Shown here piece after piece: positions 1-64,000 of a stretch of DNA of 64,000 nt (positions within the stretch are counted from its first letter, which is position 1; every line of letters starts with the position of its first letter). Location of the stretch: assembly GCA_022843605.1 (NCBI GenBank), contig JALHNI010000016.1, positions 1-64,000 of the forward strand. The letters are read 5' to 3'. The stretch comes from Bryobacter sp. Lineage in GTDB: Bacteria > Acidobacteriota > Terriglobia > Bryobacterales > Bryobacteraceae. Made by a program: the position numbers and the translations under genes. The notes beneath the pieces are model-generated. The model was not told where the DNA came from. It was given only the letters and a program-made list of their open reading frames with translations, and did no database searches.

Positions 1-93
1 GAATCACTTGCGTGCGGCTATAAGTCCGTTGCACTGTCAGGGGTACCGTCTCGAGTGTAACACCCGGTCCATTGGAGTCAACCCGAATCATTC

Positions 94-933
94 CTACTGT
101 TGCATCCCCGAAAACCACCAGTACCAGCGCAGAAAAGATACTCCTGTCAGGATCAAACAGATGGAGCCCACCACCTGCCAAACCCGCTCCTTCCAATTCA
201 TGAACAGCGAGGGAAAACCGGCAAGCCAGGTGACGGCCAGCCCCGTAACCAAACCGCCAATATGGGCGGCATTGTCCATGTTAAAGGGCAGCAGGCCCAT
301 CAGCAAGCCGTACATGGCCCAGCGCATCGCCTGTTGCTTGATTTGCTCGCCCATGGACGACCGGTCGATCAGGCCGAGGGCAATCAGCGAACCGATCAAA
401 CCGAAAATACCGGCGGAGGAGCCCACCGAAGGCGTGTAGTAGGACCACTGGCTGCTGAGATAGAAGCCGCCCACAGTAGAGGCGAAGTAGATCGCCAGGA
501 AACGCCAGACTCCGAAGGTCCGCTCCACGAAGGCGCCGACGTCGAGCATGGCCCAGGAGTTCATCAGAAGATGCAGGAGTCCTCCGTGAAGAAAGCCGGC
601 CGTCAATAGCCGGAACCACTGGCCGCCCTCAAAAACGAGATCGCCGCGCTTGGCTCCGAACAGCAGGAGCACGCGCGTATTCATGTCGCCGATGCCGGTA
701 CCCTCGGGGTTCATCAGGCTGCAGGCCAGGTAGAGCGCGACGTTGATGGTGAGGATGATGAAGGTGACAAAACGATCCTGGGGGATGAAGCCCCCTAACA
801 CCTCGGATGCCTCGGCGCCTCGCCTCGCGATCGGCGGACGAGGCGCCGCAATCTGAAATTCACAATACGGGCAGACGCGATCCGCCGTAGACAGTAAGGC
901 CCGGCAATTCGGGCACATGGGACGATTCTCCAC
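94..933 (-). CDS. Rhomboid family intramembrane serine protease with N-terminal zinc ribbon
   Basis: MCPNCRALL..CPYCEF zinc-ribbon start; rhomboid GSSAGIFG serine motif and AAHIGG histidine motif; multiple TM segments. Confidence 0.9.
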   Translation of the reverse strand: MENRPMCPNCRALLSTADRVCPYCEFQIAAPRPPIARRGAEASEVLGGFIPQDRFVTFIILTINVALYLACSLMNPEGTGIGDMNTRVLLLFGAKRGDLVFEGGQWFRLLTAGFLHGGLLHLLMNSWAMLDVGAFVERTFGVWRFLAIYFASTVGGFYLSSQWSYYTPSVGSSAGIFGLIGSLIALGLIDRSSMGEQIKQQAMRWAMYGLLMGLLPFNMDNAAHIGGLVTGLAVTWLAGFPSLFMNWKERVWQVVGSICLILTGVSFLRWYWWFSGMQQ

Positions 934-1001
934 CCTTCTATTCTATTGCTAGAATTAGGTTTCCCGCTCACTTTACGCATGAGCGAGACAAAGACGAATA
1001 A

Positions 1002-1784
1002 ATGGCGAAGACGGAAGCGGAACTCCGCGAAGAGATAGTTGAAATTGGACGCCTTTGCTGGACCAAGGGCTGGGTGGCGTCAAACGACGGCAATATCAGT
1101 ATCCGGCTGGATCCGGAGCGGATCCTCTGCACCCCCACCGGGGTGAGCAAGGGACGGATGCGCGCCTCCGACATGATCATCGTGGATCCGGCGGGCAATA
1201 AGGTCGCCGGTGAGCGGCAGCGGACCAGCGAAATCAACATGCACTTGGCCATCTATAAGATGCGCCCGGACATCAACGGCGTGGTGCATTGCCACCCGCC
1301 GGTGGGCACGGGGTTTGCCGCCGCCGGGCGATCCTTGAACCAGGCAATTTTGCCCGAGGTCATCGTCGGGTTGGGCTGTGTGCCGCTGGCAGCGTATGGG
1401 TTGCCGGGGACGGAAGAATTGATCACCCCGATGCTACCGCTGATCCCCAAGTACGACGCTATTCTGCTGGGCAATCACGGCGTTACCTGCTACGGGAGCG
1501 ACGTTTGGAAGGCCTACTATCTGATGGAGACAGTGGAACATTCGTCGCGTATCACCCTGGTGGCGGAGCTATTGGGCGGCCCCAAGCTATTGCCCCGTGA
1601 AGAAGTGGACAAGCTGTTCGATGCACGGTCGCGTTATGGCATTGCCTCGCGGAATTCGGCGGCGCCGGGATGTCCGGTGGTGGCCGAGGAGGTGTCAGGC
1701 AGCGCGGGGGCCGGGGGCGAACGATTCTACGTGACCCGCGAGGAACTGATCGCATTGGTGGATGAAGCGCTGAAAGCGCGGTAG
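1002..1784 (+). CDS. Class II aldolase/adducin family protein, probably microcompartment-associated
   Basis: NDGNISIR, VVHCHPP and GNHGV motifs of class II aldolases; directly upstream of BMC shell genes; C-terminal linker plus short helix. Confidence 0.9.
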   Translation: MAKTEAELREEIVEIGRLCWTKGWVASNDGNISIRLDPERILCTPTGVSKGRMRASDMIIVDPAGNKVAGERQRTSEINMHLAIYKMRPDINGVVHCHPPVGTGFAAAGRSLNQAILPEVIVGLGCVPLAAYGLPGTEELITPMLPLIPKYDAILLGNHGVTCYGSDVWKAYYLMETVEHSSRITLVAELLGGPKLLPREEVDKLFDARSRYGIASRNSAAPGCPVVAEEVSGSAGAGGERFYVTREELIALVDEALKAR

Positions 1785-1813
1785 CATAAGAGGGCTGGAG
1801 ATGACGAAACGCA

Positions 1814-2101
1814 ATGGGTGAAGCACTCGGTATGGTGGAAACCCGCGGGATGGTGGCGATGATCGAAGCCGCCGACGCGATGGTAAAGGCCGCTAAGGTG
1901 AACTTGGTGGGCTGGGAAAAGATTGGTTCGGGCTATGTGACGGCGCTGGTTCGCGGCGACGTGGCGGCAGTCCGCGCGGCGACGGACGCCGGTGCGGCAG
2001 CCGCGCGGCGCGTGGGCGAGTTGATCGCCGTACACGTGATTCCTCGTCCTCACCCGAGTCTTGAAGATGTCTTGCCGATCGGCAAGGCCAGCTCGAAATA
2101 A
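1814..2101 (+). CDS. BMC-domain hexameric shell protein (EutM/PduA type)
   Basis: [59 protein letters not shown] is a classic BMC domain. Confidence 0.95.
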
Positions 2102-2104
2102 GCA

Positions 2105-2374
2105 ATGATTCTGGCCCGAGTTGTCGGCACCGTGGTCGCGACCAGGAAGGACCCCCGGTTGGAGGGTCAAAAACTCCTGATCGTGAAGCCGATATCGCCG
2201 GAAGGGCACGACGAAGCCGGCTATGTGATTGCAGTGGATACGGTCGGCGCCGGCAATCGCGAGAAAGTCCTTCTCGTGGGCGGCAGTTCGGCGCGCTTAG
2301 CCGAAGGCTGCAAGGATAAACCCGTCGACCAGGCGATCATTGCCATCGTCGATTCTGTCGACCTGGACAAGTAG
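2105..2374 (+). CDS. EutN/CcmL family pentameric vertex protein
   Basis: MILARVVGTVVATRKDPRLEGQKLLIV...AVDTVGAGNREKVLLVGGSSAR. Confidence 0.93.
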   Translation: MILARVVGTVVATRKDPRLEGQKLLIVKPISPEGHDEAGYVIAVDTVGAGNREKVLLVGGSSARLAEGCKDKPVDQAIIAIVDSVDLDK

Positions 2375-2377
2375 GCG

Positions 2378-2659
2378 ATGCAACTGGGGCGCGTGATCGG
2401 CCGCATTTGGGCGACGGTGAAAGATCCGGGGTTGCATGCCCAACGTTTGATGGTGGTACAGCCGCTAACGCCGGAGCTTACCCCCACCGGAAAACAGATC
2501 ATCTGCGCGGACGGCACAGGTTCCGTCGGTGCCGGCGAATTGATCTATTGGTGCGGTGGCAAGGAATCGAGCTTTCCCTTCTTACCGACGGAAGTGCCGA
2601 CAAACGCGACCATCGTCGGAATCGTGGACGAATTGCACGTGGAGCGGGACCGATGCTGA
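2378..2659 (+). CDS. EutN/CcmL family pentameric vertex protein
   Basis: MQLGRVIGRIWATVKDPGLHAQRLMVVQPL...GTGSVGAGELIYW. Confidence 0.92.
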   Translation: MQLGRVIGRIWATVKDPGLHAQRLMVVQPLTPELTPTGKQIICADGTGSVGAGELIYWCGGKESSFPFLPTEVPTNATIVGIVDELHVERDRC

Positions 2660-2967
2660 TCGGACGGGTGATCGGCGAAATGGTCGCCACCGAAAAACAT
2701 GCTAGCCACGTCGGCTGCACCGCCCTGATTGTTCAGCCGCTGGAACTGGATGGCACGAACCGGGGCAACGCGGTCATTGCTTTCGACTCCATTGGCGTCG
2801 GGATCGGCGAGTGCGTGCTCTTGACGACCGAGGGCTACAGCGCGATGACGAGCGTAGGCCGCCCGAATTCACCGATCGATACGGCTGTAATCGGCGTCAT
2901 CGATCTTGTCGAGATCGGCGGAGCGCCGTCCTCTGCGTTTCCGGTCCGAATGCGCAAAGACGAGTAA
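2653..2967 (+). CDS. EutN/CcmL family pentameric vertex protein
   Basis: In-frame ATG at 2653 overlaps the previous gene: MLIGRVIGEMVATEKHASHVGCTALIVQPLELDGTNRG..IAFDSIGVGIGECVLLTTEG; the longer ORF from 2407 is not needed. Confidence 0.9.
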   Translation: MLIGRVIGEMVATEKHASHVGCTALIVQPLELDGTNRGNAVIAFDSIGVGIGECVLLTTEGYSAMTSVGRPNSPIDTAVIGVIDLVEIGGAPSSAFPVRMRKDE

Positions 2968-3471
2968 CCCTGCCAAGCCCAGCCCTGTCAGCATCTTGAG
3001 CGATTCGAACGACGAGTAAACGGTGTGCATCACCGAGAGTTGCTTGCGCTGCGAAGGAAACTGCGTCGCATCGGCAAATTCGACCGCGCGACCCAAACCC
3101 ACAATACTAGGCATCACCCCAAACTGATTGATCAGCACGATGACGAACATCGCAAACGACACGCCGAGAGTCTTCTTGTTGGCGGACGTACCAAAAAGGA
3201 GCAGGCAGAACAAAGCCAGCCCGAGCAAGAGTTGCGCGAGGCCCCAATACTCGAAAAAGGTGCGATTGATCTCGCCAACCTGGTGGCGTAAGAGGTAGCG
3301 CGAATCCACCGCGCCTAAGGTCTCGATGGCCTTCGCGGCACCGGGCAACGCCGGAGCCAGCAAGATTCGATCGGCAATTTTGAAGTTTCCGACCGCAACG
3401 GCAGCCATGAAGAGGGTTCCACTCAGCCAAGCTCCGAGCAAAATACACGCCAGTCGCTGGTTATTCATCAA
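2869..3471 (-). CDS. Membrane protein, DUF4149-like
   Basis: About four hydrophobic segments; convergent with and overlapping the third EutN gene. Confidence 0.6.
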   Translation of the reverse strand: MMNNQRLACILLGAWLSGTLFMAAVAVGNFKIADRILLAPALPGAAKAIETLGAVDSRYLLRHQVGEINRTFFEYWGLAQLLLGLALFCLLLFGTSANKKTLGVSFAMFVIVLINQFGVMPSIVGLGRAVEFADATQFPSQRKQLSVMHTVYSSFESLKMLTGLGLAGLLVFAHSDRKRRGRRSADLDKIDDADYSRIDR

Positions 3472-3501
3472 TGAACCTCATTTTAGTATGCTGGAGTCCT
3501 T

Positions 3502-4512
3502 ATGATCTGTAGAAATATCACCCGGCGCGTGGCGATGATGGCGGCAGTTCCTGCATTCGCGGAACCGCTCAAGCTTCCTAAAAAGGTGCGCGTGGTACTG
3601 ATCGGCAGAGAAGGCCATACAGGTGAGGTCTCCACGCCGGCAAAACAGATTCCGGGGATTGAAATCGTCGCTCAACTGGACGGGAAGGCAGACTATCGTT
3701 CGGTTTTAGACCGGGAGAAGCCGGATATTGTTGGGGTTTGCAACGACAATGGAGCGCGCGCGGCGGCGATCATCGCCTGCGCGGAACGCGGTCTGCACTT
3801 TATCGCGGAAAAACCTTTTGCCATTAAAGTGGAAGACTTGGCGCGTTGCCGTCGCGCGGTGGAAAAGAGCGGGGTGCGCTACACGATGATGCTGCCGCTG
3901 CGATTTGCGCCGCACTTCCTGGCGCTGAAGGAGATCGTGAGTTCGGGCCAGATCGGCGAAGTGGCGCAGATTGGAGGGCAGAAATCGTATAAGCCCGCAC
4001 CGAACGTCGCCTGGCGCAACAAAGCCGCCAGTTATGGCGGTACGATTCCTTGGGTGGGGATCCACATGGCGGATTTGATGCGCTGGACCAGTGGCCGCGA
4101 GTTTGTCTCCGCGGCGGCCTTTCAGTCGCGTCTGGGATGGCCGGAACTCGGTGACCGGGAGAATACCGCGGCAGCCCTGTTTCAACTCGACAATGGCGGC
4201 GTGGCGACGTTGCGGATGGACTATCTACGGCCCGATGGAGCCAAGACGCATGAAGACGACCGGTTACGACTGGCCGGCACCAAGGGCGTTGCCGAATATC
4301 AGGCTTCCACCGGCGTAACGCTAATGACCTATGACGGGCCTCAAAGGGTGATTAGCGCTTTGCCAGCCCAGCAATCTCTTTTCACGGAGTTCCTGCGGGC
4401 GATCTACCTTGGCGGGCCGGATCCGATTGCTTTGGCCGATATCTGGCGGATAAACGAGATCTGCCTAAAGACTCGCGACGCGGCCAACTCGAACCGCGTC
4501 GCGAAGCTATAG
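3502..4512 (+). CDS. Gfo/Idh/MocA family oxidoreductase
   Basis: N-terminal Rossmann-like region, FIAEKPFAI (EKP) motif, GQIGEVAQIGGQ. Confidence 0.85.
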   Translation: MICRNITRRVAMMAAVPAFAEPLKLPKKVRVVLIGREGHTGEVSTPAKQIPGIEIVAQLDGKADYRSVLDREKPDIVGVCNDNGARAAAIIACAERGLHFIAEKPFAIKVEDLARCRRAVEKSGVRYTMMLPLRFAPHFLALKEIVSSGQIGEVAQIGGQKSYKPAPNVAWRNKAASYGGTIPWVGIHMADLMRWTSGREFVSAAAFQSRLGWPELGDRENTAAALFQLDNGGVATLRMDYLRPDGAKTHEDDRLRLAGTKGVAEYQASTGVTLMTYDGPQRVISALPAQQSLFTEFLRAIYLGGPDPIALADIWRINEICLKTRDAANSNRVAKL

Positions 4513-4516
4513 CGCA

Positions 4517-5302
4517 CTAGTTGCGGCGAACGTTCACGCTTCGGACGTTGCCGTTATTGGCGTTCACCTGGCAGGTATAACGGAAGCGATCTCCGTTGTC
4601 GCCGCGCACTGTGCCCACAATCCGACTGTTGTTGCGGTTGTTATTGTTGCGATTATTGTTGTTTGAATTGTTCGTGTTCATGTTGTCAAAGGTGAGATTT
4701 GACACGTTGAAATCACGTTGCACTTCCTGACGAACCCGATCCATGCAGGTGTTCATGGCCCGGTCGTAACTATTGCCGGAGGTGCCGAAGTTCCCGTTGT
4801 TGTTATTGTTGTTGTTATTGTTGTTATTGCCCCGGTTGCCGCCGAAGAAGCCACCGTTGTTGCTATTTCCGCTGTTGTTCATCCCGTTATCGCCCTGCCA
4901 GGAAACTTCAAAGGTGTAGCCCTCGTCGCCGCCTTTCGCGTCGCGAATGTAGACCACCGCTTCGCCATTAGGGTCCTGCCGGGGATCCGACTGGAGACGA
5001 ACCTCGCCGCGACCGTCGATGCCTTTGAACTTGAAGTCGGTCAGGTTGCGGCCATTCCGGAGCAGAGACGAGCATTCAGTGCCGTCATTGCGGCTATCCT
5101 GACCCTGAATCGTCAACACGCGGATCTGTCCGTTGCCAATCCGTACGTTTACGGTGTCATCCACCATGATTCGAACGATGCACTTGCCAGCCGCCGAATC
5201 ACCACCCGTAATTCGCGGTGTAATCACGACGGCGTTCCGTTGGGCAGAAGCCAGGCCAGCGCCCACTAGGGCAAACATTCCAATAGTCAAAAACTGTTTC
5301 AT
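4517..5302 (-). CDS. Secreted Asn-rich low-complexity protein, hypothetical
   Basis: Start taken at ATG 5302 (MKQFLTIGMFALVGAGLASAQ signal peptide); poly-Asn tracts; Cys residues near both ends. Confidence 0.65.
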   Translation of the reverse strand: MKQFLTIGMFALVGAGLASAQRNAVVITPRITGGDSAAGKCIVRIMVDDTVNVRIGNGQIRVLTIQGQDSRNDGTECSSLLRNGRNLTDFKFKGIDGRGEVRLQSDPRQDPNGEAVVYIRDAKGGDEGYTFEVSWQGDNGMNNSGNSNNGGFFGGNRGNNNNNNNNNNNGNFGTSGNSYDRAMNTCMDRVRQEVQRDFNVSNLTFDNMNTNNSNNNNRNNNNRNNSRIVGTVRGDNGDRFRYTCQVNANNGNVRSVNVRRN

Positions 5303-5396
5303 CAGGTCCTCCAAAAGCCGGATCATCTCACGCACCGGCAGTTGCGTATTCCATCGCCATACGGCAATTCTTGCCGCTCTGGGGCAGATAGAGCAA

Positions 5397-5858
5397 TTAC
5401 TTGGCCACAAACCAGGCCAGGACCTTTTTATCTTTCGACAGGAGTTCCAAGCCCTTCTCAGAAACTCGATACTGAGCAACTTTGCCCAAGGCTTTTAAGG
5501 TTGGTTGCTCAATATTGGGATCGGCACAGGCCATCATCGTACTGCCCATCATGCCGAACTTGAGGAAATCGCCGGATCGTTCGTAAGCCGCAAACATGCG
5601 ATTGCAGCCCGAGTTACCGGAAATGCGTCCCTTGGAAAAGCGCAATTCCGGCACCAAGCGTAAGCCTTCCGGCAGTTTCTGCTCATTCAATTCCCGCAGC
5701 TTCCAATCCTGCTCTTCGAGCATCAAAGCTTTTTTCCCCTTGGTGTCCGACTGGGGCGGGGTGGTATCCTGAGCGGCGAAGGCCACCAGAACCAGCATGA
5801 AAGGCGCAAGGAAGGTCATCATCGGATTCGCTGTACCCTTTGATGGCGCGTCTCGCAT
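5397..5858 (-). CDS. META/HslJ-like domain protein
   Basis: W-K-L-R-E-L...FSKGRISGNSGCNRMFAAYE..MMGSTMMACAD matches the META domain pattern. Confidence 0.75.
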   Translation of the reverse strand: MRDAPSKGTANPMMTFLAPFMLVLVAFAAQDTTPPQSDTKGKKALMLEEQDWKLRELNEQKLPEGLRLVPELRFSKGRISGNSGCNRMFAAYERSGDFLKFGMMGSTMMACADPNIEQPTLKALGKVAQYRVSEKGLELLSKDKKVLAWFVAK

Positions 5859-5890
5859 CCAGGTTCCAGCCGAATATAGAGGAGTTTGCG

Positions 5891-6583
5891 ATGAAGTATT
5901 TGATTTTTTCCACCCTGCTCGCGACAGCGACCTTAAGCGCCCAAAGTTCTGCTCGTAGCGCGGTTGCCGAACGCCTGGAAGCCGCCACGATCGTCGTGAA
6001 CGAGACGATGGCCGAGGGCGATAAGGGCATTCCGAAGGACTTACTGGTAAAGAGCGAATGCGCCGTAGTGGTCCCTGGCCTCAAGAAGGGCGCTTTCATC
6101 ATTGGCGCCCGCTTCGGACGTGGCTTTATGACCTGTCGCACCAAAGATGGCAGCGCCTGGAGCGCGCCCGGGGCCGTGAAGATTGAAGGCGGGAGCATCG
6201 GGCTGCAGGCCGGTGGCGCAGAGGTAGACGTCGTGCTGCTGATTATGAATCAGGCCGGGGTAAAGAAGCTCCTCAACAACAAGTTCACCATCGGGGCGAA
6301 TGCGAGCGTTGCCGGCGGGCCGGTTGGCCGCGATGCCAATGCCGCAACGGACGCCCAGATGCGCGCCGAGATTCTCAGCTATTCGCGCAGCCGCGGAATC
6401 TTTGCCGGCATTTCGCTCACCGGCGCCACCATTCGCGAGGATCAGGATGCAATCGCCGAACTGTATGGCTCCGCGAAAAAGAAGATGAAGAATCGCGACA
6501 TTCTGGAGAAGGAAACAACCCCGGAAGTCGCGAAGGCTTACATTGACACGCTGACGAAGTACTCAGCACGCCGCACCAACTAA
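5891..6583 (+). CDS. Lipid-binding SYLF domain (Ysc84-like) secreted protein
   Basis: Signal peptide MKYLIFSTLLATATLSAQ; VKSECAVVVPGLKKGAFIIGARFGRGFMTCR; GGPVGRDANAATDA; SRSRGIFAGISLTGATI. Confidence 0.88.
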   Translation: MKYLIFSTLLATATLSAQSSARSAVAERLEAATIVVNETMAEGDKGIPKDLLVKSECAVVVPGLKKGAFIIGARFGRGFMTCRTKDGSAWSAPGAVKIEGGSIGLQAGGAEVDVVLLIMNQAGVKKLLNNKFTIGANASVAGGPVGRDANAATDAQMRAEILSYSRSRGIFAGISLTGATIREDQDAIAELYGSAKKKMKNRDILEKETTPEVAKAYIDTLTKYSARRTN

Positions 6584-8430
6584 AAGCCGCGACTCCAAGG
6601 CTGCGCGAGCGTCAGCGCGTTCTGATAGCGTGTCATGTCGAACTCGAGTTTGGCACCAGAGCCAGGCTCGATTTTCACGGTGAGGAGTGGGCCGTTGACC
6701 GCGATTTTCTGACCATTGACCGTGACGGTGTTGAAGCGATGCTCGCCGTAGCCGCCGGCTTGGACGGTGACAATGCGCGCGTCAATGGGGTTGGTGTTTA
6801 CTAAGGTCAGCGTGGCGGAGCTGACGCCGAGTTTCTCGACTAAGGCGCCCACATCGGCCGGCAAACCGGAGCGCTGTTGTACAGGATCGAAGTAGCGGAA
6901 GCGCGCATGCAACGTCCAGATCTTGCCACGGGCGAAGTAGGCGCCCATGGTGAGATTGGCCAACGTATCGGTCACCGCGGGATTCATCTCCAGAAGGTAG
7001 TCGGCCAGACGCGTGTCCGCGGTGGTTTCGTCGCGATCGATCTCTTCCATATTTCGCCGCAGTTCGGCAAAGTCCTTCTGCAGGGCCTTCGTGGGATAGT
7101 CAGCATCTTTACCCTCGAGGTAGCCAAGGAAACCGGTGAGCGGAACACGTTCGAGGTCCCGCCGATCCATCGACCAGAAGTAGATCTCGGCAAGGCGATC
7201 AGTGTAGAGGTTGTCGCTGTATTGATACCACTCGGGCTTGCCATTGTATTTGTAGCCTTTGGGATCGCCGTACATTTGGGGCAGCATGAGCTTGCCGTTC
7301 ACCGTCCTCTTCTGCGCGTAGAGCAGGTCCATCTGCTTTCTCAGGACGTCGATGTAGCTCTGATCACCGGTAACCAGCAGAGCGTTGCTGAAGCCAGGCC
7401 AGGAGCCGGCTACGAAGTAGTTGCGGTGGGCGATCTTTTCGAGTTCGCCGTCGAAGATGGTGAAGTTCCAGCCGTAGGTCCCTTTCCACCATTGGCCATT
7501 GTGCGCGCCGCCAAGCTTGCCGTCGAGGCCGATGTTTGAGGGGATGAAGCCGCCCGTCTCGGCGGTGCGCTGCTTCCAGGCGCCCATGTACTCTTCAATC
7601 CATTTCTTGTACTTGGCTTCACCAGTAAGTGCGTAGGCATTTACGGCGAGGTTGGTGGAGGCCAGATTCAACGAGTTATCGCCGACGCTATCGAGATACT
7701 CGTCGCAGTGGGCGAGCATCTTTTTGTAATTGGCTTCGAGATTGAGTAGCTTGGAGCGGCTGGCGGAATTGTGGAGAAGGTGGAAGCTGCCGGGGACGGG
7801 GTCGCCGACCCAATCGTAAGTGGTGGCTTTGCGGAGCATCGGACCTTGGCTGCCGGTCCAGATGCTCTTGATGATCTTGAGTTGCGGATCGTAGTTGAGG
7901 GCTTCGGGATCCTCGTTCATGTACATGCCGGCGAAGCGTTTGACGCGGGCGCTGTAGTGTTCGGCGTTGGGGTCGGCGAGACCGAGGAAGTGGAAGGCGC
8001 GCATGCCTTCGCCGATGTGGAACCAGTCAGACTGAGTGATGAACTCCTTGTAGTAGGCACCGTTCTGCGCCAGATCAGTCAGTTTAGTTCGGAGCTCGCC
8101 ATATTGCCGCAGGTGCCCTTCGTGGGCCCGCTTGTAGTGGGCAAGCACTTTGTCGCTGCCGCCCATGGCGTGGAGGAGGGTCCAGTTGAAGAAGGTTTCG
8201 ATCGCATCGTCGGGCCCATCGAGCGTCCCCCAGCGAGGAGTATGAAGCAAGTAGCCGCGGCTATCGAGATACTTCTTGGCAAAGCGATCGCAGGCTTCGG
8301 AGTTGGCCGCCAATAGTTTTTGCTCGAGCATCGCCCAGGCGGGCGGAGCCATCGGCGTCTTGATGTGCAGGGCAGGGTCGGCGGCGTAAGCCACATTCAG
8401 CAGGAGGGTGAGGGGAAACAGCAGGCGCAT
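6580..8430 (-). CDS. Secreted protein of unknown specificity, putative (alpha/alpha)-barrel glycan-active
   Basis: Signal peptide MRLLFPLTLLLNVAYA; long W/Y-rich body; overlaps the SYLF gene stop by 4 bp. Confidence 0.55.
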   Translation of the reverse strand: MRLLFPLTLLLNVAYAADPALHIKTPMAPPAWAMLEQKLLAANSEACDRFAKKYLDSRGYLLHTPRWGTLDGPDDAIETFFNWTLLHAMGGSDKVLAHYKRAHEGHLRQYGELRTKLTDLAQNGAYYKEFITQSDWFHIGEGMRAFHFLGLADPNAEHYSARVKRFAGMYMNEDPEALNYDPQLKIIKSIWTGSQGPMLRKATTYDWVGDPVPGSFHLLHNSASRSKLLNLEANYKKMLAHCDEYLDSVGDNSLNLASTNLAVNAYALTGEAKYKKWIEEYMGAWKQRTAETGGFIPSNIGLDGKLGGAHNGQWWKGTYGWNFTIFDGELEKIAHRNYFVAGSWPGFSNALLVTGDQSYIDVLRKQMDLLYAQKRTVNGKLMLPQMYGDPKGYKYNGKPEWYQYSDNLYTDRLAEIYFWSMDRRDLERVPLTGFLGYLEGKDADYPTKALQKDFAELRRNMEEIDRDETTADTRLADYLLEMNPAVTDTLANLTMGAYFARGKIWTLHARFRYFDPVQQRSGLPADVGALVEKLGVSSATLTLVNTNPIDARIVTVQAGGYGEHRFNTVTVNGQKIAVNGPLLTVKIEPGSGAKLEFDMTRYQNALTLAQPWSRGF

Positions 8431-8449
8431 AAGCGCTTGCCAGTATATA

Positions 8450-10015
8450 TCAGCGAGCCGGTTCGGACACTCGTAAGCGCTGGTCGACCTTCACGCCATT
8501 GAGGATCTGCCGCTGGCCGGACGGCCAAACGATGGTCACGCGCCGTGGCTCAGCCGAGGCGCCCAACCCAAAGTGGACCGCGTCGAGCACGGAAGAGGCA
8601 TAGCTGACGCTTGACATCAGCAACTGGTGCTGGCCATCCACTTCGACACGTGCACCGAGCCCCCGCACCAGGTCCAGTTGAAGCCAGTGGCCGGAGTTCT
8701 CGCTCACGTTGCGCCAGATTTCGACCTTGCCAGACAGCACGGTCACGACGGCATCCATCCGGCCGTCCTGATCGAGGTCGGCGAAAGCTGCGCCGCGGTG
8801 GGCGGCCAGAGTGCTCTGCAGACCGCTCTCGGGCACTTCGGCAAACTTGCCCTTGGTCTGGCGGAAAACCGCGTTCGCCTGTAGATAGGTGGCGGCTTCG
8901 AACTTCTCGACGAGGTCATTGACATGCGAGTTGGCAGTAAAGAGGTCCTTAGCACCGTCGTTATCAAAGTCGACGAAGCCAACGCCCCAGCCGCTGCGCG
9001 AATTGCTGAGCCGGGCCACCTGCGAAGCAAAAGTCTGGTCGCTGAAGCTGCCGCCGCCCTGGTTGCGGAAGACCGGGAACGTCTCGCCGTTGAGGGCAGT
9101 GAGGACGATGTCGGGCTTGCCGTCGTTGTCGTAATCGCGGAAGTCGGCCCCCATGCTGGCAATGGGCTTGCCATGGTCCAGCAAGGCGACGCCGGCCAGC
9201 AGCGCGACTTCTTCGAACTTGCCATTGCCAAGATTGCGGAAGAGGAAGTTGGGGAGATTGTCGTTGGTGACAAAGGCGTCCAGACGTCCATCGGCGTCGT
9301 AGTCGGCGAAGACGACCGCCATGCCCCTGCCTTTGTGGGCAGCGATGCCGGACTTGACGGAGACGTCTTCAAAGACCCCATTGCCCAGATTGCGGTAAAG
9401 CTGATTCGGGCGGGGTTCAAAGTATTTGGGGTGGCAGTAGATCCGCAGGTTGCGCGCAGCGTCGCCGCAAAAACGGTCCTGCATTTTGGTCCATTGGCCG
9501 TAGTTGGCGACGAGCAAATCGAGCCGGCCATCTCCGTCGTAGTCGAACCAGCCGCCGGCGACACTCCATTCGCTACTCTTGATGCCGCTTTTGGCGGTGA
9601 CATCGGCGAACTTACCGTTGCCCAGGTTGCGATAGAGGAGGTTGCGCTGGACACCGGCAACGAAGAGGTCTACGTGACCGTCGCCGTCGAAGTCGGCCGC
9701 GGCAGCGCCCATGGCGTAGCCTTCGCCTTGAAGGCCAGCGGACTCGGTGACATCGGTGAACTTCCAGTTGCCGTCATTGCGATAGAGGCGGTTCCAATCC
9801 TTGGGGCCTTCCTTCTTCAGTGCAGGCACGGTGGCGCCGTTCGCAAAGAAGAGATCAGGCCGGCCGTCGCCGTTGTAGTCAAAGATGGCGATGCCGCCCG
9901 GCATCGTCTCGATCATCTGCTTCTGCGGGGTGGCGTGGTTTTGGAGGACGAAGTCGACGCCACCCACGTTCTCAAAGCGGACCTGTGCGAGGGCCAGAAG
10001 GAACAGCAAGTTCAT
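8450..10015 (-). CDS. FG-GAP/VCBS repeat protein with ASPIC/UnbV C-terminal domain (CRTAC1-like)
   Basis: Repeated DxDxDGxxDL motifs; C-terminal GLGARVEVDGQHQLLMSSVSYASSVLDAVHFGLG..VTIVWPSGQRQ. Confidence 0.9.
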   Translation of the reverse strand: MNLLFLLALAQVRFENVGGVDFVLQNHATPQKQMIETMPGGIAIFDYNGDGRPDLFFANGATVPALKKEGPKDWNRLYRNDGNWKFTDVTESAGLQGEGYAMGAAAADFDGDGHVDLFVAGVQRNLLYRNLGNGKFADVTAKSGIKSSEWSVAGGWFDYDGDGRLDLLVANYGQWTKMQDRFCGDAARNLRIYCHPKYFEPRPNQLYRNLGNGVFEDVSVKSGIAAHKGRGMAVVFADYDADGRLDAFVTNDNLPNFLFRNLGNGKFEEVALLAGVALLDHGKPIASMGADFRDYDNDGKPDIVLTALNGETFPVFRNQGGGSFSDQTFASQVARLSNSRSGWGVGFVDFDNDGAKDLFTANSHVNDLVEKFEAATYLQANAVFRQTKGKFAEVPESGLQSTLAAHRGAAFADLDQDGRMDAVVTVLSGKVEIWRNVSENSGHWLQLDLVRGLGARVEVDGQHQLLMSSVSYASSVLDAVHFGLGASAEPRRVTIVWPSGQRQILNGVKVDQRLRVSEPAR

Positions 10016-11484
10016 GGCGGCGTGATCTTCACCTGTTCGTCGACGACACGTTCCTGCGCTTTGGTGCGAGCCTGGATCTGCTGGTACTTCGCCATGGCCG
10101 CCGCGGCGGCTTCGGTTTGTCCAGCCGCCTGATAGGCGCGCGCCAGTTGAAAGTGCAGGCTGCCATCGGCGTCGAGGGGGAGGGCGGCAGTGGCGTGAGG
10201 CAGGGCTTCGGCGGGTTGGCCGGCTTGGAGCAGAGCGCGGGCGAGGGCCGCACGGGCGGGCAGGAGGCGAGGGTCCTGGGCGGCGGCTTTCTTGAGGAAT
10301 GGCAGAGCTTGGTCGGGCTGTTGCTGGGCGAGGAATAGGTCGCCCTGCAGGAAGTTGAGGTCAGCCGTCGGGGACTTGGCGAGGAGCGGGTCGAGTTCCT
10401 TCTGAGCTTCGGCGTATTGCTTGGTTTGGAGGAGGGCGGCGATGAGTTCGCGGGCGAAGTCCGGTTGGCCGGGGGCAAGGCGAAGGGCTTCGCGCCAGGC
10501 TGCGGCCGCCTCGGCATGGCGGTTGGCATCCCGGTGAGCTTCCGCCTGAAAGCGATAGCCTTCGGCCGACTCGGGCAGTTGGCCGAGTCGGCCGAAGGCC
10601 TTGCGCGCTAATGCGTCGTAGGCGCGAACGCGCCAGTAGAAGGCGTCAGCGGTGCGGAGGGGGCGAGCCAAAGCCAGAGTCTGGGGGAAGTTGCCGGCAG
10701 TAAAAGCGCATTCGGGCGTCTTGGCTGCGGCGCAGTTGGGCTCGCCCAGTTTGACTTCGGCGACATCCTCGGAGAGTGCCCAGGACGGCTCACCCGTGCG
10801 CCGGTAGATGTCAGCGAGCGCCTGGTGAAGTCCACGCATGTTGGGCGACTTGGCGAGGGCCTGACGGTAGAAGAAGAAGGCGGCGCGATTCTGGCTGACT
10901 TTAGATCGGGATTCGGCGAGGAGGGCGAAGTGGGGTCCGCTTTCGGGAAAGAGTTTTTCGAGCTGCGTGAACTCGGCAAAGGCGAGTTCTTCGTAAGTGC
11001 GGCCGAGTTGGTACCAGACAGCGGGACGTTGTGGGTCGAGATTGGCGAGCGCTTCGAGGTGTGGGAGGGCCTCGGCGGGTTGATTGGTGAGGCCCGCGGC
11101 ATCGACCAGCATGAGACGGACTTCGACGTGGTTGGGGTCAGCGGCAGCGAACCGCTTGAGGGGGGCGAGGGCCTTGGCAGGTTGGTTGGTGCGCAGGTAG
11201 GAAGCGCCGAGGAAGAGGAAGGCCGGAGGGGGAGCGCCGAGCTTCACAGCGGATTCGAGGACGGGGATGGCTTTGGCGTCAGCGCCGGACATGTGGAGGG
11301 ACATGCCCTGATTGAGGAGGAGTCCCCCATTGCCGGGGACAGCTTTGGCCAAGTCGGCCCAGAGCAGAGCTGCATCAGCGAAGCGACCGGCTTCCATCAG
11401 ACTGCGGGCCTGGGCGGCCTTTTGCTCGAGGGGTTGCCCGGAAAGCAGGGCGGCGGCAATCGGGATGAGGCAAAGCAGACGCAT
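10012..11484 (-). CDS. TPR-repeat secreted protein
   Basis: Start taken at ATG 11484 (MRLLCLIPIAAALLSGQP); many TPR-like 34-residue units; 4-bp overlap with the FG-GAP gene. Confidence 0.82.
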   Translation of the reverse strand: MRLLCLIPIAAALLSGQPLEQKAAQARSLMEAGRFADAALLWADLAKAVPGNGGLLLNQGMSLHMSGADAKAIPVLESAVKLGAPPPAFLFLGASYLRTNQPAKALAPLKRFAAADPNHVEVRLMLVDAAGLTNQPAEALPHLEALANLDPQRPAVWYQLGRTYEELAFAEFTQLEKLFPESGPHFALLAESRSKVSQNRAAFFFYRQALAKSPNMRGLHQALADIYRRTGEPSWALSEDVAEVKLGEPNCAAAKTPECAFTAGNFPQTLALARPLRTADAFYWRVRAYDALARKAFGRLGQLPESAEGYRFQAEAHRDANRHAEAAAAWREALRLAPGQPDFARELIAALLQTKQYAEAQKELDPLLAKSPTADLNFLQGDLFLAQQQPDQALPFLKKAAAQDPRLLPARAALARALLQAGQPAEALPHATAALPLDADGSLHFQLARAYQAAGQTEAAAAAMAKYQQIQARTKAQERVVDEQVKITPP

Positions 11485-11520
11485 AAAAAAGCAGAAAGGC
11501 TCCGGCCGAAACCGGAGCCT
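11485..11520 (-). terminator. Rho-independent terminator of the TonB-dependent receptor at 11546
   Basis: On the minus strand AGGCTCCGG-TTTCGG-CCGGAGCCT followed by TTCTGCTTTTTT; perfect 9-bp stem. Confidence 0.8.
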
Positions 11521-11545
11521 CTCTATTACCTTAGCGAACACTTCC

Positions 11546-14500
11546 TTAGAACTGGAAGCGGAGGGCCAGGCGGAATTGCCGTTCGTCCACTGCGCTCAGG
11601 ACGCGGAGGAAGTTAGCGTTGGTGACGTCAGTTGAGGCAAAGCCTGTCGACAAGCGGCTATTGGTGAAGTTGAAGGCTTCACCTTTCAGGTTCATCGTGA
11701 GACGCTCGCCGATGTTGAAGTTCTTGCTCAGCGTAAGGTCGTTGCGGAAGATGCCAGGGTTGCGCATGCTGTTGCGGCCCATGGAACCGAAGCGGGGAGT
11801 ACCACCGACGACGTTGGCGAAGGCACTGGTGTCGTAGAAGGTGGTGCCAGGGCCGATGCCCTCAGGACGGCCGACATCGGCCTTCACCTGGTCAGCGGTC
11901 TGGATGTTGCCAGGCAGGTTGAGCGTACCGGCGGGAGCGCCCGGGGTGAACGGAGTGCCCGTGTAAGCCGACATGATGCCGGAGAACTGCCAGCCGCCGA
12001 TCACGGCGTTGGCCACTTTGCCATTGGCCCACTTCTGGCCCTTGCCGAGGGGCAATTCGTAGACGTAGCCCATCTGGAAGACGTGCGTGCGATCGTAGCC
12101 GGCCGGAGCGTAGTTGCGGCGGAAGGCCGGTCCCCAGTTGTAGCTCACACCCTGCCAACCTTCATCGTCGGCCATATTGAGGGCCTTGGACCAGGTGTAG
12201 GAGCCCTGCAGCGTCAAGCCCTTGGCCTGGCGGCGAACAGAGGTCTGAAGCGCATGGTAGTTCGCGCTGAGATAGCCATCCCACATCAGGGTGGAGATGT
12301 TGCGGCCGAACTGAGCCGAGTAAGGACGGCCGGCGTTGCCAGCTCCGAGAATCTGGCCGGAGTTGACGTCGCGGTCGCCCATGACGTTGGTGCTCTGCGT
12401 ACCGACGTAAGCAATGGAGGAGACGATGGAACCGGGAAGGCGGCGCTCCAGCGTGAAGTTCCAGCTCTGAATGTAGCCGCGGCTGATCTCGCCAGCGTAG
12501 GGGCTACGCATGTCGGCGGCAGCGGGGAGGGTGACGACGCCAGTGGAGAGGTCCGGGCCAACGACCGGCGGGATACCTTCCGCAAGCGAGCGGATTGAAA
12601 CGTTGTCGTTCGCTGACGGGAAGCTGAAGTTCACCGTGAGCGGGTAGAAGCCGCGCAGCGGACGCGACCAAGGCAGCGGGCTGAAGTTCATGCCGTAGCC
12701 GGTGCGGATCACGGTGCTCTCGTTCAAACGGTAGGCGAGGCCCAGGCGAGGAGCAATGTTGCGCTTGCTGACCGAGAAGCCATTCGAGCGCGGCACGTTG
12801 CCACGGCCACCGAGGTACACGAGGTTGGTGGAGGGATCGAGGCGTTCGATGCCCTTGCCGTTCGAGCGGCCCATCAGCGGGTAGTACTCGTAGCGCAGAC
12901 CCCAGCTAACCGTGAGCTTGCGGGTGGCCTGGAAGCGATCCTGTGCGTAGAAGCCGAACTGATACTCGCGACCGGTAGCGAGAATATTCTGAATGCTCTT
13001 CGAGATGTTGCTCGGCAGGCCCAGCAGGAAAGCCGCGTAGCTGTTGAAGTTGTTGAAGCTGCCATTGCCCGTAACACCGCCACCGAAGGTGAAGGCACCA
13101 CGCGGGCCGGCGCCGAGTTCCGGCTGCCAGTGATTCAGGCGGTGCAACACGCCGTCGAAACCGAAAGCCAAGTTATGCTTACCCTTCACCCAGCGCAGGT
13201 TCTGCGAGGTGGTGAAGCTCTCTTCGGTACGCTCGGCCGGCATCCATCCGGGAACGCCGAAGCCGTTGTAGGAATTAAAGGAGACGTTGGGGAAGCCGAG
13301 TTGGCGCGGATCGGGTCCGCCGATACCGGGAATTCCGAGGATGCTGGAGAAGTCCTTGCCGAAGTCCTGGCCCTTCACCAACTGATCCATGCGCTGATAA
13401 CCGACGACGCCGTCGATCAGCAGGTTTGCGCTCAACGTGAGCGTGTGACCCACGGACATGTTGCGCACCTTCGTGTCGCCCAAGCCAGGGTCAGCGCCGG
13501 GGGCCGGACCCACGCCGTCGCCGAAGATACCCGTACCGCCCGAGAGGGCGAACATCTGTCCGTAGCGGCCCCAGATGGTGTGGTTCTGGTTGCGCTGGTA
13601 GTTCAGCTTGACGTCGTTGTAGGCGCGATTAAACAGCGGGGTCGCCGCCGCCTGATAGTTATTGAGCTCGGCAGAGCCAAAATTGGGCGCCGGATAGTAG
13701 CTCTGAATCCGCTGGGCGATGGGGCTGATGCGGTTCGCCGGGATGATGTTGCCCGGGAAGACCGAGCGGCCCGTGCCCGTGAGCGGGTTACCGGTCGCCG
13801 GATCGTAAATCAGGGTGGCGACGTTCGAGAAGTTGCCGGCGCGGAGCGGCGCCGTGGGGACGTTGTAGAAGCCCACCTGGCCGATGCGCTGCTTCGTGTT
13901 GTCATAGCTGTAGAAGAAGAACAGCTTGTTCTTGACGATGGGGCCGCCGATGGTGCCGCCGAAGTTATTGAAGATGCTGACCGGCTTGGTGGTGGCGAAG
14001 AAGTTGCGGGCGCGCAGGTGCTGGTTATCGTGGAACCAGAAAGCGCTGCCGTGGAAGGTATTCGTACCGCTCTTGGTGACGACGGTGATCGCCGCGCCGC
14101 CCGCCATGCCTTGCTCGGCATCGCCGGAGGTGGTGGTGACGTTCACCGTTTCGATCATTTCGGAGGGCATCACGTAACCGGCGTGATGGGGCAACCAGAG
14201 GTTGACGCTGGACGCGCCGTCAATACGCGTGACGTTGTTGTTCGCGTTCGTGCCGTTGATGTTCGTGCGCAGCGAGCGCATCGGGGTGTCCGTGATGGAG
14301 TTCTGGAAGACGGCCGGAGTGGCGCCAGGAACGAGGTTGATCAGGCTCTGGTAATTGCGCAGGCCGGACAGGGGAATATTCTTCACCATGTCAGCGCGAA
14401 TTTCCGTGTGGGTGTCGGCCTTGTCAGCTTGGAGCTGAGCGACTTCCGCAGCAACGGTAACCGAATCAGTGACCGCACCGACTTCCATCCGGAAGTCCAG

Positions 14501-14824
14501 GCGGCTCACAGTGTTCACAGTCACGTTGAGATCAGTAACCGACTGCCCTTTAAAGCCAGCCAGCGCGGATTTGACATCGTATGCACCGGGCGGAACGTTG
14601 AGGATGGTGAAAGAACCATCCGAATCGGTGGTTGCCTCCATCACTAAGCCGGTGCCTTTGTTGGTGGCTGAAACCTTGGCGTTCGCCATGGGAGCGCCCG
14701 AGGAATCTTGAACCGTTCCGACGAGGGAACCATAGAGCGTTTGAGCCATGGACGCAGGCGCCATGACGAAAAGGAGGGCGAGCGTGGCCACTAAACGAAA
14801 ACAGACCGTCTCAAATTTCTTCAT
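11546..14824 (-). CDS. TonB-dependent receptor, Oar-like, carboxypeptidase-regulatory N-terminus
   Basis: GTVQDSSGAPMANAKVSATNKGTGLVMEATTDSDGSFTILNVPPGAYDV; plug region; C-terminal LRFQF. Confidence 0.92.
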   Translation of the reverse strand: MKKFETVCFRLVATLALLFVMAPASMAQTLYGSLVGTVQDSSGAPMANAKVSATNKGTGLVMEATTDSDGSFTILNVPPGAYDVKSALAGFKGQSVTDLNVTVNTVSRLDFRMEVGAVTDSVTVAAEVAQLQADKADTHTEIRADMVKNIPLSGLRNYQSLINLVPGATPAVFQNSITDTPMRSLRTNINGTNANNNVTRIDGASSVNLWLPHHAGYVMPSEMIETVNVTTTSGDAEQGMAGGAAITVVTKSGTNTFHGSAFWFHDNQHLRARNFFATTKPVSIFNNFGGTIGGPIVKNKLFFFYSYDNTKQRIGQVGFYNVPTAPLRAGNFSNVATLIYDPATGNPLTGTGRSVFPGNIIPANRISPIAQRIQSYYPAPNFGSAELNNYQAAATPLFNRAYNDVKLNYQRNQNHTIWGRYGQMFALSGGTGIFGDGVGPAPGADPGLGDTKVRNMSVGHTLTLSANLLIDGVVGYQRMDQLVKGQDFGKDFSSILGIPGIGGPDPRQLGFPNVSFNSYNGFGVPGWMPAERTEESFTTSQNLRWVKGKHNLAFGFDGVLHRLNHWQPELGAGPRGAFTFGGGVTGNGSFNNFNSYAAFLLGLPSNISKSIQNILATGREYQFGFYAQDRFQATRKLTVSWGLRYEYYPLMGRSNGKGIERLDPSTNLVYLGGRGNVPRSNGFSVSKRNIAPRLGLAYRLNESTVIRTGYGMNFSPLPWSRPLRGFYPLTVNFSFPSANDNVSIRSLAEGIPPVVGPDLSTGVVTLPAAADMRSPYAGEISRGYIQSWNFTLERRLPGSIVSSIAYVGTQSTNVMGDRDVNSGQILGAGNAGRPYSAQFGRNISTLMWDGYLSANYHALQTSVRRQAKGLTLQGSYTWSKALNMADDEGWQGVSYNWGPAFRRNYAPAGYDRTHVFQMGYVYELPLGKGQKWANGKVANAVIGGWQFSGIMSAYTGTPFTPGAPAGTLNLPGNIQTADQVKADVGRPEGIGPGTTFYDTSAFANVVGGTPRFGSMGRNSMRNPGIFRNDLTLSKNFNIGERLTMNLKGEAFNFTNSRLSTGFASTDVTNANFLRVLSAVDERQFRLALRFQF

Positions 14825-14861
14825 TCTTTCCCCTAACAGAAAACACGAAAACTTTATATAA

Positions 14862-14890
14862 AGCTAGCGCTCACGTTTGCGGGTTGTCAA
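14862..14890 (-). promoter_or_regulatory. Candidate sigma-70 promoter for the receptor at 11546
   Basis: Minus strand TTGACA-N18-TAGCTT upstream of the ATG. Confidence 0.4.
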
Positions 14891-15031
14891 TGAGGAATGA
14901 GAAGACACCGCCCCCAAGGAGGTGAAAATGGTGAAAATATCTACATATTTTGCCCAATATCCGAGAAACGGAAGAAAATATGCTTTATCACATACTCTTG
15001 GAAATGTGAAGTACCTAATTTCAACTATATT

Positions 15032-18000
15032 TCAGAACTCGAACCTGCCCACGATCACGTGGTGCATCCGAGCGGTGCCGATATCGGAGAAGCTGCCACG
15101 CCCAATGCCATTGAACCGCCCAAAGGCGGCGATGCTTTGCAGGTTGTAGCTGCCACCGGGGTCGGCGAGTTGGGGCTGCTTGGTGGGGTTGTTGCAGTCC
15201 CAGCGCACAGTGAAGCGGTAGCGCTCTTTGATGGCAATTGTCTTTGAGAGCGAAAGCTGGGTCCATTGCAGGCCCGGGCTTTCGATGACGTTGCGGCCGA
15301 GCGTGCCGGCAGTGAAGGGTGCCGGATAGGCGAAGGCCGAGGTGTTGAGGTAGGAATTCTGCGCGGCGAGGGGGAAACGATTCCCAACGGTGTAGTTGTC
15401 TACCACCATCTGCTCCGCCGGCTGGACGGCGTTGGGTCGCACCATGCCGGGAAGATAGCGATTGGGGCTGCCGGCCGCCGTGATCAGCATGGGCGGACCG
15501 CTTTGGAAGGTCTGGGTCCAGGCGAAGTCCCAGTTGCCGAGGAAGTAGTTCTTCACGCCGCCACCGTTCATCCACCGGCGGCTTTTGCCGAAGGGCAGTT
15601 CGTAGGTCATCACGCTGACGAAGCGGTGGCGAATGTCATAGCTGGCGCGGCCTTTTTCCAGCCGGCGGTTGTAGAAGGTGATGCCGGAACGGCCGCCATC
15701 GTCGTCGCCGTCGTTGAGCGTTTTGCCAAGTTGATAGAAGGCGTTAAGCGTCATGCCTTGGGCATAGCGGCGCTCAATCCGGAAGGTGCTCGAGTGGTGG
15801 TTGTTGTGCCCGTAGTTTGAAAAGTGTTGGATCGCGCCGAACTGAGGATAGGGCTTGAAGTTCTGAGTGGCGTTGAAGATAGCGTTCAACTGAGCCGGGT
15901 CAGTCGAAACGTCGAGCGGCACGACATTCATGTCCCAGTTGTTTAGCAACCCGACGCCCTGAGAGCCCTGATAGAGGGTCTCGGCCACCCAGTTCTTCGT
16001 CAACTGAAACTGGAATCCGCCGGACCACATCGAGACATAGGGCATGCGCATGTTGGGATCGAACCAGGAGGCATTGCGCCCGCCGAAGTTGGTCCCCTGA
16101 AAGGGGACGGAACCGTCGGGCGCGACCGGAAACGAGAAGTTCCCCGGCCCCTGCGACAAAAGGAATGCGTGCCGCGGATCGCCCGGCACCGGCTGTACGT
16201 TAGCCGTAGCAATGTACTCTTCGAAGTTCTGACCCGCAGTGTTGGTCATCAGGTCGACCGTATACATGCCGAAGCTCGAACGGAAAACGGCACGCGGGTG
16301 GAAGTTCCAAGCGAGACCGAGCCGGGGCTGAAAGTTATTCAGGTCGCGCTTGGCCAGGTTGCCCTTGCCATGCAGAATCGCGCCGCGGCGCCCGGTGAGC
16401 GGATCCGTCGCGTTGGGGTCAAACTGAGACTGCTGGCCATACTTCGTCGAGAACGGCGACTCATAGCTCCACCGCAGGCCCATTTCTACCGTCACATTAC
16501 GAATCGGACGCCAAGTGGATTGCGCATACCAGGCGTGGGACCACCAGCGTGGCAGCCAAGTGGCCCGATTCTGCTGAAAGATGCCCTGGCCGACAGTGCC
16601 CAGCAGGAAGCTGGCAAAGGCGTTACCCGTATTGGGCGTGAACGGCAACTCGGTACCGGCCATCCGATACTGGCCGGAGGGAAGGGTCGCCTGCAGCGAG
16701 TTGTACCGAATCCGCATCATCTCGTAGCCAAACTTGAGCGTGTGCTTGCCGGCAATCTTGGTGAAATTTTCCTGGAAAGTGATGTCCTCGGCGACGTCCT
16801 TTGAGCGGCCTCCCGGTCCAAGTCCGTAGAACCGGCCTCCACCCGAGTTCTGGAACTCAGGGAACGTGTCCGCAGAGACGCCGGGGATGCCCAGTTGCTT
16901 CGCCCAGTCGCCGCCGAAGGTTTCCGGTACTGCAGAGTTAACGCGGCGATTAAAGCCGAGACGCATTTCGTTGATGGTCGTCGGGCTCAGAGTCATCGTA
17001 TCGGAAATAACGATGTTGCTCTGGTCAAGCGGCTTCACGTAGACATTGCCATAAGTGACAGCGGACAACTCGCGGACGGGCCTCTCTTCGCTGCGATGAC
17101 GGACCAGCGAGTACCGTCCGAAGATCTTGTGGTTCGTGGTGAACTGGTGGTCCACCTTGGCGTCGTAGCGGCTGAAGTCGTAAGCGCCGCCGGCGTTGTA
17201 AGTAAGATTGTTTACCGGTCCTGTCGGCTGAATGGTGCCCGCATCGGATTGTGGTAACCATGGCTTCAGGTCAATTACTTTGCGCGCCACCGGATCAATC
17301 AACGACGCCGGTATCTGGTTATTCGGAAACGGCTGCCGCGTCCAGGTAGTTCCATTCTGCGTTGTCGTAAATGGGTTATAAATTGGCAGGCCCCGGCCGC
17401 CGAAGGAGAAGTTACCCGCGAGCATCTCTGGATTTGGCACTGTAACGATCACCGTCTCGCTCAGCTTTTCGTAGTGTTGCTGGAAGCCGAGAAAGAAGAA
17501 TGTCTTGTCCTTCACGATCGGGCCTGAACCCGTCGCACCCCACTCGTGATAGGCAAACGCACCGGTGCGCGGCAACTGCTCCAGAAAGGCTCGATGAATG
17601 AGCTTGCCGTTCGTGTAGCGATCCTCCAAGGTGGCGTGGAACTGATTCGTGCCGCCCTTAAAGACCAAGCTCAATTGCCCGCCCGCCGAGTGGCCGAACT
17701 CGGCCGGTGAGCCGGTGGTCCACATTTTGAACTCCTGCACCGAATCGAGCGACGCAATCATGGTTCGTTGATAGTCGCCTAACTGGCCAACGGCAGGCTC
17801 CTTGCCGCTGACGCCATCCATGGAATAGCCGATCGCCCTTTGGCGCTGACCCACGGCGTGCTGGCCGTTGATGTTCGTCATGCCGGGCATATACAGCAAC
17901 ACGCGGTGGACAAATTTCTGCATCACGGGCAGTTTCTCCACCACTTCGCCGTCCAGGACTTGTCCGGAACTGGCCGACTCCGTCTCCAGCAGTGGCGGGG

Positions 18001-18352
18001 TGGCATCCACCTTCACGCTTTCCGTAACGTTACCCACTTCAAGCCGAACGTCAATGCGTGGCGATTCGCTGATGCGCAGAATCAGGCCGCTCTGGACGAA
18101 GCGTTTGAATCCTTGGCCCTCCACCGTCAGGTCATAGCTACCGGAGGGCAGGTTGGGGACAAAGTAGGAACCGTCAGCATTCGTCTGACTTTCATACAGA
18201 AACTGCGTGCCGAGGTTACGAACCGAAATCTTGGCACCTGGAATAACAGCGCCGCTGGTGTCGGTAACGGTTCCGACCAAAGACGCGGCGCCCGTCGATT
18301 GGGCGCACAACACAGCAGCCGACAAGAGCATTGTCGAGACAAAACGAAACAT
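15032..18352 (-). CDS. TonB-dependent receptor, Oar-like
   Basis: Start taken at ATG 18352 (MFRFVSTMLLSAAVLCAQ); GTVTDTSGAVIPGAKISVRN..; C-terminal VIVGRFEF. Confidence 0.92.
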   Translation of the reverse strand: MFRFVSTMLLSAAVLCAQSTGAASLVGTVTDTSGAVIPGAKISVRNLGTQFLYESQTNADGSYFVPNLPSGSYDLTVEGQGFKRFVQSGLILRISESPRIDVRLEVGNVTESVKVDATPPLLETESASSGQVLDGEVVEKLPVMQKFVHRVLLYMPGMTNINGQHAVGQRQRAIGYSMDGVSGKEPAVGQLGDYQRTMIASLDSVQEFKMWTTGSPAEFGHSAGGQLSLVFKGGTNQFHATLEDRYTNGKLIHRAFLEQLPRTGAFAYHEWGATGSGPIVKDKTFFFLGFQQHYEKLSETVIVTVPNPEMLAGNFSFGGRGLPIYNPFTTTQNGTTWTRQPFPNNQIPASLIDPVARKVIDLKPWLPQSDAGTIQPTGPVNNLTYNAGGAYDFSRYDAKVDHQFTTNHKIFGRYSLVRHRSEERPVRELSAVTYGNVYVKPLDQSNIVISDTMTLSPTTINEMRLGFNRRVNSAVPETFGGDWAKQLGIPGVSADTFPEFQNSGGGRFYGLGPGGRSKDVAEDITFQENFTKIAGKHTLKFGYEMMRIRYNSLQATLPSGQYRMAGTELPFTPNTGNAFASFLLGTVGQGIFQQNRATWLPRWWSHAWYAQSTWRPIRNVTVEMGLRWSYESPFSTKYGQQSQFDPNATDPLTGRRGAILHGKGNLAKRDLNNFQPRLGLAWNFHPRAVFRSSFGMYTVDLMTNTAGQNFEEYIATANVQPVPGDPRHAFLLSQGPGNFSFPVAPDGSVPFQGTNFGGRNASWFDPNMRMPYVSMWSGGFQFQLTKNWVAETLYQGSQGVGLLNNWDMNVVPLDVSTDPAQLNAIFNATQNFKPYPQFGAIQHFSNYGHNNHHSSTFRIERRYAQGMTLNAFYQLGKTLNDGDDDGGRSGITFYNRRLEKGRASYDIRHRFVSVMTYELPFGKSRRWMNGGGVKNYFLGNWDFAWTQTFQSGPPMLITAAGSPNRYLPGMVRPNAVQPAEQMVVDNYTVGNRFPLAAQNSYLNTSAFAYPAPFTAGTLGRNVIESPGLQWTQLSLSKTIAIKERYRFTVRWDCNNPTKQPQLADPGGSYNLQSIAAFGRFNGIGRGSFSDIGTARMHHVIVGRFEF

Positions 18353-18384
18353 AGTGGTGACTCCCGGGAGTAAATGCTCGGGGA

Positions 18385-18413
18385 AGCCTATCAAGGGATG
18401 GGGGTATTGTCAA
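18385..18413 (-). promoter_or_regulatory. Candidate sigma-70 promoter for the receptor at 15032
   Basis: Minus strand TTGACA-N17-TAGGCT upstream of ATG 18352. Confidence 0.4.
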
Positions 18414-18488
18414 ACTCCAGATTCATTAACAAAATGTTATGTTCCGGATGCAAACGTGGTCAAACGAGTAAACAGTCCAAAAGCTGAT

Positions 18489-19232
18489 TTAGCGACCGAG
18501 AATCAGGTTGGCGCCGAGTAGCAAACGCTCATCGGCCAGCACTTCGGCCGGACTCCCCCGCCCCGCGATGCGGCCCTTGTCCATCACCACGCACTCGCCA
18601 GCGATCTCGTCTAGTAAATGCAGATCGTGGGTGGCGGTGATGATCGTCTTGCCTAAGTCCTCCCAACTCTTCATCAGGTCCACAATCTGCCGTTGGCTGC
18701 GCGGATCGAGCGCGGCGGTAGGCTCGTCCAGCAGGATTACTTCGGGATCCATAATCAGCACCGAAGCCAGCGCGACCCGTTTTTTCTCACCACCCGACAA
18801 GCGATGCGGGGCACGATCCTTCAGTTCGGCGATCTCAAAGTACTCGAGAGCCTCGGCGACCATCGCCTTGATCCTGTCCTTGGGCCAACCCAACTGCAGG
18901 GGACCGAAGGCCACTTCATCAAAGACGGTGGGGCAGAAGAGTTGGACGTCGGGATTCTGAAAGACCAGACCGACCCGCTTGCGGAATGAGTGCGCAAAGG
19001 CGTCATGCTCGAAATCGTGTTCGGTCAGTGGAACGCCGTGATACTTCACGATGCCAGAATCCGGGAAGTACAAGCCATCGAGAATGCGCAACAACGTGGA
19101 CTTGCCGCAGCCGTTTGCGCCCAGCAAAGCGAGCCGTTGCCCCGCCGGAATGCTCAGGGAAACCTTGTCGAGCGCCACGACGCCGCGATAGGCAAAACTT
19201 ACCTGCTCGAGTTCAAAGACGTTCAGCGCCAA
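18489..19232 (-). CDS. cbiO: ECF transporter ATP-binding protein (cobalt/nickel)
   Basis: Walker A GANGCGKST, LSGGEKKRVALA signature, Walker B VILLDEP; start uncertain (TTG 19232 proposed, ORF open to 19277). Confidence 0.9.
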   Translation of the reverse strand: MALNVFELEQVSFAYRGVVALDKVSLSIPAGQRLALLGANGCGKSTLLRILDGLYFPDSGIVKYHGVPLTEHDFEHDAFAHSFRKRVGLVFQNPDVQLFCPTVFDEVAFGPLQLGWPKDRIKAMVAEALEYFEIAELKDRAPHRLSGGEKKRVALASVLIMDPEVILLDEPTAALDPRSQRQIVDLMKSWEDLGKTIITATHDLHLLDEIAGECVVMDKGRIAGRGSPAEVLADERLLLGANLILGR

Positions 19233-20041
19233 AGGGCGACCCCGCTCCCTACCGCCAGGATCGACAGAATGGCCCAATCGCGTACGCGCAAGGGACTCTC
19301 ATCGAGCGCATGCACCTCGCCGCGATAGCCGCGCGATTGCATGGCTAGATGGATGTCGCTGCTCAACTCGAAAGCCTTACTCATCAGCACCCCAACGGTG
19401 GCCAAGGCCATCGCGCGTCGCTCTTTCGCCGGCAATTCACCGGCCAGACGGCTCTGCCGCCCTTCCAGCATATCCATGGTGGTCTGGATAAACAGGAAGA
19501 TATAGCGGTAAGTCATGCCAATCAGCACCACGGCGACCACGGGCAACCGGAACGCGCGCATCGCCCGCAGCAAATGATTCCAGGGCGTCGTGGAGACCAA
19601 CACCGAGCCCACGGTACTTGTGGCAAGTACACGCGCCAGCAGAAATGTCGCGGCTTGCAACCCTTGCTTCGTCACGCCCCACCCGAGCGGCTGCCCTGGC
19701 GTGAGGAACAAAGCCGGCAGCGCGATGACGCCGCTGAAGAGAAGGACGCTGATCCAGAGGGTGAGGAGTTCGCGCACCTTCAAATGGCTGGCGAACGCCA
19801 GCGTCACGGTGACAACGAAAACGGCGGCCAGCAGCCAGAGCGAACGGGATGCCGCGGCGGTGAGGATCAGGATGCCGGCTCCGGCGAGTTTCACCCGCGG
19901 GTCGATTCCTTGCAGGAGACCACTCGACGTCGACAAAAGCTCCGCCGAAAACGAACGATCCAACACATGAGCCAACTCCGCCAGCGTCCGGTCCAGAAAG
20001 CCCTTCCGCCGGTGCACCAGATGGTGCAAACCTTCAGACAT
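19223..20041 (-). CDS. cbiQ: ECF transporter transmembrane (T) component
   Basis: CbiQ-like membrane protein with AMQSRGYRGE motif; between cbiO and cbiM. Confidence 0.88.
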   Translation of the reverse strand: MSEGLHHLVHRRKGFLDRTLAELAHVLDRSFSAELLSTSSGLLQGIDPRVKLAGAGILILTAAASRSLWLLAAVFVVTVTLAFASHLKVRELLTLWISVLLFSGVIALPALFLTPGQPLGWGVTKQGLQAATFLLARVLATSTVGSVLVSTTPWNHLLRAMRAFRLPVVAVVLIGMTYRYIFLFIQTTMDMLEGRQSRLAGELPAKERRAMALATVGVLMSKAFELSSDIHLAMQSRGYRGEVHALDESPLRVRDWAILSILAVGSGVALWR

Positions 20042-21071
20042 TGCGCCGCCTGAAGGCTACCAGTGAAAACAGGATGATCAAGCCCGTGCCCGCCATCGCC
20101 GACAGAACATAGCCAAATGCGGCGCTCTTCAGGATGGGCGGTGCATAGTCGGGAATTGGCGCGGTCCAGATCGTGGAAAGCCTCTGCAATCCGGCCGGAG
20201 CCGTCGCCGGGGCCTGTCCTTGCGAGGCGGACGCGATCTCCCGGCGCGTTTCGGGGTTCGCAAAATCTTCCGGCGCCCACTCGCCCCAAGCCGATCCGAC
20301 GGCCAACAGTCCCAAGGGCGTCAGGATCATCAGCAGCGCCAGCCCTGCCCAAAGCTTACGCAACGAAGCCGCCGCCAGACTTACTTCGGCCCCGGGCGCC
20401 TCGCGCGCCAGCAAGGTGGGGTCCGTCCGCTGCAGGTAGGAAACGACCCCGGCCGAAACCAGGAACTCGGCGAATCCGGCAAAGGTCAAATGACCGATCA
20501 TCATCGCTGGAATCGCAATACTCAGTGGGTATGGCGCATAGAGAGGCGTGCCCGCCGCGTCACGAAACAGCATCGGCTGCAAGCCGAATTCAATGGCGGT
20601 AATCAGTGCGGCGGCGTTGATGCCGGCGTAGCCCGCCAAACCCGCGGCCAGCAATCGCCGCGACGAGCCCATGGCCGAAGTGCCGGCCACCAGGCGATAA
20701 ACCAGAGACGCGACCAGGCTGCCAACAATGGCAATGTTGAAGCAGTTCGCACCAATCGCCGTGATCCCGCCGTCGCCAAAAAAGACCGCCTGAATCGCTA
20801 GCGCGACGGAAATGGCCAGCATGCCGGCCCACGGACCCAGCACTACCGCCGCCAGTCCGACACCCGTGGCATGCCCGGTCGTGCCGCCAGGCAGAGGCAG
20901 GTTGAACATCATGATCACGAAGGAAAAGGCGGAGAAGACGGAGATCAGCGGGACGAACCGCGTATGCAGTTGCCGCTTCACTTTTTGCATGGCCACATAC
21001 CAGAACGGCGCCGCCGACGCGTAGGCGATCGCGCAGGTGGAAGGACTCAGATAGCCGTCTGGAATGTGCAT
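20034..21071 (-). CDS. cbiM: CbiM/NikM-type substrate-binding membrane protein with fused PDGLE-like C-terminus
   Basis: MHIPDGYLSP start characteristic of CbiM/NikM; C-terminal PIPDYAPP and TM segment; metal (Co or Ni) not decidable from sequence. Confidence 0.88.
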   Translation of the reverse strand: MHIPDGYLSPSTCAIAYASAAPFWYVAMQKVKRQLHTRFVPLISVFSAFSFVIMMFNLPLPGGTTGHATGVGLAAVVLGPWAGMLAISVALAIQAVFFGDGGITAIGANCFNIAIVGSLVASLVYRLVAGTSAMGSSRRLLAAGLAGYAGINAAALITAIEFGLQPMLFRDAAGTPLYAPYPLSIAIPAMMIGHLTFAGFAEFLVSAGVVSYLQRTDPTLLAREAPGAEVSLAAASLRKLWAGLALLMILTPLGLLAVGSAWGEWAPEDFANPETRREIASASQGQAPATAPAGLQRLSTIWTAPIPDYAPPILKSAAFGYVLSAMAGTGLIILFSLVAFRRRNV

Positions 21072-21453
21072 ACGATCACCACTATTGTGCTACAGCCCGC
21101 TGCCGCCGCCCTCCCCGTTCCTCTACGCGAAACCCAACGCAACGATTGACTCCGTTTACGACTGTGTCCAAGTAAAATCTTGCGCGTCGGCGATTCCGAA
21201 TCCCGCCCGCTCAAAGTGCAGATCAATTCAACAGATCCCGAATTGACATTCAAAAAATACCTTAACAAGTGTCGAAATACCCCATGCTTAGTTACAAATA
21301 TGAAGGGCGCTCAATTCTCCAACACTTCGCCGTCCCGACGAATCGAAAACGCTCGTATCTTTTTGACTTGACTTTACTTATGGTTCCGCCAAATACTTCA
21401 TGGAGCGTTTCTAATCCAAACGCATGCAACACAAAGGAAACGAGATAATCAGT

Positions 21454-21678
21454 ATGGCAATTTCCATTACCGCTACGAAAGCCGGCCGATTCGGCAAGGC
21501 TGCCGTTGAGATCGCCTTTGACCCGGGAACGCCCCTGGATGACATCCTGAAGGCGCAGAAATCGATCTTCGCCGACAAAGCCCTCGCCAAAAAGATCGGC
21601 TTGAAGTTCTGCGGCGGCTGCTATTCCGGCCTTGACCTGGACATCAAGCAGAAGTTTGAAAACGTGGTGAACTTCTAG
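21454..21678 (+). CDS. Small CGGC-motif protein, putative RiPP precursor of the adjacent MNIO
   Basis: 74 aa MAISITATKAGRFGKAAVEIAFDPGTPLDDILKAQKSIFADKALAKKIGLKFCGGCYSGLDLDIKQKFENVVNF; only two Cys, in CGGC; 3 nt from the MNIO gene; no signal peptide. Confidence 0.75.
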   Translation: MAISITATKAGRFGKAAVEIAFDPGTPLDDILKAQKSIFADKALAKKIGLKFCGGCYSGLDLDIKQKFENVVNF

Positions 21679-21681
21679 CTT

Positions 21682-22563
21682 TTGCCTTCTGTACCCCAGC
21701 CGAAGTTGGGCGTTGGTCTCCTCTTCAATCCGGTGTTACCGGAGTTCGTCACGTCGCACGCCGATGCCTTCGACTACCTGGAGATCATCCCTGACCGCGA
21801 ATGGTCCGACCGCGGCGTAGACGCTACGCCGCGGTACGCTACGCTCGATGCCTCCTTCGACCTTTTCCGCCGCGTTCGCGAACGGAAACCCTTGCTTTGC
21901 CACTCCATCGGACTCTCCATCGGCAGCGCCGGTCTGTTTGACCTGGGCCACGTGGATCAGATCAACCGCATTCAAACTGAGCTCGATTTTGCCTGGCACA
22001 GCGACCACCTCTCCTTTGCCCGCTTACCCGGCGAACACGAAATGCACACCGCGATTTCCATGCCGGTCCCCTATGACCAGGAAGTTCTTCAGTTGATCAA
22101 AGACCGCGTAGAACACATCCGCGCCGAGGTTCCCTGCCCGTTTTTGCTGGAGAATAACGTCTATTACGTCGACGCGCCGGACCAGGAGATGTCAGAGCCC
22201 GAGTTCCTCAATCGCCTGGCGCGCGAGTCCGGCTGCGGCATTTTGCTCGACTTGCACAATGTCTACGTCAACTCCCGCAACCACGGCTTCACGCCGGAGT
22301 CCTTTCTGCGCGACCTCGATCTGTCACAGGTAGTGGAGTTGCATATTGCCGGCGGCGATGATCTGCTCGGCTTCTATACCGACGCCCACGCGGGTCCGGT
22401 GGCGGAGCCGGTTTGGGGCCTGCTTGAAGACACCTTGCGCGCCGCCCCCGCCGTCTCCGCCGTCACCTTCGAGTTTCACGAGTCGTCCTATCCCATGCTC
22501 AAGACCGAAGGAATTGTGGCCGAACTGAGCCACGCCCGCCGCATCTGGGATCGATACGCCTAA
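21682..22563 (+). CDS. DUF692 / MNIO family multinuclear iron oxidase-like protein
   Basis: TTG start; HSIGLSIGS, DFAWHSDHLSF, FLLENN, DLHNVYVNS, ELHIAGG, DAHAGPV and FEFHES motifs. Confidence 0.9.
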   Translation: MPSVPQPKLGVGLLFNPVLPEFVTSHADAFDYLEIIPDREWSDRGVDATPRYATLDASFDLFRRVRERKPLLCHSIGLSIGSAGLFDLGHVDQINRIQTELDFAWHSDHLSFARLPGEHEMHTAISMPVPYDQEVLQLIKDRVEHIRAEVPCPFLLENNVYYVDAPDQEMSEPEFLNRLARESGCGILLDLHNVYVNSRNHGFTPESFLRDLDLSQVVELHIAGGDDLLGFYTDAHAGPVAEPVWGLLEDTLRAAPAVSAVTFEFHESSYPMLKTEGIVAELSHARRIWDRYA

Positions 22564-22565
22564 CC

Positions 22566-23180
22566 ATGTCCCTCGCCGCTTATCAGGAAGTATTGTGCCG
22601 CATGGTAGCTTCGGCCGCCTACCGCGAACGATTTCTCGCGCAGTCCGACGAATTTCCCGGGCTGACGCCCCTCGAACTGCATCGCCTGCGTACTGTAGCC
22701 GCGCAGCCCGGCATGCGGGTGAATACCGCCATCCACCGCGCCAACCGCATGGCGCCACTCCATCAGACGCTGCCGTTCACTTGCTTTCTGTTGGGCGAAC
22801 AACTGCGCGAAACGCTCGATCGTTTCTGGGGGCTCTACCCTTCCGAGAGCCTGCAATTGGACACCGAATGCGGACGATTTACTCACTTCCTCATGGAGGA
22901 GTTGAACACCGGCCGCGTCACTGGCGCTTACGTCGAAGAGGTGCTGCTCTTCGAGCGGGCGTGTGCCGAACTCCGGCTCCGCAAGCCGCCGCTCCTCCGT
23001 GTAGTCCGGTTTCGCCACGACCCGGAACCCTTGCTGGCCGCGCTCGCCCAACTGGAACTTCCTGATCCCGCCCCGGAACCCGGCGACTATCACCTGGCGA
23101 TCGATTGCCGCCAAGGAGACGCTGACTTCTACGTCCTCTCTGACCAAGCCGCGGCAACGATTCTGGCGCCCCGCAGCTAG
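22566..23180 (+). CDS. MNIO partner protein, DUF2063/TglI-like
   Basis: 2 nt after the MNIO stop codon; ~200 aa alpha-helical N-terminus and PGDYHLAIDCRQGD-type C-terminal domain. Confidence 0.65.
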   Translation: MSLAAYQEVLCRMVASAAYRERFLAQSDEFPGLTPLELHRLRTVAAQPGMRVNTAIHRANRMAPLHQTLPFTCFLLGEQLRETLDRFWGLYPSESLQLDTECGRFTHFLMEELNTGRVTGAYVEEVLLFERACAELRLRKPPLLRVVRFRHDPEPLLAALAQLELPDPAPEPGDYHLAIDCRQGDADFYVLSDQAAATILAPRS

Positions 23181-23349
23181 CTAAAGCATCTGACGCAGCG
23201 ACTCCGACGCGTGCAGCACCAGACTGTCCGGTTGCCGCTCCGCGATCAGTGCAGGCAACTGCCGTTCATCCGCAAAGCGCAGTCCATCGCCAACGCATGA
23301 ATCTGATTTGATTATGATGTGGAAGAAATGCGATGAAGAAGCGAGGAAA

Positions 23350-23387
23350 AGAAAAAGACCGGGCCCGAAATCAGGGCTCGGGCCCGG
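23350..23387 (-). terminator. Rho-independent terminator for the minus-strand gene at 23447
   Basis: CCGGGCCCG...CGGGCCCGG 9-bp stem; T-rich TCTTTTTC follows on the minus strand. Confidence 0.65.
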
Positions 23388-23446
23388 CTGTCTCACGCTG
23401 CCAGCCACCTCAGCAGGCAAACGAGCGACAACGAAGGGGATGGAAA

Positions 23447-24157
23447 CTAGAGTGAAGAGGCGGTGGGAGACGGCGTGATGTAGAGCCGGACGGCAATTTC
23501 GGCGCCAGTGACTTTCAAGTGGGCATTGCCGGCAAGGGCCATCAAGTCATTCAGCGTGTCCGCCAGTGGACCCGTTCTCAGGGCCTCCATCGCGGGCACG
23601 CCGGCATGGCTCAGGCTCAGCGTCACCTCGACGGCACCATCCGCCTGCGAATTGGAACTACTGCCAAGATCCACGGCATCGTCGCCGGCCAAACCCGCCA
23701 GAAACTGCAGCCACGCCTTCAGAACGTCGCCCCAATGCGGCTCTACCCGAACATCCTGCCACTCCAGGCCGGACACGGTAAACGGCGCACCCGATCGCTG
23801 TAGGTTCGCCTCCAGCACAGCCAGGCAAACGACGTCCGCTAACGACGGTAGCGCCTCCGGAAATCTAGCCACAGGCACTTCCTTCTGTCGCAGCAGCTTC
23901 TTCCTCACGCCAAGACTCTTCAACCGCGGAAACTCGGCCGGCACTGGATCCGAAGTCGCCTGCCAATCTGCCATGCGTTTACTGACGGACTTCTTCACAC
24001 GGCCCCGGGCGCGGCGCAGGTTGGCGCGTTCGCGGGCGATCACCGGATCGGGACGGAAGGCGGGCTGGCTCAAGTCGGCAAGGCCGGGTTCAAACTTCGG
24101 CTTTTCATGGGAATCAGTCAACACAAATTCTCCTGACGGCAACGAAACGGTGTACAT
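23447..24157 (-). CDS. Hypothetical protein
   Basis: Start taken at ATG 24157 (MYTVSLPSGEFVLTDS); downstream terminator; no recognised domain. Confidence 0.55.
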   Translation of the reverse strand: MYTVSLPSGEFVLTDSHEKPKFEPGLADLSQPAFRPDPVIARERANLRRARGRVKKSVSKRMADWQATSDPVPAEFPRLKSLGVRKKLLRQKEVPVARFPEALPSLADVVCLAVLEANLQRSGAPFTVSGLEWQDVRVEPHWGDVLKAWLQFLAGLAGDDAVDLGSSSNSQADGAVEVTLSLSHAGVPAMEALRTGPLADTLNDLMALAGNAHLKVTGAEIAVRLYITPSPTASSL

Positions 24158-24197
24158 CTCAACGCGTTGCCCACCCTGAGACCAGCGAAATCCCCTG

Positions 24198-24240
24198 AAA
24201 GTCACATTAATATTAATTAACCAAAATGCAATGTGACTTT
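24198..24240. promoter_or_regulatory. Perfect 11-bp inverted repeat in a divergent intergenic region, candidate operator
   Basis: AAAGTCACATT (24198-24208) and AATGTGACTTT (24230-24240), 21-bp AT-rich spacer. Confidence 0.5.
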
Positions 24241-24310
24241 TTGAGGAATGAAATGGTCCTCTGTACCGGAAGGCAGGTTTTGCTAGCCTAAGGGTCTCGC
24301 CCACGCCATC

Positions 24311-24898
24311 ATGCCGCCCTCATTCAAGAACGAATCCGACGATCTGGAAGCACAATTGGTACGTTCCGCACAGCAATCGCCCGAAGGCGATTCCCGGGCC
24401 TTTGAACAGTTAGTGCAACTGCATCAGAAGCGTGTTTTGGCGAATTGCCGTTATCTCACGCGCGATGAAACGAACTTCGAAGACCTCGCGCAGGATGTTT
24501 TCGTAAAGGCCTATTTCGGCATCCGTAAATTCGAAGGCCAATCGACCTTCGGCCATTGGCTGCGCCGCATCAAGGTGAATCACTGCCTGAACCATTTGAA
24601 GCAGCGCGAACGCAAAACTGCGATCGGCTTCGGCGAGGAAATTCTCCCCGAAGACGACCGCCTGCGGGTGGAGCCCACGGTCGAGAAATCTCTGGAAGAT
24701 TCGTCTCAACGGCAACGAGTAGGCGAAGTCCTGAAAGCCTTGCCGCTTACGCTGCGCGTGCCGCTGGTCATGACCGACATGGACGACTTCTCTTACGACG
24801 AAGTAGCATCCGCCCTGGGCATCAGCCTCTCAGCCGTCAAGATGCGGATTAAGCGGGCCCGCGAGGAGTTCCGCCGCCTTTATCAGGAGCCAGCATGA
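24311..24898 (+). CDS. Sigma-70 family (ECF) RNA polymerase sigma factor
   Basis: Region 2 NFEDLAQDVFVKAYFGIRKFEGQSTFGHWLRRIKVNHCLNHLK; region 4 FSYDEVASALGISLSAVKMRIKRAREEFRR. Confidence 0.93.
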   Translation: MPPSFKNESDDLEAQLVRSAQQSPEGDSRAFEQLVQLHQKRVLANCRYLTRDETNFEDLAQDVFVKAYFGIRKFEGQSTFGHWLRRIKVNHCLNHLKQRERKTAIGFGEEILPEDDRLRVEPTVEKSLEDSSQRQRVGEVLKALPLTLRVPLVMTDMDDFSYDEVASALGISLSAVKMRIKRAREEFRRLYQEPA

Positions 24899-25128
24899 AC
24901 GACCCCAACTCACCCGTCACCGGTCTGCGTGAAGTCGAACTCGACGCCTCCCCCGAGTTCCTGCGTCTGGTGCGCAACAAGATCGACCGCCGCCGGACCT
25001 CCGGCCAGATGGTGTCATTCGGGTGGGACGTCCCCAAAACATTGATGCGGGAGTTTTTCGGCTTGCTGAGCCAGCTTCCCGCACTACTGGGTTCGTCAGA
25101 AGGAAAGCGAAATGGAAATCAAAGATAA
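24895..25128 (+). CDS. Small hypothetical protein co-transcribed with the sigma factor
   Basis: 77 aa; ATGA overlap with the sigma gene and overlap with the next gene. Confidence 0.6.
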   Translation: MNDPNSPVTGLREVELDASPEFLRLVRNKIDRRRTSGQMVSFGWDVPKTLMREFFGLLSQLPALLGSSEGKRNGNQR

Positions 25129-25921
25129 GTTATTACAAGCCTTTGGCGGCCTGCTGGATTCCACCATCGCCTTTGCGCCCAAGCTCCTGGTCGGCATTTG
25201 CCTTGTCGTGATGGGGCTGGTGCTCGCCAAAGTGATTGAAGTTGCCCTCAGATTCGCCCTGCGCCGCGTCCACCTGGATGCCTTCGTTGGCAAAGTGGGT
25301 GTCGATCAGATGCTGGAACGGCTTGGCCTCCGGCAGGAATTAAGCCTCTTCCTGCCACGCCTTGTCTATTTCCTGGTTTTGTTCGTGCTCGCTCAAACCA
25401 CAGCGGACGCCATGGGCCTCGAAGCGATCTCCTCGGCGATCAGTTCCTTCTTCGCCTACCTGCCGAATATCGTCGCCGCGCTGCTCCTGCTGATCGTCGG
25501 CACCGCGCTGGGCCAGTTTGCGGGAGATACCGTCGAGCAGTCCGCTGCGAGTTCCGGCATTGACGTAGCGCCCGCCCTGGGCCGCGTCGTCTCCGGCGGA
25601 ATCTTCTTCGTTTGCGTGATGATGGCCATCGGGCAACTGAAGATCGATACGGCCATCGTCAGAATTGTCACCAGCATTATTCTCGGCGGCGCCGCGCTCG
25701 CCTTCGGTTTGTCCTTCGGGTTCGGCACCCGGGAGATCGTACGTAACATTGCCGCCGGTTTCTATGTCCGCAAAGTTCTCGAAGTTGGGCGTCCGGTGGA
25801 GATCCTCGGCCACAAGGGAGTCCTGCGAGCCGTCACGGCGACCCACGTAATTCTGGAATCAGAAGGGCAGCAGATCTCGCTCGCCAATTCCACGTTACTG
25901 CACGCCGCGGCCCGCCAGTAA
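25112..25921 (+). CDS. Mechanosensitive-type / TM-helix-repeat membrane channel protein
   Basis: Several TM helices with GFGTREIVRNIAAGFYVRKVLEVGRPVEI, similar to MscS-type pore-to-beta region. Confidence 0.75.
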   Translation: MEIKDKLLQAFGGLLDSTIAFAPKLLVGICLVVMGLVLAKVIEVALRFALRRVHLDAFVGKVGVDQMLERLGLRQELSLFLPRLVYFLVLFVLAQTTADAMGLEAISSAISSFFAYLPNIVAALLLLIVGTALGQFAGDTVEQSAASSGIDVAPALGRVVSGGIFFVCVMMAIGQLKIDTAIVRIVTSIILGGAALAFGLSFGFGTREIVRNIAAGFYVRKVLEVGRPVEILGHKGVLRAVTATHVILESEGQQISLANSTLLHAAARQ

Positions 25922-25923
25922 AG

Positions 25924-27126
25924 TCAGCGCTTCATCGTGAGCGGCGCAATCCGCGGCACCGTCAACAGCACCACGGCGAAAGCCGCTACATGCATCAGAC
26001 TAACGATCGCGAACACCGGTCCATAGCCGGTACCGTGATCCAGCAGCCATCCCACCACCAGACCGAACACCACGCCGCCCATCGCGCCGCCGAACCCCAC
26101 CAAGCCGGCCACCGCCCCAACCGTGTGGCGAGGAAACAAGTCTGTCGGCAGCGTCATCACCATCGTCGACCATGCCTGCTGGCCGCAAAAGGCCAGGCTA
26201 AAGAGGAACAAAGCCATCTCCACCGGTGACTGAGTCATGAAGTAAATCCAAGGCATACACGCCACGCTCAACGCCATAGCCAACTTCCGGGCCCGATTCA
26301 GCGGCAGCCCCCGGCTGAGTAAGTGACTCGAAAACCATCCCCCTAGCAGGCTACCGACACCGGCCGCGGCATACGGGATCCAGCCGAAAGCGCCGACTTG
26401 CTTTGTATCGAAACCACGCACGTCGTATAAGTACTTCGGCAGCCAGAATAGGTAAAAGTACCAGGCGGCATCCGACAGAAACTTCGCCGATACCAACCCC
26501 CACACTTCGCGAAAACGAAACAGGTGCAGCCAGGGGATCCCCGCTTCCGCTACCTCCGAAGCAGCGGGTGTGGAGTACATTCGTAGCCATGCCCACGTCC
26601 AAAGCAAACCAATTGCCCCGGTCAGGAAAAACACCCATCGCCAACCGTAAAGACCAATGACGAGGGCAATGGCCGGAGGCGCGATCACCGCTCCAACTGC
26701 GGTCCCACTATTGATCAGGCCCATCGCAGTGGAACGTTCCCCCGCGGGAAACCATTCAGAAATCGCCTTCGTCGCCGCTGGAAAACCGCCGCCCTCCCCC
26801 ATGCCCAGCAGGAAACGGCAAATCGCCAGACCGATGAATGCCGTAGCGACGCCATGCGCCGCGCATGCCAGTGACCAGGCGATCATAATCACTGCGAATC
26901 CGGTTTTGGTCCCAATCGCATCGATCAATTTTCCGCCGGCCGCGTACATCACCGCGTACGCCACGAGGAAGGCTGCCTGCAGTTGCGAAAACTGCGTGTT
27001 GGAAATGGGGATATCGCGTTGAATCGCGGCAATGGCCACCGGCAGCGTCTGCCGGTCAAGATAGCTGACCGCGATGGCCGCACCCAGTAGCCACGCGATC
27101 CGCCACCGGCGGCTTTCAAGATCCAT
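25924..27126 (-). CDS. MFS transporter, hexuronate/ACS-family-like
   Basis: 12-TM pattern; SYLDRQTLPVA..; RFLLGMGEGGGFPAATKAISEWFPAGERSTAMGLINSGTAVGAVIAPP. Confidence 0.9.
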   Translation of the reverse strand: MDLESRRWRIAWLLGAAIAVSYLDRQTLPVAIAAIQRDIPISNTQFSQLQAAFLVAYAVMYAAGGKLIDAIGTKTGFAVIMIAWSLACAAHGVATAFIGLAICRFLLGMGEGGGFPAATKAISEWFPAGERSTAMGLINSGTAVGAVIAPPAIALVIGLYGWRWVFFLTGAIGLLWTWAWLRMYSTPAASEVAEAGIPWLHLFRFREVWGLVSAKFLSDAAWYFYLFWLPKYLYDVRGFDTKQVGAFGWIPYAAAGVGSLLGGWFSSHLLSRGLPLNRARKLAMALSVACMPWIYFMTQSPVEMALFLFSLAFCGQQAWSTMVMTLPTDLFPRHTVGAVAGLVGFGGAMGGVVFGLVVGWLLDHGTGYGPVFAIVSLMHVAAFAVVLLTVPRIAPLTMKR

Positions 27127-27285
27127 TAAATGGCACCCTACCAGGCAACCTGCACCAGCGAAACGCCCTGGCGTGGCTGCCGTTGTCTAAGCCTGGCAAC
27201 CATGCCTTGTTCCATGCCTTAATGCCTTTGGTTATTCAAGCCTGGCACCGTGGCTTGGCAGCACCGCGGCTTGGCACCTTGGCTT

Positions 27286-29172
27286 CTACTTCGCCACCAC
27301 TTCCCAAGCCTTAGTGCCCGCCTCTACCAGCTTCACCAGATCCGGCAGCTTCCCCACGAGCGCCAGCAACCCCTCCCATGCCTTTGCCGCCGCAGACTTC
27401 GAGGCCTCCTCCGCCGGAGCCTTCGCCGCCACGGCTAGCGTCTCCACTTGCGCCTTTGCCTGTACCCGCTGAATCTCACTTAGCTGCGTCGCCTTCGCAA
27501 TCCCCTGCATCAGTTCGCTCAGCACGGCAGCCAACTCCGCCGCGCCCGGCCCGCCCGATTGCTGCAAGCTCTGCACCACCTGGCTCACATCCCCACTCAA
27601 CGACGCCACCTGCGAATCCTTAATCGTCAGTCCGCCCTGATGAACATGAATGCTCTTGTCTTCCATTTTGCGATCTCCAATCTGCACTCCAGCAGCAGCA
27701 GCCGCCAGAGCGATCTGAGTTATATCCCGGTTATGCGCTTCCAGCATCCCGATTTTCGATTCCGCCAATAGTAACTTCACTTCCCAACTGCTCACCAGCG
27801 TGCGTTCGACGGCCGCCTCCGCCGTCCCCGCCGGTACGTCCAGGCTCACCAGCACATGCTCCTCGCGATTCTCAAACTTGCGGATGCTCACTTCCGGATG
27901 CTGCGTCTGCAATTCCACAAACGCCTCCCGCATCGCCTCCCGCGAAAGCCCCTTCTTCAGCAGTACCTCCATCTCCTCCAACACCTTGCCAAAGAGCGTC
28001 GCAAACTCGCCCGGTTCGAAATTTCGCTCCGGATCGGCCGGACGCCGCTTTCGGCTACCCGTTCCATCCGGCTGCTCCAGCAGGTAAACATACCGGCACT
28101 GCACGCCCCTAAATTCGGTGGTAGCGTCGATGTTCCAGCTCTCGATGCACGCACCAGTCAAATCCGCGCCCCGCAGCACCGCCCCCGTCAGATTGGCTTC
28201 GCGTAGATTGGCCTCCCGCAGGTCACTATCCGTCAGGTTGATGCCATGCAGATTTAGCCGGACGTAGTTACGCTTCTGGCCGTCGCCTGTCGTCGCCAAC
28301 TCCCGCACCGCCACCTGCCCCAGCACGGCGTCTTCGTGTACGCTCTCGTCGAGCCCCGTCGCCGTACGCCAATTCACACGCGTCAGCGTCGCTGCGCCCA
28401 GCCTCACGCCCGCCATCCCCGTTCCCGCAAAGCAAGCCTCCGTCAGGTCCGCTCCGGTGAACCGCGTCCCGCCGATCGCCTGCAAGCTGCGTGCGCCATC
28501 GATCGCCAGGTCAAACCGGTCGTCCTTCTTCCGGATCCGCCAACTGAGGTAAAGCTGGTAGCTCGGCAGGAGGATGGCCGCCACCATAACTCCAATTTGG
28601 TCTGATCCTTCTGTGAATGCGACTGCGCCTGCGACTGCGCCTGCGCCTGCGACTGCGAATGCGACTGCGCCTGCGCCTGCGACTGCGAATGCGACTGCGC
28701 CTGCGCCTGCGCCTGCGCCTGCGAATGCGCCTGCGACTGCGACTGCGACTGCGCCTGCGACTGCACCTGCGATCCAAACGAGCGTTTGCTTGCGAAACCC
28801 ATATCGCGCGGTGGCTACTAAAGTAGCCACCGCGCTCACGAAAAACGTTCCCCACTGGATCAGAGTCTCCACGTCAGTCGCACTGAAGACACTCGCAGCA
28901 ATGCCCAGAATTGAGATCCCGAGGAACGACAACACCACCGACGCCACGAACGCCAAACTCGACACAACAAGCGCTGTCCCGGACGACCGCCCCATCCGCG
29001 CCCCATCAAACCGCGCCCCCCGCAGATCCGCCCCGCGAAAATCCGCTGACCGTAAATCACAATCCCGAAAGTCCGCCCCGCGTAGCTTGGCCCGGCGAAA
29101 ATCGGCTCCTACCAGAGCCTGCCCTTGAAAGCTTCGCCGGTTTAATTCCCGATCTGCATACTTGTGCGCCAA
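27286..29172 (-). CDS. Pentapeptide-repeat protein with Ala-rich transmembrane segment
   Basis: Repeated A(D/N)(L/F)xx units at two places (FRRAKLRGADFRDCDLRSADFRGADLRGARF; LTDSDLREANLREANLTGAVLRGADLTGACIE). Confidence 0.85.
   Translation of the reverse strand: MAHKYADRELNRRSFQGQALVGADFRRAKLRGADFRDCDLRSADFRGADLRGARFDGARMGRSSGTALVVSSLAFVASVVLSFLGISILGIAASVFSATDVETLIQWGTFFVSAVATLVATARYGFRKQTLVWIAGAVAGAVAVAVAGAFAGAGAGAGAVAFAVAGAGAVAFAVAGAGAVAGAVAFTEGSDQIGVMVAAILLPSYQLYLSWRIRKKDDRFDLAIDGARSLQAIGGTRFTGADLTEACFAGTGMAGVRLGAATLTRVNWRTATGLDESVHEDAVLGQVAVRELATTGDGQKRNYVRLNLHGINLTDSDLREANLREANLTGAVLRGADLTGACIESWNIDATTEFRGVQCRYVYLLEQPDGTGSRKRRPADPERNFEPGEFATLFGKVLEEMEVLLKKGLSREAMREAFVELQTQHPEVSIRKFENREEHVLVSLDVPAGTAEAAVERTLVSSWEVKLLLAESKIGMLEAHNRDITQIALAAAAAGVQIGDRKMEDKSIHVHQGGLTIKDSQVASLSGDVSQVVQSLQQSGGPGAAELAAVLSELMQGIAKATQLSEIQRVQAKAQVETLAVAAKAPAEEASKSAAAKAWEGLLALVGKLPDLVKLVEAGTKAWEVVAK
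28614..28775. repeat. Hexanucleotide tandem repeat (TGCGMC-type) inside the pentapeptide-repeat gene
   Basis: Runs of GCGACT/GCGCCT/GCGAAT; on the coding strand GCAGTC/GCAGGC/GCATTC = Ala-Val/Ala-Gly/Ala-Phe dipeptides. Confidence 0.9.
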
Positions 29173-29725
29173 ACTTCCATAGTCTATCGCCTAAGGCATC
29201 ATTGCTGCGAATCAGAAACAACGGCAGCAGGAAACCGGTCCAGACATTCCCGTAGGCACCTCTTCAGCTGTATTGCCTTTGTCAAGCCTGGCACCATGCC
29301 TTTATGTTCGTATCCACCTGACGATATCCTGTCTGACATGATCCGTTTTCGAAAATGCGATGCGTACCTCACATTCGCTCGCTAAATCAGGGCGAACCGA
29401 AGGCATTTCTGAATGCCGAACACCAGCAATTCTCAGAAACCGTGAAAGCGACCGCTGAACGCCGAACATTGACCATGGATCAGGGCACGGAGCTATGAGA
29501 GCACAGGGCCACTTCGAAACCCAGGCATTCTTAATAAAATTTCGGGTTAGAGATGAACGCGCCGCACATGGGCACATCAATCTTTGTCAAGCCTGGCACT
29601 ATCCTCTTTATCCTTTATCCTTCGTCATCCTTTATCCTTTATGCCTTGCTTCCGTGCCTGGCACCATGCCTTGGGCACCATGCCTTCCTTCAGCATTGCT
29701 CACTACCAATTCATAAGGTATAAGT

Positions 29726-30082
29726 ATGTCCATGGCCTTATACATAGTTCTGCGGCATCCCGACCATCCTGAACAGACTTGGAGTAATGCGTGGCAGCCG
29801 GATAAGCGACTGGTGAGCGCGATCATGACGAATACGGAGGTTGCGGCGCTGTGTGTTGAAGCGCAGGGACGCAATGAATATGTTTACGTACACCGCTGCT
29901 TTTGGGGCGCAGCGCTCGCAGAGATTACTTCAAAGGCAAGAGTTCAAAGCGTTACTAAGGTGGGCCGGGAGTTTTACGTCCAGTTCTCAGGGCCCGAGCC
30001 AATAGCTTCGTCGCCCTTGGTGCAACCATTCCATGGACAGAACTTCTATTTCGCGGCTTCCTCTCCAGAATCAGGCCATTAG
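29726..30082 (+). CDS. Small hypothetical protein
   Basis: MSMALYIVLRHPDHPEQTWSNAWQPDKRLVSAI.. reads as a compact, protein-like ORF. Confidence 0.45.
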   Translation: MSMALYIVLRHPDHPEQTWSNAWQPDKRLVSAIMTNTEVAALCVEAQGRNEYVYVHRCFWGAALAEITSKARVQSVTKVGREFYVQFSGPEPIASSPLVQPFHGQNFYFAASSPESGH

Positions 30083-30548
30083 GAATGATGCGTACCTCGC
30101 CACGGGTAAAATCGCTAGGCGAGTTTGTTCTTCGTAGACTTGCGTCGTTCGTGTAACATTCATTCTTTAAATTCGAATCGACCGGGCCCTGGCTGTGGGC
30201 GGCGTCGGCATATGGCAACGCCTTCGTGATTCGAATCGCGGATAGGCGACTGTCTTTATCCTTGAGGAACGTGTATTCGCGTCACTCATACGTCATTGAG
30301 GTCTCATGCTCGAGGACATCAAGGCCGCGCACAACACATTCAACAATCACCTTCATCGCAACTACGATACCAATGGGGAATCGGTGCCAACCTGAGTATC
30401 CTCGCGAGAGGGCTTCCGCAACCTCTCGACACCGCGCGGGTTCCAAGCGCAAGACTTGGCTCCATCTGGAGTCGGGAGTCGATTGGGGCGCGCGAGCACT
30501 CGCCAGCCAGCGGTGACCGTAGGTAGCCCAGTGATAAACTTGGCCAGC

Positions 30549-31970
30549 ATGTTCACCCGCCGCGACTTCGTTGCCTCCCTCGCCGCGCCCGCGCTCGCCC
30601 TCCAGAAGAAGACCGCCTCCGCTGCACCCAACGTCCTCTTCATCGGCTCCGATGACCTCAATCTGTCACTCGGCTGCTACGGACATCCGCTCGTGAAGTC
30701 GCCCAACATCGATCGCCTGGCCGCCCGCGGCGTCCGCTTCGACCGCGCCTACTGCCAGTTCCCCCTCTGCGGACCCAGCCGCGCCTCCATCCTTAGCGGC
30801 CGCCGCCCCGATTCCACTGGCATTCTCGACAACCGCATCGCCGTGCGCGAACGGCTCATCCCCGACGTCGTCACCTTGCCGCAAATGTTCCGCCAGAACG
30901 CCCGCACCGCACTCCGCATCGGCAAGATGTACCACATGGATGTCCCGGCCGGAGTCGGCCAAAACCTCTACGACGACCCGCCCAGTTGGGACCAGGCCGA
31001 CTCGCCTCCCGGTCTCGAGCACAAGATCGAAGGCGAGCGCCGCAACGTCACCCCCAACGCCGGCAACGGCAATCAATTCGAGTGGGTGAGCTTCAAGGGC
31101 GACGGCAAACATCAAGCCGACCGCGTCGGCGCCGACCGGGCCATCGAATTCATCAACCAACGCGGCTCGAAGCCCTTCTTTATGGGCCTGGGCTTCGTTC
31201 GTCCCCACGTCCCCAACGTCGCCCCCGCGCGCTTCTTTGATCTTTACCCTCTCAGCCAAATCCAACCCGTCGTCAATCCGCCCGGCGATCGCGACGACAT
31301 TCCCCGCGCCAGCGAAATCGCCATCAACACCCGCGCCAACGACATGGGGATGAACGACGCCGACAAGCGGGAAGCCCTGCGCGGCTACTACGCCTCAATT
31401 TCTTACATGGATTCGCTGGTTGGCGAAGTCCTCGCCGCTCTGGACCGCGCCAAACTCGCCGAACGCACCGTCATCGCCTTCTGGAGTGACCACGGCTGGC
31501 ACCTCGGCGAGCACCATCGCTGGCAAAAACGCAGCCTGTTTGAGGAATCCTCACGTGTGCCGCTCATCGTCAGCGCACCCGGTGCCGCCCGCGGCAAGGC
31601 CAGCCGCGCCTTGGTCGAACTCGTTGACCTGTATCCCTCGCTCGCCGAACTCGGCGGCATCACCCCGCCCGCCGGCTTCGAAGGACAGAGCTTCGTCCCG
31701 GTCCTCAAACAGCCGGATCGCCCCTGGAAGACGGCCGTCTTCACCCAGATGCATTCGCTCAAAGAAGGCATCACCGGACATGCGGTGCGCACCGCGACGC
31801 ACCGCTACATCCGCTGGCAAGGTCCGCACCCGGATGAAGAGCTTTATGACCTCGCCGCAGACCCGCGCGAATTCACCAATCTGGCGCGCCTCCCGCAGCA
31901 CGACGCCCTCAAAGCCAAGCTGCGAGCCACGCTCGATGCCGGCTGGAAGAATGCGCTCGCCAAGGTTTAG
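30549..31970 (+). CDS. Sulfatase (iduronate-2-sulfatase-like)
   Basis: Twin-arginine-like MFTRRDFVASLAAPALAL; CGPSR formylglycine motif; FWSDHGWHLGEHHRWQKRSLFEESSRVPLIV. Confidence 0.93.
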   Translation: MFTRRDFVASLAAPALALQKKTASAAPNVLFIGSDDLNLSLGCYGHPLVKSPNIDRLAARGVRFDRAYCQFPLCGPSRASILSGRRPDSTGILDNRIAVRERLIPDVVTLPQMFRQNARTALRIGKMYHMDVPAGVGQNLYDDPPSWDQADSPPGLEHKIEGERRNVTPNAGNGNQFEWVSFKGDGKHQADRVGADRAIEFINQRGSKPFFMGLGFVRPHVPNVAPARFFDLYPLSQIQPVVNPPGDRDDIPRASEIAINTRANDMGMNDADKREALRGYYASISYMDSLVGEVLAALDRAKLAERTVIAFWSDHGWHLGEHHRWQKRSLFEESSRVPLIVSAPGAARGKASRALVELVDLYPSLAELGGITPPAGFEGQSFVPVLKQPDRPWKTAVFTQMHSLKEGITGHAVRTATHRYIRWQGPHPDEELYDLAADPREFTNLARLPQHDALKAKLRATLDAGWKNALAKV

Positions 31971-33004
31971 ATCACCCGCGCCTCAATCAGGCACATCGGC
32001 GACTTGGTCGGCGTAATGCGTTCCAGCATGAGTCCCGCGGCACAAAGGAGCTCACGAAACTCCTGCTCCGTACGTTCCTTGCCGCCCGGTGTGGCCACCA
32101 GCATCTCGATGTCCAGCACCTTGGCCGGCGAAGGTTCATCGCCCTCCGGCACCACCATTTCGTAAAGAAAGACGCGCCCTTCCGGCTGCTCCTCCAGTTG
32201 CTTTCGCACCAGCGACAGAATCCGGATGCAGCGTTCGTCGTCCCAATCGTGAAGGATGTGCTTCATCAGGTAGGCATCGCAACCAGCGGGCACGGCGTTA
32301 AAAAAGCTGCCGCACTCTTTGGTGACGCGGTCTTCGAGTCCGGCCAGATTCCCTGTCGCGTCCACGCCCTGCATCACCTCGGGCAAGTCATAAAGCACGC
32401 CTTGCAACCGGGGATTCGCCTCCAGAATGGTCGCGAGAATCACTCCGTGGCCGCCCCCGACATCGGCCAGGCGCGTAAACCGCGAAAAGTCGTAGGCCTC
32501 CACCAGGGCCTCGCCACTGATCGCGGAGAAATCCGTCATCGCCCGATGAAAGCGCTGTGCCTGATCCGGAATCTCCTTAAAGAGGTCAAACACCGGCTTG
32601 CCGAAGGCCTTCGTTACGCCATCGCCGCCTGTGCGCAGGCAATGGATCATGTTCTCGTAAGCCCGCACGATCCACGGGTCGGACCGCATCATGGCCATGT
32701 ACCGCATCGAGTTCGGCGCGTCACTGCGCAACATCTGCCCCACCTCGGTCAGGACGAATCGCCTGGGCTGCGGCTCGCCAAAGATGCCCACACTCGCCAG
32801 CATCCGCATCACGCGATACAGGCTGGGCGAGTGCGTACTGCTGCGCGCGGCCAGGTCTTCCACGCTGGTGGGTTCGGCGCCCATGTAGTCGGCAATGCCC
32901 AGTTCGGCCACTGCGGAGAGGGTGAAGGACATAACCTTGCCAAAAAGTAACTGCATAATTTGGGCTTCGGGGGGAAGGGCGGAGGCGGTGAGCGTAGTAG
33001 TCAT
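31967..33004 (-). CDS. SAM-dependent O-methyltransferase (plant-type OMT/HIOMT-like)
   Basis: LADVGGGHGVILATILEANPRLQGVLYDLPEV; MKHILHDWDDERCIRIL. Confidence 0.92.
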   Translation of the reverse strand: MTTTLTASALPPEAQIMQLLFGKVMSFTLSAVAELGIADYMGAEPTSVEDLAARSSTHSPSLYRVMRMLASVGIFGEPQPRRFVLTEVGQMLRSDAPNSMRYMAMMRSDPWIVRAYENMIHCLRTGGDGVTKAFGKPVFDLFKEIPDQAQRFHRAMTDFSAISGEALVEAYDFSRFTRLADVGGGHGVILATILEANPRLQGVLYDLPEVMQGVDATGNLAGLEDRVTKECGSFFNAVPAGCDAYLMKHILHDWDDERCIRILSLVRKQLEEQPEGRVFLYEMVVPEGDEPSPAKVLDIEMLVATPGGKERTEQEFRELLCAAGLMLERITPTKSPMCLIEARVI

Positions 33005-33083
33005 TGTCGTTCCTGAATAGTTACGCGCGAAGCCCCCCGATGTTGGATCACGTGTGCATTAATTTTTTGCGACACTGAAGTTC

Positions 33084-33431
33084 ATGGCCAAAATCGATTG
33101 GAGCTATCACCGCGCTGGTTGAACCAGCTGCGGCCGAACGCAGGAGTTTCTTGCGTCCCACCGGATCCCCACCGTCCAGCAGGTGGATGCGAAAAAGACC
33201 ACGCTCAAGGCGGCTGAGGCCCTCGCGCTCGCCCGTTCCGCGCAGCAACTCTACGTCGCCAAGGGCAAGAAAGTGGTCCATCTCGATCTCCAGCGCGATC
33301 GCCCCGACGACGAGACGCTGCTGAATCTGATTCTCGGACCCACCGGCAACCTGCGCGCGCCCACCGTCCGGCGCGGCCAAACCCTCATTGTCGGCTTCGA
33401 TGCCGACACCTATGCCGGCGTTCTGACCTAG
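33084..33431 (+). CDS. ArsC-family thioredoxin-fold protein with in-frame UGA (candidate selenoprotein, UxxC)
   Basis: ATG 33084; TGA 33120-33122 in frame: MAKIDWSYHRAG-U-TSCGRTQEFLASHRIPTVQQVDAKKTTLKAAEALALARSAQQLYVAKGKKVVHLDL..LLNLILGPTGNLRAPTVRRGQTLIVGFDADTY; the listed ORF 33183-33431 is only its C-terminal part. Confidence 0.82.
33120..33156 (+). promoter_or_regulatory. Candidate bacterial SECIS hairpin downstream of the UGA
   Basis: ACGCAGG (33138-33144) pairs with CTTGCGT (33150-33156) around loop AGTTT; loop G about 25 nt after the UGA. Confidence 0.6.
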
Positions 33432-33440
33432 AATCAGAGA

Positions 33441-33818
33441 TTGACCGAAGATCAGATTTACTCCGCCATCGGCGAAGACGGCTTTGCCCGACTCATCGCC
33501 GCCTTTTACCGCCGCATCCCCAGTGACGACATCCTTGGCCCCATGTATCCCGCCGATGATCTCGCCGGAGCCGAGGAGCGCCTCCGCGACTTCCTGGTCG
33601 GCCGTTTCGGTGGCCCCATGCGCTACATCGAGCAGCGCGGCCATCCCCGTCTGCGCATGCGCCACGCGCCCTTCGCCGTCAACGAACGCTCACGCGACCG
33701 TTGGCTGGAACTGATGCTGGCCGCGATGGAAGAAACGAAGTTGCCCGCCGAAGCCCACCAGATTCTGGAAGCCTTCTTCCGGCACACCGCTGACTTCCTC
33801 CGCAACCGGCCGGACTAG
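33441..33818 (+). CDS. Truncated haemoglobin-like protein
   Basis: TTG start; FARLIAAFYRRIPSDDILGPMYP..AEERLRDFLVGRFGGPMRYIEQRGHPRLRMRHAPFAVNERSRDRWLELM. Confidence 0.9.
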   Translation: MTEDQIYSAIGEDGFARLIAAFYRRIPSDDILGPMYPADDLAGAEERLRDFLVGRFGGPMRYIEQRGHPRLRMRHAPFAVNERSRDRWLELMLAAMEETKLPAEAHQILEAFFRHTADFLRNRPD

Positions 33819-33843
33819 CCCTCTGGCACCCTCAACCCTTTCT

Positions 33844-34248
33844 TCAACCAGCTGGCTTCAACCTCGCCATCAGGACATCTAGAGTTTGCTTCCAAGGCCC
33901 GAAGGAATCGCTTTCACGCAGCAGTTCGATCAACTCCGACGGACCCTCGCGTACTCTGGCGAGCGCCGCCGTCGCTAAGGAGTGAAGCGGGGTCAGAATG
34001 ATCTCTTTGCCTTGGATCCACTCCAGGACATAGGCAGGAACATCCTGTACGTACCCGGTTGCCGCGGCGGCAATAATGCTGGCTCCTGCAACAACACGGT
34101 GACATGCGTCTAGCTCGAGGTAAGCACTTGACATTGCCTGACGAAATTCACGCTCCAATAGGAGATCAGGCTCAACTGCATCCTGGAGTTCCAATGCCCA
34201 ATCTGCCGCATAATCGTTTCCGAATGCTGTTACATCCCACATACCCAT
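33844..34248 (-). CDS. DUF4259-like protein
   Basis: Start taken at ATG 34248: MGMWDVTAFGNDYAADWALELQDAVEP resembles the MGxWgxgxFxNDxAxDW signature. Confidence 0.65.
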   Translation of the reverse strand: MGMWDVTAFGNDYAADWALELQDAVEPDLLLEREFRQAMSSAYLELDACHRVVAGASIIAAAATGYVQDVPAYVLEWIQGKEIILTPLHSLATAALARVREGPSELIELLRESDSFGPWKQTLDVLMARLKPAG

Positions 34249-34439
34249 AGTCGTGCACCTGCGCTGGCTCAACGATCCAATCACTCTCTCCCATCGTACC
34301 CTTTGTCCGAGCGTCACCCCGACGCTCTAACCCCACTTTTGCCTCTCCTTACCCCGTACTTCCGACTGGCTCCTCCGTCCGAGTGTCAGACACTCTGGAA
34401 TCTCCTCCGGCATCTGTCCTTTGACATCTCCTTCGCATC

Positions 34440-34913
34440 TCATCTCATCCTGTCGAAGTGATTAGCGCCAGTAGCAACACGGTCCTCAAGCAAATCTGAG
34501 GCCCATACTGCGATGAACTCCAAACCCTCGTACTCTTTGGACAGTTTTCCAATTCGAGAATAAACTGATCCATCCCAGATCTCCCAGTCATCGTGACTAC
34601 CCTCTTCTGGAAAACGCATCAATGCTCTCAAAGACCTTCGAAACCTTGGAAATTGAAAATCACACACGGCCGACGATCCTATTTTCCGCCAAAACCCCAA
34701 GCGTACCGCAACGTTGAGTCCAACGAACACCGGAGGAAACAGCCTGGGAGCGGCAAGCACATCGGCCAGATTAGACGATCCATCATCAGTTATAGCTTTG
34801 ATCTCGACCAACTTCGACATTTCTGGATGGTTAAACAGATAACGCGCATATCCGAACTTCCCGTTCGGTAGTTGAAACGAATACACATCTCCGATCTTCA
34901 CTCCAATCCGCAT
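34440..34913 (-). CDS. Imm26-like immunity protein
   Basis: KIGDVYSFQLPNGKFGYARYLFNHPEMSKLVEI start resembles the Imm26 family. Confidence 0.55.
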   Translation of the reverse strand: MRIGVKIGDVYSFQLPNGKFGYARYLFNHPEMSKLVEIKAITDDGSSNLADVLAAPRLFPPVFVGLNVAVRLGFWRKIGSSAVCDFQFPRFRRSLRALMRFPEEGSHDDWEIWDGSVYSRIGKLSKEYEGLEFIAVWASDLLEDRVATGANHFDRMR

Positions 34914-35059
34914 TGCTACCTAATCCTTTCGTCAAGCTCGATCGCTCCTTTGTTAAAGGTCGTTCTTGTCGGAAATGCCGTTTCTTATGTTCAGGAGGTT
35001 CGTCGACCCTCCCCCTCAATAAAGTATCCCAGCTCTGCGTCTGGCACCAAGATCTGTTC

Positions 35060-35707
35060 TTAGCGATAGGCGGGCAAAAGCTTTCTGATCCGCTTCGCAG
35101 CCTCGCCAAGTTCCACCGAATCAATTTCTGACCTCAACCCGTCTCGTAGTCTGATGACGACATTCCTACGGCGTGTGAGATAGTCGGGATTGGCCAAAGC
35201 AGCAACGGCACAATCTGCGCCCTCGCGATCTGTCGAGAGTTCAAAGTCCTGAACATCGCCGAGGTAGCGAACCTCCTTTTCCCCCTCAAGGTGGGCAATC
35301 CATAAGCCGAACTGGCGCAAAGCCTTGTAAGCGGTAAAGACAACAGCGCGCTCCTTTGGCGCATAGAGTGGAGACTGGAGAATCGAGAGGTTTCGCGCTG
35401 GCATTGGCAGATCTTCCGGCTCCACGACGATTTTGAACGTTCGCGCTTTCCGACTGGCCAGGCAGATCTCAGTTCTCTTCGGGTGGCCATCACCGCGCCG
35501 TGAAGTTACATGGACGAACAACCACTTATCCGAATTGGGCCCCGGACTGAGATCAGAAGAGTCGTCTCCAAAAGAAAACAGTTCGCGAGTGCGGCCGCTG
35601 GAAATGATGACTTCGGCGGGAAGCGGAAACTCCCGTTCAGGAGCCTCGGATAGCATGAAGCCCAAAGAAACGAACCCAAGGCATGCGACAAGGATCATCC
35701 TGGTCAT
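35060..35707 (-). CDS. Secreted/lipid-anchored hypothetical protein
   Basis: Start taken at ATG 35707 (MTRMILVACLGFVSLGFMLSEAP); protein-like composition. Confidence 0.5.
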   Translation of the reverse strand: MTRMILVACLGFVSLGFMLSEAPEREFPLPAEVIISSGRTRELFSFGDDSSDLSPGPNSDKWLFVHVTSRRGDGHPKRTEICLASRKARTFKIVVEPEDLPMPARNLSILQSPLYAPKERAVVFTAYKALRQFGLWIAHLEGEKEVRYLGDVQDFELSTDREGADCAVAALANPDYLTRRRNVVIRLRDGLRSEIDSVELGEAAKRIRKLLPAYR

Positions 35708-35824
35708 CTTATCCGCCCTCCCCGCTGGACGAACTGAGCGCCGCCATGATGAAAACATGTCAAGTCTCTCGGCGCCCTGTCTGGCACCAAGACCTGTTGC
35801 TCCCAAGATCTCCCCCGATCAAAT

Positions 35825-36322
35825 CTACCGGGCATAATACTGGATCACAATTTGGCGAACAAAATGCCACAATAGGTTCAGATATACACTCAGTAGCACC
35901 AACCGGGATGCCCAGAAAGTAGTCCGCTCTGAGTCTGGAGTATACCCGCCAATCCCCCAAAGTCCAAGCCTGTCTCCAATGCCTTTCGTATCACGTTCAA
36001 TGAAGAAGGCTGCTAGCCCAAACACAAGCAACAGTAGAGCAGCCGGAGGTGAGCCGAAAAGATCATAGTCAACAGTCTCATAGTCGTGCAATATTCCGGC
36101 GCTCTCTGGCACCAAGCTCTTGTTCATAGCAGCCGCACAAAAGTGCCATAGAACCCCAAGGTACACCGCAATCAAGTAACAACGAACCGCCCAGCGATTA
36201 AAGGCCTCTGACCCTGCAGACCGCCCAGCAAGACCCCAAAGTTGAAGTTTGTCAAAGGCTCCCTTCGTATCACGCTCGACGAAGAACCCGATCAGGCCAA
36301 AAAGTAGTGCAGATGTGGCCAC
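35825..36322 (-). CDS. Membrane protein made of two tandem homologous halves
   Basis: LLFGLIGFFVERDTKGAFDKLQLWGLAG...LIAVYLGVLWHF and LVFGLAAFFIERDTKGIGDRLGLWGIGG...LLSVYLNLLWHF. Confidence 0.55.
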   Translation of the reverse strand: MATSALLFGLIGFFVERDTKGAFDKLQLWGLAGRSAGSEAFNRWAVRCYLIAVYLGVLWHFCAAAMNKSLVPESAGILHDYETVDYDLFGSPPAALLLLVFGLAAFFIERDTKGIGDRLGLWGIGGYTPDSERTTFWASRLVLLSVYLNLLWHFVRQIVIQYYAR

Positions 36323-36332
36323 CTAGGGCTCA

Positions 36333-36785
36333 CTAAAGGGATCGTAGTCGCGAAGTCTCATGGTCTCGGGGTGCATCCCGTCGTGGCCGCAGTAACGGCA
36401 GTTCCGGTTGTGCCAAGAAGTAGGCCCCACCGTAGTTCATTCCGGGAGGCGAAATCATAACGGCGTAGGTAGAGCTGTCTGGAGAAAAACCTATGCTGGC
36501 GCCAAATGACCAGAAATCAAGGGCAAACGCAGTACCGATACGCTCAAACTGAGAGGAGTTGGGGGCGTCGCTAAAGACGAAACTCACCGCCACGCCTGCA
36601 GAATACCCAAAATTAAGTCGGTGCCAGACACCACGCCCGTGCGTAGGCAACCGAATAGCCCCCTTTCCATTCCCGAACTGGATCCTGGAAAAGCCGATCG
36701 TCAGTAATAACGCCCGCCAGAAACCCGGCGATCCCATTAAGCCCGTTGGTGCCAGACGCTCTGGCAATGGTTCAGGGCTCGTCAA
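36333..36785 (-). CDS. Hypothetical protein (start uncertain)
   Basis: ORF with YSAGVAVSFVFSDAPNSSQFERIGTAFALDFWSFGASIGFSPDSS; N-terminus overlaps a repeated motif and is probably mis-set. Confidence 0.35.
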   Translation of the reverse strand: MTSPEPLPERLAPTGLMGSPGFWRALLLTIGFSRIQFGNGKGAIRLPTHGRGVWHRLNFGYSAGVAVSFVFSDAPNSSQFERIGTAFALDFWSFGASIGFSPDSSTYAVMISPPGMNYGGAYFLAQPELPLLRPRRDAPRDHETSRLRSL

Positions 36786-37350
36786 TTCGGCGAAGCCCCT
36801 CCTGGGCGAAGCTTAAGGTCATACCGGAAGACGCGACGGTCGACAGCAGAAAATGCCTCGTCCTCGGGTCTCTGATCCTCGAGATAGTATAAATTACCGC
36901 AACGTAATCGCGCATTTCTATTGGCGAAAGAGCCGCCTTCATAAGAGCGTCGCTGGCATTCGAGCCAATCTGAATCAGTGCCGAGACGCATGGGAGCCGC
37001 TCTTCGATGACCGCGGGTGCCTTTATCCAGGTGTTCACATCCCGAAAGCGCGATATGCTGATATTTCTAATGAGAAACGGTATTGCCTCGCGAGTCCTTA
37101 GTCTGGCGAAGACGTCGGACAATCCGATCCTTAGTTGTCGCTCGTCGACGCCCTTGGGAGCCGTATTTGTCCATTGTAGTAATATCGGAAGACAGGCGTC
37201 GCCGCACGATACTAGCCTCACAACAGTGGCGTCTCTAGTGTCAGGATGCGCCAGATCGCGCGCAACCTCATCATTAGGCGGCTCCTGTCCTTGAATAGCC
37301 ATGATGCAAGCCAGTGTTACGAGCAGAATTTGAGAAAGAGTCTTAATCAT
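36772..37350 (-). CDS. Secreted HEAT-like repeat protein, hypothetical
   Basis: Signal peptide MIKTLSQILLVTLACIMAIQG; helical repeats with paired Cys. Confidence 0.5.
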   Translation of the reverse strand: MIKTLSQILLVTLACIMAIQGQEPPNDEVARDLAHPDTRDATVVRLVSCGDACLPILLQWTNTAPKGVDERQLRIGLSDVFARLRTREAIPFLIRNISISRFRDVNTWIKAPAVIEERLPCVSALIQIGSNASDALMKAALSPIEMRDYVAVIYTISRIRDPRTRHFLLSTVASSGMTLSFAQEGLRRIDEP

Positions 37351-37509
37351 ATATTCACTTCTTGCTCATCGCAAGGTTACCGCCGGACCCCGAGAAACTT
37401 AGTGACCAGGTAACCGAGCATGTGACCCTACTTGATTTGATTAGCTTCTATTACTGCCCAGCCGACTGTTTGGCACCAAACGCTATTCAATACCAACTCT
37501 CCAGCAGCC

Positions 37510-38946
37510 CTAGCTTTTTTCGCGCCACCCGAAGAACCGGCGCTTCTTAATCACCTCAGCGATCTCCGGCGGCACCATCTGCTCCCAACTGTTGTCCTGA
37601 TCCTTAATCCGCCGTAGAACGTCGCGCGAGAAGATATGCAGCACGCTCCGGTCGAAGTTATTCAAACCGCGAATGCGGCCGCGCTCGATTAGATGGCGGT
37701 AGAGGTTCTTCAGTTCCTCCGGCATATGAATGTTGTCCGCCGTAATCAGCTCTCCGTCGGCTTCCAGCAGCGGATAGACGTAGAGCCGCAGATCGCGCGT
37801 AAAGAGGCGCCCAAAGGCCTCCAGAATTCCGCCCTCCAGGCCCTTGTAGTAATCCTCGGTAAACAGGTCGCGGACGCTTTGCGCGCCCATCGTCACGGCA
37901 ATCGGCTCGTTCGTATAGCGGCCCAGATAGGCCGCCAACCGGTAGTATTCGAAGTAGTCCGAGATCAGCACGGTCTTTCCGGCCGTCGAAAGCAGGTCCG
38001 CGCGGGCCAAAAAGTCCCGCAGGTCGATATCGGTGCCGTCTGACAGCAGATTCCGCATGGTAATCTCCATCAGTTCCACCACTTCTTTGCCGTTGACCTC
38101 GGGCTCCTGGGAGAACTGCTCCCGCGCACTCTCAATCATGTCGATATTCACTTTGGTCACCGGCCGGAAGCTGCCGCGTTCCACCAGGATCGGCCGCTTG
38201 CGCAGCACTTCCGCCGGCTGCAGCACTTCCCCTTTCGGCCCGAACATCGCCGCGCCGCTCAACCCGAGTTGCACCAACTTCAGGCTCATCACCCGGTTGT
38301 CCACCCGCCGGAACTCGATGCCCGAAAAATCGATCATGTCGATTTCGATACGGTCCGTCGTAAGGTTGTCGAGCAACGACTCCATCATGAGATTCGGCGT
38401 GTGGTGCAGGAAGAATGCCGCATAAAGCAGGTTCACGCCCAGAATGCCCAGGGCCTCCTGCTGCAGCGGATTCTCCTTGTCCAGCATGCGCATGTGCAGG
38501 ATGATCGTGTTGTCGGCATCCCCCGGAAACGCCTGGTACTTCACGCCCATCCAACCGTGGCATTCGTTCGTGCCCTTGAAGTTCATCGCCGACACCGTAT
38601 CGGCGAAGGTGAAGAACGCCGTAGCATCTCCTCGCGACACGCCCAGCCGCTCTACGTTCAGGCTGTGCTCATAGTCCAGCATCCGCTCCAATCGCTCGCG
38701 CGAGACATAGCGTTTGCACTTGCCGTAGATGGCATCGCTCACCGTCATGTCGTAGGCCGAAATCGACTTCGAGATCGTCGCCGCCGCCGCCCCCACCTTA
38801 AAGAACCAACGCGCCACTTCCTGGCCAGCGCCGATCTCCGCAAACGTCCCGTACCGGGCCGGATCCAGGTTGACGCTCAGCGCCTTTTGATGTGTGCTCA
38901 GCCGCTGCCGCTCAGGAGTCAGGTTGGTTCCGGAAGTTGCGCCCAT
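37510..38946 (-). CDS. Conserved hypothetical cytosolic protein
   Basis: 478 aa; LTPERQRLSTHQKALSVNLDPARYGTFAEIGAGQEVARWFFKVG..; strong ORF with no recognised catalytic motif. Confidence 0.75.
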   Translation of the reverse strand: MGATSGTNLTPERQRLSTHQKALSVNLDPARYGTFAEIGAGQEVARWFFKVGAAAATISKSISAYDMTVSDAIYGKCKRYVSRERLERMLDYEHSLNVERLGVSRGDATAFFTFADTVSAMNFKGTNECHGWMGVKYQAFPGDADNTIILHMRMLDKENPLQQEALGILGVNLLYAAFFLHHTPNLMMESLLDNLTTDRIEIDMIDFSGIEFRRVDNRVMSLKLVQLGLSGAAMFGPKGEVLQPAEVLRKRPILVERGSFRPVTKVNIDMIESAREQFSQEPEVNGKEVVELMEITMRNLLSDGTDIDLRDFLARADLLSTAGKTVLISDYFEYYRLAAYLGRYTNEPIAVTMGAQSVRDLFTEDYYKGLEGGILEAFGRLFTRDLRLYVYPLLEADGELITADNIHMPEELKNLYRHLIERGRIRGLNNFDRSVLHIFSRDVLRRIKDQDNSWEQMVPPEIAEVIKKRRFFGWREKS

Positions 38947-39228
38947 ATTCTCAGTCTAGCCGCCTCCCCAGGCACCTTTACTTCTCTTCGCATCCTAATT
39001 TGGCCTTGCAAATTGTCTTACTCCCCATCACCCTCTCCATCGTTTGGCGATAGGCCCCACCAGGCGCCAGTCAATCAGCCCCGGCAATGTCATCCCCAGC
39101 GCGGTATCATTCTAGAGCAGACCGAAGCAGCGGCAAACAAATGCCGCAGCCTGTCTGTACGCCTTTCGACATCTGCTGCAGTTTGCTGGCCGCACGTCCG
39201 AACGGCGTGTTAAACCAGAAGAGCAACG

Positions 39229-41292
39229 ATGGCGACGGTTATTTTTCCTTCCACGTCCAGTGAGCCGGTGACCCGGTCCGCTTCCAAAATCACCCCCCCG
39301 GTAGCCCGGTTGGAACCCAAAACGAGCGAGATCCACGGCGACGTCCGCGTCGATCCCTACCACTGGCTCCGCGACAAGCACCACCCCGACGTCATCCACT
39401 ATCTCGAGAACGAGAACCGCTACATGACCGCCGTCATGGAGTCCACCGAAGAGCTGCAGCAAAAGCTGTACCGCGAAATGGTGGCGCGCATCGAAGAGAC
39501 TGACCAAACCGTCCCCGTCCGCCGCGGCAGCTACCTCTATTTCACGCGCACCGAACGCGGCAAACAATACACCATCTATTGCCGGCAGCCTGCCGATGGC
39601 GGCGCAGAAGAGATTTTGCTCGATGGAAACCTGCTCGCCGAGGGCGAAAAATACTTTCGCATCGGCGTCTTTGCCCCCAGCCCGGACCATCGCCTGCTCG
39701 CCTACTCCATCGATACCGAAGGCGATGAAGTCTACACGGTCCGCGTCAAGGACCTCGCCACCGGCCAACTCCTGCCCGACGTCCTCACCGATACTTACTA
39801 CGACCTTGAGTGGGCCAGCGACAATCGCACCCTCTTCTTCAACCGTGTCGACCAGGCGAAGCGGCCCTTCGAACTGTGGCGTCATCGCCTCGGCGACGCC
39901 GTATCCACCCGGATCTTCCATGAGCCCGACGAACGCGTCAACCTGGGCCTCCACAAAACCCGCAGCAAAGCCTGGATGCTGATGACCCTCTCCACCGCCA
40001 CCTCATCCGAGGTTTGGCGCTGGCCGGCCGACCAGCCGGATCAGGCCCCGGTGCAGATGTACCCCCGCCGTCCTCAGATCGAGTACGACGTCATCCACCA
40101 GGGTGACCATTTCTACGTCCGCATCAACGACCAGGGCCGGAACTTCCGCCTGGTGGAAGTTCCGGTTGCCAACCCCGTCGCCGAAAACTGGCGCGAGGTT
40201 GTCCCGCATCGCCCCGCCGTCCTCCTAGAGAATGTCATCGCCTTTGCCGGACACCTCGTCCTCATTGAGCGTGAAGGCGGTTTGCGCCGCGTCCGGATCG
40301 GCCTCGACCACGATGTCGTTTTCCCGCACCCCGTCTATCACGTCTTTCCTCACAGCAACCCCGAGTACGACACCAGCACGTTCCGCTTCGAATACACCTC
40401 GATGGTCACCCCGCCCACGGTCATCGACTATGACCTGGCCACCCATCAGCGCACGGTCCGCAAAACCCTGGTGGTACATGGCTACGACGCCAACGACTAC
40501 GTCACCGAGCGCATTCTCGTCTCAGCCCCGGACGGCGCTCAGGTTCCCGTCGCCCTCGTCTACCGCCGCGGTCTCGATACCAGCCAGCCGAACCCCACCA
40601 TGCTCTATGGCTACGGCTCCTACGGGCTCAATACGGAACCCGTCTTCAGTTCCGAACGCATCAGCTTACTCGACCGCGGCTGGATCTGGGCCATCGCTCA
40701 AGTGCGCGGCGGCAGCGAACTCGGCACCCCCTGGCACGACGACGGCAAGATGATGCGGAAACGCAACACCTTCACTGACTTCATCGCCTGCGCCGAACAC
40801 CTCGTCGAATCCGGCTACACCGCCCCCGAAAAGCTCGCCATCATGGGCCGCAGCGCCGGCGGACTCCTCATGGGCGCCGTGCTCAACACCCGCCCCGACC
40901 TCTTCCAGGCCGCCATCGCCGGCGTCCCCTTCGTCGACGTCGTTAACACCATGCTCGACGCCTCCCTGCCCCTCACCGTTGGCGAGTACGAGGAGTGGGG
41001 CAACCCCAACGAGCCCGAAGCCTACCATTACATGAAGTCGTACTCGCCTTACGACAACATCGGCCCGCATAACTATCCGCACCTGCTGGTCCTCGCCGGC
41101 CTCAACGATCCGCGCGTCCAATACTGGGAGCCCGCTAAGTGGGTTGCCAAACTCCGCGCCACCAAGCAAGGTGACCGCGAAGTACTGCTCAAGACCGAGA
41201 TGGGCGCCGGACACTTCGGCCCTTCCGGCCGCTATGAGCGCTTCAAAGAGACCGCCTTCGAGTACGCTTTTCTGCTGAAGTACGTGCGTTAG
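39229..41292 (+). CDS. S9 family peptidase, oligopeptidase B-like
   Basis: RVDPYHWLRD; GRSAGGLLMGAVLN serine motif; GAGHFGPSGRYERFKETAFEYAFLL. Confidence 0.93.
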   Translation: MATVIFPSTSSEPVTRSASKITPPVARLEPKTSEIHGDVRVDPYHWLRDKHHPDVIHYLENENRYMTAVMESTEELQQKLYREMVARIEETDQTVPVRRGSYLYFTRTERGKQYTIYCRQPADGGAEEILLDGNLLAEGEKYFRIGVFAPSPDHRLLAYSIDTEGDEVYTVRVKDLATGQLLPDVLTDTYYDLEWASDNRTLFFNRVDQAKRPFELWRHRLGDAVSTRIFHEPDERVNLGLHKTRSKAWMLMTLSTATSSEVWRWPADQPDQAPVQMYPRRPQIEYDVIHQGDHFYVRINDQGRNFRLVEVPVANPVAENWREVVPHRPAVLLENVIAFAGHLVLIEREGGLRRVRIGLDHDVVFPHPVYHVFPHSNPEYDTSTFRFEYTSMVTPPTVIDYDLATHQRTVRKTLVVHGYDANDYVTERILVSAPDGAQVPVALVYRRGLDTSQPNPTMLYGYGSYGLNTEPVFSSERISLLDRGWIWAIAQVRGGSELGTPWHDDGKMMRKRNTFTDFIACAEHLVESGYTAPEKLAIMGRSAGGLLMGAVLNTRPDLFQAAIAGVPFVDVVNTMLDASLPLTVGEYEEWGNPNEPEAYHYMKSYSPYDNIGPHNYPHLLVLAGLNDPRVQYWEPAKWVAKLRATKQGDREVLLKTEMGAGHFGPSGRYERFKETAFEYAFLLKYVR

Positions 41293-41304
41293 AATACAGA
41301 CACT

Positions 41305-41808
41305 ATGGATCGTCGCGAACTGTTAACCATTTCCGCCGTTGCCGTCCCGGCCCTGCTCGATGCCCAGGTCGGCACCAGCACCGATTGGAAGCCGTTGCTG
41401 TTCGACGCACACCAAAACGCGACCGTCATCGCCTTAACTGACCTCATCATTCCGGCCACCGACACCCCCGGCGCGAAAGCAGCCAACGTCAACCGCTACC
41501 TGGACCTCCTTCTGAACGATGGACGCGACGCCGACCGTGTCTCCTTCCTGGAAGGTCTCGGCTGGCTCGACCAGTCCGCGCGCCAGGAACATCAGGCCCC
41601 CTTCGTCAAGCTCACGCCCGCCAACCAGATCGCCCTGCTCACCAAACTCGACCAGGGCGTCAACGGCATGGAAGAAGGCACCCGCTTCTTCCGTACGGCC
41701 AAAGCCATGACCGCCCGCATCTTTTACGCCACCAAACTCGGCTTCGACGAACTCAATAAGGGCGGCCGCGTGCCCAGCTCCTACCTGGCTGTCTGCACCC
41801 CTAACTAG
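41305..41808 (+). CDS. Gluconate 2-dehydrogenase subunit 3 family protein
   Basis: MDRRELLTISAVAVPALL signal; DLIIPATDTPGAKAANVNRYLDLLL. Confidence 0.85.
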   Translation: MDRRELLTISAVAVPALLDAQVGTSTDWKPLLFDAHQNATVIALTDLIIPATDTPGAKAANVNRYLDLLLNDGRDADRVSFLEGLGWLDQSARQEHQAPFVKLTPANQIALLTKLDQGVNGMEEGTRFFRTAKAMTARIFYATKLGFDELNKGGRVPSSYLAVCTPN

Positions 41809-41814
41809 GCTTCA

Positions 41815-43101
41815 GTGAATCACCCCGCTGAGGTCCAGTACCTCTACTCTCTCGGCAACGAAGTCAAGACGATCAAGCTTGGCCTCGAACGCATGCAACT
41901 GATGCTCGAAGCTCTCGGTCATCCCGAGCGCGCATGCCGTTTTGTCCACGTCGCCGGCACCAATGGCAAAGGCTCCACCTGCGCCATGATTGAGCGCGGC
42001 CTCCGCACCAAGGGCCTCTCCACCGGCCTCTACACGTCCCCTCACTTCGTCGACCCCACCGAGCGCATCCAACTCAGCGGCAAGCCCATCTCTGAAGCCC
42101 AGTTCTCCAACGTCTTCCACGAAATGCACAACGTGGCCGAAGCGCTCATCCAGCGCGGCGGCCTCGACATGCACCCCACTTACTTCGAGTCGCTCACCCT
42201 GATGGCCTTCCTCGTCTTTCGTCAGGCCCGCGTCCACACCGTTATCCTCGAAACCGGACTCGGCGGCCGCCTCGACGCCACCAACGTCGTCACGCCCATC
42301 CTCTCCGTCATCACCGCCATCGACTTCGACCATATGCAGTGGCTCGGTGACACCATCGAGAAGATCGCCAGTGAAAAGGCCGGTATCATCAAGCCCGGCG
42401 TCCCCGTCGTCGTCGCCCGCCAGCGCCCCGAAGCCCGCATCCCCATCGAACGCGCCGCCCTTGAAGCCCACGCACCGCTCCGCGACGTCGAGCAATGGAC
42501 CATGCGCGTCGACTCCGTCGACGCCTACGGCGGCACCTACTCGCTCAGCCAGGGCGAGACCACCCTCGAAGTGCATTGCCCCTTGGCCGGCGAGCACCAA
42601 CTCCACAACTCGGCCACCGCCGCCCTCGCCCTCCACCAACTCGGCCTCACCCCGCGCGAAATCTTCGACGGCATCGCTCAAGCCGAATGGCCCGGCCGCC
42701 TCGAACGCATCCATCAGCGCCCCGACATCATCCTCGACGGCGCACACAACTCGGCCGGCGCCGCCGCCTTGGCCGCCTACATCCGCCACTTTCACCAGGG
42801 CCGCAACGTCTGGATGATCTTCGGCGTTATGGCCGACAAACAAATCGATGAAATCGCCGAGATCCTCTTTCCTCTCGCCACCCACCTGATCCTCACCGCG
42901 CCGGACCAGGCCCGAGCCATGCCCGCCGCCGAGATTGCCAAGCTCCCCGCCGCCCATAGCGCCCGCATCGTCCCCACCGTCGCCGAGGCGCTGCAGGCTA
43001 TCCATCAGGCCGCCGCTGACGATGTCGTCTTCATCACCGGCAGCCTGTATCTGGTCGGCGAAGCGCGCCCCATCCTCAAGCAAATGGGGGTTCTGGCATG
43101 A
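41815..43101 (+). CDS. folC: Bifunctional folylpolyglutamate synthase/dihydrofolate synthase
   Basis: GTG start; HVAGTNGKGSTCAMIE; TSPHFVDPTERIQLSGKPI; LETGLGGRLDATN; LDGAHN. Confidence 0.95.
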   Translation: MNHPAEVQYLYSLGNEVKTIKLGLERMQLMLEALGHPERACRFVHVAGTNGKGSTCAMIERGLRTKGLSTGLYTSPHFVDPTERIQLSGKPISEAQFSNVFHEMHNVAEALIQRGGLDMHPTYFESLTLMAFLVFRQARVHTVILETGLGGRLDATNVVTPILSVITAIDFDHMQWLGDTIEKIASEKAGIIKPGVPVVVARQRPEARIPIERAALEAHAPLRDVEQWTMRVDSVDAYGGTYSLSQGETTLEVHCPLAGEHQLHNSATAALALHQLGLTPREIFDGIAQAEWPGRLERIHQRPDIILDGAHNSAGAAALAAYIRHFHQGRNVWMIFGVMADKQIDEIAEILFPLATHLILTAPDQARAMPAAEIAKLPAAHSARIVPTVAEALQAIHQAAADDVVFITGSLYLVGEARPILKQMGVLA

Positions 43102-43823
43102 GTTGGCCCAAATTCCGCGCCTTCTTCATCGTCGACCCGCTCATTTGCCTGGCCACCGTCGTCATGGGCACCGTCAGCCTGGCCGCCTCGTTTTTCGATC
43201 GCACCGGTCGCAAGCAAATGGCCGTCGCCCGCGCCTGGGCCCGCATTCTCTGCCGCCTCGCCGGCGTCCAACTGAAAATCGTCGGCCTTGAGCACATCGA
43301 CCCCAAGGCCAACTACATCATCGCCGCCAATCACCTCAGCTACATGGACACGCCCGTCGTCCTCGGCCACCTCCCGGTCGACTTTCGCTTCATGGCCAAG
43401 AAGGGCCTGTTCAAGATCCCCTTCCTCGGCACGCATCTGGCCAGCGCCGGCCACCTGCCGGTCGTCAACGACAATCCCCGCGACGGCATCCGCGCCTTGA
43501 ACGAAGCCGCCAAGGTCATCGCCGCTCGCCACACCTCGGTGCTGATCTTCCCTGAAGGCGGACGCGCCGCCACCGGCCACTTGCAGGAGTTTCGCGACGG
43601 CGCCTTCTTCCTCGCCATCAAGAGCGGCGCGCCCGTCCTGCCCGTCTGCCTCATTGGCACCTACGAAATGCTTCCCTTCGGCTCAGGCTTCATGAAGCCC
43701 GGCCCCATCACCATGCGCATCGGCGCGCCGATCGAAACCGCCGGCCGCCACATCAAGGAACGCACCGCCCTCAGCCAGCAGGTTCGCGACGAAATCGCCC
43801 GCCTCACCCAAGTCGGCCACTAA
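43098..43823 (+). CDS. plsC: 1-acyl-sn-glycerol-3-phosphate acyltransferase
   Basis: NHLSYMD (HX4D) and FPEGGRAATGHLQEFRDGAFFLA motifs. Confidence 0.93.
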   Translation: MSWPKFRAFFIVDPLICLATVVMGTVSLAASFFDRTGRKQMAVARAWARILCRLAGVQLKIVGLEHIDPKANYIIAANHLSYMDTPVVLGHLPVDFRFMAKKGLFKIPFLGTHLASAGHLPVVNDNPRDGIRALNEAAKVIAARHTSVLIFPEGGRAATGHLQEFRDGAFFLAIKSGAPVLPVCLIGTYEMLPFGSGFMKPGPITMRIGAPIETAGRHIKERTALSQQVRDEIARLTQVGH

Positions 43824-43854
43824 ATCGCAGCCGGTAAATCTGCTACCTTCTCCT

Positions 43855-44355
43855 TTGATGGTCCTCACTCAAGAAGAACTCATAGCCGCACTGCGCAACG
43901 AAATTCGCATCCTGCTGCACCTGGTCACCAAAATCGACCCGTCCGCCCGGGACTACAAGCCCACGGCCAAGCAGCGCACCACCGTCGAGTTACTGCAGTA
44001 CCTCAACATCATGGGGCCGCAATTGGTGCCCGCCATTCGCGCCGGCGCCTTCGACGGCGAAGTCTGGGGCGCCGCCGTCGCCGCTACCGCCGCCCTCGAC
44101 TTTGACGCCCTCGTTGCCTCCATCGCCACCCAAGCCGACTTCTACGCCCAAGAGCTCAGCACCTGGACCGAAGCCGACTTCCGCGGCGAAATTGAACTCT
44201 TCGGCAGCCGCTCCTCGCGCGGCGCTAAGCTCTGTAGCCTCATCCTGGGCGGCCACACCGCCTATCGCACTCAGCTCTTCCTGTACCTCAAGTCGAGCGG
44301 GCGCGAAGAACTGAACACCATGAACCTGTGGGGCGGCGTCGACGGCTCCGCCTAA
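43855..44355 (+). CDS. DinB-like protein
   Basis: LQYLNIMGP..GGHTAYRTQLFLYLKSSGREELNTMNLWGG; helical-bundle-like. Confidence 0.55.
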   Translation: MMVLTQEELIAALRNEIRILLHLVTKIDPSARDYKPTAKQRTTVELLQYLNIMGPQLVPAIRAGAFDGEVWGAAVAATAALDFDALVASIATQADFYAQELSTWTEADFRGEIELFGSRSSRGAKLCSLILGGHTAYRTQLFLYLKSSGREELNTMNLWGGVDGSA

Positions 44356-44394
44356 GCCCTCTCCGGCATCGGTCCTCCTGCTACGATTCTCTTA

Positions 44395-45249
44395 ATGAAA
44401 TCGTTTGACTATGCCGCGCCCCGGACGCTCGACGAAGCCCTCTCGCTAGTCGCCCAGAATCCCCAAGCCCAAGTGCTCGCCGGCGGCACTGACCTGCTGG
44501 TGCAACTGAAGAACGGCCGACGCGAAACTGACCTCGTCATCGACCTGAAGCGCATCGCGGAGCTGAAGACGATCGCCTTCGATCCGAAAAAGGGCCTCAC
44601 CGTCGGTGCCGCCGTCCCCTGCGCCCAACTCTGTGCGCACGCCGATTTGCGCCAACACTATCCGTCCCTCGCCGAAGTCGCCGGCCTCATCGGAGGCACG
44701 GCCATCCAGGGCCGCGCCTCCCTCGGCGGCAACCTCTGCAACGCCGCCCCCAGTGCCGACTCCGTCCCGCTCATGATCGCCCTCGCCGCCCAGGCCCGTG
44801 TCGCCGGCCCCCAAGGCATTCGCGACGTCCCCGTCGAAGACTTCTGCGTCGCACCCGGCAAGAACCTGCTTGCGCCCGGCGAATTCCTCGTCAACATTTT
44901 CTTCCCGATCCCGGCCGCCGGCTTCCACGCCCAATACCTGCGCTTCACGCCCCGCAATGAAATGGACATCGCCGTCGTCGGCGTCGGCGTCTCCACCCGG
45001 GTCGAAAACGGTAAGATCACCGCCGCCCGCATCGCGCTCGCCTCCGTGGCGCCCACACCGCTCTTCGTCAAAGAGGCCGGCGACTCACTCATCGGCCAAG
45101 CCCCGACGCCCGAAGCCATCGCCCAGGCCGCCAGCCTCGCCCAAGCCGCCGCCAAGCCCATCTCCGACATGCGCGCCCCAGCCGACTACCGCCGCCACCT
45201 CTGCGGAGTCCTCACCCGTCGCGCCCTCACGGCAGCGTTAGCTCAATAG
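44395..45249 (+). CDS. Xanthine dehydrogenase-family FAD-binding subunit (CoxM-like)
   Basis: VLAGGTDLLVQLKNG; GRASLGGNLCNAAPSADSVP. Confidence 0.94.
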   Translation: MKSFDYAAPRTLDEALSLVAQNPQAQVLAGGTDLLVQLKNGRRETDLVIDLKRIAELKTIAFDPKKGLTVGAAVPCAQLCAHADLRQHYPSLAEVAGLIGGTAIQGRASLGGNLCNAAPSADSVPLMIALAAQARVAGPQGIRDVPVEDFCVAPGKNLLAPGEFLVNIFFPIPAAGFHAQYLRFTPRNEMDIAVVGVGVSTRVENGKITAARIALASVAPTPLFVKEAGDSLIGQAPTPEAIAQAASLAQAAAKPISDMRAPADYRRHLCGVLTRRALTAALAQ

Positions 45250-45260
45250 GAATCATCGAA

Positions 45261-45743
45261 ATGAAAAAAGTCCACGTCCAACTCACCCTCAACGGCGAAC
45301 CCGCCGAATTCCTCGCCGAGCCGCGCCAAACGCTCCTCGAGTGCCTCCGCGATAACCTCAACCTCACCGGCACCAAAGAAGGCTGCGGCGACGGCAATTG
45401 CGGCTCCTGCAGCGTCCTGCTCGATGGCCAACTCGTCACTTCCTGCCTCGTCCTCGGCGTCGAAACCGATGGACTGCGCGTCGACACCGTCGAAGGCATC
45501 GCCAAGGGCTCCACGCTGCACCCCATTCAGAAAGCCTTCATCGACAATGCCGCCCTGCAATGCGGCATCTGCACCCCCGGCTTCCTGATGGCCACCAAGT
45601 CTTTGCTCGAACACAATCCCAACCCCACGGAGCCCGAGATTCGCCTCTGGCTCGCCAATAACCTCTGCCGCTGCACCGGCTATGACAAAATCGTCCGCGC
45701 CGTGATGATCGCCGCTGCGGAAATGCAGGAGTCTGCCCAATGA
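45261..45743 (+). CDS. (2Fe-2S)-binding subunit of molybdenum hydroxylase (CoxS-like)
   Basis: GCGDGNCGSCSVLLDG; CGICTPGFLM; NLCRCTGYDKIVRAV. Confidence 0.95.
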   Translation: MKKVHVQLTLNGEPAEFLAEPRQTLLECLRDNLNLTGTKEGCGDGNCGSCSVLLDGQLVTSCLVLGVETDGLRVDTVEGIAKGSTLHPIQKAFIDNAALQCGICTPGFLMATKSLLEHNPNPTEPEIRLWLANNLCRCTGYDKIVRAVMIAAAEMQESAQ

Positions 45744-47992
45744 GCACCCCCCAATATTCCCTGATCGGAACCCGCCCCCCGCGCCACGACGGCGCCGACA
45801 AAGTCACCGGACGCGCCCTCTACGGCGCTGACCTCAAGATGTCCGGTCTCCTCCATGGCTCCATTCTGCGCAGCCCGCATGCCCACGCCCGCATTCTCAG
45901 CATCGACACCTCGAAGGCCGCCGCCCACCCCGATTGCCGTGGCATCGTCACCGCCGCTGACTTCCCCGCCACCCCCGAACGCATCGTCGACCTCGGCGAA
46001 GGCGAAACCCCGCTCTCCTACATCCGCGGCAACATGCTCGCCAGCGGTAAAGTGCTCTACGAAGGCCATGCCGTCGCCGCCGTCGCCGCCACCAGTGCAC
46101 AAGCCGCCGCCGAAATCGCCAAGCTCATCGAAATGAAGTACGAGCCGCTTCCCTGCGTCCTCACCGCTCCTGCGGCCATGGCCCCCGGCGCGCCGTTGCT
46201 TCACCCCGATCTCCGCTGCAAAGAGTTCGGCCAACCCACCACCGCGCCCAGCAACGTCGCCGACCACTTCCGACAAGTAATGGGCAACAGCGAAGAGGGC
46301 TTCGCCCAGGCCGACATCGTCATCGAACGCGAGTTCACCACCTCCACCGTCCACCAGGGCTACATCGAACCCCACACCGCCACCGCCCTCTGGAACAACG
46401 ACGGCCGCTTGCTGATCTGGTGCGCCACCCAGGGCAGCTTCGTCGTCCGCGATAGCGTCGCCTGCATGCTCGACCTGCCCGTCTCCCGCGTCCGCGTCAC
46501 GCCCATGGAAATCGGCGGTGGCTTCGGCGGCAAAGTCCCGGTCTACGTCGAACCCGTCGCCGCGCTGCTCTCGCAAAAGACGGGCCACCCCGTCAAGATC
46601 ACCATGACCCGCCGCGAGGTCCTCGAAGGCTCCGGCCCCACGCCTGGTTCCTTCATCCGCGTCAAAATCGGCGCCAAGAAAGATGGCACCCTCGTCGCCG
46701 CTCAAGCCTACTTGGCCTACGAAGCCGGCGCTTATCCGGGCGCCATGGTCAGCCCCGCAGCCACCTGCGTCTTTGCCGCCTACGACATCCCCAACCAGAC
46801 CATCGACGGCTATGACGTCGTCGTCAACAAGCCCTCCACCGCGCCCTACCGCGCTCCCGGCGCCACCAACGCCGCCTTCGCCACGGAGACCGTGCTCGAC
46901 GAGATCGCCGAGACCCTCAAGCTCGATCCGCTCGACCTCCGCATCAGGAACGCCGCCAAAGAAGGCACCCGCCGCGCCGACGGCGCCAAGTTCCGCCGCA
47001 TCGGCTGCCTCGAAGTCCTCGAAACCATGAAGGCGCATCCGCATTACTCCGCGCCCCTCGGCGAACCGTCGCATGCCGCCGCCCAGCGCGGCCGCGGCGT
47101 CGCCGTCGGCTTCTGGATGAACGCCGGCCTGCCCTCCAGTTGCACCCTCAACGTCCATGCCGACGGCAGCGTCGGACTCATTGAGGGCTCCACCGACATC
47201 GGTGGCTCCCGCACCTCCATCGCCATGCAGGCCGCCGAAGTCCTCGGCCTCCAGTCTGAAGACATGCGCCCCTCGGTCGTCGACACCGACACCATTGGCT
47301 ACACCGGCGTCACCGGCGGCTCCCGAACCACCTTTGCCACCGGCTGGGCCGCTCATGACGCCGCCCAGGACGTCGTCAGGCAGATGAAAGAACGCGCCGC
47401 CCGCCTCTGGCAGGTGGAAGAAGTCCAGTTCGCCAATGGCGTATTCACCGGCGGTGAACACAAGCTCACCTTCAAGCAACTTGCCGCGCGCGTGGGAGAA
47501 ATCGGCGCCCCCGTGGTGGGCCGCGCCTCGGTCAATCCCCGCGGCGCCGGCGGCTCCTTCGCCGGCGTCATCGTCGACGTCGAAGTCGACATGGAGACCG
47601 GCAAAACCAGCATTATCCGCTTCACCTCGGTGCAGGACGCCGGCAAGGCTATCCACCCCAGCTACGTCGAAGGCCAGATGCAGGGCGGCAGCGTCCAGGG
47701 CATCGGCTGGGCGCTCAACGAAGAGTACTTCATGAGCGCTGAAGGCCGCATGATGAATGCCAGCTTCCTCGACTACCGCATGCCGACGGCCCTCGACGTC
47801 CCGATGATCGACACCGCCATCGTCGAAGTACCCAACCCCGTTCACCCCTACGGCGTCCGCGGCGTCGGCGAAGCCAACATTGTCGCGCCCCCCGCCGCCA
47901 TCGCCAACGCCATCCACGCCGCCACCGGCCATCGGATGCGTCACCTACCCATGAACCCGCCCAGCGTCATGGCGGCGATTCTCAGAGGGTGA
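45740..47992 (+). CDS. Xanthine dehydrogenase-family molybdopterin-binding subunit (CoxL-like)
   Basis: RHDGADKVTGRALYGADL; IGGGFGGKVPVYVEP; APYRAPGATNAAFATE; GVRGVGEANIVAPPAAIANAI. Confidence 0.95.
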   Translation: MSTPQYSLIGTRPPRHDGADKVTGRALYGADLKMSGLLHGSILRSPHAHARILSIDTSKAAAHPDCRGIVTAADFPATPERIVDLGEGETPLSYIRGNMLASGKVLYEGHAVAAVAATSAQAAAEIAKLIEMKYEPLPCVLTAPAAMAPGAPLLHPDLRCKEFGQPTTAPSNVADHFRQVMGNSEEGFAQADIVIEREFTTSTVHQGYIEPHTATALWNNDGRLLIWCATQGSFVVRDSVACMLDLPVSRVRVTPMEIGGGFGGKVPVYVEPVAALLSQKTGHPVKITMTRREVLEGSGPTPGSFIRVKIGAKKDGTLVAAQAYLAYEAGAYPGAMVSPAATCVFAAYDIPNQTIDGYDVVVNKPSTAPYRAPGATNAAFATETVLDEIAETLKLDPLDLRIRNAAKEGTRRADGAKFRRIGCLEVLETMKAHPHYSAPLGEPSHAAAQRGRGVAVGFWMNAGLPSSCTLNVHADGSVGLIEGSTDIGGSRTSIAMQAAEVLGLQSEDMRPSVVDTDTIGYTGVTGGSRTTFATGWAAHDAAQDVVRQMKERAARLWQVEEVQFANGVFTGGEHKLTFKQLAARVGEIGAPVVGRASVNPRGAGGSFAGVIVDVEVDMETGKTSIIRFTSVQDAGKAIHPSYVEGQMQGGSVQGIGWALNEEYFMSAEGRMMNASFLDYRMPTALDVPMIDTAIVEVPNPVHPYGVRGVGEANIVAPPAAIANAIHAATGHRMRHLPMNPPSVMAAILRG

Positions 47993-48071
47993 GTCGCGGT
48001 TGACGAGCTTTGTGGACAACACCGCCCTCAGGAATCCAAACTAGGCAGAAGGCGCTGGAGGGAGATGCTAG

Positions 48072-48383
48072 ATGACCAAGACTAGACCCACCATCGTTGT
48101 CAAGACATCAGACGCCTTGGCGCAGACCTTAGGGCTTACTGGGGCGGACGCGCAGGAATGGCGGGTACAACACGCGCTGCTCAAGCGGCTTCGGCAAGTC
48201 GTGCAGCAAGAATCCCTCACCCATGCCGACGTAGCCAAACGGGGAGGTTCGTCACGAACCCGGATCACAGCGATCCTGAATGGCAACCTCGATAACGTCT
48301 CCATCGACCTGCTGATCAGCCTGCTCAGCGGCCTCGGCTATCGGGTAAAGGTAAAGTTGTCGCGCATCGACTCAGCAGCGTGA
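48072..48383 (+). CDS. XRE-type helix-turn-helix protein
   Basis: LTHADVAKRGGSSRTRITAILNGNLDNVSIDLLISLLSGLGYRVKVK. Confidence 0.82.
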   Translation: MTKTRPTIVVKTSDALAQTLGLTGADAQEWRVQHALLKRLRQVVQQESLTHADVAKRGGSSRTRITAILNGNLDNVSIDLLISLLSGLGYRVKVKLSRIDSAA

Positions 48384-48387
48384 ACCT

Positions 48388-48651
48388 ATGCCCCAAGTCT
48401 ACATCCCAGCTCTGCTACGGCCTTGCACCAACGGGCAGGAACTGGTGGAAGCCGAAGGTCAAACCGTCCGCGACGTCGTCGCCTCTCTCGAAACCCAATA
48501 CCCCGGGCTACGCGGACGCCTGGTCAGCGAAGGACGGCTGCTGCCCAATATCGCCATTGGCATCGACGGCGAGGTCAGCGTCCTCGGCCTGAACGAAACC
48601 GTCCCGCCCGACGCCGAGATTCAATTCCTCACCGCCATCAAAGGCGGCTAG
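48388..48651 (+). CDS. MoaD/ThiS family sulfur carrier protein
   Basis: MPQVYIPALLRP..VRDVVASLETQYPGLRGRL..; C-terminal di-Gly KGG. Confidence 0.9.
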   Translation: MPQVYIPALLRPCTNGQELVEAEGQTVRDVVASLETQYPGLRGRLVSEGRLLPNIAIGIDGEVSVLGLNETVPPDAEIQFLTAIKGG

Positions 48652-49199
48652 AGCCCCAGTTCGGCGGACCGGGCCTGCATCGCCTTCAAACAGAAGCCTA
48701 CATGCACGTCCAAATCGACGCCCATCTCCGCCACTCCCACCGCGATGTCCTCCCGGTTCACGCCGCGCGCAAAGGCCTTGTCTTTCAGCTTCTTTTTGAC
48801 GCCCGCCACATCCACGTCATGCACGCTCTTCGTCGGCTTCACATAGCTGCAGGCCGTAATGAAGCCCGCCAATTCATCGCAGGCAAACAACGCCCGCTCC
48901 AGCTTCGACACCCGGTCAATCCCGGTAAAGGTGGCATGGGACAAAATCGCTCGCCGGATCTCCTCGCTCACGCCCCGTTCGGCCAGGATCGCCTCACCCT
49001 TCACCGGATGGTCCGGCAGCGTGGGATGAATCTCCCAGTCGAAATCATGCAAGAGCGCTGTCACCCGCCACTTTTCCTCGTCCTCGCCGTATTCCTGGGC
49101 GTAGGCCGCCACGCAGGTCTCCACCGCCAGCGCATGTTTTCGCAGACTTTCTGACTTCACGAACTCACACAACAGTTGCCAAGCTTCATCTCGGGTCAT
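48648..49199 (-). CDS. HD-domain phosphohydrolase-like protein
   Basis: Start taken at ATG 49199; LRKHALAVE..LLHDFDWEIHP..DHPVKGEAIL..AILSHATF. Confidence 0.88.
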   Translation of the reverse strand: MTRDEAWQLLCEFVKSESLRKHALAVETCVAAYAQEYGEDEEKWRVTALLHDFDWEIHPTLPDHPVKGEAILAERGVSEEIRRAILSHATFTGIDRVSKLERALFACDELAGFITACSYVKPTKSVHDVDVAGVKKKLKDKAFARGVNREDIAVGVAEMGVDLDVHVGFCLKAMQARSAELGL

Positions 49200-49232
49200 C
49201 TTTGTACTATAATCAGAGTTGTCCGCACGTGT

Positions 49233-49308
49233 GGGCCTGTGGCGCAGTTGGGAGCGCGCTTCCATGGCATGGAAGAGGTCAACGGTTCGAACCCGTTCAG
49301 GTCCACCA
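49233..49308 (+). tRNA. tRNA-Ala (anticodon GGC)
   Basis: Cloverleaf: GGGCCTG/CAGGTCC acceptor with G3:U70, CTTCC-ATGGCAT-GGAAG anticodon arm, GGTTCGAACC T-arm, encoded CCA. Confidence 0.95.
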
Positions 49309-49333
49309 ATCCCCTCCCGTTCATTCCAACCAA

Positions 49334-49969
49334 GTGTCTTTCGCCGAAGAACTCGCGCAGCTTCTCCCCTCAGACTTGCCCCATCGTGATCGCGTCGTGG
49401 CTGTGTGTGCCCGGCACCTCGATTTGATCGTGGAGATCAATCGAACCATGAACTTAACGCGCATCCTCGGAGAGCGCGAAGCCGCCATCAAACACGTCCT
49501 GGATTCGTTGATGCCCTGGCGCCTCTTCAAAAATGCCAGGCGCGTCGCCGACGCCGGCACCGGAGCCGGTTTCCCCGGTATCCCTCTCTCGCTGGTTCTG
49601 CCGGACACCCAGTTTTTCCTGCTTGAGTCCGTCCAGAAGAAGGCCCGCTTCGTTCAGTCCGCCGTTGACGCTCTCGAACTCCCCAACGTCGCCGTCATCC
49701 CCCTCCGCGCCGAAGAGTGGCTGCAAAAACAGCGGGTCGACCTGGTCACCGCCCGCGCCGTCGCCCCCCTGGAGAAGGCCCTTCCCCTCTTCGCCCCCGC
49801 GCTCCGCAACGGCGCCCGCGCCCTCCTCTACAAAGGCCCCGACGTCGAGAACGAAATCGCCCTCGCCCAAAACGACGCCCGCAACCGCCGCATCAAAATC
49901 CAAATCGTCGAGCGCTACCAACTCCCTGACGACCTCGGCTCCCGCACCATCGTCGAGCTCTCGGCTTAA
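49334..49969 (+). CDS. rsmG: 16S rRNA (guanine(527)-N(7))-methyltransferase
   Basis: GTG start; INRTMNLTRI; DAGTGAGFPGIPLSLVLPDTQFFLLESVQKKARF. Confidence 0.92.
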   Translation: MSFAEELAQLLPSDLPHRDRVVAVCARHLDLIVEINRTMNLTRILGEREAAIKHVLDSLMPWRLFKNARRVADAGTGAGFPGIPLSLVLPDTQFFLLESVQKKARFVQSAVDALELPNVAVIPLRAEEWLQKQRVDLVTARAVAPLEKALPLFAPALRNGARALLYKGPDVENEIALAQNDARNRRIKIQIVERYQLPDDLGSRTIVELSA

Positions 49970-50178
49970 ACACCGGTCACCAAAACCGGAAATAATCCTA
50001 AATCCAACTGCCTGAAGCACTTCACCCCGCCCGAACGCCCCAATCCCCCCCTGATTCTTGACTCCGCCTGCGAACCTAAGAATGGCGGACCTTCCCGGCT
50101 GCCCCGATTTCGCGCTCAAGCCCCTAACCCGCGAAAAACAAGAGAGAAACCCGAAAAATGGCTTTGTTCCGTAGCCCC

Positions 50179-51501
50179 TTAGTTCGAAGCCGCTTGCCCC
50201 GCTGCGTAGCAGTGCAGTTGCAGCCCCAAAGCCCACCGTCGCTGGAAACCTTTCCAATAGCCCGCCTCACCGGCACTGAACTTGCCCCCTGCTTGCTCTC
50301 CCGGCTTCACCGGCCAGGGGGCATCCCCTGCGCGCTTCACCCCCGGCCGCAGATACGCAAGGCGCGACGAATCGCCCTTCAAATACAGGTCCAGAAATGC
50401 TGTGGCGAAATGCTGATTGATCGCCGTAATCCGGTCCTTCCGCCACACCGGCTCTTCAAAGCTCTCGCGCGACACAAAATCCAGACCGATCCCCTCGGGA
50501 GCCGGATTGCCGCCCACATTGTGCCGCGCATTCTCATAAACCAGCATGCAGCGCTCCGAGTTCTTTGCCCCCTCGAATACCCGCTTCACGCCCTGCTCAT
50601 AGCCCGAGACATCATCGTGATCGCCCACAATGAACAGCGACGGCAGCGACAGCCCTTCAAGCCCTTTCGCGTCCCAACTGTTCATCGGCGGCTGAGCCCC
50701 CCAAGGCGCGATCGCGATGATTGCTTTAAGATTCGACGGGCGGCGTCCGACGAACTTCTCGTTGCCCGCAATAAATCCGTCCAGATAGCCGCCTGGCACC
50801 AGCCTCGTCAGCGCCGATTGCGCACTGTACCCCGCACCCCCACTCGCCAACGCCCCGTAGCCCCCCATCGAATAGCCGACAATCGCCGCCTTCTCCGCAT
50901 CCAGTATGCCGCCGAGAAACAGCGGCTGGCGGCTCAGGCTTTCGAGCACGAAAAGCTGATCCGCCGCGCGATTCAGCAGCGTGCTCGGGAACGCCCGTAT
51001 CTCGCCGAAAACAGAATCCGTATGATCGATCGCGGCGACGACGTAGCCCTTCGAAGCCAGGTTTTCCGTCAGGTAAGAAAGGAACGTCCGCGATCCCGGA
51101 TAGCCATGCGACACAATCACCAGCGGGAACTTCCCGTCCTGCCGAGGTACCGCATCGCGCTTCGCCTTGCCGGAGATCTGAAACGTGGTGGGGACACCCG
51201 GCCGTCCCGCCGACCGGCCCGCCATCTGGCTTTCGTAAACCGTGTGTGCCTGCTCCCCCGCGGCCAAGGTCGCGGGATACCAGATCTCTACCTTCAACTT
51301 ACGATCCGCCACCGGCGCCGACTTACTCTCAACGCTGTAGCGCAGAATATCTACCTGCCCGGGGTGAACCAACTCCACCGTTCGAACGCCGACACTGTAA
51401 GTGCCGAACGCAGCCAATTCGGGCGCGTCCGGCCCCGGCACGCTGAAGTAAGTCTGGGCGGCCAGCCTCGCCGCCACCAGTCCAGCCAAGTACAGGCGCA
51501 T
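50179..51501 (-). CDS. Secreted alpha/beta hydrolase (dienelactone hydrolase/PAF-AH-like)
   Basis: FPLVIVSHGYPGSRTFLSYLTENLASKGYVVAAIDHTDS; VGYSMGGYGALA. Confidence 0.85.
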   Translation of the reverse strand: MRLYLAGLVAARLAAQTYFSVPGPDAPELAAFGTYSVGVRTVELVHPGQVDILRYSVESKSAPVADRKLKVEIWYPATLAAGEQAHTVYESQMAGRSAGRPGVPTTFQISGKAKRDAVPRQDGKFPLVIVSHGYPGSRTFLSYLTENLASKGYVVAAIDHTDSVFGEIRAFPSTLLNRAADQLFVLESLSRQPLFLGGILDAEKAAIVGYSMGGYGALASGGAGYSAQSALTRLVPGGYLDGFIAGNEKFVGRRPSNLKAIIAIAPWGAQPPMNSWDAKGLEGLSLPSLFIVGDHDDVSGYEQGVKRVFEGAKNSERCMLVYENARHNVGGNPAPEGIGLDFVSRESFEEPVWRKDRITAINQHFATAFLDLYLKGDSSRLAYLRPGVKRAGDAPWPVKPGEQAGGKFSAGEAGYWKGFQRRWALGLQLHCYAAGQAASN

Positions 51502-51513
51502 GGGAGGATTCCT

Positions 51514-52812
51514 TTAAAGTGTTTCGGGCTTGTAACCGCCGCGCGACCGGTCGTAGAGCCAAATGGCGCCAAACACGATCAGTAAGATCGCTGGTAAAAT
51601 CGCCACGGCCTGAAACGAGGTAGAAGCCGCCGCGCTCAGTACGCTCTCTAACTCGGGGCCGGATAACTGACTGAACGCCGCTTCACCGCCCGCCTTTTCG
51701 ATCTTAGCCGTATCGAAGATCTGCCCCAGCTTAGGCAGCACCAGAAAGATGGATAAATTGCCAGCCGTGCCCATCAGGCCCATCAGCAAAGCGCCACCGC
51801 GCGGAAACCGCTCCGCCGCTGCCGCCAACATCGTGGGCCACATGTAACAAACGCCGGTGCCCCACAAAGTGGCGGCCAGAAAACCAGTAAATGGCGAATT
51901 CGCAAAACTTAGGGCCACCAAGCCGAGCGAAGCCAACAGAGCCGAGATCCAAAGCAACCCGACCGGCGAGAGCTTATGCGCCAAAGGACCTGCAAAGTGA
52001 CGCATCGCAAACATCAAGCCGCTCACGTAAATCAGCAGGATGATGCCCTGCATCCCCACCGTGCGCGACAGCGCCAGGTCCACCCACTGGCCGGGAGCCA
52101 GTTCCGAAGCCGCAGTGAGAAACATCGACAGAAACCAGACGAGGAAGAATGGCTTGAGTAACTCACGAAACATCTGGCTGGCCGGAATGCCCGCCGCCGC
52201 GCGCTCCGTCGGCGGGAACTTCAAGGTCAGGCTCATCACGCCGAAGATAGCAGCCGGCAATAAGCTGCAAGCGAGCTTCACCTTCCAGGAAACACCGGCC
52301 TGCGCCAGCGCCAAGCCGATCAACCCACCGATGATAATGCCACCGGGCCACCAGGCATGAAGCGTATTCAACTTAGCCGTTTTATCGTTTGGATAGATCG
52401 CTGTCGTCAACGGATTGATCACCGTCTCGACGAGTCCCCAGCCGATACCAATCACCACCATCCCGCCCCACACTGCCCAATACACAGCCGGGCCGGACGC
52501 AATTTCGCCCGCGAACATCACCCCCAGCGTACCGACGATAAAGCAGAGAGAAGACAGGGCCAGCAGGCGGCCCATACCAAGAAAATCCAGCATCGGACTC
52601 CCGATCGCAATCGTAATGGCAAAGCCCAGCGACGCCACACCCAACACCGCGCCGGTCATCGCGGCGGAACTCAACCGGTCGAGCGGATCAAAGAATGTCG
52701 ATTGCAGATCAGAGGCAACACTCGACCTCAGGGCAAAGTTGATGCCGGCGGTCATTAAAGCGAGTAGGCTGACAAGAAACAGTTTGGCGTGGTCGTACTT
52801 AGACGTGGACAT
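51514..52812 (-). CDS. MFS transporter, sugar:cation (FucP/Gluc-type)-like
   Basis: 12-TM pattern; GIGWGLVETVINPLTTAIYPNDKTAKLNTLHAWWPGGIIIGGLIG. Confidence 0.88.
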   Translation of the reverse strand: MSTSKYDHAKLFLVSLLALMTAGINFALRSSVASDLQSTFFDPLDRLSSAAMTGAVLGVASLGFAITIAIGSPMLDFLGMGRLLALSSLCFIVGTLGVMFAGEIASGPAVYWAVWGGMVVIGIGWGLVETVINPLTTAIYPNDKTAKLNTLHAWWPGGIIIGGLIGLALAQAGVSWKVKLACSLLPAAIFGVMSLTLKFPPTERAAAGIPASQMFRELLKPFFLVWFLSMFLTAASELAPGQWVDLALSRTVGMQGIILLIYVSGLMFAMRHFAGPLAHKLSPVGLLWISALLASLGLVALSFANSPFTGFLAATLWGTGVCYMWPTMLAAAAERFPRGGALLMGLMGTAGNLSIFLVLPKLGQIFDTAKIEKAGGEAAFSQLSGPELESVLSAAASTSFQAVAILPAILLIVFGAIWLYDRSRGGYKPETL

Positions 52813-52822
52813 GAATGTCCGT

Positions 52823-53287
52823 TTATACCACGCCCTCCACGAACTCCGGTTCGCACACCACGTCGCTATTCACCGACCTGGCAATGTAGCACTCCTCATG
52901 CGCCGCATGATGCATTTCCACAATCTGTTCGCGCGTTGGAAGAAGGTCGCCAGAGAAGCGCACTTCCGGCCGAAGCGTCACCCGGGAAATCCGGTTCTGG
53001 GTCATCGTGCCCGCGGCCGAGTCCTGATATCCGTCCACCCGGAAGCCCCGTTTTGCGGCGATCGACAGAAACCAGAGCATATGACAACTGGAGAGAGCCG
53101 CGACGAAGGCCTCTTCCGGATCAAGGGCCGCGGGGTCGGAGAACGGGACGCGCACGGAATGCGGCGATGAAGATCCCGGCACTTCGAGCCCACCGTCGAA
53201 CCGCAGCAGGTGGCGACGGCTGTAGCGCTGGTCAAGGAAAGGCTGATCTTCACGGGTCCACAGGATTTGGGCAGTGTATTCGGCCAT
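52823..53287 (-). CDS. OsmC-family protein
   Basis: Start taken at ATG 53287; DPEEAFVAALSSCHMLWFLSIAAKRGF; HHAAHEECYIARSV. Confidence 0.9.
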   Translation of the reverse strand: MAEYTAQILWTREDQPFLDQRYSRRHLLRFDGGLEVPGSSSPHSVRVPFSDPAALDPEEAFVAALSSCHMLWFLSIAAKRGFRVDGYQDSAAGTMTQNRISRVTLRPEVRFSGDLLPTREQIVEMHHAAHEECYIARSVNSDVVCEPEFVEGVV

Positions 53288-53289
53288 CT

Positions 53290-55053
53290 TCACCGGAATA
53301 CCACGTCGAGAACCGGCGCACCAGCAGGCACGCCGTCGGGCACACGAATATTGATCTGGTACACTCCCACCAACCCGGGCGCGAGGCCCGCAAACAGCAG
53401 TTCGCACTCACGCCCGCCCAGCGTCACCACCGGCAGAGCCAAGACCGGGGAAAGCACAGCCACGGAGGCCGGCGCACCGGTCTCCGGCTGATTCCCGGTG
53501 GGCCCCAAACCGGTCGCATAGAAATACACCAACTCGCCGGCAACCAGCGGCCGCTCCGGCGTCACCAGAGTGTTGTCCGCGTGGCGCACGATGATCGGGG
53601 CGCTGTTGGCCATGAATACACCTGGCCGGGTCAACGTGACGGAAACGTCAGCGAGTTCCACCGTCTCGGCACCTGCAATCACCCGGACCGTCGCCGGAGC
53701 AAGCTCAGTCTCGAACGGCACCTGAAAGTTCACCTGTTCCAAGTCGCCGGACTTTGCCACGGCATAAAGCGGCGCCTCGCGTCCGTTCACCAGCACCCGC
53801 ACGCCCGCCAGCGTCCGTGGCAACGGCAAGCTGCTGGCCGCGGTGACACCCTCCGTTGGCAACACGCCCCTCAAAAAGGCCGAAGCTACGCCACCCGGCG
53901 CAAGTCCACCGCGAAAACTGGCCCCGTTCACGACCGACGTCAGCCCTCTCGCCAGAGGCGTCGGCACCAGTCTCAGCACCCGCCCGCCGCTATGGTCGCC
54001 CGCATAGAGAGTGCCATCCTCGTCCTCACCGAAAGTAGAGATGTTGATGCGGCTTTCCAGCAGCAGGCGATTGCGATAGCCGCCATCGAGACCCCAGATT
54101 CGGCCCGAGACATAGTCCGCGTAAACGTAGGTGCCGGTGAGCGACGAGGCCACCGGCCCGCGATACACGTAGCCGCCCGTAACCGAGAGGTCGCCTTGCG
54201 CCCGGGTATACTCGTGCACCGGCGGCGTGGTCCCCGTCGGATCACAAGGTGTTTGCCGGCATTGCAGACCTTCGGTGATGCGCCAGCCATAGTTCTCGCC
54301 ACCGCGGCTATTGGCGGGCTGGACATTGATCTCTTCAGCCCGGTTCTGGCCGACGTCGGCCATCCAAAGGTCGCCCGTCAGGCGATCGAACGAATAGCGC
54401 CACGGATTCCGCAAACCGACTGCCCAGATCTCGGGCAGAATCGAAGCGTCACCCACGAAGGGGTTCGAAGCCGGCACCCGGTACGGGTCCCCCTCCACGT
54501 CAATCCTCAGCATCTTGCCCAGCATCGAGCGCCGGTTCTGCGCCTGATTCTGCGGGTCGTTGCCGCTGCCGCCATCGCCCCAGCCGATGTACAGATAGCC
54601 ATCCGGGCCAAACTGCAGTTGGCCGCCGTTGTGGTTCTGAAAGGGCTGCGCGACACGCATCACGATCCGCTCACTGCCCGGATCCGCTGTGTCATCGGTG
54701 GCCAGCGAATAGCGGGCGACGATCGAGTTGCGGCACTGCGGATCCGTGTAGTTCACGTAGAACTGGCGCTTGGCGGCGAAGCCCGGCGGGAAGGCGAGGC
54801 CCAGCAATCCGCACTCGCCCGCTCGGTTAGTGCGCGTCGCGATATTGAGAAACGGCGTGGGGCTCAGCCCGCCCGCGCGCCAGATCCGAATGATTCCGTT
54901 CTGCTGGACGATGAACAAGCGCCCGGAGCCATCGCGCGCGCTCTGAATGTCGACCGGGCTCGTCAGGCCCGTGGCGATCGGCTCCAAACGAAGTTCGGCA
55001 GTCTGGGCAAAGAGCTCGGCGGCCCACAGGAAAGCGGCGAGGGAAATACGCAT
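53290..55053 (-). CDS. PQQ-dependent sugar dehydrogenase with Solibacter-type C-terminal (TIGR03437-like) domain
   Basis: RLFIVQQNGIIRIW; FGPDGYLYIGWGDGGSGNDPQNQAQ; GLRNPWRYSFDRLTGDLWMADVGQN; C-terminal VVNGASFRGGLAPGGVASAFL...YATGLGPT...GLVGVYQINIRVP. Confidence 0.92.
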   Translation of the reverse strand: MRISLAAFLWAAELFAQTAELRLEPIATGLTSPVDIQSARDGSGRLFIVQQNGIIRIWRAGGLSPTPFLNIATRTNRAGECGLLGLAFPPGFAAKRQFYVNYTDPQCRNSIVARYSLATDDTADPGSERIVMRVAQPFQNHNGGQLQFGPDGYLYIGWGDGGSGNDPQNQAQNRRSMLGKMLRIDVEGDPYRVPASNPFVGDASILPEIWAVGLRNPWRYSFDRLTGDLWMADVGQNRAEEINVQPANSRGGENYGWRITEGLQCRQTPCDPTGTTPPVHEYTRAQGDLSVTGGYVYRGPVASSLTGTYVYADYVSGRIWGLDGGYRNRLLLESRINISTFGEDEDGTLYAGDHSGGRVLRLVPTPLARGLTSVVNGASFRGGLAPGGVASAFLRGVLPTEGVTAASSLPLPRTLAGVRVLVNGREAPLYAVAKSGDLEQVNFQVPFETELAPATVRVIAGAETVELADVSVTLTRPGVFMANSAPIIVRHADNTLVTPERPLVAGELVYFYATGLGPTGNQPETGAPASVAVLSPVLALPVVTLGGRECELLFAGLAPGLVGVYQINIRVPDGVPAGAPVLDVVFR

Positions 55054-55113
55054 CCTTCCTCGATTGTAAGGAGCCGCCGCGCAACCGCGGGTTAACTTTG
55101 CGAGAATTACGGG

Positions 55114-55614
55114 ATGCCACGCTGCACTTCCCTTCTGCTTCTTTGTGCCGCCACCTTAGCCGCGGCCGACACCGCGCCCCCGCCGCGCGTCTTCGATGCC
55201 GCCCAGGTACAGGCCGTTTACCGCGTCCTGCTGGACCGCAATGCCCTGATGCTCGAGTCGATCAAAGAGGTCATCAAACAGAAAGGCGTTACCGATGGCC
55301 AAGTGCTCATCACCGCCGGCTCAGTCAGCGAATGCACCTATCACTATGTCGAGTCCACCGCCATCGTGCCCAAAGATCTGTTCAAGACCGTTAAGGGACC
55401 CTTTGAGATTCTCGGCGGCGGCGGCATCATCGCCGATGGCGAGCCGCACATTCACATCACACTCGCTGACGCCGAAAAAGGCGCCTTCGGCGGACACCTG
55501 GAGAACGGCTGCAAGATCCTCTACCTGGGCGAGATCACGATCACGAAGTACAGCGGTCAGGCGTTGACGCGCAAGAAGAATCAGCAGGGCGTCTCGCTAC
55601 TCGAGAAGAAGTAG
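55114..55614 (+). CDS. Secreted PPC/DUF296-like domain protein
   Basis: Signal-like MPRCTSLLLLCAATLAAA; GPFEILGGGGIIADGEPHIHITLADAEKGAFGGHLENGCKILYLGEI. Confidence 0.65.
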   Translation: MPRCTSLLLLCAATLAAADTAPPPRVFDAAQVQAVYRVLLDRNALMLESIKEVIKQKGVTDGQVLITAGSVSECTYHYVESTAIVPKDLFKTVKGPFEILGGGGIIADGEPHIHITLADAEKGAFGGHLENGCKILYLGEITITKYSGQALTRKKNQQGVSLLEKK

Positions 55615-56790
55615 CTCGCCGCTTACGACGCGCCCCTCACCGTCGAACAGATTCAGGTAGACGGCCTTGGCCCCGGCAGGAATGGCAGCGGACGCACGTT
55701 TCTTGTCGAGGTCCGCCGGCGCAATCTCCCATTGGCGATCCTGCCACTTGCCGCCGGCGCGCGTGTAGGCCAGTTCCGCTTTTGTGATGGGTGTACGAGC
55801 GTTGAATCGCACCCAGACCCGATCGCCCTCCCGGCCTTGAGCGCTAATGCGCGCGGGGCGAGTGCCGTTCTTCAGCATGGCCTCAGCAAAATGGAAGATC
55901 TCCTCAGGCTTTGCACCCTGGGGATGGCCATGCGGCATCCGCACCCGGTAGGCAAGGGTGCGCGGACCCTTCGGCAAGCGGTAGGACTTCTGCCACGACA
56001 CCGGCGGATAAGCAAAATCGTTAGTGCCATTCACCCACAGCATCGGCAGCTTGGCCTGCCCCAGATACTGCGACGGATCCCAGAGCGCGAGCCAGCGCTC
56101 CGCGCGTTGAGGGCCGAGTTGGGCGAAATCCTTGAGCCAGGCGGAATCCTCGCCCAAGTAACCGCAACCGTAGACCGGCGCGGCGAAACGAAAACGCGCA
56201 TCGAGGCCCGCCACAATGGACGTGAGATAGCCGCCCCAGGAGATGCCGGTGACGCCAATACGCTTTGGGTCGACTTCGGGAAACGAGCGGAGCAGCGAAT
56301 GCGCGCGCACCACCGCGGCGACGGCATGATAGCTCCATTGGTCAGCCGGCGGAAGGTCGACGTTCTTGAAGTCGCCCCAGCCGGCCGGTCCGGAAAACTC
56401 GGTGCGCTTGCGGTCCGGGTTCCAGGTCTTTTTCTCGCCCTGGGCCAACTCCGGCACCGCGCCCACCGTGTCCATGGCGATCGCCGCATAGCCGCGTGCG
56501 TTCCACATGCGCACCCACTCGGCAAAGGCCGTCCCGCCGCCGCCGTGGATCAGCACCATCGCCGGAACCTTCTCGCCCGCCAGGTGCTTCGGCGCTCCGT
56601 AGTAGGCGAACACGCGAGTGGGCTTGCCCTGATAGGGCAGGCCAGCGAACCAGATGGCCCGCACCCCGGGCTCGGCATGGTGGGGCGCCTCGAAGGTCTG
56701 GGGCACTTCGGAAAGGTCACGCCAACTCCAGGGCCCCGCGGCCCAGGCAGCCGGGAGCAAGATCAGAAACAGAATCATGCGGCGAGTCAT
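55597..56790 (-). CDS. Secreted alpha/beta hydrolase (acetyl xylan esterase/dienelactone-like)
   Basis: Start taken at ATG 56790 (MTRRMILFLILLPAAWAA); VLIHGGGGTAFAEWVRMWNARGYAAIAMDT; GVTGISWGGYLTSIVAGLD. Confidence 0.87.
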   Translation of the reverse strand: MTRRMILFLILLPAAWAAGPWSWRDLSEVPQTFEAPHHAEPGVRAIWFAGLPYQGKPTRVFAYYGAPKHLAGEKVPAMVLIHGGGGTAFAEWVRMWNARGYAAIAMDTVGAVPELAQGEKKTWNPDRKRTEFSGPAGWGDFKNVDLPPADQWSYHAVAAVVRAHSLLRSFPEVDPKRIGVTGISWGGYLTSIVAGLDARFRFAAPVYGCGYLGEDSAWLKDFAQLGPQRAERWLALWDPSQYLGQAKLPMLWVNGTNDFAYPPVSWQKSYRLPKGPRTLAYRVRMPHGHPQGAKPEEIFHFAEAMLKNGTRPARISAQGREGDRVWVRFNARTPITKAELAYTRAGGKWQDRQWEIAPADLDKKRASAAIPAGAKAVYLNLFDGEGRVVSGELLLLE

Positions 56791-56810
56791 GGAGAGTATT
56801 ATCGAGCAAT

Positions 56811-58427
56811 ATGCGACGCCCGCCGGAGTTACGCCAGGAACGCCCCCTGCTGTGGTCCACGGGTACCGGTGCGCAGGTATGGGCCATGCTGGACGGGGCC
56901 CGTCGCGGAGATGTGCCGCTGATCCGGGGCTTGCTGAAGCGAGAACCCGCGTTGATCCGATGCCACTACCGCTACCGGACACCGCTTGACTTTGCCGTGC
57001 GCGAGAATCAGGTGGCAACAGCGAAGCTGTTGCTGGGCCATACCGGAGATCCGCTCAGTTTGGCGGTAAATGACACGCTACTCGAAGTCACGCGCGACCG
57101 GGGCTACACGCAGATGCGGGAGTTGCTCCGGGAACATCTTGCGGCACGGTACCGAATCTCGTCGCGCGGGGAGATTCTAGCGGCGGCGATTCGCGACAAG
57201 AACCTGCGCAACGTGAAGCGACTGTTGGACGCATCGCCCGACCTGTTGCACGCCGGCGACGAGCGTGGAAATCAGCCAATCCACTGGGCGGTGATGACGC
57301 GGCAACCGCGAATCATCGACGAACTGCATCGTCGCGGCGCCGACCTCAACGCCCCACGCTTCGACGGGGCGCGGCCCATCCAGTTAACGAATGGGGACTA
57401 TCTTTATCGCGGCTGGCGGGATGTCCCGGCAGGCACGAAGGCGACGCCCCGTGATGTGCTGAAGCACTTGCGCAAGCTGGGAACCGAATGCGACCTCTGT
57501 ACGGCCTGCTACATCGGCGACGAGGCTCGCGTACGGGAGTTACTGAAGGCGGATCCTGGCTCAGCCAACCGGCCTTCGGCCTACGTGACCTACTATGCCT
57601 GTTCCGGCACACCCCTACGCAACGCTGCCAGCGGTGGCCATTTGACAATCGTGCGTTTGTTGCTCGAACATGGCGCTGATCCGAACCTGCCTGAAGAGGG
57701 CATCGCGCCGCTGGGGCACGCCCTCCATTCCGCCGTCTGCCATGGCCATCGGGAGATTGTCGAATTGCTGCTCGATTACGGCGCACACCCAAACGTACCT
57801 GTGGAAAGCTCTGCGGACACACTGAGCGCGGCGATCCGCAACGGCGATCAGGCGATGGTGAACTTACTCGCATCGCGCGGCGCATCACGGTCGATCGAGA
57901 TACTCGCTTACTACGGCGACACGATGACGGCGGCTGCCGCGCTGGCGGCGAATCCCAAACTGGCCGGCAATCCGGAGGCCTTGGCAAATGCAGCGCGCGA
58001 AGGACACGAGCCCTTCGTACGCTTGCTGCTGCGGCATTGGCCGGGGCTCGCGAAGCAGGTAGGAGTGGGAGCGAAAACTCGAGCCATCACGGAGTTACTA
58101 TTTGCCGATGGGATGAGTCCGAATCATCGCGACTGGCTGGGCGCGACGCCCTTGCACGAGTTCGCCCGGCGCGGTGACCTCGCGAATGCCGCACTCTTTC
58201 TGGAGCGCGGCGCCAACGTCAATGCTGTGGACGGCGATCTACGTTCCACACCTTTGGGCTGGGCGGCCAAGTTCGGCCAGGCAGCCATGGCGGAACTGCT
58301 GCTCGCGCGTGGCGCCCGCCCCGACTGGCCACGAAAACCTGAGTGGGCAAGAGCAATCGAGTGGGCCCGTCGCCGCGGCCATACCGGGATTGAGCAGATG
58401 CTCAACGCTAGCAGGGGAGAACATTGA
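56811..58427 (+). CDS. Ankyrin-repeat protein
   Basis: Start taken at ATG 56811; many G-TPL-AA--GH--IV-LLL--GADPN units. Confidence 0.9.
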   Translation: MRRPPELRQERPLLWSTGTGAQVWAMLDGARRGDVPLIRGLLKREPALIRCHYRYRTPLDFAVRENQVATAKLLLGHTGDPLSLAVNDTLLEVTRDRGYTQMRELLREHLAARYRISSRGEILAAAIRDKNLRNVKRLLDASPDLLHAGDERGNQPIHWAVMTRQPRIIDELHRRGADLNAPRFDGARPIQLTNGDYLYRGWRDVPAGTKATPRDVLKHLRKLGTECDLCTACYIGDEARVRELLKADPGSANRPSAYVTYYACSGTPLRNAASGGHLTIVRLLLEHGADPNLPEEGIAPLGHALHSAVCHGHREIVELLLDYGAHPNVPVESSADTLSAAIRNGDQAMVNLLASRGASRSIEILAYYGDTMTAAAALAANPKLAGNPEALANAAREGHEPFVRLLLRHWPGLAKQVGVGAKTRAITELLFADGMSPNHRDWLGATPLHEFARRGDLANAALFLERGANVNAVDGDLRSTPLGWAAKFGQAAMAELLLARGARPDWPRKPEWARAIEWARRRGHTGIEQMLNASRGEH

Positions 58428-58827
58428 CGTGCTTGCGGCCAGCGTAGTTGAGCACATTCTCGTCAGCGGTCACCAACCGGGCTCGCAGGTGGCGAGCGGT
58501 GGCGACCAGAAGACGATCAGCCGGGTCGCCGTGAAAAGGCCCGGGCAGATTGCTGCTTTCGATCGCCGCCTCCCGCGCCAGTGGCACCAGCGACATTCCC
58601 GGAACGTCGAGTGCCTGTTTGGTCCATTCGTCGGTCGATGACTTGAACACCAATCGGCCCTTCGCCGCCAGCATGCCGACCTCCCAAATGGAGATGATCG
58701 AGACCAAACATTCGCCGCGCTGGCAGGCTCGCTCAATGGCCGTCCATGTCCTGCGCTCGAAGTTCTTGAGTTGTCCTACCGTGAACCACACCCAGGCATG
58801 AGTATCCAGCAGCAATGGCTCACTCAT
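58408..58827 (-). CDS. vapC: PIN-domain toxin (VapC-like)
   Basis: Start taken at ATG 58827: MSEPLLLDTHAWVWFT..ISIWEVGMLAAKGRL..GDPADRLLVATARHLRARLVTADENVLNY. Confidence 0.93.
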   Translation of the reverse strand: MSEPLLLDTHAWVWFTVGQLKNFERRTWTAIERACQRGECLVSIISIWEVGMLAAKGRLVFKSSTDEWTKQALDVPGMSLVPLAREAAIESSNLPGPFHGDPADRLLVATARHLRARLVTADENVLNYAGRKHVNVLPC

Positions 58828-59104
58828 CCCATGCTTCCCACTTCTCGCCAGTGGAAAAAATATCGCCATGAATCTCGACGGTGCCCTTCATCCGGCCACC
58901 GTACTCTACTTTGCCTTGGGTCGGCAGTTCCATCGGCAGCAGCCGGGCCACAGGCACGCCATGCTTCGTAATGACGAGTTCTTTGCGCTCGTCCCGAACG
59001 TCATCGAGCAGCGCCAGGCACTTGGCCTTGAACTCTCCGGCTGGAATTTTCGTAGAAACCACTATGGTCAGAATACCATGGTCATAAGCCTGCGTCTCGT
59101 TCAC
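58820..59104 (-). CDS. Phd/YefM-type antitoxin
   Basis: IPAGEFKAKCLALLDDVRDERKELVITKHGVPVARLLPM; overlaps the PIN gene start. Confidence 0.92.
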   Translation of the reverse strand: MNETQAYDHGILTIVVSTKIPAGEFKAKCLALLDDVRDERKELVITKHGVPVARLLPMELPTQGKVEYGGRMKGTVEIHGDIFSTGEKWEAWDE

Positions 59105-60371
59105 GCCAGCGTTGCACGCCGTAGTAAACGGCCCAGATCAGCATCAGCACCATCAGCCAGCGCAACGTCATCGCCCAGAAGGCGGCGTTCAGCAGCGGAG
59201 CCGTAAAGGTGTACTTGCGGAGTAACTCGCCGCGCTCCCACATCCAATGCCAACCGGTGTGGGCGATCAGCGCGGAAAGAATGATGGAGCCCAGGCGTTC
59301 GTCGACGACGTAGCGGAAGAGCGCGGCGACGGCAGGCACCATGACCGCGAGCGCCGCCAGTTGGCCGAGTTCCACACCGACGTTGAAGGAGAGCAGCGCC
59401 GCCGCCAAGTGGGATCCGGCGAACTGCAGCGACTCGCGCAACGCAAAGGAAAAGCCAAAGCCATGCACCAGGCCAAAGCAGAACGCCAGAACCCAGGTGC
59501 CGTGCCCCCTACCGCCGGCGATGTTCGCCAAGGCCACGTAGACGATGGAAGCCGCGATCAGCAGTTCAACGAACGGCGGGAACCACAACGCATCGAGCGT
59601 CATGCCCAGCGCCGACGCGATGAGCGTCAGGGAGTGCGCGGCAGTAAAGGCGGTGGCCACCCAGACGAGCGCGCGAAAGCGCCGAACGGGAATCACCAGG
59701 CACAGTAGAAAGAGTAAGTGGTCAGCGCCTTCCAGGATGTGAATGAAACCGAGGCGCACAAAGAGTGAGGTGGCCTGCCACCAACTGGGATCGAGCGGGA
59801 AGGCGTCCGGGTCACCGGTCAGCAGGAAGGTGCGTTCGCCATAATGCAGGACCGTATCGACGCGCTCACCCAGATTGGCAAAGGCCGGCCGGATGGCAAA
59901 CGCGGCGCTCGCGTTTTGAATCGGATACTCAAGGGCCACGTCGAAGAACACCTGCTTCCAGAAGAGCTTCTGCTGATTCCGGGGGAGTGGCGTTTGAAGG
60001 TGTGCGTCGGCGAGGGCAAAGGAGGCGAAAGACCGGTCTGACTCGATCGAGATCTGCGTCGCGGCGATACGCGGGGATGGCGTAGCGGCACCGTTCTCAA
60101 ACAGTGTAAGCGGGTCAGCAACCCAGACCTTGGCCAGGCCCGGCAGACGAGGCGCGAGTGCCGCGACGTCGAGGTAACCGCCCTCAAGGCGGGGGAAATC
60201 CACGTCGCGCACCGCCTCAAGCGGGATGCGGACAAGGACGCGCATCGCCGGGCCCACCGGGCGGGCATGGACGTGGACGGTGACTTGCGCAGGCGCGTCG
60301 TGCGCCCAGGCGGAAGTCGCCAGTAGAAAGAGTATTGCGGCTCGCAAGGGTGTATCATAGCGAACGCTCAC
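59082..60371 (-). CDS. HupE/UreJ family membrane protein
   Basis: FVRLGFIHILEGADHLLFLLCLV..FTAAHSLTL..FGLVHGFGFSFAL; N-terminal periplasmic region. Confidence 0.9.
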   Translation of the reverse strand: MSVRYDTPLRAAILFLLATSAWAHDAPAQVTVHVHARPVGPAMRVLVRIPLEAVRDVDFPRLEGGYLDVAALAPRLPGLAKVWVADPLTLFENGAATPSPRIAATQISIESDRSFASFALADAHLQTPLPRNQQKLFWKQVFFDVALEYPIQNASAAFAIRPAFANLGERVDTVLHYGERTFLLTGDPDAFPLDPSWWQATSLFVRLGFIHILEGADHLLFLLCLVIPVRRFRALVWVATAFTAAHSLTLIASALGMTLDALWFPPFVELLIAASIVYVALANIAGGRGHGTWVLAFCFGLVHGFGFSFALRESLQFAGSHLAAALLSFNVGVELGQLAALAVMVPAVAALFRYVVDERLGSIILSALIAHTGWHWMWERGELLRKYTFTAPLLNAAFWAMTLRWLMVLMLIWAVYYGVQRWRERDAGL

Positions 60372-60382
60372 CCAGGAGAAAA

Positions 60383-61633
60383 ATGACCATGGCGTCCTTG
60401 TACAGCAAAGCCACCGCCTTCGTCGCGACCTTCGCGGCTCTCGGCGCGGGAGTGTACTTACTCGATCAGCGAGCCAGCGTAGAAGCGGCAGGCACGCAGG
60501 CCCCGCGCTTCGAAGTGGACCCGATGTGGCCCAAGCCGCTGCCGAACCATTGGGTGATCGGTGCCACGATCGGCGTCGGCGTCGACGCCAAGGACAACGT
60601 CTGGATCATCCATCGCGGCGGTTCCCTCGAGGAAAAGGAGCGCTATGCCACCTGGAACCCAAAGGCCTCCGAGTGCTGTGCTCCCGCGCCTTCGGTGTTG
60701 GGCTTCAGCCCCGCCGGTGACTTGATTGCGAGTTGGGGCGGCAAGAGCGGCGAAGGCTTCACGTGGCCATCGTCGAACCATGGCATTGATGTCGACCACA
60801 AGGGCAACGTCTGGATCGGCGGCAACGGGCGCGGTTCGGTGCCCGCGGCGCTGGCACACGACGAAAGCAAGATGGCCGCCGCCGGCCGCGTGCATGACTC
60901 GATGCTGTTGAAGTTCACGCAGTCCGGCCAGTTTCTGATGCAGTTAGGCAAGCCGTTTGAGAGCAAAGGCAGCAACGACGTGGGCAATTTGCGGTTGCCG
61001 GCCAAGTCACTGGTAGATCCGAAGACGAATGAGCTTTACGTCGCTGACGGCTACGGCAATCGGCGCGTGATTGTCTTCGACGCGGACACCGGCAAATACA
61101 AGCGCCATTGGGGCGCCTATGGCAATAAACCGGATGACACGGATCTGGGCCCCTACAAGCCCAACGAACCAGCGCCAAAGCAGTTTCGTACTCCGGTGCA
61201 TGGCGTCGCACTGGCGAACGATGGACTGCTGTATGTTTGTGACCGCACGAACAATCGCATTCAAGTCTTCAAGACGGATGGCACTTACGTGAAGGAAGGC
61301 TGGGTCGCGCGGCCGACGTTGGGCGATGGCGCGGCTTTCGATGTGGCCCTCTCGCGCGATCCTCAGCAGAGATATCTGTATGTTGCCGATGGCTCCAATA
61401 TGAAGGTGCATATCTTACTGCGCGACACGCTCGAAGTACTCACTACCTTTGGCGACGGCGGACGTCAGCCGGGCCAGTTCTATGCGGTGCACAGCATCGC
61501 CACCGACTCCAAGGGCAACATCTATACGACGGAGACCTACCGCGGCCAGCGCGTGCAGAAGTTCACCTTCCGGGGCGTGGCCCCGGTGACGAAGAAAGAT
61601 CAGGGGGTCGTTTGGCCGAGGGCGAGCCGCTAA
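60383..61633 (+). CDS. NHL-repeat / peptidylamidoglycolate lyase-like exported protein
   Basis: Start taken at ATG 60383; repeated GVDAKDNVWI, NELYVADGYGNRRVIVFDADTG, LLYVCDRTNNRIQVF. Confidence 0.85.
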   Translation: MTMASLYSKATAFVATFAALGAGVYLLDQRASVEAAGTQAPRFEVDPMWPKPLPNHWVIGATIGVGVDAKDNVWIIHRGGSLEEKERYATWNPKASECCAPAPSVLGFSPAGDLIASWGGKSGEGFTWPSSNHGIDVDHKGNVWIGGNGRGSVPAALAHDESKMAAAGRVHDSMLLKFTQSGQFLMQLGKPFESKGSNDVGNLRLPAKSLVDPKTNELYVADGYGNRRVIVFDADTGKYKRHWGAYGNKPDDTDLGPYKPNEPAPKQFRTPVHGVALANDGLLYVCDRTNNRIQVFKTDGTYVKEGWVARPTLGDGAAFDVALSRDPQQRYLYVADGSNMKVHILLRDTLEVLTTFGDGGRQPGQFYAVHSIATDSKGNIYTTETYRGQRVQKFTFRGVAPVTKKDQGVVWPRASR

Positions 61634-63111
61634 GGCATCGCCAGCAGCGTCGCCATGGTGACGATACCTTCCCACAGATTCGCCAGGCGCAGGTTCTCGT
61701 TGAAACTATGCTGACTGTTGTCGTGATTGACGATCGGCACCCCAATCATGGGCGTTTGTAACTCCTGCTCAAAGACCCACAGCGGCACGCTGCCGCCCAG
61801 CGCGGGCAGCAGAACCAGATTCGGATAAGTCTTACGTAGTGTCGCGATAACATCGCGGGAGATAGGCAAGTCAAGGCTGGTCCGGACGGCATTGTAGCCT
61901 TCACGCGCCGTCAGCTTCGCAATCTTGGAATGCTTGCGCCGCTCATCGTCCGTCGGATCCTGCGCAGTAACAAAGTACCCCTGCAAGCGTAGGTGCGCCC
62001 GAAGCTTCTCCACTTGCCGCCGATGGTCGTTCCCTTTCACCAGCCGCAGGTCGAGCGAAGCGGTGGCCTTGGCCGGCACCACGTTGCGCGCGCTATTGCC
62101 GGTGCCGGCACTCTCGAGACCTCGGATGTTCAGGCTCGGCAGCATGATGCGTTCCACCAGACGGGCGCCGCTGCCATCGGTGTTCACCAAACCCAATTCC
62201 TCTTTCAACTGCTCATCGACAGCGGGCACGGCGAGCAGGGCCTGACGCTCGGCAGCGCTCAATGGCAGTACTTCATCGTAAAAACCGGCGACTAAGACCT
62301 TGCCCTCACCATCGGTCATGGTGGCGAGCAGTCGCGAGAGCATCATGGCCGGGTTCGGCGCCCAGTTGCCGTAGTGACCGCTATGGAGCTCACGCTTGGG
62401 ACCGTAGACAGTGAGTTCGACCGCGGTGACACCGCGGACGCCGAAGTAGAGCGACGGCTGGCGGTTCTGATGCACGGGTCCGTCGCAGATCAGCCAAACA
62501 TCGCCGGCGAGTAACTCCTTGTAAGTCTTGGCGAACTGCTCCAGGTGAGGTGAACCGGCCTCTTCCTCCCCTTCGAAGAAGAACTTCAGGTTCGCCTGAT
62601 GCCGGATACCCAAGGCCTTCATGGCATCAAGCGCGGCCAGAATCGCCATGATGGGTGCCTTATCGTCGGAGACCGATCGGGCGTAGAGGCGGGACTCGGC
62701 GTCGAACACGCTGGCGTTCTCCCAGTCCACGGGCTGCCCCTTGGCGTCCCGCAGAACAGCGGTGAAGGGTGGGGATGTCCACTCGCGCGGGTCAACGGGT
62801 TGGCCGTCGTAGTGGGCGTAAAAGATCAGGGTACGCTTCGCGCCTGGCGTAGAGATTTCGCCGAAGACCACCGGCGGCGCGCCTTCGAGTTCGAGCAGCC
62901 GGCTGGAGACGCCGCGCTGCTTCAGCATGCTGTGCACAAGGTCAGCATTGCGGCGAATGTTGGCCTTGTCGGAGGCGCGATTCGGAATCTCGACCAGCGG
63001 GATGAACTCGCTGAGTAGGGCTCTCTCGCGTGCTTGGCGCCACTCATGAATGGACCGGGGATCCACTTGAGCGTTCAGGGTAAGGACGAAAAGCGCAAGA
63101 AGAAGCCTCAT
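61630..63111 (-). CDS. M20 family metallopeptidase, secreted
   Basis: Start taken at ATG 63111; LIFYAHYDGQPVD; GRSVSDDKAP-like; FFFEGEEEAGSPHL. Confidence 0.92.
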   Translation of the reverse strand: MRLLLALFVLTLNAQVDPRSIHEWRQARERALLSEFIPLVEIPNRASDKANIRRNADLVHSMLKQRGVSSRLLELEGAPPVVFGEISTPGAKRTLIFYAHYDGQPVDPREWTSPPFTAVLRDAKGQPVDWENASVFDAESRLYARSVSDDKAPIMAILAALDAMKALGIRHQANLKFFFEGEEEAGSPHLEQFAKTYKELLAGDVWLICDGPVHQNRQPSLYFGVRGVTAVELTVYGPKRELHSGHYGNWAPNPAMMLSRLLATMTDGEGKVLVAGFYDEVLPLSAAERQALLAVPAVDEQLKEELGLVNTDGSGARLVERIMLPSLNIRGLESAGTGNSARNVVPAKATASLDLRLVKGNDHRRQVEKLRAHLRLQGYFVTAQDPTDDERRKHSKIAKLTAREGYNAVRTSLDLPISRDVIATLRKTYPNLVLLPALGGSVPLWVFEQELQTPMIGVPIVNHDNSQHSFNENLRLANLWEGIVTMATLLAMP

Positions 63112-63149
63112 GGCGCCTAGCGTAGCAGGCGACGAATGGGGCGGTGTAA

Positions 63150-63190
63150 AAGCAAATGGCCGGATGAGCAGATTGCTCACCCGGCCATGG
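63150..63190 (-). terminator. Terminator hairpin downstream of the receptor at 63208
   Basis: ATGGCCGG (63156-63163) ... CCGGCCAT (63181-63188) with inner TGAGCA/TGCTCA; minus strand continues TTTGCTTTTA. Confidence 0.7.
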
Positions 63191-63207
63191 TTGCGTGCTT
63201 GCGTCAG

Positions 63208-64000
63208 TTAGTAGATCAGCTTGACCCCGAACTGAACGATGCGGGGCAGATTGTTCTGAGCGTTCACCACACCGAACTGCGGATTCCCGAAGACCTGATT
63301 GGGCGGCGAGAAACGAGCGCTGTTGGTGAGATTGAAGACCTCGGCGCGGAACTGAAGATTCAGCTTCTCGACGATGCGGGTGTTCTTGGTCAGGGTCATG
63401 TCGATCTGCGCAGTGCCGTCGGAACGAAGACCGCCGAGGGTGCGGGCGGCGTTGCCGAAGGTGTAGGCGGGAGGGAGGGAGAACGGCGCCGAGTCAATCC
63501 AGCGCGCGGGCGTCGGATTGTCGAGCTTGGCGCTGACGCCGCTCCAGTTCGGGCGTTGGCCGCCGCCTTGCGAGAAGGTGTTGTTCGTCGCCGCGGTGAT
63601 GCCCAGCGGACCGCCGCTGAAGGCCGACCAGATACCACCAAGCTGCCATCCGCCGAGAGCACGTCCGGCGAAGCCGCTGCGCGTCTTAAAGAAGGGCAGC
63701 TCATAGACCGCATTCGCGATGAAGCGGTGCGTCTGGTCGAGCGTGGACGGGCTCCACTCGGCGAGTAAGTTGTAATTGTCCTGGACGCTGGAGGCACCAA
63801 TCGTTTCGCCTGCAAATGGGCCAGCGCCGTAATCCATCTGCTTGGACCAGGTATGCGAAAAGAGAATGCTAAGGCCGCTGGCGTAACGCTTCTCGATTTT
63901 GGTCAGCAGCGCGTGGTAGGTGGAGGCGCCCCAGCCGCTATTCTGGCCGGTAACGGCATCGAAATGCGGATACGGGCGCAGTAACTGCGCGCGCGCAACC
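63208..64000 (-). CDS. TonB-dependent receptor, Oar-like, C-terminal part (runs off the window)
   Basis: NAVYELPFFKTRSGFAGRALGGWQLGGIWSAFSGGPLGIT; frame continues to the window end (..SGLSILFSHTWSKQMDYGAG). Confidence 0.9.
   Translation of the reverse strand, partial: VARAQLLRPYPHFDAVTGQNSGWGASTYHALLTKIEKRYASGLSILFSHTWSKQMDYGAGPFAGETIGASSVQDNYNLLAEWSPSTLDQTHRFIANAVYELPFFKTRSGFAGRALGGWQLGGIWSAFSGGPLGITAATNNTFSQGGGQRPNWSGVSAKLDNPTPARWIDSAPFSLPPAYTFGNAARTLGGLRSDGTAQIDMTLTKNTRIVEKLNLQFRAEVFNLTNSARFSPPNQVFGNPQFGVVNAQNNLPRIVQFGVKLIY

Follow-up and report, generated by a model that had tools for sequence, protein, structure and literature searches.

A three-gene MNIO cassette with a putative CxxC substrate protein in a Bryobacter genome

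The oxidative enzymes of the MNIO family (DUF692/PF05114) form a large group with few characterised products. Most of the known members target Cys, usually together with a partner protein (PMC12452194, PMC13097082, PMC13419390), whereas some act on Asp or Phe instead (PMC13060819, PMC12257519). For the enzyme pairs BufBC, HvfBC and FonBC, the product is a 5-thiooxazole (PMC12452194, PMC13097082, PMC13419390). The main text of Antoine et al. 2025 (PMC12452194) describes a group named adjamnio-7, comprising signal-peptide-less CxxC proteins encoded beside MNIOs of SSN cluster 7, with a representative from Novilysobacter spongiicola (WP_078758616), and associates partners of PME-type 2 with signal-peptide-less precursors. 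In the literature, we found adjamnio-7-type cassettes as predictions and no characterisation of them, and a search for work on MNIO precursors in Acidobacteria returned none. Here, we analyse a cassette of this appearance in the soil acidobacterium Bryobacter sp. (Acidobacteriota, Bryobacterales), located in a 64,000-nt stretch of contig JALHNI010000016.1 of assembly GCA_022843605.1, hereafter the window.

Layout of the cassette and its enzymes

The cassette consists of three genes on the forward strand, encoding a 74-aa protein considered as putative precursor or substrate (21454..21678), a 293-aa MNIO starting with TTG (21682..22563) and a 204-aa MNIO partner (22566..23180). Positions and lengths reported in the earlier note agree with the ORF calls, as do the gaps of 3 nt between precursor and MNIO and of 2 nt between MNIO and partner. 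An alternative in-frame ATG at 21424 would extend the small protein by ten residues to 84 aa; the best alignment of its relatives starts at 21454. Upstream of the cassette, a weak sigma-70-like promoter match on the same strand (21368..21397) shares 9 of 12 consensus bases, but with one match found versus 0.6 expected it says nothing on function.

As the earlier note had stated, no protease or peptide exporter adjoins the cassette. The closest transporter is a divergent cbiMQO-type cobalt/nickel importer on the reverse strand (CbiM with PDGLE, CbiQ and ABC ATPase; 18489-21071), 382 nt away, which we did not find recurring beside the cassettes of relatives. An Rfam search upstream of the cassette returned no riboswitch or other RNA, and thus an RNA-based link between cassette and cbiMQO is not indicated. 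On the other side, a 285-aa protein that matches no Pfam family (23447-24304, reverse strand), whose gene is followed by a terminator-like hairpin (23388-23358), is divergent from an ECF-type sigma-70 gene (24311-24898, forward strand). At 27286-29172 (reverse strand) lies a gene for a pentapeptide-repeat protein, which contains a long stretch rich in Ala, Gly and Val.

The MNIO was assigned by Pfam, alignment and phylogenetic tree: it matches PF05114 (MbnB_TglH_ChrH) with an E-value of 8.5e-60 and 202.7 bits (cut-off 25), and its best match in the PDB is TglH (8hci), aligned end-to-end at E 6e-30. The metal-ligand motifs, previously noted as intact, indeed align with TglH and the HvfB-like protein 3bww throughout (HSIGLS, SDH, LLEN, LDLHN, HIAG, DxH and FE). 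Residues D234 and H236 align with the DxH pair that provides the site-3 ligands in HvfB and is required for activity (PMC13419390), and the Asn metal ligand is most probably N193. None of the NCBIfam equivalog cut-offs is reached, with BufB scoring 166.8 of 310 bits, and therefore the chemistry is not transferable from the named families.

The partner matched DUF2063 below threshold (E 0.16; relatives’ partners E 0.02-0.03), and a partner from Brasilonema matched ApyI at E 0.0013, far under the cut-off of that family. A search of PDB sequences with a partner profile gave nothing useful. Foldseek comparison of the AF2 model (pLDDT 86.7) with the PDB returned 8hi7_A (E 1.8e-5) and 8hci_A (E 7.1e-5) as the only significant matches, both representing TglI, the helper protein of the MNIO TglH. 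Thus, it was the fold search alone that tied the partner to TglI, whereas the sequence-profile search did not. With a gene that follows the MNIO, a predicted TglI-like fold with a short C-terminal part and no DUF2063 signature, the partner fits the PME-type 2 kind. At one locus (L055), MNIO and partner occur as a natural fusion in a single ORF of 563 aa.

Linkage, distribution and the conserved core

We searched 257 genomes of the same order as Bryobacter and, using an alignment of MNIOs, scanned GTDB genomes, the latter yielding 70 loci. The same-order genomes hold about ten related MNIOs, whose scores stand apart from those of the remaining MNIOs in the order. All strong precursor matches in these genomes (9/9) adjoin an MNIO of the clade described below, and two further matches at E about 0.009 are chance-like. 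Scanning genome contigs with the single sequence of the 74-aa protein gave no match. In the MNIO tree (quick search without bootstrap, SH-aLRT support), the enzyme of the window falls into a clade of 44 rows with a support of 98, which spans seven phyla (Acidobacteriota, Gemmatimonadota, Cyanobacteriota, Bacteroidota, Myxococcota, Planctomycetota and Pseudomonadota) and leaves TglH and HvfB outside. At each of the 41 clade loci L053-L093, a same-strand ORF containing C-x-x-C-x-S-G lies upstream of the MNIO, which is far more than expected by chance, since the motif occurs in five of the ~3,090 remaining ORFs at these loci (about 0.16%; lengths of 40-250 aa). Five pairs of related small ORFs have dN/dS ratios of about 0-0.26. 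The small ORF thus represents a genuine gene that tracks the MNIO, and its relatives are under purifying selection; its retention beside this MNIO, on which the earlier reading of the locus depended, extends across phyla.

Two members of the same MNIO clade, from Phenylobacterium (L119) and an acidobacterium (L037), carry C-x-C-x-S-G in place of C-x-x-C-x-S-G. A further clade MNIO (L083, 1845-2669; same locus as L045) shows an in-frame loss of ~20 residues, the LLEN metal-ligand segment among them, and is either an inactivated enzyme or an assembly error; precursor and partner are present there. The cassette is missing from a genome of the same genus (G001), and the nearest relative of the window’s MNIO is a Gemmatimonadota protein with 56-57% identity, versus at most ~49% within its own family (full-length matches), which suggests that the cassette was acquired by lateral transfer. 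Surveying the neighbours of the clade loci, we found no gene besides precursor, MNIO and partner that recurs across distant lineages, and in particular no protease, exporter or metal-linked gene. The cassette therefore represents a minimal three-gene unit that lacks a protease or exporter of its own.

Both Cys residues of the small protein are internal and lie in LKFCGGCYSGLDLDI (CGGC motif). Consistent with the earlier description, no signal peptide is evident, the N-terminus being without hydrophobic stretch, and searches of Pfam and NCBIfam as well as a fold search returned no match to a known enzyme family. The core identified by precursor alignment, CGGCYSGLD (C53-D61), is encoded at 21610..21636 on the forward strand. 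Among 28 aligned precursors, C53, C56, S58 and G59 are the only invariant positions. Hence, of the motif CGGCxSGxD that had been proposed as invariant, the C-x-x-C-x-S-G core is constant but the trailing Asp is not. This bears on the possibility that the MNIO modifies Asp or another core residue, e.g. by β-hydroxylation of D61, while the Cys pair merely binds metal or forms a disulfide. Such chemistry has precedents in the Asp hydroxylases PesH and PflD and in ApyH, by which Asp is oxidised (PMC13060819), and Asp at the D61 position is common, though variable, in the family. However, the position is occupied by Asn in Taibaiella, His in Terrimonas, and Pro or Val in Sphingomonadaceae and Bradyrhizobium, whereas the Cys pair and Ser-Gly are retained throughout the alignment. 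Since the Asp is not conserved, we regard its modification as improbable and favour the Cys pair as the site.

The AF2 model of the precursor, of moderate confidence (pLDDT 75.7; ~63 in the Cys loop), predicts a strand-strand-helix-helix scaffold followed by the Cys loop and a strand. Fold search against the PDB returned no significant match for this model, and the top-ranking MamM C-terminal domains were set aside at E 0.12. Beyond the core, which is their common part, the precursors differ in frame. Most are leaderless with a small predicted scaffold, whereas those of Brasilonema and Nostoc carry a double-glycine-type leader (LSEQE...GG) with weak Bacteriocin_IIc and ComC matches, and those of Taibaiella, present in two copies in two strains, carry a KLxL...GG-like leader. 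One MNIO clade thus serves both scaffold-type and double-glycine-leader precursors. These leaders are what would be expected if the product were a secreted RiPP, whose core would be cut out by a protease from another locus and then exported, with the N-terminal part as a genuine leader. Such a fate of the product is compatible with Cys modification. Nevertheless, we consider it rather unlikely, as we found neither a protease nor a transporter recurring around the cassettes of different lineages, and the precursor type of the Bryobacter window lacks a GG site and has a small folded domain as its predicted structure.

The strict linkage to the MNIO and the partly folded state predicted for the small protein could also be explained if it were no substrate at all but a subunit with a regulatory or structural role in the MNIO-partner complex. 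But strict conservation is confined to the Cys-containing loop, with the remainder ranging from folded scaffold to GG leaders, and therefore a substrate core fits better than a subunit interface. Moreover, two precursor copies are present at some loci (L060, L078 and L091). A subunit role is accordingly very improbable in our view, and we retain the assignment as substrate.

Small Cys-containing ORFs also accompany other MNIO branches. In a more distant clade (L041 883-2797, L044 921-2958, L109-L117), MNIO-partner fusions of ~466-502 aa are preceded by small proteins that often have a pair of Cys modules (either GCxxC[CFH]SG twice or, as the second one, a HPACATGCD-like module). In other branches (L038-L040, L095-L097, L006 and L047), small ORFs lacking a leader encode GCxxCG-type loops (GCDKCGRL, GCLACGLVGVD, GCRTCGLAGWD) and are possibly further precursor families. 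At L007 (2730-3089, reverse strand) and L009 (468-1118, forward strand), a protein with the Cys-rich C-terminus CGGCSGCSNSGCSQCG is encoded upstream of an MNIO, and the partner of this enzyme seems to bear a PqqD-like C-terminal domain.

Proposed function of the cassette

Taken together, the conserved small ORF, the predicted TglI-like fold of the partner and the lack of a match to a known enzyme support the original reading as a RiPP-like MNIO cassette; the modification itself we infer. We consider it likely that the locus is a minimal MNIO maturation cassette, in which the 74-aa protein is the substrate and its Cys are oxidised by MNIO and partner. The substrate role, the Cys pair as site, the scaffold role of the N-terminal part and a role in metal binding are our best guess. 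That is, the folded N-terminal part of the 74-aa protein would serve as an in-built recognition scaffold. The TglI-like partner would bind it and present the CGGCYSGLD loop to the iron centre of the MNIO. Using O2, the MNIO would then oxidise one or both Cys in C-x-x-C-x-S-G. The likeliest product would be 5-thiooxazole, corresponding to a loss of 4 H per Cys, which we propose because it was shown for the large BufB/HvfB/FonB branch; as an analogy, and provided that Cys is modified at all, we give it somewhat less than an even chance. The modified CxxC may give a small cytosolic protein a soft-metal (Cu(I)-like) binding site. A bolder version, which we hold to be doubtful, is that the same MNIO-partner pair installs an undescribed modification, such as linked heterocycles spanning the CxxC or a core-specific ring that also involves the invariant Ser-Gly, on a small folded protein of the cytosol which functions intact in metal binding or redox chemistry, and that the clade also came to be used for peptides with double-glycine leaders in cyanobacteria and Bacteroidota.

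Comparison with described MNIO systems

The pearlin system TglA/TglHI of Pseudomonas syringae resembles the cassette in the predicted fold of the partner and in TglH as best PDB match of the MNIO. However, TglA gains a tRNA-derived C-terminal Cys, whereas the two Cys of the window’s protein are encoded and internal. Membership in the pearlin group was rejected on this ground and by the tree, in which L115 and L118 are the loci grouping with TglH, away from the clade of the window. BufABC, HvfABC and FonABC (bufferins, oxazolin and captophorins) share the gene order precursor-MNIO-partner and a Cys-containing precursor, but their precursors have Sec signal peptides and their partners are true DUF2063 proteins, neither of which is found here. 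Judged by Sec signal peptide, DUF2282 or 6/12-Cys precursor, DUF2063 partner and BufB equivalog score, the cassette is not a bufferin system (Buf1/Buf2) either, as the precursor has no Pfam match, DUF2063 stays sub-threshold and the BufB score falls short as given above.

Adjamnio-7, in contrast, agrees in the CxxC motif (CGGC here, CRPC in Lysobacter), the missing Sec signal peptide and the neighbouring MNIO. This comparison is by description, the main text of PMC12452194 giving the CxxC motif and one representative. Cassettes of Lysobacter spongiae, penaei and aestuarii (L081, L086, L088) contain CRPCLSGLDR, and their MNIOs, with 43-46% identity to that of the window, sit in the window’s clade, wherefore the cassette is very probably a member of adjamnio-7. 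Thus, it is not as unusual as initially thought, but very probably belongs to a group that was already predicted in 2025, as far as the main text describes it. What our analysis adds is the C-x-x-C-x-S-G core as invariant in different phyla, the strict linkage of small ORF and MNIO, the predicted TglI-like partner fold and the distinction between scaffold-type and double-glycine-leader precursors, the core and the GG-leader precursors being absent from that main text. The clade offers a clean handle on MNIO chemistry, with an invariant seven-residue core, 41 loci in seven phyla and a three-gene unit that is directly co-expressible. The cassette could thereby reveal whether MNIO substrates include folded proteins of the cytosol besides leader peptides, and whether the chemistry tracks the core motif or the precursor architecture.
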